Positions 1 to 64,000 of a DNA stretch of 64,000 nt are shown in pieces. Each line of letters begins with the position of its first letter. Positions within the stretch are counted from its first letter, which is position 1. Source of the stretch: Planctomycetota bacterium (GTDB taxonomy: Bacteria; Planctomycetota; Phycisphaerae; Phycisphaerales; Phycisphaeraceae); the NCBI GenBank assembly GCA_024279865.1, contig JAJRRC010000052.1, positions 1-64,000 of the forward strand, written 5' to 3'. Position numbers and translations under genes: made by a program. A model generated the notes under the pieces. It was not told where the DNA came from. It saw only the letters and a program-made list of their open reading frames with translations, and searched no databases.

Positions 1-137
1 ATGGCAGAAGCACCCTTATTCATGGACGCATCTTCAAAGGCAATGCCGCTATTATCAGGTACGTAACGAAGCGTCGTATGCAAGCAGAAAGAAAACGGAA
101 AAAGCGAAAAATCTGGAATTCTTATAGCGCTGTCGTA

Positions 138-1433
138 CTAGGCAGCTTGGTCTTCCTGTGATACCAGAAATTTTTCAATCTGATGGATTCCCTCGAGAAT
201 ATCTGCTGCGGATTGAAAGGCAGGATTGTCCGGGTCCTTGGGCCTCAAAATAGAAGCCGTCAAGGCTGATATCTGTTCTGCTTCAAGGCTCGTCTTATCA
301 CAATGGACAAGGTCTTGAAATTCGGGATTGTGGTGTGGACGATTCATCTGGACGGCCATGTAAAAAAAATCAATGGCCTTGTCCACATGTTGAAATTTTT
401 CGCGAATGACTTTGTTGGTGATGCGACCGGAATTGGCCCACTTGCCTAGCAAGCGTTGAATTTGACTCGTCCGCATCATCTCTTCAAACAAGCTGGTGAG
501 CATGGGGCTTTGACTGAGATCTTCACCGTCTCGGACGGCAGATCCAAAATCAACAAAGCTCACCTCCCCGTTGGAAATGACAAAGTTGTCCAGCCTCAAG
601 TCCAGATGAATCACCCCGCCATCGTTGTGAAGCACGCGCAATAAGTCTGCGGTCTGTTTGGCAAATTCGATTTGGGACATGGTCTCTCCACCCAATCGAA
701 GCCAGTTGAGATACAGTCGTCTGACAAAACCCCGGTCATCTTTTTCGTAGCCGATCACCTTGGGAACCCGATGGCGATAGGATTTGGGAAGATCACGCTG
801 CAAGATATTTAAGATGGCGGTTTCACGTGTCAGGAAAATGGGGAACACATTTTCCACCAATTTGCGAGCACGTTTAACGATGGTTTCTTCTGGTATGTCC
901 GGATGTTTTTCTCGCAATCGCCATGCCACGTTGTCCAGCGTCGGGACTTCTTTGTAGACGACGTAGCCGTAGTCTGCTTGGGGGTTTCGTACGAGCTGAA
1001 CGTGATACGTAAAGCGGTCGGTCATTTGGCCAGGCAGTACCAATAGCAGTTTGCGGGCGATGAAGAAGTAGCCTTTTTTGGAAAAGCCTGGCAACCACAA
1101 TCCTGCCACGCGTGTGACAATGCGTTGGACCGAACGTTCCATAACAAACCCACCTTGATCGTGGAAATTGGCTGCGACCTGCTGAGCTTGCACCTGGTCG
1201 GTACAAACATAGACAAACTGGCCACCCCAGTGCAGATGGTCAAACACCTCTTGAGGCGTATCGGGTTCGCCGGGCGTTGAAAACCAATAGTTCTGCATGT
1301 GAGGCTTGTCAGGCACTTGGCCAAACTGTTCGTACTCTAGCGTGCCTCGGAGAATTTGTTGCTGTACCGCCCTTACCAATCGGGCCAAGGCTACCGACCG
1401 TGGTCTTGTTTGTGGATTGGGCGTACTACTCAT
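138..1433 (-). CDS. Kinase-fold protein (eukaryotic-like or LPS-kinase-like)
   Basis: Predicted phosphotransferase of about 431 aa. The C-terminal two thirds carry the kinase signature: a candidate ATP-binding Lys161 (VVYKEV), Glu204 (RETAIL), catalytic loop HLDLRLDN at 276-283 with Asp278 and Asn283, and DFG at 295-297. The N-terminal 140 residues are not recognised. The loop form also fits lipopolysaccharide kinases of the InaA/WaaP type, and the position downstream of lpxC-fabZ makes a lipid A or LPS substrate conceivable, but that is inference from context. The ATG at 1433 has no clear Shine-Dalgarno. Kinase fold fairly sure, substrate unknown. Confidence 0.75.
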   Translation of the reverse strand: MSSTPNPQTRPRSVALARLVRAVQQQILRGTLEYEQFGQVPDKPHMQNYWFSTPGEPDTPQEVFDHLHWGGQFVYVCTDQVQAQQVAANFHDQGGFVMERSVQRIVTRVAGLWLPGFSKKGYFFIARKLLLVLPGQMTDRFTYHVQLVRNPQADYGYVVYKEVPTLDNVAWRLREKHPDIPEETIVKRARKLVENVFPIFLTRETAILNILQRDLPKSYRHRVPKVIGYEKDDRGFVRRLYLNWLRLGGETMSQIEFAKQTADLLRVLHNDGGVIHLDLRLDNFVISNGEVSFVDFGSAVRDGEDLSQSPMLTSLFEEMMRTSQIQRLLGKWANSGRITNKVIREKFQHVDKAIDFFYMAVQMNRPHHNPEFQDLVHCDKTSLEAEQISALTASILRPKDPDNPAFQSAADILEGIHQIEKFLVSQEDQAA

Positions 1434-1551
1434 AAACCATTTTGTTCCAAAGCGCGCAACGAAACTACATATGCCTATTTTCGATCATCGGCGCGAAGCA
1501 CAATAGGAGTTTTTGAGCGATTGGGACATTTACCTGATTATCGGGCGTCAA

Positions 1552-1878
1552 TCAGGGTAATTTTGCACGATAGGAAGCCAAGTCCACCCGGCCGTCCACA
1601 ACTTGAACACCTTCGTCTTGAAGCATCTGCTGTTTTTTTGCAAGCCCTTGGGCAAACCCAGTCAGCTTTCCGTTCGCCCCCACCACTCGGTGGCAAGGAA
1701 CCACCGGTGCGTGGGGATTGCGATTCAGTGCCATGCCCACTGCACGATAAGCCCGACTCTTGAGCTTGTGAGCGATGTCCCCATACGTCACCACACAACC
1801 ACGTGGAATGGTCGCGGTGACTGCCCAGACGCGTTCGTTAAATGAGAGAGAATTCGTGGCTGTCTTGGATTTGAGCAT
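1552..1878 (-). CDS. ogt: Methylated-DNA--protein-cysteine methyltransferase domain
   Basis: Small protein (about 108 aa) that matches only the C-terminal DNA-binding/active-site domain of O6-alkylguanine-DNA alkyltransferase. It contains YGDIA and the active-site PCHRVVG with the acceptor cysteine present, so it is not an ATL protein, which has Trp there. The N-terminal domain of Ada/Ogt is missing, as in stand-alone MGMT-domain proteins. I start it at the ATG at 1878 (MLKSKT), preceded by GGAAG about 12 nt upstream; the longer reading frame to 1968 adds an unlikely hydrophobic extension. Role: direct reversal of O6-alkylguanine by suicidal transfer to cysteine. Confidence 0.8.
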   Translation of the reverse strand: MLKSKTATNSLSFNERVWAVTATIPRGCVVTYGDIAHKLKSRAYRAVGMALNRNPHAPVVPCHRVVGANGKLTGFAQGLAKKQQMLQDEGVQVVDGRVDLASYRAKLP

Positions 1879-1988
1879 GGGATACCAAACTTCCAAAAAA
1901 AATAGAGGCCAAGCAAAACTTCTAAAAACAAGACGCATATGACAGAATGAAATGCTGGACACACACAAAATAGACGCAAAGAAAAAGG

Positions 1989-3308
1989 CTAAGCCTGTTC
2001 TTCATCCACGAGCATAAATTTGATCTCTGCCTCAGCAGCCAATTCGTTGCCTACAAAAGCGCGACATGCCATGTGCGCCAGTTGTCGGCGAGTCCGCAGG
2101 GTCGTGGCTTCGAGCAACAATTGATCCCCAGGCGTCACGGGACGACGCAATTTGACCCGGTCCAAGCTCAACAACACCGCCAACTTGCCGGTGTGCTCAA
2201 GCTCTTGACCGACAAGCAGCCCAGCCAATTGAGCCATCGCTTCAACAATCAAAACGCCAGGCATGATCGGCGTGCCGGGATAGTGGCCTTGGAAAAACGG
2301 CTCATTGATGGTTACATTTTTAATGCCCACCGCACGCTTGGAACCCTGAACCTCCAACACCCGATCCACCAACAACATCGGATACCGGTGCGGCAAAATA
2401 CGACTCAACTGCCGAATGTCCAAAAGCGAGTTGTTCTTGGCCAACTGGGTGCGACGTTGTTCACGGTACTGCTTGATCAACTCACGACACAATTCATGAT
2501 TTAACGCGTGGCCTGACTTGTACGCCACGATGCGTCCTTGAATCGGAACGCCCAGTAAATACAAATCGCCAATCAGATCGACAATCTTGTGACGAACCGG
2601 TTCATCATCAAAACGATAGGCATTGTCGCCCATCGGGCCATCACGGTTGATGACCAGAATATCCTGAGGTGTGAGATGTTTACCCAGGCCAGCGGATCGC
2701 AATTCGCGGACATCAGATTCTAGAACAAACGTGCGGGCTGGGGCGATCTGCTTGGCGTAATCACCATGCTCCAGATCAAACACCCTTAACTGATGGCCAA
2801 TGGCTTTGTGCTCTGCGTAGTCCAATTCGTAGACCACCTGCATCTGCTCTTTGTCGCAAGGCAATGCCGCGACCATGGCATCGCCATGACTCACTGAAAT
2901 CGGCGTATCAATCACCAGCGTCCGCCGCGGCGCTTGCGTGGACTGCACCCCTGCCTGTTCTAGAACATCCATATAAGGCTTGGCAGACCCATCGGCTCCG
3001 GGTAATTCCAGAGCGTCAATTTCAACAATCACATTGTCAATATGCAAGCCCGCCAAAGCACTGAGGCAATGCTCGGTGGTCATGACGGTTGCTTTGCCGT
3101 TGCGAAGCATGGTCCGGCGATCTTCCTGCACCACATGGTCGATAGAGGCGGGTATTTCCTTACCACCAAGGTCTTTTCGGACAAAGACCACGCCATGATC
3201 AGGCGGCGCTGGTTGAAACGTCACCACAACTTCCTGGCCGGTGAATAGTCCGCGGCCGGAAAATGAAACTTCTTTGCCAATGGTTTGTTGATATTGAGTC
3301 ACAGTCAT
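1989..3308 (-). CDS. lpxC/fabZ: Bifunctional LpxC-FabZ (lipid A deacetylase / 3-hydroxyacyl-ACP dehydratase)
   Basis: Fusion of two cytoplasmic enzymes. Residues about 1-285 are UDP-3-O-acyl-GlcNAc deacetylase, the committed step of lipid A synthesis: the Zn ligands are visible as His81 (TTEHCLSAL), His241 and Asp245 (HKIVD), with His268 (SGHALNH) also in the active site. Residues about 300-440 are the FabZ hot-dog dehydratase with PHRYPMLLVDR, catalytic His343 (GHYPGTP) and Glu357 (PGVLIVEAMAQ). Such fusions are known in Bacteroidota and planctomycetes. It lies 13 nt after lpxD in the same operon. GTG at 3311 and ATG at 3308 are both possible starts; ATG is preferred. Confidence 0.95.
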   Translation of the reverse strand: MTVTQYQQTIGKEVSFSGRGLFTGQEVVVTFQPAPPDHGVVFVRKDLGGKEIPASIDHVVQEDRRTMLRNGKATVMTTEHCLSALAGLHIDNVIVEIDALELPGADGSAKPYMDVLEQAGVQSTQAPRRTLVIDTPISVSHGDAMVAALPCDKEQMQVVYELDYAEHKAIGHQLRVFDLEHGDYAKQIAPARTFVLESDVRELRSAGLGKHLTPQDILVINRDGPMGDNAYRFDDEPVRHKIVDLIGDLYLLGVPIQGRIVAYKSGHALNHELCRELIKQYREQRRTQLAKNNSLLDIRQLSRILPHRYPMLLVDRVLEVQGSKRAVGIKNVTINEPFFQGHYPGTPIMPGVLIVEAMAQLAGLLVGQELEHTGKLAVLLSLDRVKLRRPVTPGDQLLLEATTLRTRRQLAHMACRAFVGNELAAEAEIKFMLVDEEQA

Positions 3309-3321
3309 CACCGTTTACAGA

Positions 3322-4353
3322 TCAGTCGTTAAATTTCCGCATAAATTCTTTGTACTTTTTAAGCATCCCAGGCAATTGTCGAATGGCGACGTGTTCACGC
3401 TTGGCCAAGTTAAATTCCCGAGCAGGCACGCCTGCCCAGGTTTCTCCTGCGGGGATATCGTTCATCACGGCTGAACAGCCGCCGAGCTTCACGCCATCAC
3501 CAATCGTGATGTTATCACGAAAACCTGTTTGGCCTCCGATTTGTACGCCGTGGCCGATGGTCACGGTTCCAGCGATCCCGACTTGGGCGGCAATGAGGCA
3601 GCCTTGGCCTATTTCACAGTTATGTGCAATTTGGCAGAGGTTGTCGATTTTCGTTCCTGCGCCGATTCGGGTGGCCGAAAACTTGCCTCGGTCGATACAG
3701 GTGTTGGCTCCGATTTCGACATGATCGCCGATTTCCACTGTCCCGATGTGTGGGATTTTCACCGCAGAACGGCCATCATCAGACGGTCGATAGCCAAACC
3801 CATCAGCTCCGATAACCGCATTGGAATGAATGATGACATGTTGGCCGATGGTGCAGCGTTCACGAATCACCACCCCGCAATAAAGTTCACAATGGGCCCC
3901 CACGGTGCTTTGATCTTGAATGTGAACACTGTTGTGTAGCACGCTGCTGTGGCCGATCTGAACGTTTGGCCCGATCACGCAATGCGGCCCAATAACGACA
4001 TCTTCGCCAAGGGTGACGGATGGATCGATTTGTGCGGTGGAATGGATGCCTATGGCGGGTACCAAAGCTGGTGGAGCAAAAAGATCAAGCACCATATTCA
4101 ATGCCAAATCTGCGTCCGCCACAACAATGACCGCCCGATCATGATCGGGCAATTCAAGGTCTTCGCCCACAAGCACCACGCCAGCCTTTGAATCAAGCCA
4201 AGCATCGACAAATGGCTCACTGCGAATAAACGAAAGCTGATCGGCCCCCGCGCGATCGAGCGTTTCGATCCCGCTGATGGTCATGTCTGCTGGCCCCGCG
4301 ACGAGAACCCCCTTCACATGGGCGGTAATCTGTTGGGTGGTCAAAGTAGGCAT
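3322..4353 (-). CDS. lpxD: UDP-3-O-acylglucosamine N-acyltransferase
   Basis: Third enzyme of lipid A synthesis; N-acylates the LpxC product using acyl-ACP. An N-terminal uridine-binding domain (about 100 aa) is followed by a left-handed beta-helix of hexapeptide repeats ([23 protein letters not shown] and others) with the family landmarks [16 protein letters not shown] and QIAHN, the last holding the catalytic histidine. The ATG at 4353 (MPTLTT) is chosen because AGGA lies about 11 nt upstream and it matches the usual LpxD N-terminus; an in-frame ATG at 4386 would add 11 residues. Sits between ompH and lpxC-fabZ in the minus-strand operon. Confidence 0.95.
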
Positions 4354-4426
4354 ACGCGAATCATCCTGGGCATGAAATGTGGCCACGGATCAAATGATCC
4401 CTTAAGCCAGCCATTTTACCTTCTTA

Positions 4427-5011
4427 TCAACGACGGTTTTTCCATTCATTGTTCATTCGCAAAACAACCTGATCGGTCAGGTCCAGATCATTGCTGACCC
4501 ACAGAACCTTGCGAAGAGCAATAATCGCGCTGAGAGCTTCGGGTTTGATCTTGCGGAATGACGGTGTTTTTTCTTTGAACATCACCATGGAGTAACTGTT
4601 TTCCGAGGCCACTTTACCAATGGTGTTCAACAGTTTGTGGTACATGTTGCCGATCTGAAGCACGCGTTCAGAGCTAAGAGAAATCTGTTTGAACTTCCAC
4701 CAGGCTTCAGCTTCGATGGCGCGAAGCTGAAATTCGTCAAACTTCTGCTTAAAAGCATCGGTTCCTGCTTGGAGCAATTCAAGGTCTTCTTGCAATTGCT
4801 TGAGCTTGTTACGACGGCTGGTGTGTTCTTCTTTGATTCGTTCGTATTGTGTTTTGATGTCCGCTTCAATTTGGGTCATCTGATCCAGCGAATTCATCGC
4901 CTTTTCAACATCCACCACAGCCACGCCCGTGGCTGCACCCTCAACAAGGCCAGTCGTCACAGACAACAGCAGTGCTGCGACCAATGAAAGAGCTAATTTT
5001 TGTTTCATCAT
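4427..5011 (-). CDS. ompH: OmpH/Skp-family periplasmic chaperone
   Basis: Exported chaperone for unfolded outer-membrane proteins. It begins with a signal peptide (residues 1-26, hydrophobic LALSLVAALLLSV) followed by VAVVDVEKAM, the conserved Skp start, and a long charged alpha-helical arm (about residues 45-125). The total of 194 aa is in the normal Skp range. GGAG lies 8 nt before the ATG-ATG start. Position between bamA and lpxD is the classical arrangement, so it probably delivers clients to BamA. Confidence 0.9.
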   Translation of the reverse strand: MMKQKLALSLVAALLLSVTTGLVEGAATGVAVVDVEKAMNSLDQMTQIEADIKTQYERIKEEHTSRRNKLKQLQEDLELLQAGTDAFKQKFDEFQLRAIEAEAWWKFKQISLSSERVLQIGNMYHKLLNTIGKVASENSYSMVMFKEKTPSFRKIKPEALSAIIALRKVLWVSNDLDLTDQVVLRMNNEWKNRR

Positions 5012-5166
5012 TTTTATTCTCCAAAGCAGTTAAAGTACATACCCATTGGCATTACAGCCATGTATCAGATCAGGATGCAAGCAATTCAGCAATCTCATTT
5101 TGAGTCAGACGAAAACGCCTCTTGCTTTTATAAGCTTCCCGATATTTTTACTATTCTAACTTATTA

Positions 5167-7566
5167 TTAAAAGGGCAAGGCAATATCAAAGCTGAACACC
5201 TGGGTGGAATCATTGCTTTGCTTCATCACAGGCACTGCCAGATCAAACGCGAAAGGGGCTTGGCCTAGGAATGGGATCTTCAAACGCAAGCCCGTTCCGA
5301 CGGTCACGCGGTAATCGCTGATACCAAAAGATTCTTCGATGGTGCCTGTGTCGCTGAAGAAGACCATGCGAATGATGTCTTGATAGATGGGAACACTGTA
5401 TTCAAGTCCCATGAGAAATAGCCAATCGCCGCCGATGGATTCATCGGTTTCGGTGCCGTTGGCATTGGTTCCAAACGGGCCCACGCCTCGGAAATCAAAG
5501 CCACGGAACGTGCGATGACCGCCCGCGAAAAAGCGTTCAAAAATGGGAGCTTCGTTGTCTTCAAGGATATAGCCCATTTTCGAGCGGAAGCTCAACACCG
5601 TCTTGCGACCGAGGAAATCTTCATCCACCGACCAGAATTTCTTAAATTCCACACTGGCCTTGGTGAACTGATAATCACCGCCCAAAGCACCCACGCGTGA
5701 AAGACCCACGCTAAAACGACTGCCCTGGGTGGGGAACATGCGACTGTCCACCGTCGAGCGAGACAGGCTACCCGTCACGGAGGTGAGCAAGCTTTGCCCG
5801 ATCACACTGGTAAAGTCTGCCGGGGCCGTGGGTTGAATATTGGAGACATCTACTTTTTCACCACGAAAACCGATGCGGCCGGCCCAGACATCGCCAAAAC
5901 GCTGGCCAAAGCCAACATTCGCACCCACACGTTCTTCATCAAAATCGTTACGGTTGCGATTGAAGAAAAACAGGCTTGAATCAAAAGAATACTGTGAATC
6001 GAACAGGTAAGGTTCTGCAAAGTTGATTGAGTAATTGCTCACTTCATCACCCGGCTGCAAGACCAAGCTAAAGGATTGACCCGCACCACGGAGGGCTTTG
6101 CCGGTGATAAATTCGCTGAAGCTTTCAGGCATATCACCAATATCAAAGTTGCGTTGACGCAGTTCAATGGCACCGAGAATACCTGCATCAGAACTGATGC
6201 CTGCACCGAAGCTGATGCTGCCTGTGTTTTGTTCTTTAACTTCGATGAGCACGTCGCGGGTTTCATCAACGGTTTCGCCGAGGATACTGATCTTGGCATC
6301 GCTGAACAGGGCTGAACCACTCAAACGCTTGCGGGTGGTTTCTAAGCCCGTGCGGTCAAAGCGACGGCCGGGCCTCATGCCTCGGGTCTGACGGAGGATG
6401 ACGTTGTCTTTGGTGATTTGATTGCCACGCACAGCGACTTTGCCGACGAGGTAAGGCGAACCTTCTTTGATCCGCACCACCACGTCAACTTTGGGTTCAT
6501 TGTCATGAAAGAGACGTTGGATTTGAACCGTGGTTTCGATGAAACCTTGCTTGCCATAAAGATCAATGATGTTTTGATTGCTCTTTTTAAGAAAATTCGT
6601 CGAAAACACATCACCTTGTCGCAAGGCCATGGCCTCGATGATCTGGGCTTCGCCGTACAGTTCATTGCCTTCAACACGAACGGAGGAGACGGTGTACTGT
6701 AAGCCTTCAGAAATCACAAAGGTCACATTGGCATCACGCTGATTGGGTGATGCTTCGATGGTACGGTCTGCCTGGGCATCCAGATAGCCCCGGTTGCGGT
6801 AATACTGACGAATGCGGTCTGCATCATCATCCAGTGCGTTGCGGCTCAATTCACCATTGCGAAGCAACAGGAAATAGGTTTTAGAACGCACTTGGCTGCG
6901 AATTTCTTTGTCGCTGAAGACTTGGTTGCCTTCAAATTTCATTTGACGGATACGGATTTTGGGTCCTTCTCGCACATGGAACAGCAGCACGCCTGATTCT
7001 TCAAGCAGTTGACGGTCTAGAACGACTTCGGTCATGAAGAAGCCTTTTTCTTCGTAAGCGCGTTTGATTTGGCTCAGGGCTCGGTCAATTAAGAACGCAT
7101 CGACGGGGTCACCTGTTCGCAGCACGACCAAAGCGAGGAGTTCTTGATCGTTTAGCGTTTTATTACCGACGACACGGACATCGCTGATCAGGGGCTGTTC
7201 GTCAAAGATATATTTGATAACGAGACTGCCATTGGGCAGTTGCTGGACCTGGGTCTGCACGGTTTTAAATCGTCCGAGGTGGGTCAATCGAACCACGTCT
7301 TGGGCCACGACCTGTGGGTCGTATGGATCGCCGGTGGCTTGACGGATTTGGTTGCGAACGAGTTGTTCGGAGACTTTTTTGAGGCCGACGATTTCAAGGG
7401 TCGCCACGGGCCGGCCTTTGAGGTCGATACTCTGGGCTGAAGCTTCATTTAACATGAAGAATTGAGAAATAAAACCGGGGGTAATGCCGGGGGTGATCCC
7501 TAAGATCAGTGCCAAGAGGGTGACCAGACCACACCCACGCCATAAACGTTGCCAACGATTGTTCAT
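5167..7566 (-). CDS. bamA: Outer-membrane assembly factor BamA
   Basis: Omp85 protein of about 800 aa that inserts beta-barrels into the outer membrane. After a signal sequence come POTRA repeats (for example VVGLKKVSEQLVRNQ, VVGNKTLNDQELL, FEGNQVFSDKEI, VEGNELYGEAQI, VRGNQITKDNVI) and a C-terminal barrel with the loop-6 motif FRGFDFRGVGP. It ends in Phe, as expected of a beta-signal. The ATG at 7566 gives a compact signal peptide; an in-frame ATG at 7629 would add 21 residues, preceded by a strong GGAGGAGAGG that serves a three-codon mini-ORF. The signal region contains ITPGITPG, encoded by a copy of the G-rich repeat tract. Confidence 0.95.
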   Translation of the reverse strand: MNNRWQRLWRGCGLVTLLALILGITPGITPGFISQFFMLNEASAQSIDLKGRPVATLEIVGLKKVSEQLVRNQIRQATGDPYDPQVVAQDVVRLTHLGRFKTVQTQVQQLPNGSLVIKYIFDEQPLISDVRVVGNKTLNDQELLALVVLRTGDPVDAFLIDRALSQIKRAYEEKGFFMTEVVLDRQLLEESGVLLFHVREGPKIRIRQMKFEGNQVFSDKEIRSQVRSKTYFLLLRNGELSRNALDDDADRIRQYYRNRGYLDAQADRTIEASPNQRDANVTFVISEGLQYTVSSVRVEGNELYGEAQIIEAMALRQGDVFSTNFLKKSNQNIIDLYGKQGFIETTVQIQRLFHDNEPKVDVVVRIKEGSPYLVGKVAVRGNQITKDNVILRQTRGMRPGRRFDRTGLETTRKRLSGSALFSDAKISILGETVDETRDVLIEVKEQNTGSISFGAGISSDAGILGAIELRQRNFDIGDMPESFSEFITGKALRGAGQSFSLVLQPGDEVSNYSINFAEPYLFDSQYSFDSSLFFFNRNRNDFDEERVGANVGFGQRFGDVWAGRIGFRGEKVDVSNIQPTAPADFTSVIGQSLLTSVTGSLSRSTVDSRMFPTQGSRFSVGLSRVGALGGDYQFTKASVEFKKFWSVDEDFLGRKTVLSFRSKMGYILEDNEAPIFERFFAGGHRTFRGFDFRGVGPFGTNANGTETDESIGGDWLFLMGLEYSVPIYQDIIRMVFFSDTGTIEESFGISDYRVTVGTGLRLKIPFLGQAPFAFDLAVPVMKQSNDSTQVFSFDIALPF
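7475..7500. repeat. GC tract in the bamA signal region
   Basis: Two CCGGGGGTRAT-like units in tandem. They encode the ITPGITPG duplication in the BamA leader and resemble the units at 24279-24340. Confidence 0.6.
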
Positions 7567-7660
7567 ATATGTTGCCTGCTTCCGTAACTTCTGCGCCTGT
7601 TTCCACCGGGCGAAATAGAGAGAGTTCATAGTCTAGCGACCCATGGCCTCTCCTCCAAAC

Positions 7661-7728
7661 GCCCCCCCCGGAAGTTCCCCCGGAAGCACCCCGGAAGCAC
7701 CCCCGGAAATCCCCCGGAAATTTCCCCA
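7661..7728. repeat. GC tract upstream of bamA
   Basis: Five CCCCCGGAA units ending variously in GTT, GCA or ATT. The units are not multiples of three here, unlike the coding copies. The remainder of the gap between bamA and the permease gene (to about 7920) shows only the TATAAG box before 7938. Confidence 0.85.
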
Positions 7729-7921
7729 CCAGGTTCTGTGAAAACAGCCTTGCCTTGACCTTTTTTATCAGACTTTTGACAAAATCGAGTCTCTGGCCTT
7801 GTGCCCAAGGCATCCTCTTGCGGAAATTTGAAGGAAACTAATTTCTTGCGCAATCAAATTCTCCGACGCAAGCATGGGAGATTTTTTGACTACCCTCAAA
7901 CGCGAACAATGCCTCGGATTG

Positions 7922-7927
7922 GTATAA
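7922..7927 (+). promoter_or_regulatory. -10 box of the SCO1 operon, leaderless start
   Basis: TATAAG lies 10 nt before the ATG at 7938, so transcription would begin at or next to that codon. This supports 7938 over the in-frame ATG at 7929. Confidence 0.45.
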
Positions 7928-7937
7928 GATGTTTCAG

Positions 7938-8762
7938 ATGACAACGAATTCCACCCTAACAATGACGCCCCCAGCAAGGCGAGGCAACCTGTTTACCGCA
8001 TCACTTTCTTTGTGGCGACGAGAAATGGTTCGTTTTTTCCGACAAAAAAACCGAGTCGTCGGCTCAGTGGCCACCCCTTTTATGTTCTGGCTGTTACTTG
8101 GAGCAGGGCTGGACCGTAGTTTCCAAATCCCCGACATTGAGGGTGGATACATGGTCTATTTTTATCCAGGCACGATTATGCTGGTGCTGCTGTTCACTGC
8201 CATTTTCTCCACCATCAGCGTCATTGAGGACCGCAAAGAAGGGTTCCTCCAAGGCATTTTGGTGGCCCCGGTTCCCCGATTGGCCATTGTCATGGGCAAA
8301 GTTCTAGGCGGCGCGACCATTGCGACGGTTCAGGGAATGATTTTCCTGGCCTTTTGGCCCGTGATTGGTGCTTGGCCTGGGATTGGGATGATGGCGGGGG
8401 CTGTTGGGATCATGTTTTTGCTATCGATTGGGCTGACTGCGATGAGCATGTGTTTTGCGTGGCCTTGCGATTCAACTGCGGGCTACCATGCGATTATGAA
8501 CCTGCTCTTGATGCCGATGTGGTTTTTATCGGGAGCCATGTTCCCATTGACCCAATCGCCGATCTGGATGCGGGTGGTGATGTACGCCAATCCGTTGACC
8601 TATGGGCAATCGGCGTTGACGGCCGTGCTGCGTAACACGCCAGGCGACACCGGACTGTTACCGATGCCGCTGCTTATTGGCATCAGTTTTGGGTTTACTG
8701 CTTTTTGGGTCTGGGTCGCCAGCACGATTGTAAATCGACCCCGTCGTGATGGAACCTCCTAA
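7938..8762 (+). CDS. ABC-2 type transporter permease
   Basis: Integral membrane permease of about 274 aa with six predicted membrane segments and the ABC-2 core (MVYFYPGTIMLVLLFTAIF, EDRKEGFLQGILVAPVPR). The ATPase that must drive it is not in the window. It overlaps the SCO1 gene by one nucleotide and belongs to the same transcript, so a role in cytochrome oxidase assembly or copper/haem handling is a reasonable inference. The start at 7938 follows a TATAAG box by 10 nt. Confidence 0.85.
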   Translation: MTTNSTLTMTPPARRGNLFTASLSLWRREMVRFFRQKNRVVGSVATPFMFWLLLGAGLDRSFQIPDIEGGYMVYFYPGTIMLVLLFTAIFSTISVIEDRKEGFLQGILVAPVPRLAIVMGKVLGGATIATVQGMIFLAFWPVIGAWPGIGMMAGAVGIMFLLSIGLTAMSMCFAWPCDSTAGYHAIMNLLLMPMWFLSGAMFPLTQSPIWMRVVMYANPLTYGQSALTAVLRNTPGDTGLLPMPLLIGISFGFTAFWVWVASTIVNRPRRDGTS

Positions 8763-9499
8763 TGCAACGAAACACCTTGCTTATTGTTCTTTTGGCGGTG
8801 GTGTCCTTGGCGACCTCGCTCTTAATTGGCCTGCGAGTGGCGCAAAAACAGACCCCTGCCCCCGGAAATTCCCCCGGAAATTTTGGGGGGAATGCCAAGG
8901 GGACTTCCGGGGGTTCCGGGGGTTCCGGGGGAGCCGGGGGAGCCGGGGGCTTGATGGTTGCCAAGGGCCAGCTTCCGGGGGTTCCTGTGTTGGTGCAGTT
9001 GCCTGACTTTGTTTTGACGGAGCGGTCGGGCGACGCTTTTGGCGCAGAGCAGCTTCGTGGCAAGGTTTGGGTCGCCAATTTTGTCTTCACGCGATGTGCA
9101 GGCCCGTGCCCGATGATCACCTCTCGCATGGCACAATTACAACTGGATCTACAAAACCAGCCCCATTGGGACGATGTGCGACTGGTCAGCATCAGCGTCG
9201 ACCCCGAATACGACACCCCCACGGTTCTAACGGAGCGGGCCCGCATCGCCAAGTCCGATCAAGCTCAATGGCTTTGGCTCACCGGTTCACGGGACGCGAT
9301 TTGGTTTTTGATCCGTGATGGCTTTAAATTGCCTCTCCTCGAAGGGGAACCCACCAGTGAGAGCCCGATTGTGCATAGTCAAAAGTTTGTGCTGGTAGAT
9401 CGGCAACTGCGTATCCGAGGCTATTACGAAGGCCTTGATGATGCCAGTCGTCAACAAATGAAAACGGACCTGCAACGCCTGTTGGCAGAATCGAACTAA
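8762..9499 (+). CDS. SCO1/SenC/PrrC-family copper metallochaperone
   Basis: Membrane-anchored thioredoxin-fold protein that delivers copper to the CuA site of cytochrome c oxidase. One N-terminal membrane helix (residues about 5-25) is followed by the SCO domain with the Cu-binding CAGPC (Cys112, Cys116), the SISVDPEYDTP strand and His205 (SPIVHSQKF). Residues about 32-63 are a Pro-Gly-Asn then Gly-Ser-Ala linker encoded by the repeat tract, placed between anchor and domain where length is tolerated. The ATG overlaps the permease stop codon; DUF420 follows after 7 nt. Confidence 0.93.
   Translation: MQRNTLLIVLLAVVSLATSLLIGLRVAQKQTPAPGNSPGNFGGNAKGTSGGSGGSGGAGGAGGLMVAKGQLPGVPVLVQLPDFVLTERSGDAFGAEQLRGKVWVANFVFTRCAGPCPMITSRMAQLQLDLQNQPHWDDVRLVSISVDPEYDTPTVLTERARIAKSDQAQWLWLTGSRDAIWFLIRDGFKLPLLEGEPTSESPIVHSQKFVLVDRQLRIRGYYEGLDDASRQQMKTDLQRLLAESN
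8858..8950. repeat. GC tract in the SCO1 linker (C arm then G arm)
   Basis: Two CCCCCGGAAATT units, then five G5 runs separated by TTCC or AGCC. The G strand fits the classical quadruplex pattern, and every coding unit is 9 or 12 nt, so the frame stays open. Confidence 0.95.
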
Positions 9500-9506
9500 T
9501 TCAATC

Positions 9507-10046
9507 ATGGACCTTGCTTTTCTTCCAGCTCTCAATGCCACGCTCAACGGCCTATCAGGTGTTTTACTTGTCTTTGGCGTGATCCTGATTAAACAAAATC
9601 GTCCACTGGCCCATCGCCGCTGCATGCTGGGGGCCTTTGGGGTTTCAACGCTCTTTTTAATCTGCTATCTCACCCACAAAATCTGGAAAGCAAACACCGG
9701 CCAAGAGATGCACACCACCTATCACGGCCAAGGTTGGCTCAAAGGGGCGTACCTGCTCATCTTGCTGACCCATCTGGTTTTGGCCATGATGGTCCCGGTA
9801 TTGGCGATCTGGCTGATTCGTCTGGGATTAACCGGGCGAACACAAGCCCACCGCCGCTTGGCGCGATGGACGTTACCGATTTGGCTGTATGTCTCCCTCA
9901 CAGGCGTGGTCATTTACTTCATGCTCTACCACTTCAACCCCCCCGCCCCCGGAAACTCCCCCGGAAACTTGGCTCTAGGCCAAATTCACACACCTGGCAA
10001 TGTCACTTTGAATATCGGAGAGGGGAATTTCAGGGCTCGGCATTGA
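9507..10046 (+). CDS. DUF420 membrane protein
   Basis: Small polytopic protein of the DUF420 family, commonly encoded with SCO1 and haem-copper oxidase genes. Four membrane helices and conserved histidines (AHRR, YLTHKIW, THLVLAMM, AHRRLARW) occupy residues 1-147. The family normally ends soon after the last helix (YFMLYHF); here a repeat tract follows and adds an extra tail of about 30 residues (PPAPGNSPGN and onward). The tail looks like read-out of inserted DNA rather than a domain. Third gene of the permease-SCO1-DUF420 operon. Confidence 0.88.
   Translation: MDLAFLPALNATLNGLSGVLLVFGVILIKQNRPLAHRRCMLGAFGVSTLFLICYLTHKIWKANTGQEMHTTYHGQGWLKGAYLLILLTHLVLAMMVPVLAIWLIRLGLTGRTQAHRRLARWTLPIWLYVSLTGVVIYFMLYHFNPPAPGNSPGNLALGQIHTPGNVTLNIGEGNFRARH
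9937..9972. repeat. GC tract at the DUF420 C-terminus
   Basis: CCCCCCCGCCCCCGGAAACT plus a second unit; in frame and placed just after the last membrane helix. Confidence 0.9.
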
Positions 10047-10088
10047 GAAAAACGTAAGGAAAGACGCAAAGGATCAACTGTTTTACAA

Positions 10089-10137
10089 TCCTCTTCTCTT
10101 ACTGATCGCTGATAGCTGACAACTGATAGCTTAAAAC
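10089..10137. repeat. Heptanucleotide tandem repeat
   Basis: TGATCGC, TGATAGC, TGACAAC, TGATAGC in series, preceded by TCTTCTCTTAC. The same leader and heptads recur at 24458-24500. Confidence 0.75.
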
Positions 10138-10139
10138 AA

Positions 10140-11180
10140 ATGAATACATCTTTCACACCACCTACGACCGAGCAAATGCGTGAACATCTGGACCTTTATG
10201 GTCAACCACGTCCACGCTCATGGACTGCTTCGATACCACTGGCGCTCTTAATCGGGGCCTGTGTGATGACCCTTTTTACAGATCATATTCTCACCGCACT
10301 GTTGCCTTGGGTGATCGTGGCTTCCGTGGTCCTGTATATGGGACAACGGGTCAGACAGCTCAAACGACTCCAAGCACAAGTCACCCACGTGCAAGACTTG
10401 ACCATGCTCCGCTACCAGGATTCAGCCTTGCAAGCAGCTTGGCCTCTGCTCCCCAAAACCGCCTTGATGCCTCAGATGCAAGGACAAGTCATTGCGTGCA
10501 TGGCCTACAATCTCGACCGACTGGGCGCTTATGATGCAGCCTCACTCACCTACCATTTTTTGATGGACCGATTGCCCCCCGAACACCCCGGTCGATATCA
10601 ACTTCAATTACAACAAACCCAGGCATGGCTCCTAAACGATGAACTGGCCAGTGCCGATACCGCGATTCGACAATTGCGAGGCGGCATCGAAAATTTGGCC
10701 GACGCATCCATGGATGCCGCCTACTGTTTTGTACAACTGCTTCAACAGGTTCGCACCCACCATTTTGCCGAGGCCATTGAAAAAGCCCCCACCCTCCTCG
10801 AAGACCTCAGGCCACTGGGCATTGATGCAGGCTATGGGCATGGCCTCATGGCTCTGTGCTTTTTCCAAATAGCCCAGCGAAATGAACCCCAACGCATGGC
10901 CGACGCGACCACTTGGTGGACACGGGCTACCCATCTGCTGAGCCCCCAAGTTCTAAGCCAACGTTTCACCGAATTAACAGACCTCGATACCCAACTCTCC
11001 ACCCCCCCCGCCCCCGGAAGTTTTCCTTTGGATCATCCTCAAGCGTCCGGTTCCCCCGCCCCTGAAAATACCCCGGGTATGATTCTGGAAGCTTCCCTTG
11101 GCGAAGTGTCTGAATTGTTCCCCGAAAATATCCCACCTAGCCCGCCACCAACGTCCAATGACTCGGAGGTGGACGCATGA
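10140..11180 (+). CDS. Membrane protein with helical (TPR-like) repeats, unknown function
   Basis: About 346 aa. Two membrane helices (residues about 30-67) precede a soluble alpha-helical region rich in Ala, Leu and Gln with TPR-like spacing (YNLDRLGAYDAASLTYHFL, LLNDELASADTAIRQL). The C-terminal 60 residues are low complexity and contain two repeat tracts (TPPAPGSFPLDHP; GSPAPENTPG). It overlaps the next gene by 4 nt (ATGA), and that gene has the same order of two helices then helical repeats, so they may be distant paralogues. No function assigned. Confidence 0.75.
   Translation: MNTSFTPPTTEQMREHLDLYGQPRPRSWTASIPLALLIGACVMTLFTDHILTALLPWVIVASVVLYMGQRVRQLKRLQAQVTHVQDLTMLRYQDSALQAAWPLLPKTALMPQMQGQVIACMAYNLDRLGAYDAASLTYHFLMDRLPPEHPGRYQLQLQQTQAWLLNDELASADTAIRQLRGGIENLADASMDAAYCFVQLLQQVRTHHFAEAIEKAPTLLEDLRPLGIDAGYGHGLMALCFFQIAQRNEPQRMADATTWWTRATHLLSPQVLSQRFTELTDLDTQLSTPPAPGSFPLDHPQASGSPAPENTPGMILEASLGEVSELFPENIPPSPPPTSNDSEVDA
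11001..11078. repeat. GC tracts in the 3' end of the 10.1 kb gene
   Basis: CCCCCGGAAGTTTTCCTTTG at about 11010 and a decayed copy CCCCGCCCCTGAAAATACCC at about 11056; both C-arm orientation. Confidence 0.85.
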
Positions 11181-11998
11181 CCCACTTAAAACCCTTTGAT
11201 CCACGCCAACTACAACGAGAACTTTGGCGCGACCGAATCCTGCGAGGCTTGATTCTCTTGGGGGTGCCTTTGGTCGGAGGCGGGATTAGCTTCTGGGCCG
11301 ATCAAGTCCAAGAAATATTCGGCCTCATGATGATGATGCTCGTCGGAGCGTGGCTGGGGCTGAGCCTGATGAATGCGCGTGCCTGGGGTCAAATTGCCAA
11401 CCTTGACCAACTGATGCAACAACCCATCGAAACAATCGAAGAGCAATTGGCCTGGGTCCTCAACCGAAAACTCTTAACGCCTCAAGTTCGATTGATGGCA
11501 CTGCACCGGCTCGCCATCGTCCGCCACGAACAACAACGTTACAGTGAAGTCATCGCCATCTGCCATAGCATTCTCACGCGACGATTGCGAGGCGCGACCG
11601 TGGTCAAACAACACCTCTTGTTGATGCTCTGTGAATCTCAATTGGCCTGCAAGGATGTTCAAGGCGCCTTTTTGACGTTGACTGCTTTGTCGCGTGAGCC
11701 GTTGGGACTGGTTCGGATGCTCCAAAAGTTGGCATTGCAAATACGCTATCACGTCATGGTCGGTCATTACGACCATGCGTTGACGGATATCCATCGCAAA
11801 ATCCAGTTGGTCGAACTGATGCCAACACTGCAATGCGGAATCATTCATCAGATGCTCGCCACCGCTGCTGAGGAAACGGACAAACCCAAACTTGCCGAAT
11901 GGTTGACCACCCGGGCGCAGCTCCTTTTAAGCCCCGAACAGCTCGAAGACCTCCAAACATCAGGCAATTTTGCGACCGTGACACAACAACCCTCTTGA
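11177..11998 (+). CDS. Membrane protein with helical repeats, unknown function
   Basis: About 273 aa. Two hydrophobic segments (residues about 15-60) are followed by helical repeats (VRLMALHRLAIVRHEQQRYSEVIAI, LLLMLCESQLACKDVQGAFLTL, IIHQMLATAAEETDKPKLAEWL). The start codon overlaps the stop of the preceding gene as ATGA, implying translational coupling. No catalytic motif seen; the pair may form a membrane scaffold (inference only). Confidence 0.72.
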   Translation: MTHLKPFDPRQLQRELWRDRILRGLILLGVPLVGGGISFWADQVQEIFGLMMMMLVGAWLGLSLMNARAWGQIANLDQLMQQPIETIEEQLAWVLNRKLLTPQVRLMALHRLAIVRHEQQRYSEVIAICHSILTRRLRGATVVKQHLLLMLCESQLACKDVQGAFLTLTALSREPLGLVRMLQKLALQIRYHVMVGHYDHALTDIHRKIQLVELMPTLQCGIIHQMLATAAEETDKPKLAEWLTTRAQLLLSPEQLEDLQTSGNFATVTQQPS

Positions 11999-12067
11999 TG
12001 GCCTCCGCTTGATGGTCTTGGCATTTTTTCCACTGGGGCGGATTGGTCGCTACACTGGCGGGCAATT

Positions 12068-13150
12068 ATGGAAGCATTAATCCCCGACCATTCGTTTGAG
12101 CACATGCCTCAATTCATGCTGATCGTGGTTGCATTGACTGCGATTTATGCGCTGATTCGTGGTGCTGACATTCTGGTCGAATCGGCGGCAGGCATGGCCT
12201 ATCGCATGGGCATTCCCAAAATCATTGTCGGAGCAACCATTGTCTCCCTAGGCACGACGAGTCCTGAATGTGCCGTCTCGGTCATGGCTGCCTGGAGTGG
12301 CAATGCCGGCTTGGCCTTGGGCAATGCTGTGGGCTCGATCATTGCAGACACCGGGCTGATCTTCGGCCTTGGCTGCGCGATGGTGGTCTTGCCTGCGGAT
12401 AAATTTGTACTCAAACGCCAAGGCTGGACGAAAATCGCCACCGACGTCCTGCTCATCGGACTGTGCTATACCACGTGGTTCACCATGGGCGATGAAGCCA
12501 CCCTCGGCCGAGCAGTGGGCATCTTGCTTTGCGTCTTACTCGTAGGCTATTTGCTACTGAGCGTCTACTGGGCTCGACAACACAACGCAGCAGAAAAATT
12601 AGCCAATCCAACCGTCCAACCCGTCGTTTCTGAACATGAAGAACATGCGACGGAATTGGCACACAAATCCATGGGGATGATGGTCTTGTGGCTTTTCATC
12701 GGCTTGGTGGTGGTCATCTTTGCCAGCCGATTTCTTGTGGGATCAGCAACCGAGGTCGCTTTGCGTTGGGGCATTCCTCAGGTGGTGATTGCCGCGACAC
12801 TCGTTGCATTTGGCACCTCTTTGCCTGAACTGATGGTCGGAATGTCTGCGATCCGAAAAGGCCATTATGAACTCTTGGTTGGCAATATCATCGGGGCGGA
12901 TATTCTCAACGTGCTGTTTGTGGTGGGTGTTTCAGCCATCGCCCGACCGTTGCCGATCATTGACCCTTCAGGCCAAATCCCCGCGATCTTCCTCTACCTC
13001 CACTTGCCGACGATGCTGATTATGACCAGCTTGTTCATGTTCTACATTTTCAGTGCCATCAAGCACGGCTCATTTCGCCGCTGGCAAGGCTATCCCCTGC
13101 TGGCCCTGTATGTCATCTATGTCGTCTTGCAATTTGTGCTGACGGTCTAA
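12068..13150 (+). CDS. Calcium/sodium antiporter family (CaCA) protein
   Basis: Polytopic exchanger of about 360 aa. Both alpha-repeats of the family are present: GTTSPECAVSVMAAW with GNAVGSIIADTGLIFGL (residues about 59-103) and FGTSLPELMVG with GNIIGADILNVLFVVG (about 251-295). These hold the acidic and polar residues lining the cation pathway, as in YrbG. A hydrophilic His/Glu-rich loop (about residues 178-200) separates the halves. TACACT lies 11 nt before the ATG. Exported ion not determinable from sequence. Confidence 0.92.
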   Translation: MEALIPDHSFEHMPQFMLIVVALTAIYALIRGADILVESAAGMAYRMGIPKIIVGATIVSLGTTSPECAVSVMAAWSGNAGLALGNAVGSIIADTGLIFGLGCAMVVLPADKFVLKRQGWTKIATDVLLIGLCYTTWFTMGDEATLGRAVGILLCVLLVGYLLLSVYWARQHNAAEKLANPTVQPVVSEHEEHATELAHKSMGMMVLWLFIGLVVVIFASRFLVGSATEVALRWGIPQVVIAATLVAFGTSLPELMVGMSAIRKGHYELLVGNIIGADILNVLFVVGVSAIARPLPIIDPSGQIPAIFLYLHLPTMLIMTSLFMFYIFSAIKHGSFRRWQGYPLLALYVIYVVLQFVLTV

Positions 13151-13451
13151 GGTCTTTTGACTGTCAGTTGATCCTTTTGAGGATTCGCAGATGCAGAACT
13201 GACAACACTTTGTAAAATTTTGACCCTTCCTAAAATATTCATCATGCGTCTAACCCTCCTCGTTTTCCGCATTTGCAGGCAATTTCCATGCCAAACTTCA
13301 AGTTTTTTGCGATCTTTATTTGAAATGAACCATATTCATGGTCTAATCGTGGTATAGGATACCTACTCAGGTAGCCTGTGCTGTGAGTTACGAGAATTAA
13401 ATGGATCAGTATTAACTCGCGCTTCATCGCGATACGAAACACGTTAAACCT
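13151..13451. other. Gene-free stretch upstream of rpoN
   Basis: Holds the dispersed repeat copy at 13188-13260 and, about 90 nt before rpoN, a 13-nt palindrome GGTATAGGATACC (about 13352-13364) that could be an operator or part of a promoter. No ORF with coding character. Confidence 0.5.
13188..13260 (-). repeat. 70-95 nt dispersed repeat, copy C
   Basis: Shares GATTCGCAGATGCAGAACTG and a following ACTTTGTAAAA with the reverse complement of the copy at 47088-47185. The strand label is arbitrary. Confidence 0.55.
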
Positions 13452-14960
13452 ATGAGAATCGACTTCGGACAACATCAGCGGATGGACCAGCGAATGAAGC
13501 TGGCGCCACGCATGATCCAATCAATGGAAATTCTTCAGATGGCCTCCGTCGCCCTCGAAGAACGCATTGAACAGGAATTATCCAATAACCCCACGCTCGA
13601 ACTGTACGAACAACCAGCCGACGAAGAAGAACAAGCCAAACGAGAAATCGAACAAGAACAACGCGATGCCCAAGAAGGCGAACGCGAACTGGTCATCTCC
13701 GATGACACAACGGACATGTCCCACGCGGCAGACTTCGAACGCCTAGCCAATATCTCCGAAGAATACGGCGAAGCCTGGAAAAGCAATACCTACGAAACCG
13801 CAGCCCCCCCACGACAAAAAGCACGCAACACCGGTGAACGTGATGCCAAACTTGATGCCATGGCCAACACCGCCGCCCGAGGGCGCAGCTTAGCGGACCA
13901 ATTACTGGATGATTGGCATTTGCTGGACACCGTCCCTGGCGTGAGGCGAGCGGGTGAATACCTCATTGAACTCATTGATGACGATGGCTACATCCGTTTG
14001 CCTTGGGATCAGGTCCACAGCCAAGCGCCCCGTGATGTCATCACCTCTTTGCTCGATGAAACCTTGGAACTATTACAGAAATCCCTCGAACCCGTGGGAT
14101 TGGGAGCCCGTGATGTGCGGGAATGTTTGCTACTTCAGATTCCCGATACCCAAGCCATGGCCACCGAACGCGCTATCGTCAGCGACTATTTGCCTGACAT
14201 TGAAGCAAACCGTTTGCCGAAAATCGCCAAGGCTTTGAAAATTGATATCGAACAAGTCAAACAAGCCTTGCTCGGACTTAAAGCCTTTCATATCCACCCC
14301 GGCCGCATGTTGGTCTCCACGCCTACCCAAGTCATTCGACCCGACGCGATTGTCCAATACGATGAACAAGCTGACTGCTACGTCGCGTTTCTCTGTCACG
14401 GCCGCGTCCCAGCAGTCCAGATCAACTACCAATACGAACAACTTGGCGCCGACAAAACAACGGACCGCAAAACACGAGAATTTGTGAACAACAACCTGCG
14501 ATCCGCCCGCTGGCTCATCGATGCCATCGAACAACGTAGCCATACGCTGTTGCGGGTGATCAATGTGGTGCTTGAATCACAACGTGACTTTTTTGATATG
14601 GGACCCCAAGCCCTCAAGCCATTGCCAATGACCTTGGTCGCAGATCAGCTTGGCATTCATGTGGCCACGGTCAGCCGCGCTGTCAGCGAAAAATTTATTC
14701 AATCGCCCCGAGGCATCTTCCCCCTGCGAATGTTCTTCTCAGGCGGCACCGAAACCGACGCGGGCGAATCGATGAGCTGGACTGCCGTTCAGGCCAAACT
14801 CCAGGAAATCATCGACGCTGAAGACAAAGCCAAACCATTCAATGATGACGAACTTGTCGCTCAACTCAAAGAAGCTGGCATCGAAATCGCCCGACGAACC
14901 GTCGCGAAATATCGCAAACAGCTGCATATCCCACCGGCTCGCCAACGCCGTGAATTTTAA
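13452..14960 (+). CDS. rpoN: RNA polymerase sigma-54 factor
   Basis: Alternative sigma factor that needs bacterial enhancer-binding proteins. Region I is the Gln/Leu-rich N-terminus (MKLAPRMIQSMEILQM, EERIEQELSNNPTLE), followed by an acidic region II (residues about 50-80), the core-binding domain, a helix-turn-helix (VADQLGIHVATVSRAVSEKF) and the C-terminal RpoN box (ARRTVAKYRKQ), which reads the -24 promoter element. Length 502 aa is normal. A strong inverted repeat lies 42 nt downstream. Confidence 0.97.
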   Translation: MRIDFGQHQRMDQRMKLAPRMIQSMEILQMASVALEERIEQELSNNPTLELYEQPADEEEQAKREIEQEQRDAQEGERELVISDDTTDMSHAADFERLANISEEYGEAWKSNTYETAAPPRQKARNTGERDAKLDAMANTAARGRSLADQLLDDWHLLDTVPGVRRAGEYLIELIDDDGYIRLPWDQVHSQAPRDVITSLLDETLELLQKSLEPVGLGARDVRECLLLQIPDTQAMATERAIVSDYLPDIEANRLPKIAKALKIDIEQVKQALLGLKAFHIHPGRMLVSTPTQVIRPDAIVQYDEQADCYVAFLCHGRVPAVQINYQYEQLGADKTTDRKTREFVNNNLRSARWLIDAIEQRSHTLLRVINVVLESQRDFFDMGPQALKPLPMTLVADQLGIHVATVSRAVSEKFIQSPRGIFPLRMFFSGGTETDAGESMSWTAVQAKLQEIIDAEDKAKPFNDDELVAQLKEAGIEIARRTVAKYRKQLHIPPARQRREF

Positions 14961-15001
14961 AACACGGGATCACAATTGCCTCCTTTTGAATTAAAAAAGA
15001 A

Positions 15002-15060
15002 CTGATCCTTCACGAGAGCCCTGGTGCAATACCTTGACCAAACTCGTGAGGGGAGATCAG
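15002..15060. promoter_or_regulatory. Large stem-loop between rpoN and queD
   Basis: CTGATC plus CTTCACGAG pair with CTCGTGAGG plus GATCAG: 15 bp with a 3-nt bulge and a loop of 26 nt. No U-run follows, so it is not a typical intrinsic terminator; it could be an attenuator or an mRNA end structure. Confidence 0.5.
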
Positions 15061-15125
15061 CTCTGTCTATTCATTAATATCCAATACAATTGAGGCCAAA
15101 GCAACGCACTTGGCTAAAAAAAATC

Positions 15126-15131
15126 TACAAT
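15126..15131 (+). promoter_or_regulatory. -10 box, leaderless start of queD-like gene
   Basis: TACAAT 7 nt before the ATG at 15139. No Shine-Dalgarno precedes that ATG. Confidence 0.45.
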
Positions 15132-15138
15132 AACCTCC

Positions 15139-16053
15139 ATGATCCAATTGACCCGCTGTGTCCGCTTCTGTCTCAACGACCCACCCCCCCCGGAATCCCC
15201 GGCCCCCCCGGACGTTTTCCTTGGTTCATCTTCACCTTTGGGAACTTTCTCTAGGTCAAATTCGCTAGAAGTTGGTTCTTCTGATCCCCCAAAGCGGTCG
15301 AATACTTTTTCGGCTTGGCCTGCGATGTCCGGACTTGGACGTTTTTATCAGCTTCAGGTTTGTTGTCACGGCGAAGCGGACCCGCAAACCGGCTACTTCA
15401 TAAACATCACCCAAATTGATCAAGCGGTGCGTGAGCATGTGCTGCCGCTGCTGTACCAACAGCTCATCGATTTTCCGCAGACGGATCGGGTGCCCATGGG
15501 CTTGCTCATGCAAAAAATATGGGCGTGTTTACAACCGCCACTAGAACAGACCGTGCAGCACATTTGTCTGGAACTCACGCCGTTTTATCATTTGGAATTT
15601 GGGAGTGATGCCATGGATCAAATTATTCTTCGTCAGCAATATGAATTTGCCGCTGCCCATCGCTTGCATGTGCCAGCCTTGTCTGATGACAAAAACAAAG
15701 AAGTCTTCGGCAAATGTAACAACCCCTCTGGACATGGACATAACTACCGTCTGGAAGTAGCCGTCGCAGCCCCGATCAATGAACAAGGACACACGCTGGA
15801 CATTCAGCAACTTGATGACCTTGTAGATCGCACAGTCATTGAAAAACTCGACCACAAACATCTCAATATGGACGTTCCTCAATTTCAAACACGCAACCCA
15901 TCGGTTGAAAATATTGTCCAGGTGATCCACCAGATGCTCAGTGAAACACTCACAAAAGAAAAAAACTTCAAGGCCACCCTCGTCGAAGTCTCCGTCTGGG
16001 AAACAGGCAAAACCAAATGCACCTATCGAAGCGAACAAGCCGCGACTCAATAG
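15139..16053 (+). CDS. queD: 6-carboxytetrahydropterin synthase family protein, two-domain
   Basis: PTPS/QueD-type protein of 304 aa, about twice the usual size. The C-terminal domain (residues about 163-300) has the zinc histidines His174 (FAAAHRL), His199 and His201 (GHGHNY), Cys193 in KCNNPSGHGH, the DHKHLN motif and the terminal VEVSVWET. The N-terminal domain (residues about 1-160) looks like a second, decayed copy: it keeps an opening strand (TRCVRFCLND) and GRFYQLQV but not the zinc loop, which is replaced by a long Pro/Ser-rich insertion from a repeat tract. The role in queuosine or folate-like pterin synthesis is family knowledge. Confidence 0.85.
   Translation: MIQLTRCVRFCLNDPPPPESPAPPDVFLGSSSPLGTFSRSNSLEVGSSDPPKRSNTFSAWPAMSGLGRFYQLQVCCHGEADPQTGYFINITQIDQAVREHVLPLLYQQLIDFPQTDRVPMGLLMQKIWACLQPPLEQTVQHICLELTPFYHLEFGSDAMDQIILRQQYEFAAAHRLHVPALSDDKNKEVFGKCNNPSGHGHNYRLEVAVAAPINEQGHTLDIQQLDDLVDRTVIEKLDHKHLNMDVPQFQTRNPSVENIVQVIHQMLSETLTKEKNFKATLVEVSVWETGKTKCTYRSEQAATQ
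15182..15225. repeat. GC tract inside the queD N-terminal domain
   Basis: Two C-arm units, the second ending CGGACGTTTTCCTTGG. Downstream sequence to about 15265 (GGAACTTTCTCTAGG) resembles the flank of the DUF420 tract. Confidence 0.85.
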
Positions 16054-16099
16054 AACCTTGAGCATCAACACTTGCCACCCCTGATTGGATTATTCGTTA

Positions 16100-16168
16100 A
16101 AAGAAAAACCGCACACTAACAACATGCGCGTCCGAGAGCGTGTCCCGGGGATGCGTCCCGGGGGCGGT
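16100..16168 (+). repeat. REP-like palindrome (degenerate) with GC tract
   Basis: CCGCACACTAACAACATGCGCGTCCG, interrupted here for length, follows the REP pattern seen at 45139-45229; it runs straight into TCCCGGGGATGCGTCCCGGG. Confidence 0.55.
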
Positions 16169-16204
16169 TGCTGTGGCAAAAACAACGACACTGTTGACTC
16201 ACTG

Positions 16205-16252
16205 CAATCACAACGCCGAGCCCTGAACTTTCTGAAGTGAAGGGCCGGATTC
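16205..16252 (+). repeat. 50-nt hairpin family, copy 1
   Basis: AATCACAACGCCGAGCCCTG followed by a GAAG turn and AGGGCCGGATTC; GCCCT pairs with AGGGC. Same frame of bases as the copies near 45.0 and 49.5 kb. Confidence 0.55.
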
Positions 16253-16266
16253 CCCCCCCCAAAAAA

Positions 16267-17562
16267 TCACTTCTGTTCCCAAGGCCCCGAAAACTTGGCG
16301 GTCAAATCACCAATCGCCTGGTTCAATTGTGACGCGGGCACCACGTCCACCTGTCCCGCAGAACTGGCTACCTCGCCGGGTTGGCGTTGCACCTTGGCGA
16401 CCTGTTTATCCAATCGCTTGGCAGAAATGGTTTGGCTGGTTCCCAGGTGCTGAGCAAATTTCGCCACGCAAAATTCTTCGATCATCCAGCGTAACCGCTG
16501 GCCTTGGGGCTGTTGCTTTTGCTCATCGGTGAGTTTGAACCAGACCTGCCAATACGGATCAATGCTTTGAGCGATCTGTGAATCCTGGGCATAGTGACGA
16601 CCCTGCAATTTTTCCAACCGACAAATCATCGCCTGCAAATAACGAGGCAAATGTTCCAATCGCTCCGCAGGGATCTGAAGTAAAAAATGAGAAGAAGAAC
16701 CCCCGGAAACTTTCGAGGGCGAACCCGGGGTCGCTTCCGGGGGGCGTGAAGAAACCGGGGGAAAACTTCCGGGGGAACTTCCGGGGGCCGGGGGGGAGCT
16801 TCCGGGGGGCATGAGGCGATTACGTTGTTGAGAGATTTGTCCGACTGCCAGTTGTGCGGGCGCGGGCCAAGCTTGTTCAAGCACCACGTCTAGCTCTCGC
16901 CGAGCTTTAAAAATATTTCGTACACAAGAGCCGATCTGTTCGGTCATCTTCGCAAGCTGTCCCCATCGCTCATCAAACCTTGCCACAAAAGCTTTCTGCG
17001 TTCGCAGGTCCGTTTCGGTTCCCACAAACGTTCGATCCGCAATGAGGTCCATCAATTGACGAACGAGTTCTTCTTTAGAGCCAAACGGCGCATGGTCTAA
17101 GCAAAGTGCGCCAAACCCAGGTAGCCTGCGAATATGTTGAGCTAAGGTGTCGTGAATCTGAAGCACAAACAGTCGACGCAACCCGCCCCGCATCGCGGCC
17201 GTGGCAGCAGCTTCACTTTCAAAAAGTTGTAAGCTCGCCGACGTCCCCTCATCCACCAACGCAGGCCACGCAGGCAAATGGCGCACCTTAATTTGCATCG
17301 GCAAATCACCAAAATCCCAGCGGGTAATGTTCTGACGGGTCCAGGTGGGATGTTCCACATTGGCTAAACGCTGACCTGTTTTTTTGCTGACTTGTTCGGT
17401 CACGTCTTGTAACCCTCGCCCTTTGGCCAGAGTTCTACCACGTTGATCCACCACGCGAACATTGGGTTTGAGATGGTCAGGCAACGACTCAAAATCAAAT
17501 ACCCCGGGTTCTAACCCATAGCCTGTGATCTGCTCAAGAGCCTCACCGATTGCTTGAGCCAA
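16267..17562 (-). CDS. hrpA: HrpA C-terminal part (DUF3418), downstream of an in-frame stop
   Basis: Corresponds to the C-terminal third of HrpA (DUF3418-type region: LPDHLKPNVRVVDQRGRTLA, TRWDFGDLP, RRLFVLQ). It lies in exactly the same frame as the helicase part, separated by one TAA (17569-17571) and two codons; a TTG at 17562 could restart translation. A tract-encoded linker (PPGSSPPAPGSSPGSFPP) interrupts it near residue 250. Either HrpA is made as two polypeptides by termination-reinitiation, or the TAA is read through, or the gene is decaying or the base is an error. Confidence 0.8.
   Translation of the reverse strand: MAQAIGEALEQITGYGLEPGVFDFESLPDHLKPNVRVVDQRGRTLAKGRGLQDVTEQVSKKTGQRLANVEHPTWTRQNITRWDFGDLPMQIKVRHLPAWPALVDEGTSASLQLFESEAAATAAMRGGLRRLFVLQIHDTLAQHIRRLPGFGALCLDHAPFGSKEELVRQLMDLIADRTFVGTETDLRTQKAFVARFDERWGQLAKMTEQIGSCVRNIFKARRELDVVLEQAWPAPAQLAVGQISQQRNRLMPPGSSPPAPGSSPGSFPPVSSRPPEATPGSPSKVSGGSSSHFLLQIPAERLEHLPRYLQAMICRLEKLQGRHYAQDSQIAQSIDPYWQVWFKLTDEQKQQPQGQRLRWMIEEFCVAKFAQHLGTSQTISAKRLDKQVAKVQRQPGEVASSAGQVDVVPASQLNQAIGDLTAKFSGPWEQK
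16699..16810. repeat. GC tract in hrpA 3' part
   Basis: One C-arm unit, then four or more G-arm units (AACTTCCGGGGG) on the plus strand. One of the longest clusters in the window. Confidence 0.93.
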
Positions 17563-17568
17563 CGGCTG

Positions 17569-20172
17569 TTAACTTTTTTCCACCAAGGGAACACAACGCT
17601 GAGCCACCTCTTTAATCGGAATAAACTGACGGCGAACATTTTTAGGCATCGCACGCAACAACGCTTCAATCTTTTCTCCCAGCAAACCTGGAACCATCCG
17701 ATGCAGCCCATCGGTATCCAAATGATCCAACTCCGCAATCGGCACCCGCACGGTCACACCATCATCCACATGTCCAAACTCCGCTCGGTAACTGAGTTTG
17801 AGCCGTGAACCAAAAACCTTCGCATGGGCTGGATAAGCCTTTGAAGAAGCTGGTTGAGCGTTGGGCCTCATAAAATCGGTTAATTCCATAAAGAGAATTC
17901 GAGGCTGCTTTTCCTGGACCTTGCGTAACCACTTTTCAAACTTCGGGCCGTTGGTCATGTCTTGAGGCAAACGCTTATCAAAAAAGTCAAAACGCTGTTG
18001 CTGATCCGCCAATAAATCATGCGTCCGTTTCTGGGCCTCCATCTGTTGCACCTGGCGCAAGAGCCGTTGATTGTGTGCCATGAACGGAGCGCGACAATTA
18101 AAATCCTGTTCGACCAACGCGTGATGGATAAATAATTTTCGCGCAGCCACCACGTCCGACACATCCATCGGCTTGGTCCGACGAGGCACAATGGTCAACC
18201 CCAACAACGTGACCTTTTCATCCACCAACGCCCGCCCGCTCAATGTATCCCAACGCGGATGCAAATAACTTCGCTTGACCAAATGCGGCGCAAGCGGTTC
18301 AATCCACTGTGGACTCACCGGCGCAACCGTCCGGGCATACAAACGGGCCGTGTCCACCAATTGACCGGCCATGATCCAGGCAGGTCGCTTCTTAAACAAA
18401 ACCGAGCCGGGGAAAATAAACAACTTGTTTCCCCCTGCACCACGAAACTCTAGCCCATCCCCCGCGCACGCCAAGTGTGAAAGCAAACCACTGAGCAAGG
18501 CTCGGTGAATCGCATCAGGTTTTGCAGGTTCAGTGTTGACGTGCAACTTTTGTTCACGACACAAACGTGTTAATTGGTGATGCACTTCCTGCCATTGGCG
18601 GATATGCGCAAATGAAAGAAAATTTTGTTTGCAACATTTTCGAAACTGGTTGTTGGACAATTTGCGGGCTTGGGTCTTGATGAATTTCCAGAGATTCCAG
18701 AGCGTTAAAAAATCGGATTTTTCATCTCGAAATTGAGCATGCGCTTCGTCGGCCACTTGAGGTGCGTCGGCAGGTCGTTGGCGTGGGTCTGGCACAGACA
18801 TCGCCGCCGCGAGCGCAAGCATTTCTGTTAAGCAGCCTTCAGCAGCCGAGGCCAACAACATCCGAGCAAGTCTGGGATCAACCGGAAACGCAGCCAACTG
18901 TTCGCCGATTTTTGTTAAGACACCATCTTCATCCACCGCGCCCAATTCGTGAAGTGTTTTAAAACCTTTGCGAACAGCGCTGCCCTTGGGTGGGTCCAGA
19001 AAAGGGAACGTGGCAATGGACCCGATCTTCAATGCCTTCATCTGCAAGATGACCGATCCCAGACTGGATCGCAAAATTTCAGGGGTGGTAAACGCGTCAC
19101 GCTGCTGAAAATCTTCCTCAGCGTACAAGCGAATACAAACGCCACTGGCGACGCGGCCGCACCGGCCTTTGCGTTGATCTGCCGAGGCTTGAGAGATGGC
19201 TTCAATGGGCAAGCGTTGAACCCCTGCCCGTGAACTGAATCGACTGATGCGTGCTTGACCGGTATCGATCACATAGTGAATCCCAGGCACGGTGACCGAT
19301 GTTTCAGCGACGTTGGTTGCTAGGATGATACGACGTTTGGAGCCAGACTTGGGTTTAAAGACGCGCATTTGCCGTTCGGTGGCGAGCCTTGCAAACAGCG
19401 GAAGAATTTCCATGCCACGCGATTCAAACGCACGCAGCGCATGGACTGCTTCACCGATGTCTCGTTCGGTTGGCAAGAAGACCAGCACATCGCCAGGGCC
19501 ACACTTGGTCAGTTCCCCCAGAGCAGCGGTGATGGCTTCGGACATGAGTTCTTCATTGCGTAAGGGTCGATATCGAACTTCCACGGGATACATGCGGCCG
19601 GACACTTCAATAATCGGCGCATTGTCAAAATGTTTGCTAAACCGCACCGGGTCAATCGTCGCGGATGTCACGATAATTTTAAGGTCCGGCCGTCGGGGTA
19701 AAATCTGTTTCAAATAGCCCAGCAAAAAATCAACATTCAAACTCCGCTCATGGGCTTCATCTAAAATTAACGTGTCATACCTTCGCAACAACGGGTCGTG
19801 CTGAGACTCAGCAAGCAGGATGCCATCGGTCATCAATTTGAGCCTGGTGTGCTTGGAGGTTTCATCACCAAAGCGAACCTTGTAACCGACGGTCTGTCCC
19901 AAGGGGGTTTTGGTTTCTGAAGCAATGCGGGCGGCCAGTGTGCGGGCCGCGAGACGACGGGGCTGGGTGTGGCCGATGATCTTTTTTTGTCCGCGTCCCA
20001 GTTGCAAACAGATTTGTCCGAGCTGGGTTGATTTACCAGAACCGGTCTGGCCACAAACGATGACGACTTGGTGATCGGCAATGGTCGCCGCGATTTCCTC
20101 ACGTCGGTCATTGATCGGGAGCTTCGGGTCAATCCGAAGTTTAAACGGCAAATGAGGGCAGGTAATTTCCAC
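17569..20172 (-). CDS. hrpA: ATP-dependent RNA helicase HrpA, helicase part
   Basis: DEAH-box helicase, 867 aa to the in-frame TAA. Motif I GQTGSGKST (41-49), motif Ia TQPRRLAART, DEAH (138-141) followed by ERS, motif III VTSATID, motif V TNVAETSVTVPGI and motif VI QRKGRCGR are all intact, followed by the HA2 and OB regions. Full-length HrpA is about 1300 aa; the missing part is the next gene in the same frame. The translation ends VPLVEKS, then stop. Predicted to act on structured RNA or stalled ribosomes by family knowledge. Motor domains complete, so activity of this part alone is plausible. Confidence 0.93.
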   Translation of the reverse strand: MEITCPHLPFKLRIDPKLPINDRREEIAATIADHQVVIVCGQTGSGKSTQLGQICLQLGRGQKKIIGHTQPRRLAARTLAARIASETKTPLGQTVGYKVRFGDETSKHTRLKLMTDGILLAESQHDPLLRRYDTLILDEAHERSLNVDFLLGYLKQILPRRPDLKIIVTSATIDPVRFSKHFDNAPIIEVSGRMYPVEVRYRPLRNEELMSEAITAALGELTKCGPGDVLVFLPTERDIGEAVHALRAFESRGMEILPLFARLATERQMRVFKPKSGSKRRIILATNVAETSVTVPGIHYVIDTGQARISRFSSRAGVQRLPIEAISQASADQRKGRCGRVASGVCIRLYAEEDFQQRDAFTTPEILRSSLGSVILQMKALKIGSIATFPFLDPPKGSAVRKGFKTLHELGAVDEDGVLTKIGEQLAAFPVDPRLARMLLASAAEGCLTEMLALAAAMSVPDPRQRPADAPQVADEAHAQFRDEKSDFLTLWNLWKFIKTQARKLSNNQFRKCCKQNFLSFAHIRQWQEVHHQLTRLCREQKLHVNTEPAKPDAIHRALLSGLLSHLACAGDGLEFRGAGGNKLFIFPGSVLFKKRPAWIMAGQLVDTARLYARTVAPVSPQWIEPLAPHLVKRSYLHPRWDTLSGRALVDEKVTLLGLTIVPRRTKPMDVSDVVAARKLFIHHALVEQDFNCRAPFMAHNQRLLRQVQQMEAQKRTHDLLADQQQRFDFFDKRLPQDMTNGPKFEKWLRKVQEKQPRILFMELTDFMRPNAQPASSKAYPAHAKVFGSRLKLSYRAEFGHVDDGVTVRVPIAELDHLDTDGLHRMVPGLLGEKIEALLRAMPKNVRRQFIPIKEVAQRCVPLVEKS

Positions 20173-20208
20173 AAGACTTATCAGTATAAGGATTAGGTAT
20201 CAAAAAAG

Positions 20209-21465
20209 TCAGCTAGCAGTCGCCAAATGCAATGCGATTTTGCACGCTTGTTGAAAATCGTACAGACCCAGCATCTCATCGGTGGTGTGCGGATTGGATT
20301 GGCCAGCTCCGAGGCTGACGGTGGGGATGTCATGGGCGTTGATCCAGTTGGCATCGATTCCGCCGGTGGTGTGAGCGTAGAGCACTTCGCCGTCGACGGC
20401 CTGGACTGCCGCGGCCGCGGCGATGACACAGGGGTCTGTTTGGCTCAGTTTGTAAGATTCATAATCTTGATGGTATTGCACGTCGATGCGGCCATGCTCT
20501 TGAGCAATGTTATGAACTTGGCGGGCTGCTTTTTCAAAAGCACCAATGATTTCATCGAGAATCCGTTTGCGAAAGACCGGATCATCACTGCGAGCTTCGG
20601 CCTTGATCAAAGCCCAAGGCGTGACGACATTGGTCGCCTGCCCAGCCTCAAAAACTCCCACATTCGCACTCCCCCCGAAAATTTCAGATTTGCGATTGGC
20701 GCTGCCGGTGGAATTTTTGGTGGTACTACCGGGGGGGTTTCCGGGGGTACTTCCGGGGGTGGGGGTTCGTTTTTTGATTTTTCCTAGCCAGCCGTTGCGG
20801 TGGAGATCTGCAATGGCGAGGCTGGCGATGGTGATGGCGCTGATGCCGTCGGCAGGTCGCACGCCTGCATGAGAGGCGGTACCTTGGACGGAGATTTCCA
20901 TTCGGTAGGCTCCGGTCGCTCCGATGGTGAGTTTGGCACTGGACCCGCCGTCAAAGTTGAAGGCCATTTGAGGTTTGCCGAGCATGGCCAGATTAACGTA
21001 ACGCGCGCCGATGAGGCCGACTTCTTCCTGCACTGGAAAAAGTAACGTCAACGGCGGGTGGTCTATTTTTTGTGCCAGCAAGGTCAATGCGGTATTCAGA
21101 ACCACTGCCACGCCCGCACGGTTGTCTGCTCCTAAGCCGGTTTTGGGATCGGCTGAAACAATACGACTACCCCGTCGGACAGGTTTGGCCCCGGCACAAA
21201 TCGGCACGGTATCCAAGTGTGCCATGAACATTCGCCGTGGTGATCGACGAAATTGACCTTGGCCAGGGATTTTGACGATCAGGTTACCCACTTCGCCCCC
21301 AAGGGGACTTTTCCGGTGAGCCTGATCCGTTTTGATCGCAGAAGGGGCTAGGCCAGCGTCCAAGAGCTTCTCGCGGATCAAGGCCACAATCGCTCCTTCC
21401 TGGCCACTGAGCCCTCCAATGGATAGTAATTCTTGCACCAAATTGATCGCAGATTCATTCGTCAT
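20209..21465 (-). CDS. M20-family metallopeptidase (peptidase T-like)
   Basis: Zinc peptidase of about 418 aa. MAHLDTVP carries the first metal His and Asp, followed by GLGADNRAGVA with the bridging Asp, QEEVGLIGARYV with the catalytic Glu pair, FNFDGG, and ASHAGVRP in the dimerisation domain; HTTGGIDAN and the late NPHTTDE are also present. This pattern fits the PepT-like tripeptidase group. In the lid domain a tract-derived insertion (TPTPGSTPGNPPGS and following) precedes NVGVFEAGQATN. The start at 21465 has TATACT 8 nt upstream, suggesting a leaderless mRNA. Confidence 0.9.
   Translation of the reverse strand: MTNESAINLVQELLSIGGLSGQEGAIVALIREKLLDAGLAPSAIKTDQAHRKSPLGGEVGNLIVKIPGQGQFRRSPRRMFMAHLDTVPICAGAKPVRRGSRIVSADPKTGLGADNRAGVAVVLNTALTLLAQKIDHPPLTLLFPVQEEVGLIGARYVNLAMLGKPQMAFNFDGGSSAKLTIGATGAYRMEISVQGTASHAGVRPADGISAITIASLAIADLHRNGWLGKIKKRTPTPGSTPGNPPGSTTKNSTGSANRKSEIFGGSANVGVFEAGQATNVVTPWALIKAEARSDDPVFRKRILDEIIGAFEKAARQVHNIAQEHGRIDVQYHQDYESYKLSQTDPCVIAAAAAVQAVDGEVLYAHTTGGIDANWINAHDIPTVSLGAGQSNPHTTDEMLGLYDFQQACKIALHLATAS
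20671..20766. repeat. GC tract in the M20 peptidase gene
   Basis: CCCCCCGAAAATTTC arm, about 40 nt spacer, then three G-arm units ending ACTTCCGGGGGT. Inverted arrangement. Confidence 0.88.
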
Positions 21466-21473
21466 AACCAACC

Positions 21474-21479
21474 AGTATA
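21474..21479 (-). promoter_or_regulatory. -10 box of the M20 peptidase gene
   Basis: TATACT on the minus strand, 8 nt before the ATG at 21465. Confidence 0.4.
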
Positions 21480-21597
21480 GTTCCACATCAAAAGAGGCAA
21501 CAGGCAGACAAATTCCCCCGTTAAGGCGTTGTTGGGGATTATTCCACCATTGTTGATTGCAATTGTGTATTTTTTAATTTTTTTCTGAGAATAAGGG

Positions 21598-21625
21598 TTG
21601 ACACAATAAAAATACCCGATACTCT
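21598..21625 (+). promoter_or_regulatory. Sigma-70-type promoter of the candidate RNA
   Basis: Perfect TTGACA at 21598-21603, 16-nt spacer, TACTCT at 21620-21625. It points into a region without a convincing ORF, between two minus-strand genes. Confidence 0.6.
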
Positions 21626-21631
21626 TTTGTA

Positions 21632-21829
21632 GTAGATGACGAACAGGTGGTTCAAAAGTTTTTTTCCATCTTGATCATTAAAAAAGCGTGACGCCGAGTG
21701 TACTCCGACGTAGTAATTTGTTTTGTCGGAAGTTTCAGTTTTTGTTTGAACGGTTCACGCGACGTCATGAGGTGTGGCCGGCCGCAGAAGGGACAGGCGG
21801 GAACTTTTGTGGCCGGTCGCTTTTTTTTT
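21632..21829 (+). ncRNA. Candidate structured non-coding RNA, unknown family
   Basis: Predicted transcript of about 200 nt from the TTGACA promoter to an intrinsic terminator. Visible pairing: outer ATGACG (21636-21641) with CGTCAT (21763-21768); nested GCGTGA (21686-21691) with TCACGC (21755-21760); inside these CCGAC (21705-21709) with GTCGG (21725-21729). The 3' hairpin at 21776-21818 then leads to nine T. Read-through could extend to a second terminator at 21970-22003, giving about 370 nt. I checked for tmRNA, RNase P and 4.5S landmarks and found none; the size would suit 6S RNA, but that is speculation. Confidence 0.5.
21776..21829 (+). terminator. Intrinsic terminator of the candidate RNA
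   Basis: GGCCGGCCGCAGAAG pairs with CTTTTGTGGCCGGTC over 15 bp (four G-U), loop 13 nt, then GC and nine T. Confidence 0.8.
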
Positions 21830-21852
21830 CTCCTCGGGAAAGTAGCTTGAAG

Positions 21853-21880
21853 TTCCCCCCGGGAAGTTTTCCTTGGGGAA
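21853..21880. repeat. GC tract forming a hairpin after the RNA terminator
   Basis: GTTCCCC, CGGGAAGTTTTCCTT, GGGGAAC: the outer arms pair perfectly around a decayed copy of the repeat. A second nested structure follows: CGTTCA/TGAACG around AACCCAAAA/TTTTGGGTT (about 21880-21925). Confidence 0.75.
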
Positions 21881-21969
21881 CGTTCAACGTCTGAAACCCA
21901 AAAGGGTTTTTGGGTTAACTGAACGCATTATGGGCTGTTATTTTCGTCTTTTTTATCGCAATAGATGTT

Positions 21970-22003
21970 CCGTGTCTCATGTGGTTTGAGGCACGGTTTT
22001 TTT
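21970..22003 (+). terminator. Second plus-strand intrinsic terminator
   Basis: CCGTGTCTCA pairs with TGAGGCACGG (10 bp, one G-U), loop 7 nt, followed by seven T. It overlaps the end of the minus-strand gene that stops at 22002 but is oriented for plus-strand transcripts. Confidence 0.85.
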
Positions 22004-23219
22004 ATGGCTTTGAAGAACCGACTTGAACCAACACCACGGGATGGTTCAATCGCAATCGGTCCAACACCGGGCCGTTGCGACCGGGATGGATCTTGATGGT
22101 TAAAACATTTCCCTCAACAGGCTCGTTGATCCGAATAGCTTTCACAGCATCATGAAAATGCTGCTTCCAAATTGTTTGGCCATCGACTGATATTTCCACT
22201 TCAAAATCAACCCAGCCTCGCTTGGCAACGGGGATGGAATCCCAGTACACGGTTGCTTCGCCTGCGAATCGGCAAGCGCCCTTGGGCAAATCAAAATCCA
22301 ATTGCATCGGCGAATGCAGCAGGATCAATTGATCCTGTAAAACAGGTTGAAAAGTATGGCCAAAAACATTGCTTGGTACTTCAACCCGATGGGTTAATTG
22401 GCTTAGGGGGATGATCTTTCGGTGTTGACCTGTGAAATTGATATGGACCAGTTCGCGTAACGGCAATTGCAGAGGTTGTTTGAAATCGGTGCCATAAAGG
22501 GTCACACGATCTGCTTGAATTTCAATTTTTTCAACGCGTAACCGCGACCCATCCACCAGCCACACCATGTAACGGTTCAGGGGAGATGACGGTTCGGTAT
22601 TGGCCAGCTCGATCATGGCCACGCGATTGATTTCAATGGCCACGCCATCGGTTTGGTCTGTGGGTTCGATTTGTACTTCATCTCGTCCGACCGAGGTGAT
22701 AAAACCCCGCATTTGATCGCCGTTGGTAAATCGCAGTCGGTCGGATTGATTATTTTCACTGGGGTTTGCCTCGGCAAACCGTATGCGTCGCACTTGGTCC
22801 AATGGCATTTGGAGCAAGCCGACGATGGGGTTGGACCATGGCACGATTTCAGATTTAATGGGTGAGGATTCATCCCAACGGCCGACCAATCGCTGGCCGT
22901 CGACCCATTCAAGCCACGCATGTTGGCGCGTCGGCAAGGCAACTGAAGGTGATCGCCCAGCCAATGATCGAATTTGCAAAAGACGCTGAAGGGACTTGCG
23001 ACGCAACACCCGCTGAGCATCAAAAAATACCAGTGTGTCGCGGCTGAGGCTTTGCAGCGTAATCGGTTGCTCGGTCAAATTTTCATCAACCAAAATCGCA
23101 GAGACCGCTCCCCACGAAGACGAAAGATCGACACACAAATTCAGACAAAGACCCAAGCAGAGGCTAAACCCAAGCGTTCGTTGAATTGGCCGTTGCGTTG
23201 ACATGAGATTCCTTTTCAT
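22002..23219 (-). CDS. Secreted protein with NPCBM-like carbohydrate-binding domain
   Basis: About 405 aa. N-terminal signal peptide (LGFSLCLGLCLNLCVDL, residues about 16-32), a middle region of beta-strand-rich sequence with small SH3-like strands (NGDQMRGFITSVGRDEVQIE, DGSRLRVEKIEIQADRVTLYG), and a C-terminal NPCBM-type jelly roll (CRFAGEATVYWDS, GWVDFEVEISVDGQ, IRINEPVEGNVLTIKI, HPGRNGPVLDRL). Last gene of the four-gene minus-strand operon; its start overlaps the preceding stop by 4 nt. Likely binds cell-surface or environmental glycans (family inference). Confidence 0.75.
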   Translation of the reverse strand: MKRNLMSTQRPIQRTLGFSLCLGLCLNLCVDLSSSWGAVSAILVDENLTEQPITLQSLSRDTLVFFDAQRVLRRKSLQRLLQIRSLAGRSPSVALPTRQHAWLEWVDGQRLVGRWDESSPIKSEIVPWSNPIVGLLQMPLDQVRRIRFAEANPSENNQSDRLRFTNGDQMRGFITSVGRDEVQIEPTDQTDGVAIEINRVAMIELANTEPSSPLNRYMVWLVDGSRLRVEKIEIQADRVTLYGTDFKQPLQLPLRELVHINFTGQHRKIIPLSQLTHRVEVPSNVFGHTFQPVLQDQLILLHSPMQLDFDLPKGACRFAGEATVYWDSIPVAKRGWVDFEVEISVDGQTIWKQHFHDAVKAIRINEPVEGNVLTIKIHPGRNGPVLDRLRLNHPVVLVQVGSSKP

Positions 23220-24508
23220 CGTTGAAAGATCGGCAATAAACGGCTCGGCACTTGCAAAACCAACAACGCCATGGCTGAAGCATAGGCATTGCCATAGCTC
23301 GATTCCCAGTGGCCGTCGGCTTTTTGTTGTTTCAATAATTCTTCACGGATGACCGGATACCACTGTTCCCAATCTTTTCCGCCGGCAAGGAACATCGCTT
23401 GGGCGGCATAGTAGTGGCCATAGAAATAGTGGCCGATGCTGCGTTTGGTCACCGCGGGGCGTTGGCGTTGTAAATAGGCGATCCCTTTTTTTAGTGCATC
23501 ATCTTGATAGATGCCCGCGTAGTAGAGGCTCGCCACGCCTGCGGCAGATCGGGGAAAGGCCGAGCCCCCTGTTCCGAGCATGTATCGGAATCCGCCGTCG
23601 GAAAGGTTTTGGCATTGACGGACGTACATGATCGCTCGGTCGATGGTTTCTTTGGGAACGTGGATGCCTGCATTGCGTGCTGATCGCAGGGCCATGATTT
23701 GGCAGATGGTGACGGAAATATCTGCTTCAAAGGGGACGGGTTGATACCGCCAACCGCCTTCACGGTTTTGGTTGTCGACGATGAGACGGGTGGCTTTGAT
23801 GAGTGCTTCGCGTGTTCGGGGGCTGGGGGTCATGCCATAGATTTCACCGAGGAAGAGGGTCGCAAATCCGTGGCCATACATTGGGCCATGGGATGTTTCT
23901 GCTGCGACGAGGCCAGTTTCCTGGACATGGTTTAACACGAAGTCCAAGCCCTTTTGCACATGACGGCCATACGCGCCGCGGCCGGGTAAATGCCCATCAG
24001 CCATAAACGCCAAGCAGGCCAGTGCGGTGATCCCGACGTGCTTGCCGTAACGTCCGCCGCCGTAGCTTCCGTCGGGTGCTTGGGCTTGGGATAAAAAGGC
24101 GAGGCCGCGTTCAATCCCTTGCCGCGACTGAGGCGTAAACTCCACAAACCCCCCCGGAAGCCCCCCCGCCCCCGGAAGTGTCCCCGGAACCACCCCCGGA
24201 AGTTTCAGAACCGAATTTTTTGGTTCTTCTGATTGTTCGGGCGTTTGCCCCCAGGCTGGCGTTATGCCGAAGGTAAGACCGGGGGTAAGACCGGGGGTAA
24301 GACCGGGGGTTCCGGGGGCGGGAGGGCTTCCGGGGGGGGTGATGTACAAACAGAGGATGCACAGAATTTGTATCCAAGGTCCAGTCAAACCAAAACGCCT
24401 CCCCGACGCGCACGCAGTTTGCGTGCGGCTATTTTTCACACGATCAAACTTCAAGCAATCTTCTCTTACTGATCGCTGATCGCTGATCGCTAATCGCTTA
24501 AGAATCAT
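23216..24508 (-). CDS. Prenyltransferase/squalene-oxidase repeat protein, exported
   Basis: The alpha/alpha-toroid repeats (GIERGLAFLSQAQAPDGSYGG, KGLDFVLNHVQETGL, KATRLIVDNQNREGGWRY, RAIMYVRQCQNLSDGGFRY, KGIAYLQRQRP, with breaks between) are of a kind common in planctomycete secreted proteins, and no catalytic DxDD is seen. The N-terminus is odd: the ATG at 24508 overlaps the previous stop (ATGA), but the first 40 residues are the read-out of a heptad repeat and a REP palindrome (SRTQTACASGRR). A TTG at 24388, preceded by GGGGAGG, would start directly before the hydrophobic leader IQILCILCLYI. Two repeat tracts follow the leader. Confidence 0.8.
   Translation of the reverse strand: MILKRLAISDQRSVREDCLKFDRVKNSRTQTACASGRRFGLTGPWIQILCILCLYITPPGSPPAPGTPGLTPGLTPGLTFGITPAWGQTPEQSEEPKNSVLKLPGVVPGTLPGAGGLPGGFVEFTPQSRQGIERGLAFLSQAQAPDGSYGGGRYGKHVGITALACLAFMADGHLPGRGAYGRHVQKGLDFVLNHVQETGLVAAETSHGPMYGHGFATLFLGEIYGMTPSPRTREALIKATRLIVDNQNREGGWRYQPVPFEADISVTICQIMALRSARNAGIHVPKETIDRAIMYVRQCQNLSDGGFRYMLGTGGSAFPRSAAGVASLYYAGIYQDDALKKGIAYLQRQRPAVTKRSIGHYFYGHYYAAQAMFLAGGKDWEQWYPVIREELLKQQKADGHWESSYGNAYASAMALLVLQVPSRLLPIFQR
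24149..24340. repeat. Paired GC tracts in the 23.2-24.5 kb gene
   Basis: On the plus strand a C arm at 24149-24205 (four units) and a G arm at 24279-24340 (three GTAAGACCGGGGG units plus TTCCGGGGGCGGG) with 73 nt between. They encode PGLTPGLTPGL and LPGVVPGTLPGAGGLPGG. Confidence 0.93.
24401..24445 (-). repeat. REP-like palindrome
   Basis: GCGCACGCAGTTTGCGTGCG palindrome followed by GCTATTTTTCAC; minus-strand orientation relative to the copy at 45.2 kb. Confidence 0.75.
24458..24500. repeat. Heptanucleotide tandem repeat
   Basis: TCTTCTCTTAC leader, then TGATCGC three times and TAATCGC. Overlaps the first codons of the downstream gene. Confidence 0.8.
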
Positions 24509-25215
24509 TGATCTGCCTCCTCGGCCAAGCGTTGGTAGTATTGCTCGGTAAGTCGTTCATAGAGCGGGCTGAAGCGTTCGCGTGTGCCTTGCATGAGTTC
24601 GTCGCGTAATCGTTGTGGCAAATGGCCCCATTCCATACGATGGGTCTTGATGGGACCGGTCTTTCTGCCTGGCTGTTGAGCGGTTGCGGCATTGGCTTGA
24701 TCGGTGGGTGAACTGCTACTTTTGGCTGCAGCGCGTTTGGCGGCCGCTTGGGCTTGTCCGTTTTTAGAATCACTTTCTTGGGCGCTGTTGTGTTTCGTTG
24801 CTTCGCTTGCTGAGGAGGGTTTGCCTCCACCAGAAGATGAGCCTCCGGATTTGCTGGAACTACTTTGTCGCTTAGCTGAGGCAATGACTGAATCGAGCTT
24901 ATCTAAAATTTCCTGTTGCAAACGTTGGGTTTGGAGTCCGCTATCACGGTCTGCGCCCAAGCGTTCTGAAGCATCACGCATTTGTCCAATTAATTTTTCA
25001 AACGCATCGCCCACCTGACGTGCGGTGAGCGCTTTGACCAAATCTTCACGAACATCTTTTTGAGGAGCTTGGCTTTTCTTGGGAGCAGGTTCTAAATTCA
25101 AAAGCTCATCCAACGTCGCCCCCCCCGGAAGTCCCCCCGGCCCCCCCCATACACTTGGCGCACAGAAGCTCAACACCCCAAGTGTCCCTATTAAAAACAA
25201 TATGCGATAGGTCAT
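24505..25215 (-). CDS. Exported protein of planctomycete type, unknown function
   Basis: 236 aa with signal peptide (ILFLIGTLGVLSFCAPSVWG). The middle is Ser/Gly/Lys/Ala-rich low complexity (residues about 115-180). A conserved-looking C-terminus WGHLPQRLRDELMQGTRERF with SPLYERLTEQYYQRLAEE is, as I recall, shared by planctomycete proteins that sit in this same operon type. GGPGGLPGG just after the cleavage region comes from a repeat tract. Four-nt overlaps with both neighbours (25212-25215 and 24505-24508) indicate coupled translation. Function unknown. Confidence 0.75.
   Translation of the reverse strand: MTYRILFLIGTLGVLSFCAPSVWGGPGGLPGGATLDELLNLEPAPKKSQAPQKDVREDLVKALTARQVGDAFEKLIGQMRDASERLGADRDSGLQTQRLQQEILDKLDSVIASAKRQSSSSKSGGSSSGGGKPSSASEATKHNSAQESDSKNGQAQAAAKRAAAKSSSSPTDQANAATAQQPGRKTGPIKTHRMEWGHLPQRLRDELMQGTRERFSPLYERLTEQYYQRLAEEADQ
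25118..25149. repeat. GC tract in the exported protein gene
   Basis: CCCCCCCCGGAAGTCCCCCC then GGCCCCCCCC on the plus strand; coding strand reads Gly-Gly-Pro-Gly. Confidence 0.85.
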
Positions 25216-28200
25216 GGCTTGGCCTCCTTGACTGACGGCGTGTGCTGCTTTGCATACTGTTCAATGAGCTGCTCGCCAAGCGAAGCTAATTCTCGTTGCT
25301 CTAGCGCCAAGGCTTGAAGCTGTTGTTCACTGGCCTTCTTCGGTAAATGGCGAGTTTGTTCATAGACCTCTAACTGCAAAGACCGCAAGAGCCGAAGCTC
25401 TGCAATCGGTGGCACACCACTGCCGCCGCCACTGCCGCTGCCGCCAGCTCCACTTTGCGGTGCTTGGGTGGCATCGGCAAAACGTTCTGCCTCGGCTTGG
25501 GCTTCTAACGCGTTTGCCATCTGTCGCAATAACCGGGTGATCGATTGCTGACGATGACGAACGTCCCCATTGGCAAGACCTTGACGGAGATCGGTTGTAA
25601 TCTGCTTGGCTGTCGCATCCACCCGCTGATGCAAATGGCGAAACAAAAGGGTCTTTTGCACTTTCTGTTCCAAAGTCGAAACTTCCATGCGAAGCTCTGC
25701 TTGACGCACACCAAGTTTACGAAGATCACGACGAGCCCGACGGTCTGGTTTAACCATTGCTTCAAAGGGACCGGTGTCCTGATAAATTTGATCTTGGGTT
25801 TGAGCTAATTTTTCGTAAGCTTGTTTGAGCTTTTGCTGCTCTTTGCGAGCTTGAGCGTCTTCTTCTTTTTGCTGCTCTTTTTTAATTTCTTCCAAAGCTG
25901 TTTTTAAATGGGAAAGTGCTTTGGCTTCGTGCAATGCCACGACCGTCGATTGTGATTGACGCAATTGGGTCAATGCACTGCCTTGCTGATCGACGGCCAA
26001 GCGTAAGTTTTCCACCACAACCTTCACCGCCTGCGCAGCTGAAGCGTCGTCCTGGGCGACCATGGTATTGCGACGCAACTGAGCCAAGGACGGGATCAAC
26101 GGCGAAAGAGATTTTGCTTTGCCCAAACGATCAAGCTGAACCTGCTGCTGACGAATCAAAGCTTCCAGTGTTTTCGCCAAGGCCATGATCTGCCGCCGAA
26201 GAATAGCCTGTCTTTTTTGATCCTGTTGCGCCATTTGAGAAAGCATCAATGCAAGAGTTGCTTCACTTTGTCGCTGTTGGTCTGAAGCTTCGGTCAGATG
26301 ATTTTGACTGGCTGCCTCGGCGGCCTGACGCATCGACTGTTCAAGCCCCTGACGTTGGGCGACATGCGAAGCTTGATCCAATGCCTCGGCGGCGGCCTGA
26401 CTTTCAGCTTCTTTTTGCTGGCTTAATTGCTCACTGGCTTGACGCAATTGATCCAGTAGTTGACTGGCCTTGTCCGCGAGCGCTTTTTGATGGTCCGCAA
26501 GAGATTCTAATTCTTTGCGAACGTCCTTTGAAAGCTGCTGGGGGGTTTGGCCCAACGTGCGAGGTAACAACGCACGTGCTTGCTGACGCATGGCCTGTTG
26601 CTGTTTGAGTAAATCCTGGATTTGAAGTTGCAAGGTCAACGCATCTTGACCTTGATCCAAAAGTGAAATCAACGCGAGCAAATGCTCATTGACTTTTTCC
26701 TGCGATATTGCTGCATGACGACGTTGGGGTTGACCCAATCGTTTGACGGCTTCGTCAGAAGTTTTGCGTGCCTGATCCAATAGCCCATCCGCACGCTGGA
26801 CCAAACGCTCAAGGGCGGGCTGATCTAATTTATTAGCGCGCATTTGCTGATGTAAAGAAGCTGTCGCCTGTCGCTGGTGAATCAATTGTTCAGTGACCCG
26901 CTTTTGACCCACGCGAGCAGCCACAGCCGGGGCATTAATGAGTGTTTGCTGACGTGATTGCAAACGAATGACCTGCTGACGAATGGCTGACAACTCTGAA
27001 CGAATGCGAGAGGTCAGCGTCGCTTCATCAATGATGTGCAACAACCGAACCGCTGAACGGACTGGTTGATGTGACTCGCCAGCCAAATCAAAACCATCAC
27101 GACCCACCGCCCAAAGAGCCACCACTTGGCCGGCCTTGAGCGAAGGCCAACGACTTAAATCCAATGCAGCAGAAACTTTGATCTGTTCAGCACGATCATG
27201 TTGCTCAGCCAAACGAACGGAATCTTTTGATTCGTCCACCTTCGCTTCTAACGCGAGCGTACTCATCGCAATGTCATCACGGCCGACGGCCTCTAGGGCG
27301 ACCACCGCTTGGGGCAGCACCGATTGATCGGCCATGGGTTGCCTTAGGTTCACTGTGGGCAGGCTGTCTTTCACTGCTTCAATCCGATAGATCCGATCCG
27401 ACAAATTTGTCAGTCCAAAAGCATCGGTCAAATTCACCGTGGTTCCAATGGTTTGGGTCAACGTCCAACGCGCAACTAGCCGATGGTCGGCCGTCATTTC
27501 AAGCTGAACCTTTTTTTCATCCGTCAGCCCAGGCAACAAAGTTTCCAACACTGCTGAGGCGTCCATGGCTAAATGAACCAACGGCTTATTCAGCGTCAAT
27601 GTCCAGGTGACCTGCGAACCCATTAAGACATCGGTACTGACCCGTTGACCGGGACTTAAGGTTGCCATGTCCCAGTGCAGGGTTTGAGGCGAGATGGACC
27701 CCATCGCATAGGCTGGGGGCTGGGTCGTCAGGGTCAATGTTTTTAAGGCTGGCCGTTCTACGAGGCGAATCTGTTGCGTGGCGGTCTGGTCATCTCCCCC
27801 TTGAAAATAAAACTCCACCCCTGTCCCGGAAGTTTCGGACACGCCAGCCAAAGCACTGTGAGGAGAAGGCGTGATGAGACGTTCGAACCGCCATTGTTGG
27901 TTTTGGGTTGCACCTTGTGGGCTCATCAATACCGATTGCCATCCTTGGGATTTGGCCCCCAACGTTTTTCCTGACGCATCGATCCATCGGTATCGCAGCC
28001 AAACGCGCATATCAGAAGAGCCGCCTCGCACCACGACCGCCTGTAAGGGCAAAGGGGTATCGGTGGGCCACACCTGGGTTTGCACCAAGGTTCGCATGTC
28101 TGTGCGATGAGGCCATTGCGTGCTGCCATAGGGAGCAAGCCAACGATTCAAAGCCAAGTAACTCGATTGAGGCCAAACCAAAACGAGGATAAAAACCGCT

Positions 28201-28676
28201 AATCCCAAACCCGCAGCAAAGCTCAGATGCCTCAGTGTTTGCGTGGGATTGATCAGACGGTTCAAGGAGATGTTGTCGAGTTGTTCACGCACTTGATGCA
28301 TGCTCACCTGTGCGAGCGGGTTGGACGATGAGCCCATGGCAAAATCCACCGCACTGGCAAAACGGCCCGCCAATTGAGGGAACAAGACTTCAGCCCGCAA
28401 GGCCAAGTCCGTTAAACGCGGGCCAAACCGCCACGCCTCTGCCAAGCGCGTGATGAGCCAGGTTCCACCGAGGAGGAGAATCAGAACCCCCACCACCAAG
28501 CGGACCAACGGAGGCAATCGCAATAGATAATCAGCCACCGTGACGACCAAGGAGATAATAAACAAACCCGTCAAGCCTTGGAGCAATCGCTGAGCGACCA
28601 TCAACCCACGGCTAAAATGGCTAATTCGTTGAAGTTGTCGGCAAATGGTTTGCATGCCCAGCAGGCCGTCGTACAC
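25212..28676 (-). CDS. Large DUF4175-like membrane/coiled-coil protein
   Basis: About 1154 aa. Three hydrophobic segments near the N-terminus (residues about 35-75 and 150-165) anchor it; a beta-rich region (about 170-560) is followed by about 500 residues of Gln/Leu/Ala-rich coiled coil (TLQLQIQDLLKQQQAMRQQ and similar), ending in a Gly/Ser linker and a short helical tail. The layout matches the DUF4175-like proteins found first in planctomycete operons with MoxR-type partners elsewhere; here it heads a four-gene operon. Start is GTG at 28676 or ATG at 28655. Probably an envelope scaffold (inference). Confidence 0.75.
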   Translation of the reverse strand: MYDGLLGMQTICRQLQRISHFSRGLMVAQRLLQGLTGLFIISLVVTVADYLLRLPPLVRLVVGVLILLLGGTWLITRLAEAWRFGPRLTDLALRAEVLFPQLAGRFASAVDFAMGSSSNPLAQVSMHQVREQLDNISLNRLINPTQTLRHLSFAAGLGLAVFILVLVWPQSSYLALNRWLAPYGSTQWPHRTDMRTLVQTQVWPTDTPLPLQAVVVRGGSSDMRVWLRYRWIDASGKTLGAKSQGWQSVLMSPQGATQNQQWRFERLITPSPHSALAGVSETSGTGVEFYFQGGDDQTATQQIRLVERPALKTLTLTTQPPAYAMGSISPQTLHWDMATLSPGQRVSTDVLMGSQVTWTLTLNKPLVHLAMDASAVLETLLPGLTDEKKVQLEMTADHRLVARWTLTQTIGTTVNLTDAFGLTNLSDRIYRIEAVKDSLPTVNLRQPMADQSVLPQAVVALEAVGRDDIAMSTLALEAKVDESKDSVRLAEQHDRAEQIKVSAALDLSRWPSLKAGQVVALWAVGRDGFDLAGESHQPVRSAVRLLHIIDEATLTSRIRSELSAIRQQVIRLQSRQQTLINAPAVAARVGQKRVTEQLIHQRQATASLHQQMRANKLDQPALERLVQRADGLLDQARKTSDEAVKRLGQPQRRHAAISQEKVNEHLLALISLLDQGQDALTLQLQIQDLLKQQQAMRQQARALLPRTLGQTPQQLSKDVRKELESLADHQKALADKASQLLDQLRQASEQLSQQKEAESQAAAEALDQASHVAQRQGLEQSMRQAAEAASQNHLTEASDQQRQSEATLALMLSQMAQQDQKRQAILRRQIMALAKTLEALIRQQQVQLDRLGKAKSLSPLIPSLAQLRRNTMVAQDDASAAQAVKVVVENLRLAVDQQGSALTQLRQSQSTVVALHEAKALSHLKTALEEIKKEQQKEEDAQARKEQQKLKQAYEKLAQTQDQIYQDTGPFEAMVKPDRRARRDLRKLGVRQAELRMEVSTLEQKVQKTLLFRHLHQRVDATAKQITTDLRQGLANGDVRHRQQSITRLLRQMANALEAQAEAERFADATQAPQSGAGGSGSGGGSGVPPIAELRLLRSLQLEVYEQTRHLPKKASEQQLQALALEQRELASLGEQLIEQYAKQHTPSVKEAKP

Positions 28677-28872
28677 GCAACGCCCAAAGTTCCCCTTTAT
28701 CCTATATAGAGCAAAGAGTGGTACAGGTGGCTAAAGACTGAAAAAAAACAGCATCTCATGCCAATTATAATTCATTTTGGCGATGATTGGTGGTTCGTGG
28801 GTACTGCGTACACAAGTATTTAGATGGTTTTCAGCGTGCAAAACCTGGGGAGAGGTAAGGAATCTAAAAAAG

Positions 28873-28945
28873 CTGGCCCGGGAGGACTCGAACCTCCAAC
28901 CTCCTGAATCAGAACCAGGCGTTCTGCCAATTGAACTACGGGCCA
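28873..28945 (-). tRNA. tRNA-Gln (anticodon CTG)
   Basis: Complete 73-nt cloverleaf on the minus strand: acceptor TGGCCCG/CGGGCCA, D stem GTTC/GAAC, anticodon stem CCTGG/TCAGG with loop TTCTGAT giving CTG, 5-nt variable loop AGGTT, T stem GGAGG/CCTCC with TTCGAGT. Discriminator base G as usual for Gln; CCA is not encoded. The rest of the gap between the 28.7 kb gene and cysK holds nothing else I recognise. Confidence 0.97.
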
Positions 28946-29099
28946 AGCGATTTTCAAACATCATGCTACGGGGGTAAAAGGCTTGCGTCAAACCTTCTGA
29001 TTCTTGCCTCAGCCCAAAGATAAAGCTACATTAAGAAGTCTGATTTGGCCTCAAAGCCAACAAAATCTTAGCTTTACTAATATCTTGGAGAATATCACC

Positions 29100-30065
29100 A
29101 TGACCCTTCAACACGGACAATCCTACCCCAGTATTATTGAAACCACTGGCAACACCCCTCTGGTTAAACTCAACCGAATCGTTTCAGCAGACCATGCAGA
29201 CATCTACGTCAAGTGCGAATACTTCAACCCACTGAACAGCGTCAAGGACCGAATCGGTCGAGCCATGGTCGAAGCTGCTGAGCGAGATGGCATTCTCAAT
29301 GAAAAAACTCATATCATCGAACCCACCAGTGGGAATACAGGAATTGCATTGGCCTTTGTTTGTGCTGCCAAGGGTTATCGATTGACTTTGACGATGCCTG
29401 AGTCGATGAGCATGGAACGCCGAGCCTTGCTCCGAGCTTTGGGAGCGGACTTGATCCTCACCCCAGCTTCAGGCGGCATGAAAGCTGCCATCGAAGAAGC
29501 CGCCAAGCTCGTCGCCACCACCGAAAATGCCTGGATGCCTCAGCAATTTGAAAACCCCGCCAACCCCGCCATCCACGAAGCCACCACAGGCCCGGAAATC
29601 TGGAACGACCTCGACGGCAAAGTTGACCTGCTCGTCGCAGGCGTCGGAACCGGTGGAACCATCACCGGCGCGGGACGCTATCTCAAAGCCCAAAAAGCAG
29701 ACGTCCAAGCCATTGCCGTCGAACCAGTAGACTCCCCAGTCATTACCCAAACCCTCAACGGCCAAGACGTCAAACCAGGCCCCCACAAAATCCAAGGCAT
29801 CGGTGCTGGGTTTGTGCCTAAGAACCTGGACCTCGACATCGTCGATGCCACCGAACAAGTCACCAACGACGAAGCCTTCGAAATGGCCCGACGACTCGCC
29901 AAAGAAGAAGGTATCTTCGGCGGCATCAGCACCGGAGCCAACGTGGTCGCTGCTGCACGACTGGCTGCACGACCTGAAAATCAAGGTAAAACCATCGTCA
30001 CCGTCGGTGCCAGTTGTGGTGAACGCTATCTGACCACCCCAATGTTCCAAGAATACATGAGCTAA
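29100..30065 (+). CDS. cysK: Cysteine synthase A (O-acetylserine sulfhydrylase)
   Basis: PLP enzyme forming cysteine from O-acetylserine and sulfide. Family marks: TGNTPLVKL near the N-terminus, PLP lysine in NSVKDRIG, substrate loop TSGNTG, phosphate-binding [10 protein letters not shown], and GISTGAN near the end. Start at 29100 (MTLQHG) is supported by GGAG 9-10 nt upstream and by family length (321 aa); the open frame continues further upstream without merit. Stand-alone gene. Confidence 0.96.
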
Positions 30066-30070
30066 TCAAA

Positions 30071-30119
30071 AGCCGTTCATCATGCCACGTCCTGAAATCC
30101 AGACGCATGATAATTGGCT
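30071..30119. other. Stem-loop after cysK
   Basis: AGCC with GGCT enclosing ATCATGC with GCATGAT around a 19-nt loop. No U-run. ATCATGCGTCT on the reverse strand also occurs in repeat copy C upstream of rpoN. Confidence 0.45.
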
Positions 30120-30167
30120 AAAACTGTACTAACAAGGCTTTATGACGTTTTATCACGTATCAAAACA

Positions 30168-30182
30168 ATACGCAATGCGTAT
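30168..30182. promoter_or_regulatory. Perfect palindrome ATACGC-AAT-GCGTAT
   Basis: 15-nt palindrome 112 nt before the DUF423 start. Same layout as the ATACCC-N3-GGGTAT sites at 38370 and 62684. Confidence 0.3.
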
Positions 30183-30293
30183 CAGCTATCCGTCAGAATC
30201 AAAACGAAAGACGGATCGTTTGTTCATAAAGCTCTAACTCTGAAACCTTCTCTTGCCGTTCACGAACCGCAACGGCTGATTGCTTCTTTCATC

Positions 30294-30710
30294 ATGGCTA
30301 AACGACTTCTCATGCTTTCTGGTATTTTCGGTATGCTCGGCGTGCTTGCGGGAACCTTTGGGGCCCATGGCCTGCGAGGCTATCTCTCCGATGAAATGCT
30401 CCAGGTTTATCGCACCGGTGTGCAATACCATCTGATCCATACGCTGGCGATCTTGGGGACCGCTCTGGCCAGCGCGCGATTACGCAGTAGAACCGTCACC
30501 ATGGCGGGCTGGTGCTTTACCTGGGGCATTGTGCTGTTCAGTGGCTCGCTCTATATCATGACCATCACCGGACTCAAATGGCTCGGCATGATCACCCCCA
30601 TCGGAGGACTCGCCCTCATTGCCGGCTGGATGATGCTCTTTGTCGGGGCTTGGCAATGGAACCCTGCCAACGGCAACGGCCACACAAACGGCTCCCCTCC
30701 CAATGCCTAA
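30294..30710 (+). CDS. DUF423 family membrane protein
   Basis: Small protein (138 aa) with four membrane helices and the family opening GVLAGTFGAHGLRGYLSDEM followed by YRTGVQYHLIHTLAIL. The ATG at 30294 (MAKRLL) gives the canonical DUF423 N-terminus; the frame remains open upstream but that part has no family similarity. The family (YwdK/YgdD) has no settled function. Tail is Asn/Gly-rich. Confidence 0.9.
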   Translation: MAKRLLMLSGIFGMLGVLAGTFGAHGLRGYLSDEMLQVYRTGVQYHLIHTLAILGTALASARLRSRTVTMAGWCFTWGIVLFSGSLYIMTITGLKWLGMITPIGGLALIAGWMMLFVGAWQWNPANGNGHTNGSPPNA

Positions 30711-30791
30711 AGCATGCCTAAAAATCGCCTCAAATAGCGACTAAAAAACAAAACGATCACACATTCAATTGAATCCAACGGACCTCGCTCT

Positions 30792-30797
30792 TACAAT
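30792..30797 (+). promoter_or_regulatory. -10 box, leaderless start
   Basis: TACAAT 8 nt before the ATG at 30806. Confidence 0.45.
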
Positions 30798-30805
30798 AGA
30801 CGGTC

Positions 30806-31417
30806 ATGATTAAACACTCACTTTGGATTTGCGCCCTTGTGGCAACTGGCTTTTGTACTTCATGGGTCCATGCAGCACCCGAACCGGCCATTGTGCCACG
30901 ATCCCATGAACTGGCCTTTACGCATGGCAAGCCTCAACCCATTGCCATTCGCAATACCCAGGGAGACATTGCCTGGTACTGGTACATGACCTACAAAGTC
31001 ACCAACACCACGGGCAAAGATCGCTTGTTTTTACCTGAAGTAACCGTGGCCTATGACGATGGCAAAGCCATTTTGACCGGCCGGGATGTCCCCGCGACGG
31101 TCTTCAAACAAATTGTCCGCCGCGAACACAACCCTCTTTTAAAAAGCTCTTTGGCGGTGGTTGGAAAATTACTGCAAGGCGAAGATTTTGCCCGTGAAAG
31201 CGTTGCCATTTGGCCTCACTTTGGGAAAAATGTTAAAGAAATGCGAATCTTCATCGCAGGCCTCAGCGGGGAAACCGTCAAAATGACCTTGCCCAAAAGC
31301 AAAAAACAAGTCCTGCTCCGAAAAACGCTCATGCTTGTCTATGGCATGCCAGGCACCGACGTTCACCCTCAAGATCAGCCGGTACTCAAACGAACCGAAC
31401 GCTGGATCATGCGCTAA
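30806..31417 (+). CDS. Exported protein, unknown function
   Basis: 203 aa. Signal peptide residues 1-23 (LWICALVATGFCTSWVHA). The mature part is beta-rich: WYWYMTYKVTNTTGKDRLFLP looks like the start of an Ig-like or copper-binding-like sandwich, followed by EVTVAYDDGKA and a conserved-looking IWPHFGKNVKEMRIFIAGLSG. I have the impression of similar planctomycete secreted proteins but cannot name the family. No partner genes nearby. TACAAT 8 nt before ATG suggests a leaderless mRNA. Confidence 0.75.
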   Translation: MIKHSLWICALVATGFCTSWVHAAPEPAIVPRSHELAFTHGKPQPIAIRNTQGDIAWYWYMTYKVTNTTGKDRLFLPEVTVAYDDGKAILTGRDVPATVFKQIVRREHNPLLKSSLAVVGKLLQGEDFARESVAIWPHFGKNVKEMRIFIAGLSGETVKMTLPKSKKQVLLRKTLMLVYGMPGTDVHPQDQPVLKRTERWIMR

Positions 31418-31450
31418 CACTTCCAAAAACAAGACTCCACTTCAAACGCT

Positions 31451-31474
31451 CGTCATCAAAGCGTGACGGTTTTT
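31451..31474 (+). terminator. Weak intrinsic terminator after the exported protein gene
   Basis: CGTCA/TGACG with loop 8 nt, then G and five T. Confidence 0.4.
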
Positions 31475-31507
31475 GTACGTCAGAAAAAGAGCTTCCTCTG
31501 AAACATC

Positions 31508-31606
31508 TTAGAGCATCTTGCATCATTTCTTGCCGCCTCTGACTAAGTGAGCCGTTTGAAAAGAAGCCGCACGCATACTGCGCCCCCGGGGGCACGTCTG
31601 CTGAAA
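31508..31606 (+). repeat. Long REP-type element
   Basis: TTAGAGCATCTTGCATCATT leader, then CGTTTGAAAAGAAGCCGCAC and a palindromic end running into CCCCCGGGGGCACG. The leader matches the element at 45139-45229 closely. Confidence 0.75.
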
Positions 31607-31809
31607 TACAAAAAAACGCGACAAATGCTCTATGACACAAACCTTACAAACCCCAGCAAGGTCCGTATAAAATCCCAAATTCCCGGCCTTTTCCCCCATT
31701 GCAGACCTCAATATCACTGCATGATTAAGTCGCCCCACGCAGACGACGATGTAAAGACAGGCAAGCTGGGTAATTTGGTAACCCAGCCCATTGTATTTGG
31801 GAGTCTAAC

Positions 31810-32400
31810 ATGGTCATTGGTAGCCAGGATTTATCCGACAAACAGATTTTCACCACAGGTGAAGCGGCAGATGTCTGCAAAATTTCGCAGCAAACCATTA
31901 TCCGTTGTTTTGATCGTGGCAAGCTCAAAGGCTTTCGCGTCCCGGGCAGTCGCTTTCGGCGTATCCCCCGTGACGAGCTGGTTCGCTTTATGCGGGAAAA
32001 TGATATTCCGATTGAATCCTTGGCCCGCGGCCGCAAACGTCTTTTAATCGTGGACGACGATGAACAGATTCTCGAATTGTTTCTAGACGTCTTTCGTGAT
32101 GACGAACGCTTTGAAATCAAAACCGCAGGCACCGGCTATGACGCGGGGATTCTCACCGAGCAATTTCGACCGGACCTGATCATCCTCGACTACATGCTCC
32201 CTGATGTGAACGGCAACATTGTCTGCCAAACCATTCGCAACAATCCTGACATGGCGAATACCAAAATTATTATTGTCTCCGGCGTCGCCGATCAAAAAGA
32301 AGTGGGTCGGCTCCTCGAAGCCGGAGCCGATGGCTTTCTTAAAAAGCCTTTTTCCATTGACGAACTACTCAAGAACATTACCCAGTTACTCCAAATTTAA
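31810..32400 (+). CDS. Response regulator with N-terminal excisionase-type HTH
   Basis: 196 aa in the unusual order DNA-binding then receiver. Residues about 12-60 are a MerR/excisionase-like helix-turn-helix (TTGEAADVCKISQQTIIRCF, RVPGSRFRRIPRDEL). Residues 76-196 are a CheY-like receiver: acidic DDD at 82-84, phosphoacceptor Asp127 (LIILDYMLP), Ser157 and Lys178/179. Strong GGGAG 6 nt before ATG. Followed 113 nt later by an HDOD-histidine kinase, likely its cognate kinase (inference). Probably a phosphorylation-controlled regulator whose HTH is N-terminal. Confidence 0.9.
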   Translation: MVIGSQDLSDKQIFTTGEAADVCKISQQTIIRCFDRGKLKGFRVPGSRFRRIPRDELVRFMRENDIPIESLARGRKRLLIVDDDEQILELFLDVFRDDERFEIKTAGTGYDAGILTEQFRPDLIILDYMLPDVNGNIVCQTIRNNPDMANTKIIIVSGVADQKEVGRLLEAGADGFLKKPFSIDELLKNITQLLQI

Positions 32401-32433
32401 CCCCCCCGGAAGTTCCCCCCGGAAGTTTTTTTG
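32401..32433. repeat. GC tract between the regulator and kinase genes
   Basis: Two C-arm units starting immediately after the regulator stop codon and ending GGAAGTTTTTTTGG. Confidence 0.88.
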
Positions 32434-32512
32434 GCAACTACCTCAAGCTGTTGTGAGCTTTTTTGAAGCCCTTAGATTTTTTACGCTTTTGGATTTTTGG
32501 ATTATTTTTTCG

Positions 32513-34825
32513 ATGGATCACCCTCGCGCTCGCCATGTTGAATTAATTTTAAAGCAGGTCAATGCGTTACCCACGCTGCCTGCGGTGGCGACACGCCTAC
32601 TTTCATTAACCGCAAACGAACAGAGTGAAATTCAGGATGTGGTGGATTTGATTACCACGGACCCTGCTTTAACCGCCAAGGTTTTGTCGTTGTGTCGCTC
32701 TGCGAATCTGGGCATCCGCACGCCGATCATGACCGTCGATCAAGCGGTCGTCATGCTGGGCTTTAATGCCATTCGCAATGCCGTTTTATCCATGAAAGTG
32801 TTTGACACGTTTGAGGAGTCTGAACAGGCTTCGCCCGATTCCGCCCGTTTATGCCGAGCTGATTTTTGGCGTCACAGCATCGCCGTCGCCGTCGCCGCTG
32901 AGAACATTGCCAAAGCGCACCCTCATTTGCCGGACCTCAATGCCGCCGATGCTTTTGTGTGTGGTCTGTTGCATGACATCGGCAAGTTGGCGTTGGATAT
33001 GTTACTGCCTCGCAGTTATGAGCGGGTCATTGAATTAACAAAATTAAATCGTGGGAACATTGCTGAATTTGAACGCAGCATTGTGGGCATTGATCATCAC
33101 ACCACAGGCAAACGTTTGGCAGAGCAATGGCATTTGCCTCACAAACTTCAAGATTGCATTTGGCTTCACGGGGCAGATCCAAGCACTTTGCCGAACCTCG
33201 ACCACCGTCGACTCATCGGCCTCATCAGCTTGGCGGATATGATGGCGCGTAAACTTCACATTGGGTTTAGTGGCAATTTCCAAACCAAAGATGACATTGC
33301 TTCTTTGGCGGATCAATTGGGGCTCAATGTCAAGGTGGTCCATGCCATTGAAAAGACGTTGATTGAAGATGTGAAAAACCGCAGCAGTATTTTGGGTTTG
33401 TCTCAAGTTCCTTCACGCGAATTGTTTTACGAATCCATTCAACGTGCCAATGAAGAATTGGGACGCTTGAACAATGCGTTAGAACGACGGAGTCAGGTTT
33501 CTGTTGAACAATCCAAAATTTTGACTGCGGTCACGGATTTTCACGCTCAAGCCGTCCCCGGCCGCAGCGTACAGGAAGTCATTGACGCGGTGATTCAAAG
33601 CGCCAATCAAACGCTTGGCCAAGGTTTTTTCGTGATGCTTTGGCAGCCTCAAAATGAAAAGCACAACCGTCAATGGATGATTCGTCAATACCTTGATACA
33701 AGCATCCCTCGTGAAGTTCATGAAGGGGTTGATCAGGGTTCGAATTTTCCCAGCGAATTTTCCGGAGGCGGGTGGCAATTGATTGATCCGCCGCCTCATG
33801 CACCGGATTTGGCGCAGTTGGACCCGGGCGGTCCTGCCGCGATGAATTTGGTGAGCATTATTCCTTGGGTCGCGGATTATTTAATTCAGTCGCCGGACGT
33901 ACGCAAAATTCAGATGTTGCCGTTGAGTTGTGGCTGGGGGACTTCTGCAATTTTGCTGCATGACCGAGAACAGCTTCCTGCGTGGGCGCAGCTCAGCACG
34001 CTGACGCATACTTGGGGAGCCGCCATTGCTGGAGCCTCCCAACATGAAGGGGCTCGCAGGCTCGGCGAAGAACTAGCTGAGTCCAACCTCGCGCTTGCTG
34101 AAGCACAAGATCAACTTTTACAAGCCGAAGCCATGACAAGACTCGGTGAGATGGCCAGCGGCGCGGCACATGAGATGAACAATCCCTTGGCGGTCATTTG
34201 CGGTCGAAGCCAATTGCTCGCTCGATCTTTGGACCCAGATTCTTCATCACACAAGCACGCCCAAACCATCGTCGAGCAATCACATCGCCTCAGTGATTTG
34301 ATTACCGCATTAAAGCTTTGCACCGAATCGGTGTTGCCTGACCGGGTGCCAACGGACATTGAAGCCTTGTTGGAGCAAACCCTTCAAAACGTCCGAGAGA
34401 GCCTTGGCGAATTGGCAGACCAGGTGGGCATGGAAGTTCAACTGATAGAGCCTTTGCCAAACGTTTTATTGGACCCAGTGCAGATTAAGCAAGCGTTGAG
34501 CGCGTTGATCTGTAATGCCTTAGAAGCCTCTACTGATGCGACTGCGAAAATCCAAGCCCAGCTCAGTGAAGATGCCAATCACCTGCAAATCAAGGTATCT
34601 GACACAGGGCCTGGCATGGATGAACACACCTTAGCGCATGCCATGGACCCTTTTTTCAGTGCCAAGCCTGCCGGCCGTCAGGTGGGTATGGGATTGACCC
34701 GCGCCCAGCAATTGGCCCTCGCCCATGGCGGCGAGGTGGGGTTATGCAGCGCACCGGGTCATGGAACTGAGGCAACTTTGTCCTTGCCCCTTGATTCGTC
34801 CTTGAACCTAACCGATACACCCTAG
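32513..34825 (+). CDS. HDOD domain sensor histidine kinase
   Basis: 770 aa. Residues about 5-210 are an HDOD domain (LPTLPAVATRLL, TTDPALTAKVLSLCRSANLG, AVVMLGFNAIRNAVL, CGLLHDIGKLALD). A short coiled coil and a variable GAF-like sensor region follow. A HisKA/HATPase_c kinase ends the protein: H-box AAHEMNNPL with phosphorylated His553, N-box NALEAS, G1 DTGPGMDE, F-box DPFFS, G2 VGMGLTRAQQ. The ATG at 32513 begins the family-like N-terminus; the frame stays open upstream through the repeat tract but is not used in my call. No membrane segments, so a cytoplasmic sensor. Confidence 0.9.
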   Translation: MDHPRARHVELILKQVNALPTLPAVATRLLSLTANEQSEIQDVVDLITTDPALTAKVLSLCRSANLGIRTPIMTVDQAVVMLGFNAIRNAVLSMKVFDTFEESEQASPDSARLCRADFWRHSIAVAVAAENIAKAHPHLPDLNAADAFVCGLLHDIGKLALDMLLPRSYERVIELTKLNRGNIAEFERSIVGIDHHTTGKRLAEQWHLPHKLQDCIWLHGADPSTLPNLDHRRLIGLISLADMMARKLHIGFSGNFQTKDDIASLADQLGLNVKVVHAIEKTLIEDVKNRSSILGLSQVPSRELFYESIQRANEELGRLNNALERRSQVSVEQSKILTAVTDFHAQAVPGRSVQEVIDAVIQSANQTLGQGFFVMLWQPQNEKHNRQWMIRQYLDTSIPREVHEGVDQGSNFPSEFSGGGWQLIDPPPHAPDLAQLDPGGPAAMNLVSIIPWVADYLIQSPDVRKIQMLPLSCGWGTSAILLHDREQLPAWAQLSTLTHTWGAAIAGASQHEGARRLGEELAESNLALAEAQDQLLQAEAMTRLGEMASGAAHEMNNPLAVICGRSQLLARSLDPDSSSHKHAQTIVEQSHRLSDLITALKLCTESVLPDRVPTDIEALLEQTLQNVRESLGELADQVGMEVQLIEPLPNVLLDPVQIKQALSALICNALEASTDATAKIQAQLSEDANHLQIKVSDTGPGMDEHTLAHAMDPFFSAKPAGRQVGMGLTRAQQLALAHGGEVGLCSAPGHGTEATLSLPLDSSLNLTDTP

Positions 34826-34888
34826 CATAGACCCCAAGGCAATACCCTAGAAGTATCTGGGGGAAAGGGGTCGAGGCTGGAGAAAGCA

Positions 34889-36025
34889 TTGACTGTGAAT
34901 CAACCTTCATCTGTGACAAAAAAAACATTGCCCCAGGTAACCCGCGCCCAAACCAGTTCATCCTTACGGGTTCTGATTGTCGATGCGGACCCAACGACAA
35001 GCGAGCTTCTGACGAACCTTGAACTGGACCTAGTCCAACAAACCGTCCAGGTCCGTTCTTTGAAACAGGCCACCAAAGCCTTGGATCGTGATGCCTACGA
35101 TCTGGTTTTAATCGACGCGCAAGAAAATGTCGATGAAGCGCTGTCGCTGGCCAAACAAATTCACGATCAACATTTAGATACCGATTCTCTGTTGCTTGGT
35201 TCGACCTTGTCGACGGAGCAAACCATCCGTGCAATGCGGGCTGGCGTGTGTGACATTCTTTCGCGGCCGCTGGATCAGACTGCTCTAACGAACCGGTTTA
35301 AACTCGTCAGTGCTCAGCAACAAGCCCAGCGTCAACAACACAACCATATCCAGAAATTACAACAAACCTGCGACAAACTCACCCAAGCCCATGCCGATGT
35401 GACCCGTCAGGTTGATGTGCTGTGCAATGACCTGGTGACTGCTTATCACGACTTGGCGACCCAGATGCAGCAGACCGTTGAGACCCATGATTTCGTTACT
35501 TATGTGGGCGACAAATTAAATCTCGAACATCTTTTGCGTCGCACGTTGGAATACATGCTCGAAAAACTGGGGCCTACGAACACGGCCTTGTTCTTGCCTT
35601 CGGTGGGCGATGAATACGCACTTGGCGGATACGTCAATTGTGATGGGTCCCGTGAAGCAGCGGACATGATCCTGCATCACCTTGCAGACGTGGTTGCCCC
35701 ACGCATGGCTGATCGTACCGAACTCTTGCACCTCACCGACAACCAAACACTCACCGACTGGATCGGCGACGATGCTGCGTATCTCGAAGACAACCACGTC
35801 ATTGCCTTTGCCTGTCAACATGAAGATGAAACATTGGCAGTGATGATTCTGTTCCGCGACCAATCAGACCCCTATACCCAGGAAGCGATCCAAACCTGTC
35901 AGGCAGTGGCCTCGTTGCTCGGCGAACGCCTAGCCCGAATCATCCGCATCCACCACCGTCATCTCCCTGATGCCCCAGGAAGTTCGGAAAACCCTGACGG
36001 CGAGTCCCCTGCTTTTGGGTTTTAA
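34889..36025 (+). CDS. Receiver-GAF signalling protein
   Basis: 378 aa with TTG start preceded by GGAG. Residues about 25-140 resemble a CheY receiver (LRVLIVDADP, Asp76 in DLVLIDAQ, LLGSTLSTEQTIRAMRAGVCDILSRPLD), a coiled-coil linker spans 145-195 and residues about 205-360 look like a GAF domain (LNLEHLLRRTLEYMLEKLGPTNTALF). No output domain. The lysine expected near the receiver end is replaced in SRPLD, so phosphotransfer may be altered. The tail PGSSENPDGESP derives from a repeat tract. Third gene of the signalling cluster, 63 nt after the kinase. Confidence 0.82.
   Translation: MTVNQPSSVTKKTLPQVTRAQTSSSLRVLIVDADPTTSELLTNLELDLVQQTVQVRSLKQATKALDRDAYDLVLIDAQENVDEALSLAKQIHDQHLDTDSLLLGSTLSTEQTIRAMRAGVCDILSRPLDQTALTNRFKLVSAQQQAQRQQHNHIQKLQQTCDKLTQAHADVTRQVDVLCNDLVTAYHDLATQMQQTVETHDFVTYVGDKLNLEHLLRRTLEYMLEKLGPTNTALFLPSVGDEYALGGYVNCDGSREAADMILHHLADVVAPRMADRTELLHLTDNQTLTDWIGDDAAYLEDNHVIAFACQHEDETLAVMILFRDQSDPYTQEAIQTCQAVASLLGERLARIIRIHHRHLPDAPGSSENPDGESPAFGF
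35971..35996. repeat. Decayed GC tract at the receiver-GAF 3' end
   Basis: CCCCAGGAAGTTCGGAAAAC keeps the CCCC-GGAAGTT core with substitutions. Confidence 0.5.
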
Positions 36026-36329
36026 GTTTTCAACTTTCAACTTCAAGTTTGTAAATTTTAAATTTTAAGCTTCAACTCTCTGACTGATCTTTGCGTTTCT
36101 TTTTACAGCGCGAGAATCTGGCCCTTTACCTCAGAAGGTTCTGGACGCGGCGTTGTGATGATCGCATGCTTTGAATCGATCTCAAAGACACGCCTTAACG
36201 TGCTTAGCAGTATCAATCTTTGCGGTTTCTCATTTTGTAAATAGTTGTAAAGTTAGCCGCAAGCAAACTTGCTTGCGCATCTGAAATCTATCAAAAAATC
36301 ATTCCCAAAACCCTGCGGTTCCCAGAGGG
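36026..36329. other. Gene-free stretch with heptad-like and REP repeats
   Basis: Starts with AT-rich heptads (TTTCAAC twice, then TTCAAGT, TTTTAAA, TTTTAAG; 36027-36078), then GATCTTTGCGTTTCTTTTTA, which resembles the reverse complement of 10055-10078. A REP palindrome GCCGCAAGCAAACTTGCTTG lies at 36255-36280. Confidence 0.6.
36254..36282 (+). repeat. REP-like palindrome
   Basis: CGCAAGC, AAAC, TTGCTTGCG core; variant of the CGCACGC form. Confidence 0.7.
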
Positions 36330-36362
36330 TTACTTCCGGGGGCTACTTCCGGGGGGGGGGAG
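36326..36362. repeat. GC tract at the lpxB 3' end
   Basis: GTTACTTCCGGGGGCTACTT then CCGGGGGGGGGG; it provides the last coding residues PPPGSSPRK and the stop codon of lpxB. Confidence 0.9.
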
Positions 36363-37526
36363 CCGTTGACTGATTTCTAGTGAGGCTGCTTGTGAAAAAG
36401 TTTTGCCTTCAAACGCCTGGATCACACGCGCTAAATCAACCTGTTGGCATTGACGTTTTGTTTCGCTGCACAACAAATCCTCCACCGCGTCAGCCACTGG
36501 CTGAACTTGCTTAAAGTGAGGAACGAATTCTGTAATCGCATCCTTCTGCATCAACCACTGGCTAATCAAGTTTGGCAACGTGAATGTGCGCGTCTGAATC
36601 AAGTGCTGAGCAATCAATTTGTAAAGCCATTTGTTCAGGTTGTACATCGAGACCATTGGCGTCTGATGCAACGCAATCTGTAACGTCGCAGTCCCCGAAG
36701 CCACCAACACCAAATCAGCCCATTTCAAAACCGATTCGGTTTGCCCCATCGTCATGGTCAATCCCTCATCCCACAAATAATCGAAACCTTCTTCCGTGAC
36801 AATCTGACGAATCATCTGCTCTAAGCGTTCGTCCAAGGCCGCAACAATGCCGACGAGCTGGGGATGCTTTTTTTTCAGAGCTGCAAAAACAGCCACCATG
36901 GTTCGCCAGTTGGATTGAATTTCACCGGTTCGAGAGCCGGGCAAAATCGCCAACTTCATTGAAGCTTCAGGAAGATCACCCGCTACTTGGTCGCTACCGG
37001 GCGGATGGCAGGCAGGATCAAAAACCGGATGGCCGACGAAGGTCGCACTCATGTTTCGCTGTTTAAACCAGTCCGGCTCAAACGGCAAAATGCAGAGCAC
37101 ATGATCGCTCCATTTATGCAATCGCCGAATCCGCCACGCACCCCAAGCCCAGAGCTGTGGGGCGACTAGATGGACGATGGCTGCCTGAGGCAATGTTTTA
37201 CGCACCGCTGCACAAATCGACCAATTGGCAGCAGGACTGTCCACAGGCACAAGCATATCAATCGGATTTTCAACCAGCCAACGACGCAAGCGTTTGAGGC
37301 GTTGGCGATGAGCCCAGGCATGTTTGAGTGTGTCCAAACCCATGGCTGCGTGCTGCGTGGTGGTTTCGATCAGCGTCGCACCAGCCTCGGCAAGCTTGGG
37401 GCCTCCCATGGCATAAATTTTGAGATTCGGATGTTGAGCCAGCAACTGTCTGACCACGCCGGCCGCCAAAGCGTCTCCACTGGGTTCAAACGTTGTCAAT
37501 AATATTGATTGGGAAGTCGTCATCAT
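36330..37526 (-). CDS. lpxB: Lipid-A-disaccharide synthase
   Basis: GT19 glycosyltransferase, 398 aa, joining UDP-2,3-diacyl-GlcN and lipid X. Family motifs: EPSGDALAAGVVRQL at the start, GGPKLAEAG, AAMGLDTLKH, VDSPAANW, APQLWAWGAWR, FVGHPVFD, LPGSRTGEIQSNW, ASGTATLQIAL and TPMVSMYNLN. Located away from the lpxD-lpxC operon. The C-terminus ends in PPPGSSPRK encoded by a repeat tract that reaches the stop. Divergent from the SDR gene, whose start lies 29 nt away from its own, so the two share a tiny promoter region. Confidence 0.95.
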   Translation of the reverse strand: MMTTSQSILLTTFEPSGDALAAGVVRQLLAQHPNLKIYAMGGPKLAEAGATLIETTTQHAAMGLDTLKHAWAHRQRLKRLRRWLVENPIDMLVPVDSPAANWSICAAVRKTLPQAAIVHLVAPQLWAWGAWRIRRLHKWSDHVLCILPFEPDWFKQRNMSATFVGHPVFDPACHPPGSDQVAGDLPEASMKLAILPGSRTGEIQSNWRTMVAVFAALKKKHPQLVGIVAALDERLEQMIRQIVTEEGFDYLWDEGLTMTMGQTESVLKWADLVLVASGTATLQIALHQTPMVSMYNLNKWLYKLIAQHLIQTRTFTLPNLISQWLMQKDAITEFVPHFKQVQPVADAVEDLLCSETKRQCQQVDLARVIQAFEGKTFSQAASLEISQRLPPPGSSPRK

Positions 37527-37555
37527 ATTGCCTTGTACGTTACCATGTCTCTACT

Positions 37556-38356
37556 ATGAGTTCATCTCCAACAGCTTGGATCACAGGTGCGTCTGCTGGC
37601 ATTGGGCAAGCAGTCGCAACGCAATTATCTCAACAAGGCTACCACACCCTGCTCATCGCCCGTCGTCGGGATCGACTCGAAGCGTTGGCTTCGTCGTTGG
37701 AAAATGCCACGGCCGTGACACTGGACTTGGCAGATGCCCAGGCAGTTCGCCAAACCGCTACAGAACTATTGGAAAAGCATGGCGGCCCTCAAGTCTTAAT
37801 CAACAACGCCGGTTACGGCGATTATCGTCCCATGCTCGAATTGACCGAGGCTGAACATCGTCAACTGTTTGAAGTGAACTACCATGCCCCGGCAGCCTTG
37901 ATGCACGCGGTGTTGCCTGGCATGGTTCAACAAGGCCAAGGCCACGTGATTAACATCGCCTCGATTGCCGCGAGGTTCGGTCCGTGGGGACATGGCCCCT
38001 ATGGGGGCGCCAAGGCTGCGTTGGTGGCCCTGACCCAGAGCTTGGCCATTGAACATCAAGACGACAAGGTCCATCTGAGCTATGTCTTGCCTGGCGTGGT
38101 GAAAACCGAATTTTTCGATCAACGAGGCTACGAAAAAATGCACGACCAAGTTGCCAAGCATGGCATCGGCGTGGATCAAGTTGCCCGCAAAATTGTACGA
38201 TTAATTAAACATCCAAAACTGGCTCTGTACGTCCCTGGCCATTATCGTTTTATTGACTGGATCGGGGCGATCAGTCCTGCTTTACTCAAACGCATCGTCG
38301 CCTCGAGCAGCAAGCCCCCCCCGGAACCCCCGGAAGTTTCCCCTGGGAAATCTTAA
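37556..38356 (+). CDS. Short-chain dehydrogenase/reductase (SDR)
   Basis: NAD(P)-dependent oxidoreductase of the classical SDR family, 266 aa: TGASAGIGQAVA nucleotide loop, NNAGYGDY, catalytic Ser in INIASIAA, and YxxxK (YGGAK). Arginine residues after the second strand (ARRRDRL) favour NADPH. Close to the DltE/YqjQ-type group. The C-terminus (KPPPEPPEVSPGKS) is a repeat-tract read-out. Start at 37556 gives the usual SDR N-terminus. Substrate unknown. Confidence 0.92.
   Translation: MSSSPTAWITGASAGIGQAVATQLSQQGYHTLLIARRRDRLEALASSLENATAVTLDLADAQAVRQTATELLEKHGGPQVLINNAGYGDYRPMLELTEAEHRQLFEVNYHAPAALMHAVLPGMVQQGQGHVINIASIAARFGPWGHGPYGGAKAALVALTQSLAIEHQDDKVHLSYVLPGVVKTEFFDQRGYEKMHDQVAKHGIGVDQVARKIVRLIKHPKLALYVPGHYRFIDWIGAISPALLKRIVASSSKPPPEPPEVSPGKS
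38314..38347. repeat. GC tract at the SDR 3' end
   Basis: CCCCCCCCGGAACCCCCGGA then AGTTTCCCCTGGG; in frame to the stop codon. Confidence 0.9.
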
Positions 38357-38369
38357 CGCTCACCAAACT

Positions 38370-38384
38370 ATACCCATCGGGTAT
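38370..38384. promoter_or_regulatory. Palindrome ATACCC-ATC-GGGTAT
   Basis: Perfect 6-bp arms, 3-nt spacer, 94 nt before the next gene. Matches the site directly before rnr (62684). Confidence 0.4.
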
Positions 38385-38477
38385 GAGAATGCCCGCGATA
38401 AAAACGATTTGGACGCTTAAAACAAGGTGCCACGTACAAAGGAAAACGGGAAAACTCAACTGCGATTGGTATATTAC

Positions 38478-39218
38478 ATGAAAACCATGACTCAAAAAAT
38501 CTTTCGCTTGACGCTCATCTTCCTGGGCCTCTTGATGCTGGCCGTTATTCTTGGAGGTGGATGGGCCTACTGGCAATGGCAATCCACCCCAACCTATTGG
38601 CAGGCCAATACTCAGTTTCTCGAAAAAACCAAGGCTGAACAATTAGAGCAACTTGCTCAAGATGTTGAAAACCAAGTGCTCAATGCCCTGTCCACACGCA
38701 GGGGTCAATATGCTTTAGGCCAAGTGAATCCAACCCAGGCCACGCAAACGGGCCAAAGCAACGCCACAGAAGAAATTCGCCTGTCGATTGAACACGTCAA
38801 TGCCTGGCTGCATGTGCGACTGCCCCAATGGCTCGCCAACCAGAACATTCAAATGCCCCAAGCAGTCAGCAAATTGATGCTCCATACCGAGCAAGGCCAA
38901 CCTGCCGTCGCCTTTGCCTATAGCCATGAAGGTCATGAACAGATTGTCACACTTGTCTTTGATATGAAAGTCGCGCCGGGCGGACTGATGACCGTTCGCC
39001 TGCGAGAAATGCGAGGCGGCAAATTACCACTTAAAAGCGATTGGATTGCTGATCGCATGGGATCGTCCAGCTTAGCTGAACAGGCCTCAGCCTTGATGCA
39101 AGGCAAAACCTTTGAGCCTGTCTTTAGCCACCCGACCGACCCCAAACGCAAGGTTCGCCTCACCGCACTGGACATCCAACCCCAAGGGGTCATCCTTCAA
39201 ATCAAGTCCGCTCCATAA
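38478..39218 (+). CDS. Single-pass membrane protein, unknown function
   Basis: About 246 aa. One N-terminal membrane helix (FRLTLIFLGLLMLAVILGGG), then an extracytoplasmic region that looks related to lipid-binding or DUF-type periplasmic domains: the repeated pattern RLSIEHVNAWLHVRLPQWLAN and LTALDIQPQGVILQI. TATATT lies at 38470, so the ATG at 38487 (MTQKIF), 11 nt after it, may be the real leaderless start. Not recognised further. Precedes ubiX by 77 nt on the same strand. Confidence 0.72.
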   Translation: MKTMTQKIFRLTLIFLGLLMLAVILGGGWAYWQWQSTPTYWQANTQFLEKTKAEQLEQLAQDVENQVLNALSTRRGQYALGQVNPTQATQTGQSNATEEIRLSIEHVNAWLHVRLPQWLANQNIQMPQAVSKLMLHTEQGQPAVAFAYSHEGHEQIVTLVFDMKVAPGGLMTVRLREMRGGKLPLKSDWIADRMGSSSLAEQASALMQGKTFEPVFSHPTDPKRKVRLTALDIQPQGVILQIKSAP

Positions 39219-39283
39219 CCACCAAGACACCCCCCAGGTTTGCTCTGCGAAATAGATCCTCTGAAAAACTTCCGGGGGGACAC

Positions 39284-39289
39284 TACAAT
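39284..39289 (+). promoter_or_regulatory. -10 box, leaderless start of ubiX
   Basis: TACAAT 6 nt before the ubiX ATG at 39296, just after a short G-arm tract (AACTTCCGGGGGGACAC, 39267-39283) that would occupy the promoter spacer. Confidence 0.5.
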
Positions 39290-39295
39290 GCCCCG

Positions 39296-39958
39296 ATGCA
39301 ACCCAATCGACGAATTATCGTAGGAATCAGCGGTGCCAGTGGCGCATGCTATGCCCAACAACTCATACGCAGCCTGCTGCGGGCCAAAATCGAAGTCCAC
39401 CTCGTCATCTCTCCCATGGGACAACGCTTGGTCCATGATGAGCTGGACCATGATGCCACTGACCTGTCGTGGCTCGCAGGCGATGAAGACCCCTCGGGTA
39501 TCACACTCTATTCCTATCAAGACGTGGGCGCAGCCATTGCCAGTGGCTCCTTTGTCACCGATGGCATGGTCATTTGTCCCTGCTCGAGTCATTCCTTGTC
39601 CGCGGTGGCTATGGGTAGTTCGACGAATCTATTGCACCGTGCCGCCCAGGTCACCCTCAAAGAGCGCAGACGGCTGGTGCTGGTCCATCGCGAGATGCCT
39701 TTGGGATTGATCGACATTCGGAATATGGCAGCGGTCACCGAAGCAGGTGGGATTGTTTGTCCTGCCAATCCGGGATTCTATCTGGGGCCACGCCATTTGA
39801 ATGACCTTGTCGATTTTGTCGTCGCACGTTTGCTGGACCTCATGGAGGTCCAGCACAACCTTTCCATCCGCTGGAAAGAACAACCCCCCCCGGAAGGTTC
39901 CCTTGGCCCCCCGGAAGGTTCCCTTGGCCCCCCGGAAGGTTCCCTTGGCGAGACCTGA
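39296..39958 (+). CDS. ubiX: Flavin prenyltransferase UbiX
   Basis: Makes prenylated FMN for UbiD-type decarboxylases. Motifs: GISGASGACYAQQL near the N-terminus, CPCSSHSLSAVAMGSSTNLL, RRRLVLVHREMPLGLIDIRNM and the FYLGPRHLNDLVDF C-terminal segment. The domain ends at about residue 195; then come three identical heptapeptides of Pro-Glu-Gly-Ser-Leu-Gly type encoded by a perfect 21-nt triple repeat. Followed after 119 nt by a UbiA-type prenyltransferase, suggesting quinone synthesis. Confidence 0.95.
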   Translation: MQPNRRIIVGISGASGACYAQQLIRSLLRAKIEVHLVISPMGQRLVHDELDHDATDLSWLAGDEDPSGITLYSYQDVGAAIASGSFVTDGMVICPCSSHSLSAVAMGSSTNLLHRAAQVTLKERRRLVLVHREMPLGLIDIRNMAAVTEAGGIVCPANPGFYLGPRHLNDLVDFVVARLLDLMEVQHNLSIRWKEQPPPEGSLGPPEGSLGPPEGSLGET

Positions 39959-39990
39959 CTCCCCCCGGAAATTTTTCCTTGGCGAGGCCT
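39883..39990. repeat. GC tract: triple 21-nt repeat at the ubiX 3' end
   Basis: The unit CCCCCCGGAAGG plus TTCCCTTGG occurs three times without change inside ubiX, and once more, altered (GGAAATTTTTCCTTGG), beyond the stop codon. Confidence 0.95.
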
Positions 39991-40077
39991 AGAGCGTGTG
40001 AGGCCTCTGGCTCTTGATCCTGTTCTCCTTAAAATGTCTTTATCCCCAGAAGTCGCTCTCTTGGAAATACCCGTTAA

Positions 40078-41001
40078 ATGACCTCTGATCAATCCTCTGA
40101 CAAATCTCCTGCGATCAAGCAATCTCGTTTGGCAGCCCTCGCCGGTGACATCAAATTGAGTCACTCGGTATTCGCGTTGCCCTTTGCATTGCTGGGCGCT
40201 TATTTGGCGGCTGGACATGATGGCCAGTTGCTTCATGAACGATGGGGGTTGCTGGGTTTGATTGTGCTTTGCATGTTTTTTGCGAGAACGCTGGCGATGA
40301 CGGTCAACCGTTTGGCGGATCATCGTATTGATCAACGCAATCCACGGACGGCCGGGCGAGCGATTCCCAGCGGGCGATTGAGTTTTCAATATGTCTTAAT
40401 CGTCACGATCCTCTGCGCAATCGGTTTTGCCGCAGCGACCAGCGGGTTTTGGTGGTTAGATCACAATCCTTGGCCATTGATCCTTTGCCCGATCGTAATC
40501 GTTTGGTTAAGCGCGTACAGCTTTATCAAACGTTTTTCATGGATGTGCCATCTGTTTTTAGGCAGCGCGCTGGCAATCAGTCCACTGGCAGCAGGCATAG
40601 CCATTGACCCAAGCTACTTGGCTTTGCCAACGTTGTGGCTGTTGGGATTGATGGTGCTTGGCTGGGTCGCGGGCTTTGATGTGATTTATGCGTTGCAAGA
40701 TCGAACGTCGGATTTGCAAGAGGGGCTTCATTCGATCCCAACCAAACTTAACGTCAAGGGATCACTGTGGGTCAGTCGACTTTTACATCTGCTGAGCGTG
40801 GGGGCCTTGGTCGGCATTTGGCAAACCAGTCCAATGCTACAAACAAGATTTGCGGTGGGCATCGCAATGGTGGTCATGTTGCTGGTGGTTGAACATTGGC
40901 TTGCCCGCAAAGGACATTTAGAAATTGCCTTCTTCATGGTCAACGGCATCATCAGTCTGCTACTGGGTGGACTGGGTATCTGGGATGTGATTCAACATTA
41001 A
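40078..41001 (+). CDS. UbiA-family prenyltransferase (MqnP/UbiA type)
   Basis: 307-aa polytopic enzyme that attaches a polyprenyl chain to an aromatic acid. First Asp-rich motif NRLADHRIDQRNPRTAGRAIP, preceded by the opening KLSHSVFALPFALLGAYLAA; second Asp-rich motif FDVIYALQDRTSDLQEGLHS. About eight membrane helices. Next to ubiX, this fits the futalosine menaquinone pathway enzyme MqnP as well as UbiA; I cannot separate these by eye. ATG at 40078 follows 119 nt after ubiX. Confidence 0.9.
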   Translation: MTSDQSSDKSPAIKQSRLAALAGDIKLSHSVFALPFALLGAYLAAGHDGQLLHERWGLLGLIVLCMFFARTLAMTVNRLADHRIDQRNPRTAGRAIPSGRLSFQYVLIVTILCAIGFAAATSGFWWLDHNPWPLILCPIVIVWLSAYSFIKRFSWMCHLFLGSALAISPLAAGIAIDPSYLALPTLWLLGLMVLGWVAGFDVIYALQDRTSDLQEGLHSIPTKLNVKGSLWVSRLLHLLSVGALVGIWQTSPMLQTRFAVGIAMVVMLLVVEHWLARKGHLEIAFFMVNGIISLLLGGLGIWDVIQH

Positions 41002-41004
41002 AGT

Positions 41005-41039
41005 ACCCCCCCGGAAGTGTTCCCGAAAATTTTCCCCAA
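41005..41039. repeat. GC tract after the UbiA-type gene
   Basis: CCCCCCCGGAAGTGTTCCCG then AAAATTTTCCCC, just past the stop codon. Confidence 0.85.
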
Positions 41040-41057
41040 GTCTCCCTCCGCACGCCA

Positions 41058-41636
41058 TCATGATTTCATCGGACGGGGTTTAATCACCTTGGCAGGATTG
41101 CCCCCGACGACCATGCCAGGCGGAACATCTTTGACGACCACGCTGCGAGCAGCGACGACACTGTTATTGCCAACCTTCACGCCTGGCCCGATGAACGCGC
41201 CCGCGCAAAGCCACACGCCCGCTCCAATTTCAATCGGCAATTTTTGCAACGGCAAATTCGGCTCCGTGTAATCATGACTCCCCCCACACAAATACACATC
41301 CTGTGAAACAACCGTATGCTCCCCAATCGTCACCGGCCCAAGGTTGTAAACTTCGACCCCCTCAGACAACATGCTGTAACGATCCATCGTCAACAACCAT
41401 GGATGCCAAATGACCGTAGTTGCCTTGGTCCCGCTGGTCGGATGAATCTTCGCGCCAAAGCGACAAAGCCACCATCGCCGCCAACCGTGCGCCCGACGTG
41501 GGCTCGGTCGAATCAAAAGCCGCTGCACCCATTGCCAAGCAAAACGTTTGATGTAATCACTGAGCTTGTGCGGATAGCTGGCAGTCTGATCAAGCCGCTG
41601 AAAAGTTTTCAAATTGTCATGTTCAGATTGATTCAT
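41058..41636 (-). CDS. Hexapeptide-repeat acetyltransferase (WcaF-like)
   Basis: Left-handed beta-helix O-acetyltransferase, about 192 aa. Hexapeptides (IGEHTVVSQDVYLCGGSHD, IEIGAGVWLCAGAFIGPGVKVGNNSVVAARSVV, broken here) and the closing VGGNPAKVIK match the WcaF/colanic acid type. I choose ATG 41636, whose ATGA overlaps the stop of the glycosyltransferase gene; an in-frame ATG at 41648 adds four residues. Likely decorates the surface glycan made with its upstream partner. Confidence 0.88.
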   Translation of the reverse strand: MNQSEHDNLKTFQRLDQTASYPHKLSDYIKRFAWQWVQRLLIRPSPRRAHGWRRWWLCRFGAKIHPTSGTKATTVIWHPWLLTMDRYSMLSEGVEVYNLGPVTIGEHTVVSQDVYLCGGSHDYTEPNLPLQKLPIEIGAGVWLCAGAFIGPGVKVGNNSVVAARSVVVKDVPPGMVVGGNPAKVIKPRPMKS

Positions 41637-42826
41637 GACTGGATACATTCTTTATAAGCGTCCAAGCTTCGCTGGGCAATTCCAGACCAGGTATATCGGC
41701 CTTCTATCAATTGACGACCTGCTTGGCTCATCGCTTGAGCCTTGACCGGATCGGTTAAAATTTCGTACATCGTATCGGCAAGTTTTACCTTGGCATCAGA
41801 AGCTGACAGGTCTAAATATCTGCCTGCGTCTGCTTCTTGCACCTGTGGAAAACAACAAGCCTTGCTAATCACCACAGGCAAACCCGAGGCAAGGGCTTCA
41901 AGGATCGCCACGCTAAAACCTTCTTGATAACTGGGCAAACAAAAACAAGTCGCATCCACCATCGCGCTAAATTTGGCTTGCCCCCACAACGGACCCACCA
42001 GATGCACCCGGCCGGACAAGCCTAGCTGAGTAACCTGTTTTTCAAAATCACTTTGAGCGCCCCCGTCCGGACCCGCCACCACCAGTTGAACCGTTTCGTG
42101 TTTCTCCGCCAAATGCGCAAACGCATCAGCCAAACGATCCAGTCCTTTTTTGGGATGCAAACGACTCAAAAACAAAACAAACGGCCGCCCGTTTAATGGA
42201 GGGCATGCCTGATAAAATGAACCTGCCGATGGCAACGGTTCGATCTCTTCAAAAAAAATGCCGTTGGGGATCACACGACATTGCGAAGAAAGTCCCAACG
42301 CGCCGAGCGCCAAAGCTTCATCCTCATTAAGCGTATGGATCAACGTTGCGTCGCGCAACATACGTCGATATCCCAAACACAAGGCCACATGTTTTTTCCA
42401 GCGACGTTGCGCCAAACTCCATGGATGTAACATCCCATGCGGTGCAATGGCATAAGGCACATTCTCACGACGACAAGCCACCGAAGCCTGTTTTAAAATC
42501 GGCTCCCAAACACCGTGCAAATGTACCATGTCATCTCGCTCGCCTGTGCGAAAATGATTCTTAAAAAACCGGCCCGCCAACCGACCTGTCCAGCGTTCAG
42601 AAAACCCACCATGGGGAATGGTTTGAACCTCAACTTGTTCAAAACCTGGAATGGCTTGAACGTCAACTTGTTCACGACCCGCATCACAATCACCTTGCGT
42701 TGAAGCATAGCAAACAATGCGCACCTGACAGCCTAGCTGCGCCTGTGCAGCGGCAAGACGGCTGGCCACCATTGGGGGACCGCCCGTGGCAGCATCCAAA
42801 CTTCCGATAATATGTGTGATCCGCAT
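41633..42826 (-). CDS. Glycosyltransferase family 4
   Basis: 397-aa GT-B enzyme. N-terminal Rossmann part with GGPPMVASRLA, C-terminal donor-binding part with FLSRLHPKKGLDRL, VVAGPDGG, VHLVGP, and the EX7E motif in EGFSVAILEALASGLPVV. Residues around 55-80 hold an imperfect 36-nt tandem duplication (QVDVQAIPGFE / QVEVQTIPHGG). Translationally coupled to the acetyltransferase. Probably builds a cell-surface polysaccharide. Confidence 0.92.
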   Translation of the reverse strand: MRITHIIGSLDAATGGPPMVASRLAAAQAQLGCQVRIVCYASTQGDCDAGREQVDVQAIPGFEQVEVQTIPHGGFSERWTGRLAGRFFKNHFRTGERDDMVHLHGVWEPILKQASVACRRENVPYAIAPHGMLHPWSLAQRRWKKHVALCLGYRRMLRDATLIHTLNEDEALALGALGLSSQCRVIPNGIFFEEIEPLPSAGSFYQACPPLNGRPFVLFLSRLHPKKGLDRLADAFAHLAEKHETVQLVVAGPDGGAQSDFEKQVTQLGLSGRVHLVGPLWGQAKFSAMVDATCFCLPSYQEGFSVAILEALASGLPVVISKACCFPQVQEADAGRYLDLSASDAKVKLADTMYEILTDPVKAQAMSQAGRQLIEGRYTWSGIAQRSLDAYKECIQS

Positions 42827-42958
42827 GAACCGATTCCCATGATTTCCTATTACTTTTGTCGGTTATTTCAGTGCAAAAGTGAACTTACAAAAAAACTCCA
42901 TCCAGAATTAATTTTCAAAAACCGGCCAAATACCAATAACGCGGTGAATATAAACCAA

Positions 42959-42998
42959 AAGCCCAAAGCGTGATTGGTTCATGCTTTGGGCTTTTTTT
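42959..42998. terminator. Bidirectional intrinsic terminator
   Basis: AAGCCCAAAGC pairs with GCTTTGGGCTT (loop 13 nt). Seven T follow on plus; four T on minus, where it would end the small gene at 43022-43282. Confidence 0.8.
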
Positions 42999-43021
42999 AT
43001 TTTTCAATCATCTCAAAAAAA

Positions 43022-43282
43022 CTATTGGCTCATGCGATCCAGTGCCGCGGCATATTGACGCATTTCAAATTGATAACGGGTGGTATCAGACACCGCACGA
43101 AGCAAGCCCCCAATGACCGTGAGCTGTTTTTCAAAGGGACCGCCTTGCTCCTGTTCAAGCATGCGTCCCACCATGGCTTCAACCGTATTTAAACGAACCA
43201 AATCGGTACGACCTTCAATCATTCGATCACGAAGCTTGGTAATTTCTTCACGCAAAAGTGCCATGTGCGATTCAGTAATCAT
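43022..43282 (-). CDS. Small alpha-helical protein, unknown function
   Basis: 86 aa, predicted all-helical and cytoplasmic (LLREEITKLRDRMIEGRTDLVRL broken after 20: then NTVEAMVGRMLEQEQGG). AAGGAG lies 9 nt before the ATG at 43282, and a terminator follows its stop, so it is a well-bounded single-gene unit. Not recognised. The frame could also begin with TTG at 43288. Confidence 0.7.
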   Translation of the reverse strand: MITESHMALLREEITKLRDRMIEGRTDLVRLNTVEAMVGRMLEQEQGGPFEKQLTVIGGLLRAVSDTTRYQFEMRQYAAALDRMSQ

Positions 43283-43418
43283 AATCAAGGTCTCCTTCTA
43301 ACACGCTACCTTCAATTCAATGAGAAACCAGTCCGAAGCAATGATTTCAATTATCAGACGATTGACTTGTGCGGATTGTATGAATTGGGGCGGTTCTGAT
43401 GCGATAAACACAGCCCAT

Positions 43419-43432
43419 CCCCTAATCAGGGG
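43419..43432. promoter_or_regulatory. Operator-like inverted repeat CCCCT-AATC-AGGGG
   Basis: Lies immediately upstream of a perfect TATAAT (43434-43439), in the promoter spacer of the gene at 43465. Confidence 0.45.
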
Positions 43433-43464
43433 ATATAATACGCTTGCGTTCCAGAAAATGACCC

Positions 43465-44931
43465 ATGCGTACCTATCTCTCCATTTTGATTTTTGCCATG
43501 CTTTTGCTCATCCTAGGTGGACGGGCTTGCTTGACGTTAAATCATGCTGCCAAGGGCGTTGCGTTACCCGGTCGCAACACCATCGGTGAAGCAGGCAAGG
43601 TTTATTTTGCCAAACGGTTTCAGCATGACCAAGGACTCTTTCAGGGCGCACGCCATCGCCCGTACTACCCCTCTCATCATGGGCCGTTGCTTCACGCTTC
43701 GGTGGGCTGGCTTGGCCGATGCTTCAATGCTTCGACTGAACAACTGTACTACATCGGCCGGGGAATCTCTCTGACCGCCAGCGTGGCGATGACCTTGCTG
43801 TTGGGTTTATTCTTGCGACAGGTCAATATCAATCTGCGTTGGCTGTGGGCAATCCTGTTGGTTTTATTGGCCAATGATCGGATCGTCGCGCACATGGCAA
43901 GCTACCGACCGGACCACTGGATCGCTTGTTTGTCGGTTTTGGCGTGCTATTTGATTGTGCGATTTCCGGATCGTCGGTGGAGTTGGTTTGTTTTAATTTT
44001 GTTGCCTGCGATTGCGTTCACCATTAAGCCAGCGGCGGCAGGCATGACGTTGCCGATTTTTTGGGGCTTTGCCGTTCAGAAACAATTCAAGCGTGGAATC
44101 GTGGTGGCCGCCGGGGCTTTGGGCGTTTTGATTGCCAGCATGGTGGTGATTCAACACCTGAGCGAGGGTGCTTTTTGGCGTGCGATGAGTAGCGGTTTAA
44201 AAATGGAAATTTCCATTGGGTACATGCTCGCTTGTTTGAAGCGGCCGGAAATCTGGTTGCCGTTGTGCTTGCCATTGCTACTGGGGCGTTGGGTGTATCG
44301 CTCACCTTGCCGAGCATTGCGGGTGGTATGGATTTTTTGGTTTTGCACTTTTTGCTTTGCCGCCATCGCATCGACCCGTGCGGGTTCTAACGTCTACTAT
44401 TTTCTTACGAGTTTTACCTATGGCACGTTGCTGGGAATTGTTTGGCTGGCTCAAACCCGCCCATGGCGTCACCCGGCTGTGGTCTGTGTTGCCTTGGTTT
44501 TCATGTTGCTCAATCTCAGCCCATTGAAAGAAACTTGGCAACAGCCTGACATTGAAGTGGCAGAACGGATGACCCGTCGGTTTGCTGCGCATCGCAAGGT
44601 CATTGCAGCGAAGGTCAATCAGGAAAAACTCATCTGCTACAGCGATGATGCCGCATTGAATATTCTTTTGGATCAACCGCAAATTATTGAGCCTCTGGTC
44701 CACGCCACGCTTATCCAAGGCGGCGGGTTGCCACTAGAAAGCATGCTCGGCCCCGTTCAGCGCCAAGAATATGATGTCATGGTCATGACGGGCATGACCT
44801 GGAGCTATCTGGGCATGATGATGCCACCCAAAATTTTCTTGGACACCATTCAGCAACACTACCAGATGCTCCCCCGCCAAAACCAAAACGAATACGTCAT
44901 CTTCATCCCCCGCCCCCGCCCCCGGAAGTAA
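43465..44931 (+). CDS. GT39-like membrane glycosyltransferase
   Basis: 488 aa with about ten membrane helices. The N-terminal loop after the first helix (EAGKVYFAKRF, RPYYPSHHGPLLHASVGW) and RPDHWIACLSVLACYL resemble the dolichyl-phosphate-mannose/ArnT-type (GT-C) family that uses lipid-linked sugars. The last residues FIPRPRPRK are repeat-tract read-out. Transcription probably starts about 20 nt before ATG from a TATAAT box beside an operator-like palindrome. Acceptor unknown. Confidence 0.75.
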   Translation: MRTYLSILIFAMLLLILGGRACLTLNHAAKGVALPGRNTIGEAGKVYFAKRFQHDQGLFQGARHRPYYPSHHGPLLHASVGWLGRCFNASTEQLYYIGRGISLTASVAMTLLLGLFLRQVNINLRWLWAILLVLLANDRIVAHMASYRPDHWIACLSVLACYLIVRFPDRRWSWFVLILLPAIAFTIKPAAAGMTLPIFWGFAVQKQFKRGIVVAAGALGVLIASMVVIQHLSEGAFWRAMSSGLKMEISIGYMLACLKRPEIWLPLCLPLLLGRWVYRSPCRALRVVWIFWFCTFCFAAIASTRAGSNVYYFLTSFTYGTLLGIVWLAQTRPWRHPAVVCVALVFMLLNLSPLKETWQQPDIEVAERMTRRFAAHRKVIAAKVNQEKLICYSDDAALNILLDQPQIIEPLVHATLIQGGGLPLESMLGPVQRQEYDVMVMTGMTWSYLGMMMPPKIFLDTIQQHYQMLPRQNQNEYVIFIPRPRPRK

Positions 44932-44989
44932 CCCCCGGAAGTAGCCTCCGAGGGAAGTAAGCTTTGGGGGGCTTCCGGGGGAGGGGAGC
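44907..44989. repeat. GC tract across the end of the GT39-like gene
   Basis: C arm (CCCCCGGAAGTAACCCCCGG) containing the stop codon, then a G arm (GGGGGGCTTCCGGGGGAGGG). Confidence 0.92.
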
Positions 44990-45038
44990 CAACACAGATG
45001 GTATTGGGGTGCGGTTATTTTCTTCATACGTCAGCGTA

Positions 45039-45093
45039 TGATCATCACAACGCCGCACTCTGAGGTCCCTCCGGAGGCCGAAGAGTCGGATTC
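45039..45093 (+). repeat. 50-nt hairpin family, copy 2
   Basis: ATCATCACAACGCCGCACTC, TGAGGTCCCTCCGGAGGCCG, AAGAGTCGGATTC. Near-identical core to the copy at 49513-49570. Confidence 0.8.
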
Positions 45094-45138
45094 TTTTATA
45101 AACGCGACAGATGCATTCATCACGTTTTAAGAAAACCC

Positions 45139-45229
45139 TTAGAGCATTTTGCATCATTTTTTACTGACTTCTGACTAGGTGGGTCGTTTGAAAAGCAGCC
45201 GCACGCTAACAGCGTGCGCGTCCGGGGCG
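45139..45229 (+). repeat. Long REP-type element
   Basis: TTAGAGCATTTTGCATCATT leader, CGTTTGAAAAGCAGCCGCAC, then palindrome GCACGCTAACAGCGTGCGCG and TCCGGGG. Best preserved copy. Confidence 0.85.
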
Positions 45230-45256
45230 ATATTGCTATTTGTGGATTGGGGAATT

Positions 45257-47047
45257 TTATTCGTCGGTTTCGAGGACCGCCATGAAGGCATCCTGGGAAA
45301 TGTCCACCGAGCCGATGCGCTTCATGCGTTTTTTGCCTGCTTTTTGTTTTTCGAGCAGTTTACGCTTACGACTCACGTCGCCGCCGTAACACTTGGCGGT
45401 CACGTTTTTACGCATGGCCTGGATCGATTCACGGGCAATGATCTTCCCGCCGAGGGCTGCTTGCAGTGGGATCTCGAACATATGCCGATCGATTTCTTTT
45501 TTCAGCCTCTTGAGTAATGCGCGGCCGCGGGTCTCAGCCTTCTCACGATGCACAATCACCGACAACGCGTCCACACGCATGGCATTCACCAAAATATCCA
45601 TCTTCACCAAGTTGTCCTTGCGGAAACCCGTCAGCGTATAATCCATCGTCGCGTAACCACGACTGAGCGACTTGAGCTTGTCATAAAAATCATAAATAAT
45701 TTCAGCCAACGGCAACTCATAATTAAGAATCTGCCGGGTCTCTGAAAGATATTGCTGACTCTTATAAACCCCGCGACGTTGCTCACACAAGTGCATCAAG
45801 TCGCCAATGTTTTCATTGGGCATGATGAATTCACAAGTCACCAACGGCTCACGAATCTCCACCACCGTGGACATATCAGGCAAATCGGCTGGGTTGGTAA
45901 TTTGAATAATTTTCCCGCCGGTGAGCTTAATTTCATACGTCACCGTGGGCGCGGTCTGAACAATATTAACATTGCCCTCACGTTCAAGACGCTCTTGAAT
46001 GATCTCCATATGGAGCATGCCTAGAAACCCACATCGAAAACCAAAACCCAGTGCTTCAGAGTGGTGAGCGGCATAGGTAAAACTCGCATCGTTGATATGC
46101 AATCGCTCCACAGCATCACGCAACATTTCAAACTGCGTTTCGCCGGAGGGGTAAAAATCACAGAAGACCATCCGCTGTGGTTCTTGATAACCGGGCAACG
46201 GCTCAGCGGCGCGATGCGCATCAAGCGTGATCGTATCACCAATGTTCACATCGCCAAGCGTCTTAATTGCAGCCACGGCATAGCCGACTTCGCCCGCCTG
46301 AAACTCATGCTTCAAAGGGACCATCTTCGGCGTGAACTTGCCCATTTCAGTGATGGAATAGGTCCGCCCGGTTCCCATCATGTAAATTCGGTCGTTGGCT
46401 TTGAGCTTGCCACTCATCATGCGAAAGTAAAGCACCACGCCTCGGTAATCGTCGTACACACTGTCAAAAATAAGTGCCTGGGTCTTCTCCTTGGCAGCTT
46501 CCTTGGGCGCGGGCAAACGATCACAAATCGCATCAAGCAATTCCTGTATGCCTTCACCTGTTTTGGCTGAACAATAAATACATTCTTCAGCAGACAGGCC
46601 TAGTACCTGTTCAATTTCCATGGCAATTTCGTCAGGTCTTGCCGACGGCAAGTCGATTTTGTTGACCACGGGAATTAGATCAAGGCCCGCTTCGACAGCC
46701 ATGTAAGCATTGGCGACGGTTTGAGCTTCGACGCCTTGGGTGGCATCAACGACAAGGATCGCCCCTTCGCAGGCGGTCAGGGCGCGGCTCACTTCATAAT
46801 GAAAATCGACATGCCCGGGCGTGTCGATAAAGTTGAGCATATAAGGCGTTCCCTTATGCTCATGGGTCACGGTGACGGCAGACGCTTTGATGGTGATCCC
46901 ACGTTCACGTTCGAGTTCCATGCCATCAAGGATTTGCTCGCGCATTTCCCGGTCTTGAATCGCGCCGGTGGCTTGGAGCATGCGGTCAGCAAGCGTACTT
47001 TTGCCGTGATCAATGTGAGCGATAATGCAGAAGTTGCGAATATTCAC
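45257..47047 (-). CDS. lepA: Elongation factor 4 (LepA)
   Basis: Ribosome-associated translational GTPase, 596 aa, normal length. G1 AHIDHGKS, G2 region ERERGITIKA, G3 DTPGHVDF, G4 NKIDL, G5 SAKTG, then EF-G-like domains and the LepA-specific C-terminal domain (DALSVIVHREKAETRGRALL broken; KRKLLEKQKAGKKRMK). Stands alone, with a repeat-rich region downstream and a copy of the 95-nt repeat just upstream. Confidence 0.97.
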   Translation of the reverse strand: MNIRNFCIIAHIDHGKSTLADRMLQATGAIQDREMREQILDGMELERERGITIKASAVTVTHEHKGTPYMLNFIDTPGHVDFHYEVSRALTACEGAILVVDATQGVEAQTVANAYMAVEAGLDLIPVVNKIDLPSARPDEIAMEIEQVLGLSAEECIYCSAKTGEGIQELLDAICDRLPAPKEAAKEKTQALIFDSVYDDYRGVVLYFRMMSGKLKANDRIYMMGTGRTYSITEMGKFTPKMVPLKHEFQAGEVGYAVAAIKTLGDVNIGDTITLDAHRAAEPLPGYQEPQRMVFCDFYPSGETQFEMLRDAVERLHINDASFTYAAHHSEALGFGFRCGFLGMLHMEIIQERLEREGNVNIVQTAPTVTYEIKLTGGKIIQITNPADLPDMSTVVEIREPLVTCEFIMPNENIGDLMHLCEQRRGVYKSQQYLSETRQILNYELPLAEIIYDFYDKLKSLSRGYATMDYTLTGFRKDNLVKMDILVNAMRVDALSVIVHREKAETRGRALLKRLKKEIDRHMFEIPLQAALGGKIIARESIQAMRKNVTAKCYGGDVSRKRKLLEKQKAGKKRMKRIGSVDISQDAFMAVLETDE

Positions 47048-47418
47048 CGTGCGTCTGTTTCCTGGCTAAATGAGTTAAATACGTGTGACGTATTTTTAAT
47101 GCGTTGCGACTTTTATAAAGTCTTATCAGTTCTGCACCCGTGAATCATGACCCACGTGCTTTTTTTCAAAATTGGTCTGAGTCGAGCATTGTAGCAGTTC
47201 CTTGGCTCTAAGGGAGATTGGGTGGTTCATTCGCCAGTTTCTCCTTGACATCTGGTCCTATTGTGACCGTCAATTGAGAGGCTTAACTGGTTTTCTATAG
47301 TTCTTGAAGTCTTTAACCCGATATTAAATACTCACAAGGGTGGACATGATAAAAACCTTTCTTTTGCTTCTTCTAAAGCCCACCTGTTCCTCATTCTATT
47401 TCTAAATAGGTACACAAA
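47048..47418. other. Gene-free stretch between lepA and a small gene
   Basis: Apart from repeat copy A it shows no ORF, hairpin or tract I can support. Confidence 0.5.
47088..47185 (-). repeat. 70-95 nt dispersed repeat, copy A
   Basis: On the minus strand it reads GATTCACGGGTGCAGAACTG, ATAAGACTTTATAAAAGTC. Lies 41-138 nt before the lepA start. GACTTTTATAAAGTC is itself a small palindrome. Confidence 0.6.
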
Positions 47419-47619
47419 ATGAAATCGGATTTTTCAAAACCTTCTATTGCGGCCTTGCCATTGGCGGATGATTTGCCTGAATTTTATCTGGATTTTCCTC
47501 AGGCTGTGGACTTGATTGAGTTTGGCTTGCGTGAAGACATTGATTGGCAAGCTGAAGGCCAGCGTGTGCTTCAAATGCTCACCGAACGTTCTGAATCTTT
47601 ACCGCCCTGCGCTGCATAA
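47419..47619 (+). CDS. Small acidic protein, unknown function
   Basis: 66 aa, acidic (PLADDLPEFYLDFPQAVDLI, EFGLREDIDWQAEGQRVLQM). The sequence has ordinary coding composition and no low complexity. AGG lies about 10 nt before the ATG; no other support. Could be a chance ORF. Followed by a minus-oriented REP element. Confidence 0.45.
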   Translation: MKSDFSKPSIAALPLADDLPEFYLDFPQAVDLIEFGLREDIDWQAEGQRVLQMLTERSESLPPCAA

Positions 47620-47660
47620 AAAATATCCGCCAGAGTACTTGCGCCCATCATCTCCTGTTC

Positions 47661-47745
47661 GATTCAAAAACCGGACGCGCAAGCTGTAAGCTTGCGGCTA
47701 TTTTCAAACGACAAATGGAGATAATTCAGACGAAATGCTCTAACA
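47661..47745 (-). repeat. Long REP-type element, minus orientation
   Basis: CCGGACGCGCAAGCTGTAAG, CTTGCGGCTATTTTCAAACG and, at the far end, GAAATGCTCTAA, the complement of the TTAGAGCATTTC leader. Lies directly after the nuoH stop side. Confidence 0.82.
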
Positions 47746-47775
47746 AACGCAGAGGCCTTGCGAAACCTTGCATCC

Positions 47776-49272
47776 TTACGAAGATTTGGCTGCGGTACCT
47801 GGGTTAAAGGCAATTTCGGTTCCCACTGGCATGTCCTTTTCAAAGAAGGATTTGCGTGGGTGTTGGTCACGGTTGAGCCAAGTCCAGAGTACCACCGACT
47901 TCATCGCGCCCAAGATGCTTAAGCCGACGAGCGCCAAGATAATTTGGCTTGCCAGTTGTACACCCGTCGCGCTGCCGACGAGATGGCCCCAATTCGCACC
48001 ATCGGTCACAGGAGCGGTGGGCTGTGGCACCAAAGCAACCCAGAAAGCTGTTCCCACCAGACAAATCAAACTTGCAGGCAACAGCACTTTGACACAGGTG
48101 TACATCACTTGGTCGATACGGATGCGAGGCAAGGTCCAACGAATCCACATCTGGACGGAAACGAGGATCATGGCTTTGAAGACCACCCATCCGACGCTGT
48201 AAAGATTGACCAGAATCAGGCCGATGGCATTGAGCCCTGAAGTTTGCCCGTCGGCATTAAGCCAACTGCCCGCCACGGATGAATAGGTCAAACCCGCCGC
48301 TTCGTTAATCACATTGGCGGTTTCAGTAAAGCTGCGTGCTTCGGTGACCGCGCCTTGAGCATAAGCAGCACCGGCAGCAATCACGTCATAGCCCAGTAGA
48401 TTGTAAATCGGGTCCAGCGGTCCAAGGGGACTGTTCCAGCCGCCAAGGAAGACAAACACGGAGATCATACTGACGATGAACATGCCTGCGTATTCGGCAA
48501 AGAAGAAGAAGCTAAATCGCAAGCCGCTGTATTCGGTGTGAAAACCTGCGACCAGTTCACTTTCAGATTCAGGCAAGTCAAACGGAGCCCGCTTGCTCGA
48601 AGCGAGGCTCGAAACAAAATACAAGCCAAAAGCCATGAACAAAAAGGGATTGTGAAAGAGGAACCAGTCATGAAACCCGCCACCTTGGAGGTAGCCCAGT
48701 TCGACAAGGTTCAACGTACCAGCCACGAGAATGCCACAGATCAGTGAAATACCCAGGGGGATTTCGTAGCTGACCATTTGGCAAGCTTCACGCATTGCGC
48801 CGTAGATAGCCCATTTACTATTGGAGCCCCAGCCAGCCATGATGACTGCCATGACTTCGACCGCAAGGATGGCAAGGATATAAAGCAGGCCGTTGTTGAG
48901 GCCGCCTTCAAAGCAGAATTGTGGGGCAAAGGGAAGTGCGACAAAGGCTGCAAAGACCGGGCCGAAGGCCATGTACGGTGCAAATCGGAAGAGGAAGGAG
49001 TCTGCACTGGCAGGGATCAGGTCTTCTTTTTGGATCAGTTTGATGCCGTCGGCGAGGGATTGACTCCAGCCATGCCAACCGCCTGTGAGCATGGGACCGA
49101 CGCGGCCTTGGATGTGGCCGGAGACTTTGCGTTCCCACCAGATACTGAACATGGCAATGAGGCTCACACCCGCAAGGAAGACCCCCACAATAATGGCGAG
49201 TTTGACTGCGATGAGCAGCCAAATGTTGTCGTGGACCAAAGCAGGCAGGATACTGGCCAAAGGTAGAGTCAT
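47776..49272 (-). CDS. nuoH: NADH-quinone oxidoreductase subunit H
   Basis: Complex I membrane subunit at the quinone site, 498 aa versus about 330-430 for typical NuoH. Recognisable segments: WWERKVSGHIQGRVGPM, GIKLIQKEDLIP, RAPFDLPESESELVAGFHTEYSGLRF (broken here) and FFAEYAGMF. The excess length is largely an insertion of about 75 aa between two helices (from about residue 280: GYDVIAAGAAYAQGAV and TANVINEAAGLTYSS). No other nuo gene is within the window, unusual because nuo genes are normally clustered. Confidence 0.93.
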   Translation of the reverse strand: MTLPLASILPALVHDNIWLLIAVKLAIIVGVFLAGVSLIAMFSIWWERKVSGHIQGRVGPMLTGGWHGWSQSLADGIKLIQKEDLIPASADSFLFRFAPYMAFGPVFAAFVALPFAPQFCFEGGLNNGLLYILAILAVEVMAVIMAGWGSNSKWAIYGAMREACQMVSYEIPLGISLICGILVAGTLNLVELGYLQGGGFHDWFLFHNPFLFMAFGLYFVSSLASSKRAPFDLPESESELVAGFHTEYSGLRFSFFFFAEYAGMFIVSMISVFVFLGGWNSPLGPLDPIYNLLGYDVIAAGAAYAQGAVTEARSFTETANVINEAAGLTYSSVAGSWLNADGQTSGLNAIGLILVNLYSVGWVVFKAMILVSVQMWIRWTLPRIRIDQVMYTCVKVLLPASLICLVGTAFWVALVPQPTAPVTDGANWGHLVGSATGVQLASQIILALVGLSILGAMKSVVLWTWLNRDQHPRKSFFEKDMPVGTEIAFNPGTAAKSS

Positions 49273-49397
49273 AGCAAAGCATTTCCGGCAAGTTCAAAGT
49301 TATTTTAAGCAGACAAACCCACGTTAATACGCAGGCGCATAACCCCTAAGGTTGCAAGCAGCAGATTTTAACAACTTTATGAGCGTAACGCATTTTA

Positions 49398-49480
49398 CCC
49401 CCCCAGTCCCCGGAAGTTTCTCTTGAATAAGTTCCGGGGGCCGGGGGCCGGGGGCTTCTCTCGGAAGTTTTCGTTTGGTG
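49398..49480. repeat. GC tract, C arm then G arm
   Basis: CCCCCCCAGTCCCCGGAAGT, 15-nt spacer, TTCCGGGGGCCGGGGGCCGG GGG, then CGGAAGTTTTCGTTTGGTGA, a further decayed unit. Confidence 0.92.
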
Positions 49481-49512
49481 AGGTTTGAGGCGGGCGGCTA
49501 ATTTTGTTCGTA

Positions 49513-49570
49513 AGATCATCCCAACGCCAAACCCTGAGGTCCCTCCGGGGCCGAAAGGCTGGATTCGGGG
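49513..49570 (+). repeat. 50-nt hairpin family, copy 3
   Basis: ATCATCCCAACGCCAAACCC, TGAGGTCCCTCCGGGGCCGA, AAGGCTGGATTC. Preceded by GCGGCTAATTTTG, the REP end also found in the composite element at 45008. Confidence 0.8.
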
Positions 49571-49705
49571 TCCTCTAATATGCCATCAGACGCTTGGGGG
49601 GATTGAAAACCTTGGCGAATGAACTTGCTCATATCTGGAATACTCATAAGGTAAAACGTTTGTTGTACCGCTCACGCCAACCACTCGGCAACCTCCACAA
49701 AACAA

Positions 49706-49739
49706 CCAAGGCAGCTCCATTTCACTGGAACTGCCTTGG
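49706..49739 (-). terminator. Intrinsic terminator of the 49.8 kb gene
   Basis: CCAAGGCAG pairs with CTGCCTTGG, inner TCCA/TGGA; minus strand continues TTGTTTTG. Placed 25 nt after the stop at 49764. Confidence 0.75.
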
Positions 49740-49763
49740 GGTTTGTATTGGTTGTGTGCGTTT

Positions 49764-50165
49764 TTACGCGACTTCCTCGCTGGGGAAAGCTGGAGCATCA
49801 GGCTGCTCGGTCCAATCTTCACAATTGGACAACCGCAGGGACATTTCACAGGTCTTGCGGTAGCCGAGCTTGCGGACCACTTCGAGAATTTCCGTCCAAG
49901 TCGGATAGGGCGTGTTGTTGACTTTTTTGTAGGTATCGATGGCCATCACAAACAAAAACTGCTCGCGGGACATTTCGCCTTCTTCAGCCGATTTTATAAA
50001 ATCGCTTCGTCGCCGACCTGGGCCACGCCGTCGCTCTAGGCCCGTTTCTCGCCGAGCGGCACGCTGATCGACGGCATTGCTGCGTCGATCGCCTCCACGG
50101 CGATTGATTGTCTCTGGTGAAGCAGTAAGGGCTTCTGACGTTGCTTTGGGGGGAGTGCTTGACAT
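49764..50165 (-). CDS. Conserved-looking hydrophilic protein, unknown function
   Basis: About 133 aa. N-terminal half is basic, Arg-rich and probably disordered (RRGGDRRSNAVDQRAARRET, RRRGPGRRRSDF); the C-terminal half is a compact helical part (EMSREQFLFVMAIDTYKKVN, PTWTEILEVVRKLGYRKTCE). AGGAG lies 10 nt before the ATG at 50165; a terminator follows the stop. Directly downstream of an extremely acidic protein, so the basic arm may bind that partner or nucleic acid (inference). Not recognised. Confidence 0.75.
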   Translation of the reverse strand: MSSTPPKATSEALTASPETINRRGGDRRSNAVDQRAARRETGLERRRGPGRRRSDFIKSAEEGEMSREQFLFVMAIDTYKKVNNTPYPTWTEILEVVRKLGYRKTCEMSLRLSNCEDWTEQPDAPAFPSEEVA

Positions 50166-50219
50166 CAATGGATCTCCTGTCGGTACGCTGACAGGTTTGA
50201 CAAACACCCTCAGCAAGGT

Positions 50220-50510
50220 TTAATCGTCTTTGGTTTCTTCGTCGTCATCGTCAAAGAATTCGTCGTCATCGTCTTTGTCGTCAAAAAATTCGCCTTCGTC
50301 TTCTTTGTCGTCAAAGAATTCATCGTCCTCGTCGTCATCATCCTCGTCATCGAGAAATTCGTCCTCGTCGTCATCTTCTTCGTCGTCAAATATTTCTTCG
50401 TCCTCAAACGAATCGTCGTCCTCAAAGACTAAAAACGGGGCCAAAGGTTCGTCTGTAACGGTTGGGTAATTCGAAATCTCGATCATTGAGTGTTGCATCT
50501 GGTTGGACAT
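50220..50510 (-). CDS. Very acidic Asp/Glu-rich small protein
   Basis: About 96 aa, of which the C-terminal 65 are nearly all Asp, Glu and Phe (FEDDDSFEDEEIFDDEEDDD and similar; FFDDK repeated). A perfect AGGAGG precedes the ATG at 50510 by 9-10 nt (GTG at 50516 is an alternative), which argues that it is translated despite low complexity. Followed after 54 nt by the basic protein gene. Might be a charge partner, cation buffer or chaperone-like protein; no function can be read. Confidence 0.65.
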   Translation of the reverse strand: MSNQMQHSMIEISNYPTVTDEPLAPFLVFEDDDSFEDEEIFDDEEDDDEDEFLDDEDDDDEDDEFFDDKEDEGEFFDDKDDDDEFFDDDDEETKDD

Positions 50511-50683
50511 GATCACAATACCTCCTGCAAAAAATTGAGTTTACTGGGTTCAATACATCCGGACCGTTGTCTTGGACATGGTGAAATCATGTTTGGCCAA
50601 GGTCGTGTGCGCCGTTAAACTATCGTCCATTGTGTATTTGTCAATATAATTTTTTGGACAACTGTCTTTTTTTTGGAAATGCC

Positions 50684-51142
50684 ATGGCAACCTCTGACCA
50701 ACCTGCCTCTTCAACACCTTGGCATCCAAGTGCCGCAGTGGCCTCGTGGCTGATCCCTGGAGCGGGTCACATTCTGCTCGGACACCGCAAACGTGGCATG
50801 ATTATCGGCCTGACCATCGGCCTGCTCTGGCTCAGCGGATGGGCTATCGGCGGTGTCAGTATTTTTAATTATAACCAACACCGTGCTTGGTTTGGGGGCC
50901 AAATGCTAACCGCCCCCTCTGTTGCCGTCGCGGTCGCCCGAGACCACCTCCTCACCGAAGCTCCCCCGGAAAGACCTGCTGCGATTTCAGAAGGATTTTC
51001 TTTCCAACCCCCCAAACCCAAAATCCAATACGAGCCCAGCTTCGGACGGGTCAACGAAATCGGCATCCTCTATACCGCCCTCGCGGGATTACTGAACCTG
51101 CTGGCCATCATTGATGTGCTATACAAGGAGCCCTCCGCATGA
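50684..51142 (+). CDS. Small membrane protein (DUF6677-like)
   Basis: About 152 aa. HPSAAVASWLIPGAGHILLG followed by HRKRGMIIGLTIGLLWLSGW resembles the planctomycete DUF6677 group and, more distantly, the TM2-like SWLIPGAGH motif. Two N-terminal helices, an exposed loop with PPERPAAISEGFSFQPPKPK (possibly a decayed repeat tract), and one C-terminal helix. Coupled by a 4-nt overlap to the next gene, which in turn overlaps trpD. Confidence 0.75.
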   Translation: MATSDQPASSTPWHPSAAVASWLIPGAGHILLGHRKRGMIIGLTIGLLWLSGWAIGGVSIFNYNQHRAWFGGQMLTAPSVAVAVARDHLLTEAPPERPAAISEGFSFQPPKPKIQYEPSFGRVNEIGILYTALAGLLNLLAIIDVLYKEPSA

Positions 51143-51387
51143 CCAGCTTTCTCCTTGCCCTGGGCTATACACCCCTACTGGACCCAATCCCCATTGATCG
51201 CTATTGGCTGTGGTTTATCATCCCTCTCATTTTAGCGGTCTCTATCACTTATAAAGCAACAAAGATTCCAGACAAACAACTACACAAACTCCCCAAACAG
51301 GCGATGGCTCTGGCTTGTCAAATTTTGGGATTCATGGCACTGGCCTCAGCAATCCTATTGGGGCTCACGGAGATCATCGGACTATGA
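51139..51387 (+). CDS. Small three-helix membrane protein, unknown function
   Basis: 82 aa with three hydrophobic stretches (YWLWFIIPLILAVSITYKAT, LGFMALASAILLGLTEIIG). Start overlaps the upstream stop and its own stop overlaps the trpD start, both as ATGA, giving a tightly coupled three-gene unit. Not recognised; probably acts with the DUF6677-like protein. Confidence 0.72.
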   Translation: MTSFLLALGYTPLLDPIPIDRYWLWFIIPLILAVSITYKATKIPDKQLHKLPKQAMALACQILGFMALASAILLGLTEIIGL

Positions 51388-52433
51388 AAACATTGCTTAG
51401 CCAACTCGTACGAGGCGAAACACTGAGCCGCCAGCAAACTGCCGATGCTTTTGAAACCATGATGACAGGCCAAATGGAGCCGCCACAAATCGCGGCCATG
51501 CTCGCCATGATGCAGCAACGAGGGCCCACCGTCGATGAATTAACCGGCGCTGCCTCGGTCATGCGCGCCAAAGTCACCCCCGTGACTGTCCCCGATGGAC
51601 TCATCGCCATTGATACCTGTGGCACCGGAGGCGATCACAGCGGAACCTTCAACATCTCCACTGCCGCAGCCATCGTCGCTGCCGGCGCAGGCAGGCCCCA
51701 CAACCTAGTCGTCGCCAAGCATGGCAACCGATCCGTCACCAGCAAGTCAGGCTCCTCCCAAGTCCTCGAAACCCTGGGTGTCAAATTACAGGTAAAAACT
51801 CAAACCCTTACCCATTGCCTCGATCAAGCGGGTATGTGCTTCTGTTTTGCCCAGGCACATCACCCTGCCATGAAATATGCCATGCCCGTGCGACAAGCTC
51901 TGGGCTTTCCCACGTTATTTAACCTACTGGGACCTCTGACCAACCCCGCAGGCGCAGCCAGACAAGTCCTGGGCGTTTTTAGCCCCCAACTCACCGAAAA
52001 ACTCGCACAAGTGCTCGCCAACCTCGGCGCAGAACATGCCATGGTCGTTCACGGCCAAGGCATGGACGAATTGATCACCTGGGACACCACCCAAATCAGC
52101 ATCGTCCAAAACGGCAAAGTCCAAACCATCACCCTCAACCCCACTGAAATAGACCTCGACCCCGCAGCGCATCACACCACCCCCAACGACCTCCAAGCCA
52201 ACGGCCCCAAGGCCAGTGCGACCATCATCACTCAAATTTTAGATGGCCAACAAGGTCCCGCACGTGAAATCGTCTGCCTCAACGCAGCAGCGGCCCTCGT
52301 CGTCGGCGAAGTTGCTCAGGATCTCAACCACGGACTCACCCTCGCACGCCAAGCCATCGATTCCAAAGCTGCCCGCAAAGCCCTAGACCAACTCGTCGCC
52401 ATCACCCAAGCAGATTCAACCCCCAGTCCATAA
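51384..52433 (+). CDS. trpD: Anthranilate phosphoribosyltransferase
   Basis: Second step of tryptophan synthesis, 349 aa. PRPP/anthranilate motifs: DTCGTGGDHSGTFNISTAAA, KHGNRSVTSKSGSSQVLETL, FAQAHHPAMKYAMPVRQALG, FNLLGPLTNPAGA and HGQGMDEL. Start at 51384 (MKTLLSQ) overlaps the preceding stop by 4 nt. No other trp gene is near; coupling to two membrane proteins is probably not functional. Confidence 0.97.
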   Translation: MKTLLSQLVRGETLSRQQTADAFETMMTGQMEPPQIAAMLAMMQQRGPTVDELTGAASVMRAKVTPVTVPDGLIAIDTCGTGGDHSGTFNISTAAAIVAAGAGRPHNLVVAKHGNRSVTSKSGSSQVLETLGVKLQVKTQTLTHCLDQAGMCFCFAQAHHPAMKYAMPVRQALGFPTLFNLLGPLTNPAGAARQVLGVFSPQLTEKLAQVLANLGAEHAMVVHGQGMDELITWDTTQISIVQNGKVQTITLNPTEIDLDPAAHHTTPNDLQANGPKASATIITQILDGQQGPAREIVCLNAAAALVVGEVAQDLNHGLTLARQAIDSKAARKALDQLVAITQADSTPSP

Positions 52434-52451
52434 CAGACCGATAACGTCTTT

Positions 52452-53516
52452 ATGGCAATTAAAAATCACCTACAGTTTTTTCCCGCAACCCCTCAGCATG
52501 GGCCCAAGGTCTGTGTCATTGCTGAGATCGGTGTCAACCATGACGGGCATGTCAATCGAGCCATCGAACTGGTCCATGCAGCCAAAGAAGCCGGTGCCGA
52601 TGCCATCAAACTTCAATTGTTTGACCCAAAATATCTTCTCTCCGATCATGCTGTCATCGCGGACTATCAAAAAAAGCAAGGGCTCACCGATGCCTTTGAC
52701 ATGCTTGATCAACTGAAATTGAACCTTGACCAAATGCGAGCCATCCGCGAAGTCGCCCATAAAATTGGCGTGGGCTTTGTGGTGACACCGTTTAGTTTGG
52801 AAAATTTTGAAACCCTTCAAGCATTGGACGTTGATGCGGTGAAGATTGCATCGCCTGACGTGGTGAATTTACCGTTGCTGGAGCAAACTGCGTCATTGGG
52901 TAAGCCGATGTTGGTTTCCACCGGGACGGCAGATTTAACAGAGATTGCTCCCGCAGCAAGGATCATTTGTGATTTACCTTGTTGTTTGCTGCACTGTGTT
53001 TCGAGTTATCCCGCGCCAGCTGCCCAGGCCACGCTCCATGCCATTGGCGTGCTTGCCGGCCGTTATGCGTTACCTGTGGGTTATTCAGATCACACCAGCG
53101 ATCCGTTGACCGGCGCGTTGGCTGTTGCCGGGGGCGCGTGTGTGATTGAAAAACATTTCACGTACGACTGCCAGGCAACTGGCCCTGATCACGCAGCCAG
53201 TTTTGAGCCTGACATGTTCCGTGCGTACGTCCAGCAAATTCGCCAAGCCCAGATTCTTTGCGGGCCCCGATCCAAAAAAGTCAGCGATTCTGAACGGGAA
53301 GTGCGTCAGATTTGTCGCCAAAGCGTTTGCGTAACCAAGAACCTCCCCGCCGACCATCAGCTTACGGCAGAAGATTTAACCGTCCGCCGTCCCGGCACAG
53401 GCATCCGGGCCGCCCAGCTCCACGAGGTCATCGGCCGTCATCTGACCAACCCCGTTCAAACCGGTCAATTGCTCACCGAAGCCCATTTAGCTGCCGAGCG
53501 CAAAGCGGCTGGGTAA
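52452..53516 (+). CDS. neuB: N-acetylneuraminate synthase family protein (NeuB-like)
   Basis: Condenses PEP with an N-acyl-hexosamine to a nonulosonic acid (sialic, legionaminic or pseudaminic type). TIM barrel with IAEIGVNHDGHVNRAIELV, AIKLQLFDP, VKIASPDV, ISTG-like LVSTGTA, LHCVSSYP, GYSDHT and EKHFTYD, followed by a C-terminal SAF antifreeze-like domain (NLPADHQLTAEDLTVRRPG). Genes for making or activating the sugar are not in the window. Lies 18 nt after trpD. Confidence 0.93.
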   Translation: MAIKNHLQFFPATPQHGPKVCVIAEIGVNHDGHVNRAIELVHAAKEAGADAIKLQLFDPKYLLSDHAVIADYQKKQGLTDAFDMLDQLKLNLDQMRAIREVAHKIGVGFVVTPFSLENFETLQALDVDAVKIASPDVVNLPLLEQTASLGKPMLVSTGTADLTEIAPAARIICDLPCCLLHCVSSYPAPAAQATLHAIGVLAGRYALPVGYSDHTSDPLTGALAVAGGACVIEKHFTYDCQATGPDHAASFEPDMFRAYVQQIRQAQILCGPRSKKVSDSEREVRQICRQSVCVTKNLPADHQLTAEDLTVRRPGTGIRAAQLHEVIGRHLTNPVQTGQLLTEAHLAAERKAAG

Positions 53517-53586
53517 ACAAAAAAGATAAGCACCCAAGCCAACTTATATAGAGATATAACCATTAATTGACAATGGTCAAATAACC

Positions 53587-53835
53587 ATGATTGATTGCCC
53601 CATGAATCAATATGGAAATTTTCAATCAAGTTTTGAACCAAGTTATTGGGAGCAACTTGATGCTGGCGAGACTGAATCATTCGCAATTCTCGTGAATCGC
53701 GAAGAGCCCTATAAATTATGTGCTACAGATGCCATTGTCCCCAAAGTATTGTCAAACATGGGCAGAGCAGACCAATCTATCAGGGCAAAAGGTCATACAA
53801 CGTTTAACCACGTCACCCTAGCGCCTGTGACCTAA
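53587..53835 (+). CDS. Small hypothetical protein
   Basis: 82 aa (or 77 from ATG 53602), hydrophilic, no motif: MNQYGNFQSSFEPSYWEQLD, RAKGHTTFNHVTLAPVT. TATATAG and GATATAAC boxes lie 20-45 nt upstream and a small palindrome ACCATTAATTGACAATGGT overlaps that area. No Shine-Dalgarno. May be a chance ORF. Confidence 0.4.
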   Translation: MIDCPMNQYGNFQSSFEPSYWEQLDAGETESFAILVNREEPYKLCATDAIVPKVLSNMGRADQSIRAKGHTTFNHVTLAPVT

Positions 53836-53916
53836 GCAAAAATAAGACTTTGAGAATCTTTCAAATGACGGCCTTGGTGTACGACTTGGGAAAACCCGTC
53901 TGATGCGCATTGCCTC

Positions 53917-54010
53917 TTTTTATTACGCGTTGAGAGTTTTATAAAATCTTGCCAATTCAGCCTCGGCGAATCACGAAATGCACGAGTTTTAAACATGATT
54001 GGTCTGAGAT
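53917..54010 (-). repeat. 70-95 nt dispersed repeat, copy B
   Basis: On the minus strand: GATTCGCCGAGGCTGAATTG, GCAAGATTTTATAAAA, CTCTCAACGCG. Shares CTCAGACCAAT at its outer edge with copy A. Nothing else is seen between the small ORF and the GGDEF-EAL gene. Confidence 0.55.
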
Positions 54011-54018
54011 AAAAATCT

Positions 54019-56244
54019 CTAATTCACCTGACAAGAGTCCTCCGCACGCAAGGTTTCAAAGGGCATGTGGTTGTCAGCGAGCAGCTCACCCGCTTGAGCG
54101 TAGGTCAACGGCTTGGCGAAGTAGTAGCCCTGACAATGATCGCAGTCCATGGCCAAAACTTGAGCGAGTTGCTCCTTGGTTTCCACGCCCTCAGCAGTGA
54201 CCTTCATCCCTAGATTGTTCGCCAACATCACAATCGTATTCACGATGGCTGCATGGCGAGGATCGTCGGTCATGTTCACAATGAAAGCGCGATCAATTTT
54301 TAGAGCATCCAATGGGAACCGATGCAGACAACTCAGCGAGCTGTAACCGGTGCCGAAGTCATCCATGTGCAACTGGCAGCCCAGTGCTGCAAATTCGTGC
54401 AACACGGGGATGAGTTGATCGGCCGTTTCCATGATGACGCTTTCGGTGATTTCAAGTCTGATGTCCAACGGATCAACTTGAGCTTCAGCGATTGCATCGG
54501 CCACAATCTGAACGATTCCCGGCTCACTGATTTGGCGTTTGGATAAATTGATATTCATCGTCAACGGTCGATCCGAAGGCAACTGCGATTGCAGTCGTTT
54601 GAGGTCCGCACAGGCTTGACGCAAAATCCATGTACCCAACGGCACAATCAAGCCCGTCTCTTCAGCAATGGGAACAAAACGTACGGGACTCACCATCCCA
54701 AGCTCCGGATGATCCCAGCGGACGAGGGCTTCAAAACCACTGATGTAGCCTGATTTCAAATCCACAATGGGTTGAAAACGAAGTGAGAATTGTTTGCGGT
54801 CGATGGCTTGGCGTAAATCATTTTCCAATTGCAAACGCATGAGCGCTTGTTCGTGCATGGTTTGGTCGTAAAGGTGATAGCCCCCCGAATGCTCTTGACC
54901 CTTGGCGTGATACATGGCCATGTCTGCATCACGCAAAATATCCGAGGCCTCTCGGTAGCGGTCGCCCCCCATGACGATACCGATGCTGCTGGCGGTAAAG
55001 ACATCTTGGCCAGCAATCTGAAACGGCTCTGCGAGCATTTGTTCGATTTGTTGAGCGAGACGGCAAACATCGGTGGTATCTGCCACCGACTCGATGAGCA
55101 GGACAAATTCATCGCCGCCGATACGTGCAATGACATCTGGCTCAAGTCCTGGCAAAGCGTAGCCTTGGGATAGTTTCGAGGTCATACGTTTTGCAAATTG
55201 AATGAGCAGTTCATCGCCAGCGGCGTGGCCGAGACTATCATTCACCACTTTGAAGCGATCCATATCCATAAACAAAATCGCAAACTGCTCGTCTGGGTTT
55301 TGCTTGGCGCGTGCCATGCAAACGGTCAGACGTTCCATCAGGAACGTGCGATTGGGCAGGCCTGTCAGATCATCATGTCGTGCTTGATCCCGTAATTTTT
55401 GATTGGTTTCCTGGATGCTTAAGGCCGACTCTTCAGCAGACTCTTTGGCTGCAATGAGTTGCTCGGTTCGCATGTCGACTTCTTCTTGCAACAGTTCATT
55501 AAAACGCTGCATCGTTCGGTCGCGTTGTTGGACGGCCCGTCTCATTTTTTCACAGGCTTGACCGAGGCGTCCGATTTCATCGTGCCCGTCTTCTTCAATT
55601 TGGTTTGCGAGATCACCATTGGCAATGCGATCACTGGCATGAACCAGTCGGCCCAAACGTGTGGTCCACCGTCCCACTGCTTTAAAGACAATGAGACCTG
55701 CCGTCGAGGCGGTCAGTACAAACATTGCGATCATTACAATCAACTGCATCGTCTGAGCGTGATGCATCGCGTTGGTGGAATACCCAATTGTCACATAACC
55801 AAACGAAGCAGAACCGCTAGCTGGATATTCAGCATTGGAAATCTGCACCACCGGTCGCACGGGGAACGTTGCTTTGACAAAAGAATCCGCGAGCTTGTTA
55901 GGCGACCTTTGATAGGTAAGCCATGCGTCATGGTCTTTAATATGAAAAGACAGAAGTTTGTGATCGGCATTGTAAATCGCTGCAAACAAAATATCTTGAT
56001 GATACGTGGCCTGCCGCGTGGTTTTGGTGAGTGCGACCTGATTCCCCGTCTGCAAAGGCCACGAACTCACCTGAGCCAGATGAATCGCGTTAAGACGAGC
56101 CGCCCTCTGGGTCATCTGATCAACGGTCCAAAAGCTTTGGTACAACGTCACAACCGAATTGGCTGCGATCGCCATCCCTACAATGATCAATACGCCAAGG
56201 GTTGCCTTGACCCGAAGACCTAATTTATGAAACCAATTAAACAT
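54019..56244 (-). CDS. GGDEF-EAL cyclic-di-GMP turnover protein with HAMP
   Basis: 741 aa. Two membrane helices (about 15-35 and 166-190) flank a periplasmic sensor of about 130 aa; HAMP (about 190-243) and a coiled coil lead to GGDEF (active GGDEF at 376-380) and EAL (GFEALVRW, DDFGTGYSSLSCL, KIDRAFI, AEGVETKEQ). Both catalytic signatures look intact, so it may make and degrade c-di-GMP. The expected RxxD inhibitory site before GGDEF reads LEPD, so product inhibition is probably absent. Confidence 0.95.
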   Translation of the reverse strand: MFNWFHKLGLRVKATLGVLIIVGMAIAANSVVTLYQSFWTVDQMTQRAARLNAIHLAQVSSWPLQTGNQVALTKTTRQATYHQDILFAAIYNADHKLLSFHIKDHDAWLTYQRSPNKLADSFVKATFPVRPVVQISNAEYPASGSASFGYVTIGYSTNAMHHAQTMQLIVMIAMFVLTASTAGLIVFKAVGRWTTRLGRLVHASDRIANGDLANQIEEDGHDEIGRLGQACEKMRRAVQQRDRTMQRFNELLQEEVDMRTEQLIAAKESAEESALSIQETNQKLRDQARHDDLTGLPNRTFLMERLTVCMARAKQNPDEQFAILFMDMDRFKVVNDSLGHAAGDELLIQFAKRMTSKLSQGYALPGLEPDVIARIGGDEFVLLIESVADTTDVCRLAQQIEQMLAEPFQIAGQDVFTASSIGIVMGGDRYREASDILRDADMAMYHAKGQEHSGGYHLYDQTMHEQALMRLQLENDLRQAIDRKQFSLRFQPIVDLKSGYISGFEALVRWDHPELGMVSPVRFVPIAEETGLIVPLGTWILRQACADLKRLQSQLPSDRPLTMNINLSKRQISEPGIVQIVADAIAEAQVDPLDIRLEITESVIMETADQLIPVLHEFAALGCQLHMDDFGTGYSSLSCLHRFPLDALKIDRAFIVNMTDDPRHAAIVNTIVMLANNLGMKVTAEGVETKEQLAQVLAMDCDHCQGYYFAKPLTYAQAGELLADNHMPFETLRAEDSCQVN

Positions 56245-56493
56245 TCATCGTTTCCGTAGAGACACTCATCGTGGCCTACGGCCAATCTCCCCATTGGAGT
56301 TACAAAATCCTTGCTTGGACCAAACAAACAAAGTTCTTGAACCGGACCTATTCGGTTATTCGACATAGAACGTAGTAAACTTAATGGATACAATGGCCTT
56401 AGAAACAAATTGCCGTCACAGAATCATCCCAAAGCACTCCATTAACGGATGGGCTAGCTGGCCTGTGCGGATTATCCGGATTGGAGGTCCTGT

Positions 56494-56871
56494 ATGTTGA
56501 TGAAGAAAGTCGAAGTGTTGCGGGCAGCCTGCTGTGTCGCAGGCGTTGATGGTGAGGTCACTGAGCGTGAACAAATTTTGATTCAACGGCTTGCAGACGA
56601 AACCGGTGTGGGAAAAGTCTCGTTAAATGCAATGATCCAACGAGGCCAAACGGATCCTTCTTTTTATCAAGAACAATTCCGTATTCTTAAAGCGGACCCC
56701 GATCAGGCAATGCAACTTTTATTTATGGTTGCTTGTGCCGATGGTGAGTTGAAAACCCAAGAACGAGAAGTTCTCTACCATCTGGCAGTTGCATTGGAAA
56801 TGTCCGATAAGCGTTTTAACCAATGGCTCGCTGCTGCCCATAAAAAAGTTCAAAAAAACGACTCTGTTTGA
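56494..56871 (+). CDS. TerB-family protein
   Basis: 125 aa, all-helical, with the TerB double repeat CCVAGVDGEVTEREQILIQR and VACADGELKTQEREVLYHLA; the Asp-Gly-Glu turns are the presumed divalent-metal sites. GGAGG lies 6 nt before the ATG. No ter operon partners. Followed 100 nt later by an FHA protein on the same strand. Role unclear outside tellurite/stress systems. Confidence 0.85.
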   Translation: MLMKKVEVLRAACCVAGVDGEVTEREQILIQRLADETGVGKVSLNAMIQRGQTDPSFYQEQFRILKADPDQAMQLLFMVACADGELKTQEREVLYHLAVALEMSDKRFNQWLAAAHKKVQKNDSV

Positions 56872-56971
56872 GCACTTAATATTTGGTTTTGTCCCTCTAG
56901 CGCCTTACAATAGTGGTACCGTATCGCTACTTGTATGATGCGTCATATCTGTTTGGGAGAAGAAACCCGTC

Positions 56972-57664
56972 ATGGCAAAGCTCGTCGTTGTTAAAGGCCC
57001 CGATAGAGGCCAGGTTTTTCGTTTATCACAAACACAACCACAAATCATCGGCCGTAAAAATGCGCCGCTGTTGTTGTCCGATGCCCAGTCCTCACGCAAC
57101 CATGCTGAATTCTTCAAAAAAGATGGAAGATGGTTCGTCAAAGATCTTGGGTCCGCCAACGGTACCATCGTCAACCGTGAAAAAATCGACGGCATCGCCC
57201 GACTCCGTGACGGCTATGCCATCAAGCTCGGCATGACCAAACTGGTCTTCAAACGATCCACCAAAAAAATCACGCGACCCCCCAAAAATCCCCAAGCCCC
57301 CGCAGACATCGACTCGGGCAAAACCAAAACTGAAAAACCAAAACCCAAAAAAATACCCAAACCTAAAAAACAACGCTTGGATAAACTCGATCAACATGAC
57401 CCGATTACAGACCCCAATGATGCGTCCTCTTTGATGATGTCTATTTTGGAAGACATCACGCCCGAGCCTGTCATCGATATAGACTCCGCTGAATACATCC
57501 CCGATTATGATCCGATGAACCCCAAAACCCATCGTATGAAAAATTCACCCACAGCAGAACCTGATGCTGAAACGATTGTCCCTGAAGAAATCGGTTTTGA
57601 TATTGATCTTGGTGACCATGAAGACGAGCCATCACTGGACGATTCCTCCGTCGATACAAAATAA
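56972..57664 (+). CDS. FHA-domain protein
   Basis: 230 aa. Residues 1-92 are an FHA phosphothreonine-binding domain (GPDRGQVFRL, IIGRKN, SSRNHAEFF, VKDLGSANGTIVNREKI). The rest is disordered: a Lys/Pro-rich stretch (about 95-135) then an acidic tail. Likely a reader of Ser/Thr phosphorylation; the only kinase-like gene in the window is far away at 0.1-1.4 kb. TACAAT at about 56906 could be its promoter, shared by none. Confidence 0.92.
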   Translation: MAKLVVVKGPDRGQVFRLSQTQPQIIGRKNAPLLLSDAQSSRNHAEFFKKDGRWFVKDLGSANGTIVNREKIDGIARLRDGYAIKLGMTKLVFKRSTKKITRPPKNPQAPADIDSGKTKTEKPKPKKIPKPKKQRLDKLDQHDPITDPNDASSLMMSILEDITPEPVIDIDSAEYIPDYDPMNPKTHRMKNSPTAEPDAETIVPEEIGFDIDLGDHEDEPSLDDSSVDTK

Positions 57665-57737
57665 CGCGATCCGTTTCTTAGATGCGTTCTAAATCCAGCC
57701 GTTGCATCTGGAAAGAATCCAAAGAATCCAACGCTTC

Positions 57738-57807
57738 GGCTTGAAAAAGAGCCGCACGCATACGGCCCCCGGGGGGAATCCGGGGGAAACTTCCGGGGGG
57801 GGGGTGA
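57738..57807. repeat. REP-like sequence joined to a GC tract
   Basis: TTGAAAAAGAGCCGCACGCA then TACGGCCCCCGGGGGG and G-arm units ending AACTTCCGGGGGGGGG. Shows REP and GC families fused in one element. Confidence 0.85.
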
Positions 57808-57844
57808 GGATTTTTTTACACGCGACGCTTGGATTTATCATGCT

Positions 57845-58819
57845 CTAGACATCGCTAATACAGCGATCATAAAACGCCACATACTGATCTTTGTCGTCAG
57901 AAGCTCGCAAACCCATCGCTGCTCGTGGATGCTGATTGAGCAGGCCACTAATGTTGTAAGGCACATTGGGGCCCCACTCCATCGTTTTCTGCAAATCAAC
58001 AAAATAATCCTGTAACAATTCATACACCGGCCGCGTGTGAAACTTCGGATTACGCAAAAAGCCAAGCAATAATTCCATCGGGCAATTACCCGCTCCACGA
58101 CCGAGTCCCATCATGGTCGCATCAATTCGGTTTGCGCCAAGAATGATTGCTTCAATGGTATTGGCAAAGGCCAATTGCTGATTGTTATGAGCGTGAATGC
58201 CGATCTCTTTGCCGGTACCTTCAACAGCCTTGGCGTACTTCTTCACGAGGTAGTCAATCTGTTCACGATACAACGCGCCGAAACTATCCACGACCACCAC
58301 GGTGCTCGCGGGTGTTTGAGCAATCACTTCAAGAGCCTGGTCAAGGTCCGGCTCCTGCACCACCGAAACAGCCATGATGTTGCAGCAAACTTCATAGCCC
58401 TTTTCATGAGCATCGTGAATCATTTCCACTGCCACGGGAATTTGATGCACATAGGTTGCCACGCGAATGATATCGAGCACGCTTTGCTCTTTGGGAAGAA
58501 TGTCCGTCTTGTAATCACATTTTTCAGCGTCCGCCATAATCGCCAATTTCAAATTGGTATCGTTGTCACCAACGATGTTGCGGATTGCTTCTTCATCGCT
58601 GAATTTAAATGCGCCAAATTGTGCTGGGTCAAAAAGTTTTTTGGAACCTTTGTACCCAATTTCCATGGCATCGATTCCCGCATCGACACAAGTTTGATAA
58701 ACCGCTTTGACTAATTTTTCATCAAACTGATGATCATTCATCAGACCACCATCGCGGATCGTGCAGTCCATCACTTGTAATTCCGGCCGATAAGTTACCC
58801 AAGGGGCGGTGTCATTCAT
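57845..58819 (-). CDS. DRE-TIM metallolyase-type aldolase
   Basis: 324 aa TIM barrel resembling 4-hydroxy-2-oxovalerate aldolase/HMG-CoA lyase. Metal-binding DCTIRDGG (Asp and following Arg-Asp), EIGYKG, VVVVDSFGALY, HAHNNQQLAFAN with the two metal histidines, and GLGRGAGNCPMEL. C-terminal part lacks the communication domain of DmpG, and no dehydrogenase partner is nearby. Such solo proteins occur in polysaccharide or secondary-metabolite loci. Substrate unknown. Confidence 0.85.
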   Translation of the reverse strand: MNDTAPWVTYRPELQVMDCTIRDGGLMNDHQFDEKLVKAVYQTCVDAGIDAMEIGYKGSKKLFDPAQFGAFKFSDEEAIRNIVGDNDTNLKLAIMADAEKCDYKTDILPKEQSVLDIIRVATYVHQIPVAVEMIHDAHEKGYEVCCNIMAVSVVQEPDLDQALEVIAQTPASTVVVVDSFGALYREQIDYLVKKYAKAVEGTGKEIGIHAHNNQQLAFANTIEAIILGANRIDATMMGLGRGAGNCPMELLLGFLRNPKFHTRPVYELLQDYFVDLQKTMEWGPNVPYNISGLLNQHPRAAMGLRASDDKDQYVAFYDRCISDV

Positions 58820-58972
58820 AGCAGATATGTCCTTTTACATTCCTGGGCGGGAAGGACAGAATTGTAATCGAGTGATTTACTTTAAGCTAGCAGCCCCAGA
58901 TCAATCACAGACACACTTTATAGAGTGTTTTGTATTCTTTCTTGTGGTTTTTTGGTTTATTTTTGAGGCTAA

Positions 58973-59010
58973 AGCTCGCCACAAGCAAACTTGTTTGCGC
59001 GTCTGGCTTA
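58973..59010 (+). repeat. REP-like palindrome
   Basis: CGCCACAAGCAAACTTGTTT GCGCGTCTGG; decayed copy in the gap between the aldolase and DUF1501 genes. Confidence 0.6.
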
Positions 59011-59051
59011 ACCTAAAAAAAAGAAATCAATTTCAACAAAAAACACCTGTT

Positions 59052-60362
59052 TTAGACGTTTGCTCGAATGACGTTGGCGTGGCGATAGGTTTTGCCGTTG
59101 AGTGCTTTGGCACTGTTGATTTTCATCCATCGGTCGAGCACTGCCGCGTAGACGCTACGGAAATCGGTGTGATAGATGAGGTCACCCTGGTCGAGTTTGG
59201 TCAGGCTTGGCTGTTTGCCATGGATTCCGGGTTTGACCATGGGACCGACGAGGAACATGGGACCCGCGCAGCCGTGGTCGGTTCCGTTGGAGGCATTTTG
59301 GCCCACCCGCCTGCCGAATTCACTGAAGGCCATGGTCAAAACACGTTCGTCGTGGCCGATGGCTTTGAGTTCTTTTTGAAATGCGAGCATGGCTTCGGAG
59401 AACAATCGCAAGTTATTGCCATGCGGAAATTCTTGGCCTGCATGGGTATCGAATCCACCGAGCGCGACGTAGTACACACGGGTTGGCAATCCTGCGCGAA
59501 TCATCGCTGCGACCATTTTAAGCTGGTCCGCCAAGGAGCCGTTGGGAAAACGCGTTTGTGGTCCAGCTTGAACTGCTGCGCGAATACGATCCGAAGCCAC
59601 CTGTCCATGCAACGCCGTCCGCATCACAAATGCAGCCTGCCCCCCGGTAACTCCCCCGGAAATTCCCCCGGAAACTTCTAGGGTAACTTCCGGGGCCAAT
59701 TCACCACGTCGGTTGATCTGGTCATACGCCGGTCCCAGTGCGGGATGAATATCTTGACCTGCCCAACGGAAAAGCTCTGCACTTTCAAAGGCAATGGCCT
59801 TCACCTTTTTGCCGTGGGTCGCCAAGGGGGCCGTTTGTCCAATACTAATACAAGTGGTGGCCTGCGCTTGAATTTGTCGTTTGGTTAGGTCTTCATCTAA
59901 AGCTGCGCCAATCCAACCCACGCCATGCCCACCACGGGTGTCCCCGGTGTGCCACACATCCATTGATGCAAAATGAGAACGGTTGGGATTGGGATAGCCC
60001 ACGCCTTGGACGATACTCAAGAGACCGCTGTCGTAGAGTTCTTTCATGCCTGTCATTTTGGTATGCAGGCCGATCTCTTGGTCTTGATTTAATTGCAGGA
60101 TTTTTTTCTCGGGGATCGCCAGCCTCGGCCGCGCATCGTAATACGCGCCCTGGCCATAAGGGATGACTGTGTTCAAGCCGTCGTTGCCGCCGGACAACTG
60201 CACCACGACAAGCACCCGATCATCTGCTGTGCCAGATTGTCCCACTGGACCTGCTGCGTGAGCGGCACCATTGAGAAACGTCGGCATCGAATGCAGCGTC
60301 GAGACCACAGCCAAACTTCCCTGCATAAACTGACGACGTGTAAAAGCAATTTGTTCGGACAT
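59052..60362 (-). CDS. DUF1501 exported protein
   Basis: 436 aa sulfatase-superfamily-like protein. N-terminal Tat signal with RRQFMQGSLAVV. Family segments: VVVQLSGGNDGLNTVIPYG, HTKMTGMKELYDSGLLSIVQ, HFASMDVWHTGD, GFDTHAGQ, AFSEFGRRVGQNASNGTDHG. An in-frame repeat tract adds LAPEVTLEVSGGISGGVTGG near residue 230. Pairs with the DUF1800 gene 38 nt upstream in one transcript; both are abundant in planctomycetes, function undefined. Confidence 0.93.
   Translation of the reverse strand: MSEQIAFTRRQFMQGSLAVVSTLHSMPTFLNGAAHAAGPVGQSGTADDRVLVVVQLSGGNDGLNTVIPYGQGAYYDARPRLAIPEKKILQLNQDQEIGLHTKMTGMKELYDSGLLSIVQGVGYPNPNRSHFASMDVWHTGDTRGGHGVGWIGAALDEDLTKRQIQAQATTCISIGQTAPLATHGKKVKAIAFESAELFRWAGQDIHPALGPAYDQINRRGELAPEVTLEVSGGISGGVTGGQAAFVMRTALHGQVASDRIRAAVQAGPQTRFPNGSLADQLKMVAAMIRAGLPTRVYYVALGGFDTHAGQEFPHGNNLRLFSEAMLAFQKELKAIGHDERVLTMAFSEFGRRVGQNASNGTDHGCAGPMFLVGPMVKPGIHGKQPSLTKLDQGDLIYHTDFRSVYAAVLDRWMKINSAKALNGKTYRHANVIRANV
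59640..59698. repeat. GC tract inside the DUF1501 gene
   Basis: Three C-arm units then GGTAACTTCCGGGGCC as a short G arm. Confidence 0.9.
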
Positions 60363-60400
60363 GGCGGATTCTCCGGGAAGTTCAGATCGGTAAACCTAAT

Positions 60401-61906
60401 TTAACAAAGTTGATATTCAGGCATCACAGTGATCAACAGCAACAACGCAATCACCACCACAGGATCGTCCACCGTTGAATCAACATGCTCTTGCATTGCT
60501 GCGATCAATGATTCACGCCGTTGGGGATGCACGTCACTGGCCAAAAGAAGGTCTAGCAGATGATCGACCACCGCTTGGATGGTTCGTGAGCCTTCAAGGT
60601 CATCAAGCAAAAACATGGGATCGTAGTTTACGTCATCGCTGGTCCAGTCATCCTCAAAAGGCAGCTTACCGGTGATGAAATAGGTTGCCACATTCTGGCG
60701 TACGTAGAGGGTCGAGGTATTGATCCAAGCTTGCCCGCCGTCCCAGCCTGCGACCGAAGGGGGGTTGAATAATGTTTGTCCCATCATGGTATTGGCACCG
60801 GTGATAATAGAGATATCACGGGTGGGCGTGTTGAGCATGCGCACGGTGCCGACCATGAGCTGGGTGGGGCTTTTAATTTTATTGCCGATGATGGTGGTGT
60901 CGTAAAAATGCTGGCTCTGAAACAATGTCATCAGTACAGGCTTGAGTTGATAGTCGTGCTGACGAATCAATTGAGCCAGTGCATTGATGACGGTCATGGC
61001 CTGAGTCTGCTCGCCATTGGTTTGATCGTCCACGTCGGCGACAAAGTGTTTGTAGATTTTGTATGCCACGAATCTGGGACAGTCATCACGTTGAAGCAGA
61101 ATGTCGACAAAATCATCACCATCGAATTGACCTGTTTGGCCAAGGATGGTTTTTTTGCCTTGGTCGTGTTGTTTTTTATTAAACTTAAAATCGTTGTCTT
61201 TGAGGGTATAGCCGGTGAGTGCTTTGGCGCCTTGTTTAATATCTTGTTCGGTGTAGTGTCCTTCGCCGAGGGTGAATAGTTCCATGAGTTCACGGGCGAG
61301 GTTTTCGTTGGGCTTTTGTTTTTTGTTGGTGTTGTTGTTGAGAAATTTGATCATGGCCGGGTTACGTATGATGCCATGCGCCAAATCGGCGAAGCTGCCG
61401 TTGGCGTGTTTTCGCAGGAAATGGTTTTGCTGTTGCATCAGGTAGGCATCACGGACATTGCGGTATCTCGATGCAAAGTGGCCATGCCACAGCAGCGTTA
61501 GTTTTTCTTCCAAAGGCCGAGGCGTGATGAGCATTTGTCCCAGCCACCACTGAATAAGATATTGAACATCTTGACGGTCCTGCACTTGTCGTTTTCGGAT
61601 TTCCGCTTGGAATTTTTTGACGGTTTCGTTATCGCCACTGCGTCGCGCTTTGCGAAAATCTCGACGTTCTTTGGGCTTAAACTCACGTATATTGTCTGGA
61701 TCAATCTCCAGCTTCGTAAGTTTACTGGCATGGATCGATTCATAATCAACGAGATATTTCACTGCCCCATGCAGTCCCATCTCCGCCAGTGCGCGGGTCT
61801 GATGTCGTGTTCCACCAAACCCTGCCCGGTTAAGCAGGTGTTTGGCTTTGGTCTGATCAAAGTCAGCCTCGGGGAGAGGCGACAGGCGGGAATTGATAGC
61901 CATCAA
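60401..61906 (-). CDS. DUF1800 family protein
   Basis: 501 aa. Family opening AKHLLNRAGFGGTRHQTRAL, LIQWWLGQMLITPRPLEEKL, LLWHGHFASRY, HFLRKHANGSFADL, NENLARELMELFTLGEGHYTE (broken), and the PPSVAGWDGGQAWINTSTL end. First gene of the DUF1800-DUF1501 pair; no signal peptide evident, unlike its partner. Function unknown. Confidence 0.95.
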   Translation of the reverse strand: MMAINSRLSPLPEADFDQTKAKHLLNRAGFGGTRHQTRALAEMGLHGAVKYLVDYESIHASKLTKLEIDPDNIREFKPKERRDFRKARRSGDNETVKKFQAEIRKRQVQDRQDVQYLIQWWLGQMLITPRPLEEKLTLLWHGHFASRYRNVRDAYLMQQQNHFLRKHANGSFADLAHGIIRNPAMIKFLNNNTNKKQKPNENLARELMELFTLGEGHYTEQDIKQGAKALTGYTLKDNDFKFNKKQHDQGKKTILGQTGQFDGDDFVDILLQRDDCPRFVAYKIYKHFVADVDDQTNGEQTQAMTVINALAQLIRQHDYQLKPVLMTLFQSQHFYDTTIIGNKIKSPTQLMVGTVRMLNTPTRDISIITGANTMMGQTLFNPPSVAGWDGGQAWINTSTLYVRQNVATYFITGKLPFEDDWTSDDVNYDPMFLLDDLEGSRTIQAVVDHLLDLLLASDVHPQRRESLIAAMQEHVDSTVDDPVVVIALLLLITVMPEYQLC

Positions 61907-62084
61907 TGGTTCTCCATGCAGAATGTTCGTTCCACAGAAGATTCAACGTGTAAAAGCTTTGTTTATTGCATCATTTTTTTTCAAAATTTGATGCTGCGCT
62001 CAACGCTGGCCTTGAGCGCGGCATCAAGCAGCCACGTCTGCGTCAATGGCAAACGTGTTGATCCTCTAAAAATCATGACCCAAA

Positions 62085-62459
62085 TTAGCTGAGGGGCGAT
62101 GCGGGCTGGGCGGGGCCGGGTCCGGGGGCGGCTTGTTGGCCAATGGCGCCATCTACTTCACGCATGAGGTCTAGGTAATCCATCTGGGCCACTTGGAACT
62201 GCTGGAGGATCAAGTTATGAACCACTGCTTGTTGAAGAGCTTGAAGCTTTTGTTTGTCAGCGACTTCGATGGGCTGGCCTTGGGCTTCTTTTTCGCCGAT
62301 GGTTTGAAGATACCGCTGATAGTCGGTCATCACGCGCTGGGCATCAATATCATTTTGCAATTGACTAATTGCGTCTTCGAGCTTGGCACCCACGGGATTT
62401 TTAGCGATCAGTTCGCCTAGGGCCTTGGCGGCATCGAGAATTTCGGTTTTGGTGGCCAT
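62085..62459 (-). CDS. YlbF/YmcA-family protein
   Basis: About 124 aa, helical. IDAQRVMTDYQRYLQTIGEK with a preceding YlbF-type AAKALGELIAKNP helix identifies the family. In Firmicutes these proteins form the Y-complex with RNase Y; whether that holds here is unknown, but rnr is the next gene, divergent. GGAG lies 6 nt before the ATG at 62459. The C-terminal AAPGPGPAQPASP is tract-derived. Confidence 0.85.
   Translation of the reverse strand: MATKTEILDAAKALGELIAKNPVGAKLEDAISQLQNDIDAQRVMTDYQRYLQTIGEKEAQGQPIEVADKQKLQALQQAVVHNLILQQFQVAQMDYLDLMREVDGAIGQQAAPGPGPAQPASPLS
62103..62132. repeat. Short GC tract at the ylbF-like 3' end
   Basis: GGGCGGGGCCGGGTCCGGGGGCGG split as GGGCGGGGCCGG and GTCCGGGGGCGG; lacks the AACTT part. 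Confidence 0.5.
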
Positions 62460-62514
62460 CACAGGCTCCTTTTAAGCATGGCTATTGTTCGCCTAAGGAT
62501 AGCGACCCTTGGGC

Positions 62515-62550
62515 ATTTGAAAAGCAGACGCACGCAACAAAGCTCGATTC
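62515..62550 (+). repeat. REP remnant
   Basis: CATTTGAAAAGCAGACGCAC GCAAC; only the left half of the palindrome remains. Confidence 0.5.
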
Positions 62551-62683
62551 CTGTTACATTTCACATCTGTAGACGGCTTTTTTATTCAACAAGTCGATGA
62601 TTCGCGATTAAAATAAGCGAGGCCACTTGTCGATGTGACTGCTTGTTTGACGCATCCCAGCCGCGATCATGACCCAACCTCTC

Positions 62684-62698
62684 ATACCCAAAGGGTAT
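62684..62698. promoter_or_regulatory. Palindrome ATACCC-AAA-GGGTAT before rnr
   Basis: Perfect 15-nt palindrome ending 6 nt before the rnr ATG; placed to block transcription start or initiation. Same form as 38370-38384. Confidence 0.5.
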
Positions 62699-62704
62699 CA
62701 AACC

Positions 62705-64000
62705 ATGCCTGACCAATTTGAAAAACAAATTTTAGCCCATGTGGGTGATAAACGTTACGAACCTAAAAAACTCCACCAACTTGCCCGTGATCTGGACATT
62801 GAAACCCAAGACCTCGATACCTTTCGCCAAGCAGTGGGCAATCTGGTCGAAGCGGGTCACGTGGTTCATGAAGATGCCATTGCGCTCCCTCCCATGGGCA
62901 GCGAAGTGGTGGGTAAATTTCAACGCAATGAAAAAGGGTTTGGCTTTATTATCCCAGACCCCGACAAACGTACCGCCCATGGGGACTTGTTCGTCCCGGC
63001 CCCCAATACCATGGATGCCATGACCGGCGACCGGGTTTGTGCCAAAGTTCTCCCCCGACGTGGTGGTGGACGGTCCGGGGGGCGGTCCGGAGGGCAATCC
63101 GGGGGGCGGTCGCCGTACATCGGACGCATTGTCAATATTATCCAACGCGCAGACCGCCAATATGTCGGACGACTGGGCCAACGGGGCAGTCAATGGTTCG
63201 TCCAGGTCGACGGCAAACTCTTGCGTGAACCGGTCATCATTGGCGACCCACAGGCTCACAATGCCAAGCTCGACGACAAGGTCGTTATCGAACTGCTTTC
63301 TTATCCATCTGAACGCAGCATGGCCCAAGGCGTGATTACCGAAGTCCTCGGCGAACAGGGTGAACCCAACGTCGAAACCCTCGCGGTCATGCGATCCTTC
63401 AATCTGAAGGAACACTTTGATAAAGCCATCATGTCTGCCGCCCGCGAAGCTGCAGCCACGTTTGATCCCCAGGCGGTGGCTTCTGATCGTGAAAATTTAA
63501 CAAACCTGTTCACCCTCACCATTGATCCGCCAGACGCGAAAGACTTTGATGACGCGATTAGCCTCACACAATGGGACAAGCCTCAACCTGATGGCGCGGT
63601 CTGTGAGCTGGGCATCCACATTGCCGACGTCTCCTTTTTCGTCACGCCAGGCAGTGCGTTGGACACCGAAGCCCTCGCCCGAGGCAACAGCACCTATCTC
63701 CCTCGCCGTGTGATTCCGATGTTGCCTGAACTGTTGTCCAACGGCGTCTGTTCTTTGCAAGAAGATCAACCGCGTTTTACCAAGACTGCTTTTATCCGTT
63801 ATGACTGTGATGGGAATCGGGTGGGCTCTCGCTTTTGCAACGGCTTGATTCGTTCGGACAAACGCCTCACGTATCTCGAAGCCCAAGCGTTGATTGATGG
63901 CGATCTCAAAGAAGCCCGCAGTCAGGGTGCTACCGACAGCCCTTATCCTCCTCAGACCGAAGATACTTTGATTGCGTTGAACGCACTAGCGAAACAGATT
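62705..64000 (+). CDS. rnr: Ribonuclease R, 5' part (cut by window end)
   Basis: RNB-family 3'-5' exoribonuclease; 432 codons are present and the frame is open at the window edge. N-terminal helical/winged region, OB cold-shock part (VGKFQRNEKGFGFIIPDP, LFVPAPNTMDAMTGDRVCAK), then the catalytic domain start with TIDPPDAKDFDDAIS, GIHIADVSFFV and STYLPRRVIPMLPELLSNGV (broken). Residues about 119-135 (GGGRSGGRSGGQSGGRS) are a tract-encoded linker between strands of the OB part and the next domain. The start codon follows an operator-like palindrome by 6 nt. Confidence 0.95.
   Translation, partial: MPDQFEKQILAHVGDKRYEPKKLHQLARDLDIETQDLDTFRQAVGNLVEAGHVVHEDAIALPPMGSEVVGKFQRNEKGFGFIIPDPDKRTAHGDLFVPAPNTMDAMTGDRVCAKVLPRRGGGRSGGRSGGQSGGRSPYIGRIVNIIQRADRQYVGRLGQRGSQWFVQVDGKLLREPVIIGDPQAHNAKLDDKVVIELLSYPSERSMAQGVITEVLGEQGEPNVETLAVMRSFNLKEHFDKAIMSAAREAAATFDPQAVASDRENLTNLFTLTIDPPDAKDFDDAISLTQWDKPQPDGAVCELGIHIADVSFFVTPGSALDTEALARGNSTYLPRRVIPMLPELLSNGVCSLQEDQPRFTKTAFIRYDCDGNRVGSRFCNGLIRSDKRLTYLEAQALIDGDLKEARSQGATDSPYPPQTEDTLIALNALAKQI
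63062..63111. repeat. GC tract inside rnr
   Basis: G-arm-like units CGGTCCGGGGGG, CGGTCCGGAGGG, CAATCCGGGGGG: exact 12-nt periodicity, in frame. Confidence 0.9.

Follow-up and report, generated by a model that had tools for sequence, protein, structure and literature searches.

Positions 21598 to 22003 of the window (the whole stretch of DNA analyzed, 64,000 nt) carry a promoter and two terminators on the plus strand, while the open reading frames on either side (20209-21486 and 22002-23219) both lie on the minus strand. This raises the question of whether the locus encodes a new structured RNA, as had been proposed in the preliminary description, and, if so, how such an RNA would act. Conservation confirms the unit itself, and sequence comparison supports its reading as a candidate new structured RNA: homologues were found in a second genus, the differences between them include compensatory changes, no Rfam family matches the locus, and the reading frame that crosses it is not conserved.

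Layout of the locus

The promoter noted earlier was recovered, with a -35 box (TTGACA) at 21598-21603, a 16-nt spacer and a -10 box (TACTCT) at 21620-21625, all read from the sequence and kept together with the spacer in five genomes (Table 1). It had fallen under the threshold of the promoter scanner because TACTCT matches only three of the six positions of the -10 consensus. Transcription is predicted to start at 21632, 7-9 nt past the -10 box. The first terminator, T1, lies where it had been placed, with its nine T (21821-21829) ending at 21829, but its stem, formed by arms at 21774-21790 and 21804-21820, holds 17 bp, four of them G-U, and not the 15 bp first reported. T1 was missing from the terminator scanner's list because its loop of 13 nt is longer than the 8 that the scanner allows. 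The second terminator, T2, could be read directly as a 10-bp hairpin (21970-21996) followed by seven T (21997-22003), in agreement with the earlier account. The T run of T2 shares positions with the stop codon of the minus-strand gene that faces it, which would fit a barrier against antisense read-through. Against dinucleotide shuffles, the long form ending at T2 folds with a z of -3.35.

Table 1. Features of the candidate RNA locus, in positions of the window
Feature	Positions	Strand	Evidence
Promoter TTGACA-16-TACTCTTTT with conserved spacer block AAAAATACCCGA	21598-21628	+	Block found ahead of the RNA once in each of the five genomes
Candidate small RNA, short form (~198 nt)	21632-21829	+	Promoter and 3' terminator kept in two genera; fold z -2.9 against dinucleotide shuffles
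Closing stem P1 (21686-21695 with 21752-21760) and enclosed part	21686-21760	+	Compensatory changes; alifold z -7.1
Inner hairpin P2, U-rich loop	21705-21729	+	In three g31 species, a 10-bp counterpart (loop GUUUUUG) that shows compensatory changes
Near-invariant linker GACGUCAUGAGGU	21761-21773	+	From ACGU on, one substitution (in G074) among five genomes
P4, 17-bp hairpin closing a 13-nt purine-rich loop (GGACAGGCGGGAA) and followed by nine T (terminator T1)	21774-21829	+	17 of 17 pairs unchanged in five genomes
Second structured stretch, up to and including terminator T2	21830-22003	+	Fold z -2.7; same layout in g31

The gene at 20209-21486 encodes an M42/M20-type peptidase, and no Pfam match was found for the product of 22002-23219. 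Two further observations concern the neighborhood. An HrpA-type helicase (DEAH, HA2, OB fold, DUF3418) at 16267-20172 on the minus strand is split into two adjacent open reading frames in the middle of DUF3418 (profile positions 2-221 in one and 232-481 in the other), as the result of a frameshift, a sequencing error or a real split. Runs of Pro-Gly-x repeats (PGLTPGLTPGLT, TPGSTPGNPPGS) lie inside otherwise ordinary proteins (20680-20790, 24269-24326, 8906-8948 and similar); they are matched by GC-rich repeats in the DNA, CCGGGG runs of a similar kind occur close to one RNA copy of the genus g31 (L002, ~1335-1360), and they may represent a spreading in-frame minisatellite.

Distribution and conservation within the Phycisphaeraceae

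The search set comprised 51 genomes of the same family, among them the window's own genome and four of genus g31. Whole-genome blastn recovered the 3' module (the linker ACGUCAUGAGG plus P4, ~65 nt) in five genomes, the window's own and the four of g31, once each and at E values of 1e-26 to 1e-30, and nothing beyond chance-length short matches at E ~0.05 in the other 46. The pattern TTGACA-N10-14-ACCSGWTACTCTTTT occurred exactly once in each of the same five genomes and not at all in the reversed control, and always lay 200-290 nt ahead of the end of the conserved hairpin; the comparison rests on five sequences, from genomes that are partly MAG-derived. A pattern scan of GTDB returned the g31 members Planctomycetes bacterium syqfu (CP087563.1, a complete genome), UBA7800, NAT22 and NORP295, two of which carry the label Phycisphaeraceae. 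With a covariance model of the 3' module, run across the order (400 genomes) and, under laxer filters, across the family (36 genomes), the five known copies were the only strong hits among the matches listed, and it is by this measure and by blastn that the RNA is absent from other genera. Weaker matches of the model across the order proved on inspection to be generic terminators or coding DNA. Two pattern matches outside the phylum (Nitrospirales and Cupriavidus) had no hairpin and were attributed to chance, and a weak promoter-like match in the genome G014 had no conserved hairpin downstream. Phage and plasmid records gave no blastn match, and viral contigs no match to the pattern.

The RNA has different neighbors in the two genera. 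In all four g31 species the RNA and a yggS-like gene are divergently oriented, and a mutM-like gene lies on the far side of the latter (both named from translated sequences and not by family search), and the downstream genes vary. This difference in flanking genes, together with the opposite orientation to both neighbors in the window, bears out the earlier statement that the unit is not their leader; it indicates a freestanding gene, neither leader nor trailer, and argues for a role in trans.

Comparison of the five copies revealed a dedicated promoter that is kept, a 5' and middle part whose fold is constrained and a 3' terminator hairpin that is frozen in sequence. The g31 copies carry an extra 5' domain of ~100 nt (GCCGACGGG...CCGTCGG, present in all four species: L002/L014, L006/L013, L004/L011 and L005/L012), which is missing from the window copy, is under structural constraint (alifold z -5.4, 0 of 300 shuffles) and may reflect the gain or loss of a domain inside a single RNA family. 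The 5' parts of both genera have an 8-mer, ACGAACAG, in common, and this could be chance. In the middle region the sequence has diverged while the pairs are kept by two-sided changes. The stem P1 closes as GCGUGA.../...UCACGC, its fifth pair is G-C, C-G or U-G depending on the genome, and the inner pairs of its region are G-U, C-G and C-G as against C-G, U-A and G-C. The alifold z of -7.1 for this region (five sequences, 0 of 300 column shuffles) comes from a method-sensitive alignment, in which MAFFT misaligns the region and the signal vanishes once G074 is left out, and the pairs read by hand therefore carry the covariation argument. The 3' module, by comparison, is 95.6-97.1% identical between genera, while in the same genomes 6S RNA is 77-80% and tmRNA 76-77% identical. 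Within P4, stem and loop show roughly the same invariance, the loop, GGA(C)AGGCGGGAA, differing between genera by a one-base indel. In these sequences a terminator hairpin is the most conserved part of the RNA, which is unusual; since termination alone needs only pairing, the frozen P4 calls for an explanation beyond it.

Base pairing, protein binding and a long form as possible readings

The reading we favor, tentatively, is that the locus encodes a small regulatory RNA of the Phycisphaeraceae from a freestanding gene, and that this RNA acts in trans and independently of Hfq, with the 3' module as contact site and the 5' part as scaffold. A promoter and an intrinsic terminator of its own, an intergenic position (all inferred from the sequence) and neighbors that are not conserved are what would be expected of a trans-encoded sRNA. 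The transcript would be ~200 nt long (about 280 nt in g31) and end mostly at T1, with T2 backing it up or closing a longer or tandem form. Hfq, on which an Hfq-dependent sRNA would rely, was detected in none of the 51 family genomes, with positive controls, and the RNA would therefore act without it. Contact would be made by the invariant linker and the purine-rich terminator loop, most likely through pairing with C/U-rich stretches of mRNAs, and the variable upstream part would act as the scaffold.

There is a precedent for such use of a terminator loop in RepG of Helicobacter pylori, likewise a freestanding intergenic sRNA, in which the loop of the terminator hairpin is the pairing site (PMC8295292). 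The C/U-rich loop of RepG has a G-repeat as its pairing partner, whereas the loop here is G/A-rich, and we regard RepG as a mechanistic analogue with no sequence relation expected; the analogy bears on a possible mode of action and not on kinship. RepG is also shorter than the Phycisphaeraceae RNA. Complements of the linker were not enriched in the genomes, with counts like those of the reversed control, and marked no shared gene start. A further point against pairing is that the 17-bp stem is conserved as strictly as the loop, beyond what pairing by the loop requires; recognition of the duplex by a protein would account for this better.

It is quite possible, though we lean against it, that the real unit is a long form of ~370-420 nt, in which T1 is leaky or controlled and the stretch between T1 and T2 is a second RNA or a 3' domain with a function of its own. 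In g31 this stretch holds seven pairs with two-sided changes and folds with a z of -7.5 (still -5.9 without the T2 hairpin); on these compensatory changes, read-through into a longer RNA, or a second RNA in tandem, is likely. The order of hairpin, hairpin and terminator is found in the window as well, and a CCUC shortly past the T run could pair with GAGG in the linker in five of five copies. However, T1 has the marks of a very strong terminator (a stem of 17 bp and T7-T9), the T1-T2 sequences are without similarity between genera, and no promoter was recognized between T1 and T2. A long form would be compatible with base-pairing and protein-binding mechanisms alike.

The equal conservation of stem and loop keeps a protein-binding role a strong rival, although we consider it somewhat unlikely that the RNA works in this way rather than by pairing. 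The P4 duplex and loop would then be the binding site, and sequestration of CsrA would be one version. CsrA is present in 51 of 51 family genomes, usually in two copies, and the P4 loop region holds one AGGGA and one CGGGA; sponging of CsrA by the RNA is possible. CsrB-type sponges are expected to carry far more GGA and ANGGA motifs. The present RNA resembles the CsrB, CsrC and RsmZ type in having GGA motifs in a hairpin loop and CsrA in the same genomes, but its motifs are too few, with 3-7 GGA and one ANGGA per RNA and not the many ANGGA in loops of a sponge, and the presence of CsrA, in 51 genomes against five for the RNA, does not track it. We think it rather improbable that the locus represents a large structured RNA of a new, multi-domain class, ~370-420 nt long with two terminator-ended modules, in which the frozen duplex would be read by a dedicated protein or form part of an RNA-protein machine, and which would not be an ordinary antisense regulator.

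Other explanations, known RNA families and significance

Conservation of P4 as DNA, as an attachment or binding site, would account for both arms being frozen in sequence, but it is very unlikely, given that P4 is single-copy, always lies 200-290 nt downstream of the same promoter with T7-T9 next on the same strand, and is flanked by RNA that shows compensatory changes. A small-protein gene is refuted as the main explanation and retains hardly any probability: the 68-aa frame at 21688-21894 is open, but it passes through the terminator and is absent from the relatives, and a single-base indel, in a P4 loop that otherwise agrees between genera, puts any frame across the module out of register. 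The alignment called for at the outset thus returned compensatory changes and no conservation of this frame.

The covariance check proposed alongside it was run with Rfam 15 on the window and the homologues, and only tRNAs scored above the gathering threshold. The suggestion that the length would allow 6S RNA did not hold up, and we give this identity next to no weight: the RNA is freestanding and its length of near 200 nt is similar, but a search of 21450-22100 with RF00013 gave nothing at E values of up to 5, the locus folds as several separate hairpins and not as one long rod with a central bubble, and this genome carries its 6S RNA gene at another site (G000:C95:37896-38080, at 41.4 bits narrowly below the cut-off of 46.4; above the cut-off in three of four g31 relatives). 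The tmRNA of this genome likewise lies elsewhere (G000:C33:2748-3137), and RF00023 had no match in the window by covariance model or ARAGORN, so the locus is neither 6S RNA nor tmRNA. Landmarks of tmRNA, RNase P and SRP RNA had been reported absent, and Rfam 15 matched none of the three at the locus; an essential RNA such as RNase P or SRP RNA would, moreover, not sit in two genera only.

The best Rfam match on the strand, at chance level, was AbcR/ar15 of the Alphaproteobacteria (RF02345; 16.4 bits, E 0.95), far below the cut-off of 40. AbcR/ar15 sRNAs are Hfq-linked, and Hfq was not detected in the Phycisphaeraceae genomes. The Rhodopirellula-1 motif, also a planctomycete candidate RNA, is listed for Proteobacteria and Planctomycetes as possibly cis-regulatory, and is given no Rfam number in the table of that paper (Weinberg 2010; PMC2864571); on that description, the freestanding gene reported here would differ from it.

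We came across no publication on small RNAs of the Phycisphaerae in our literature search. A terminator hairpin that is more conserved than tmRNA and shows no compensatory change is unusual, and the presence of CsrA with Hfq undetected in the Phycisphaeraceae bears on how sRNAs would act in this family. The locus offers a concrete, alignable candidate sRNA gene with a defined module for mutation.
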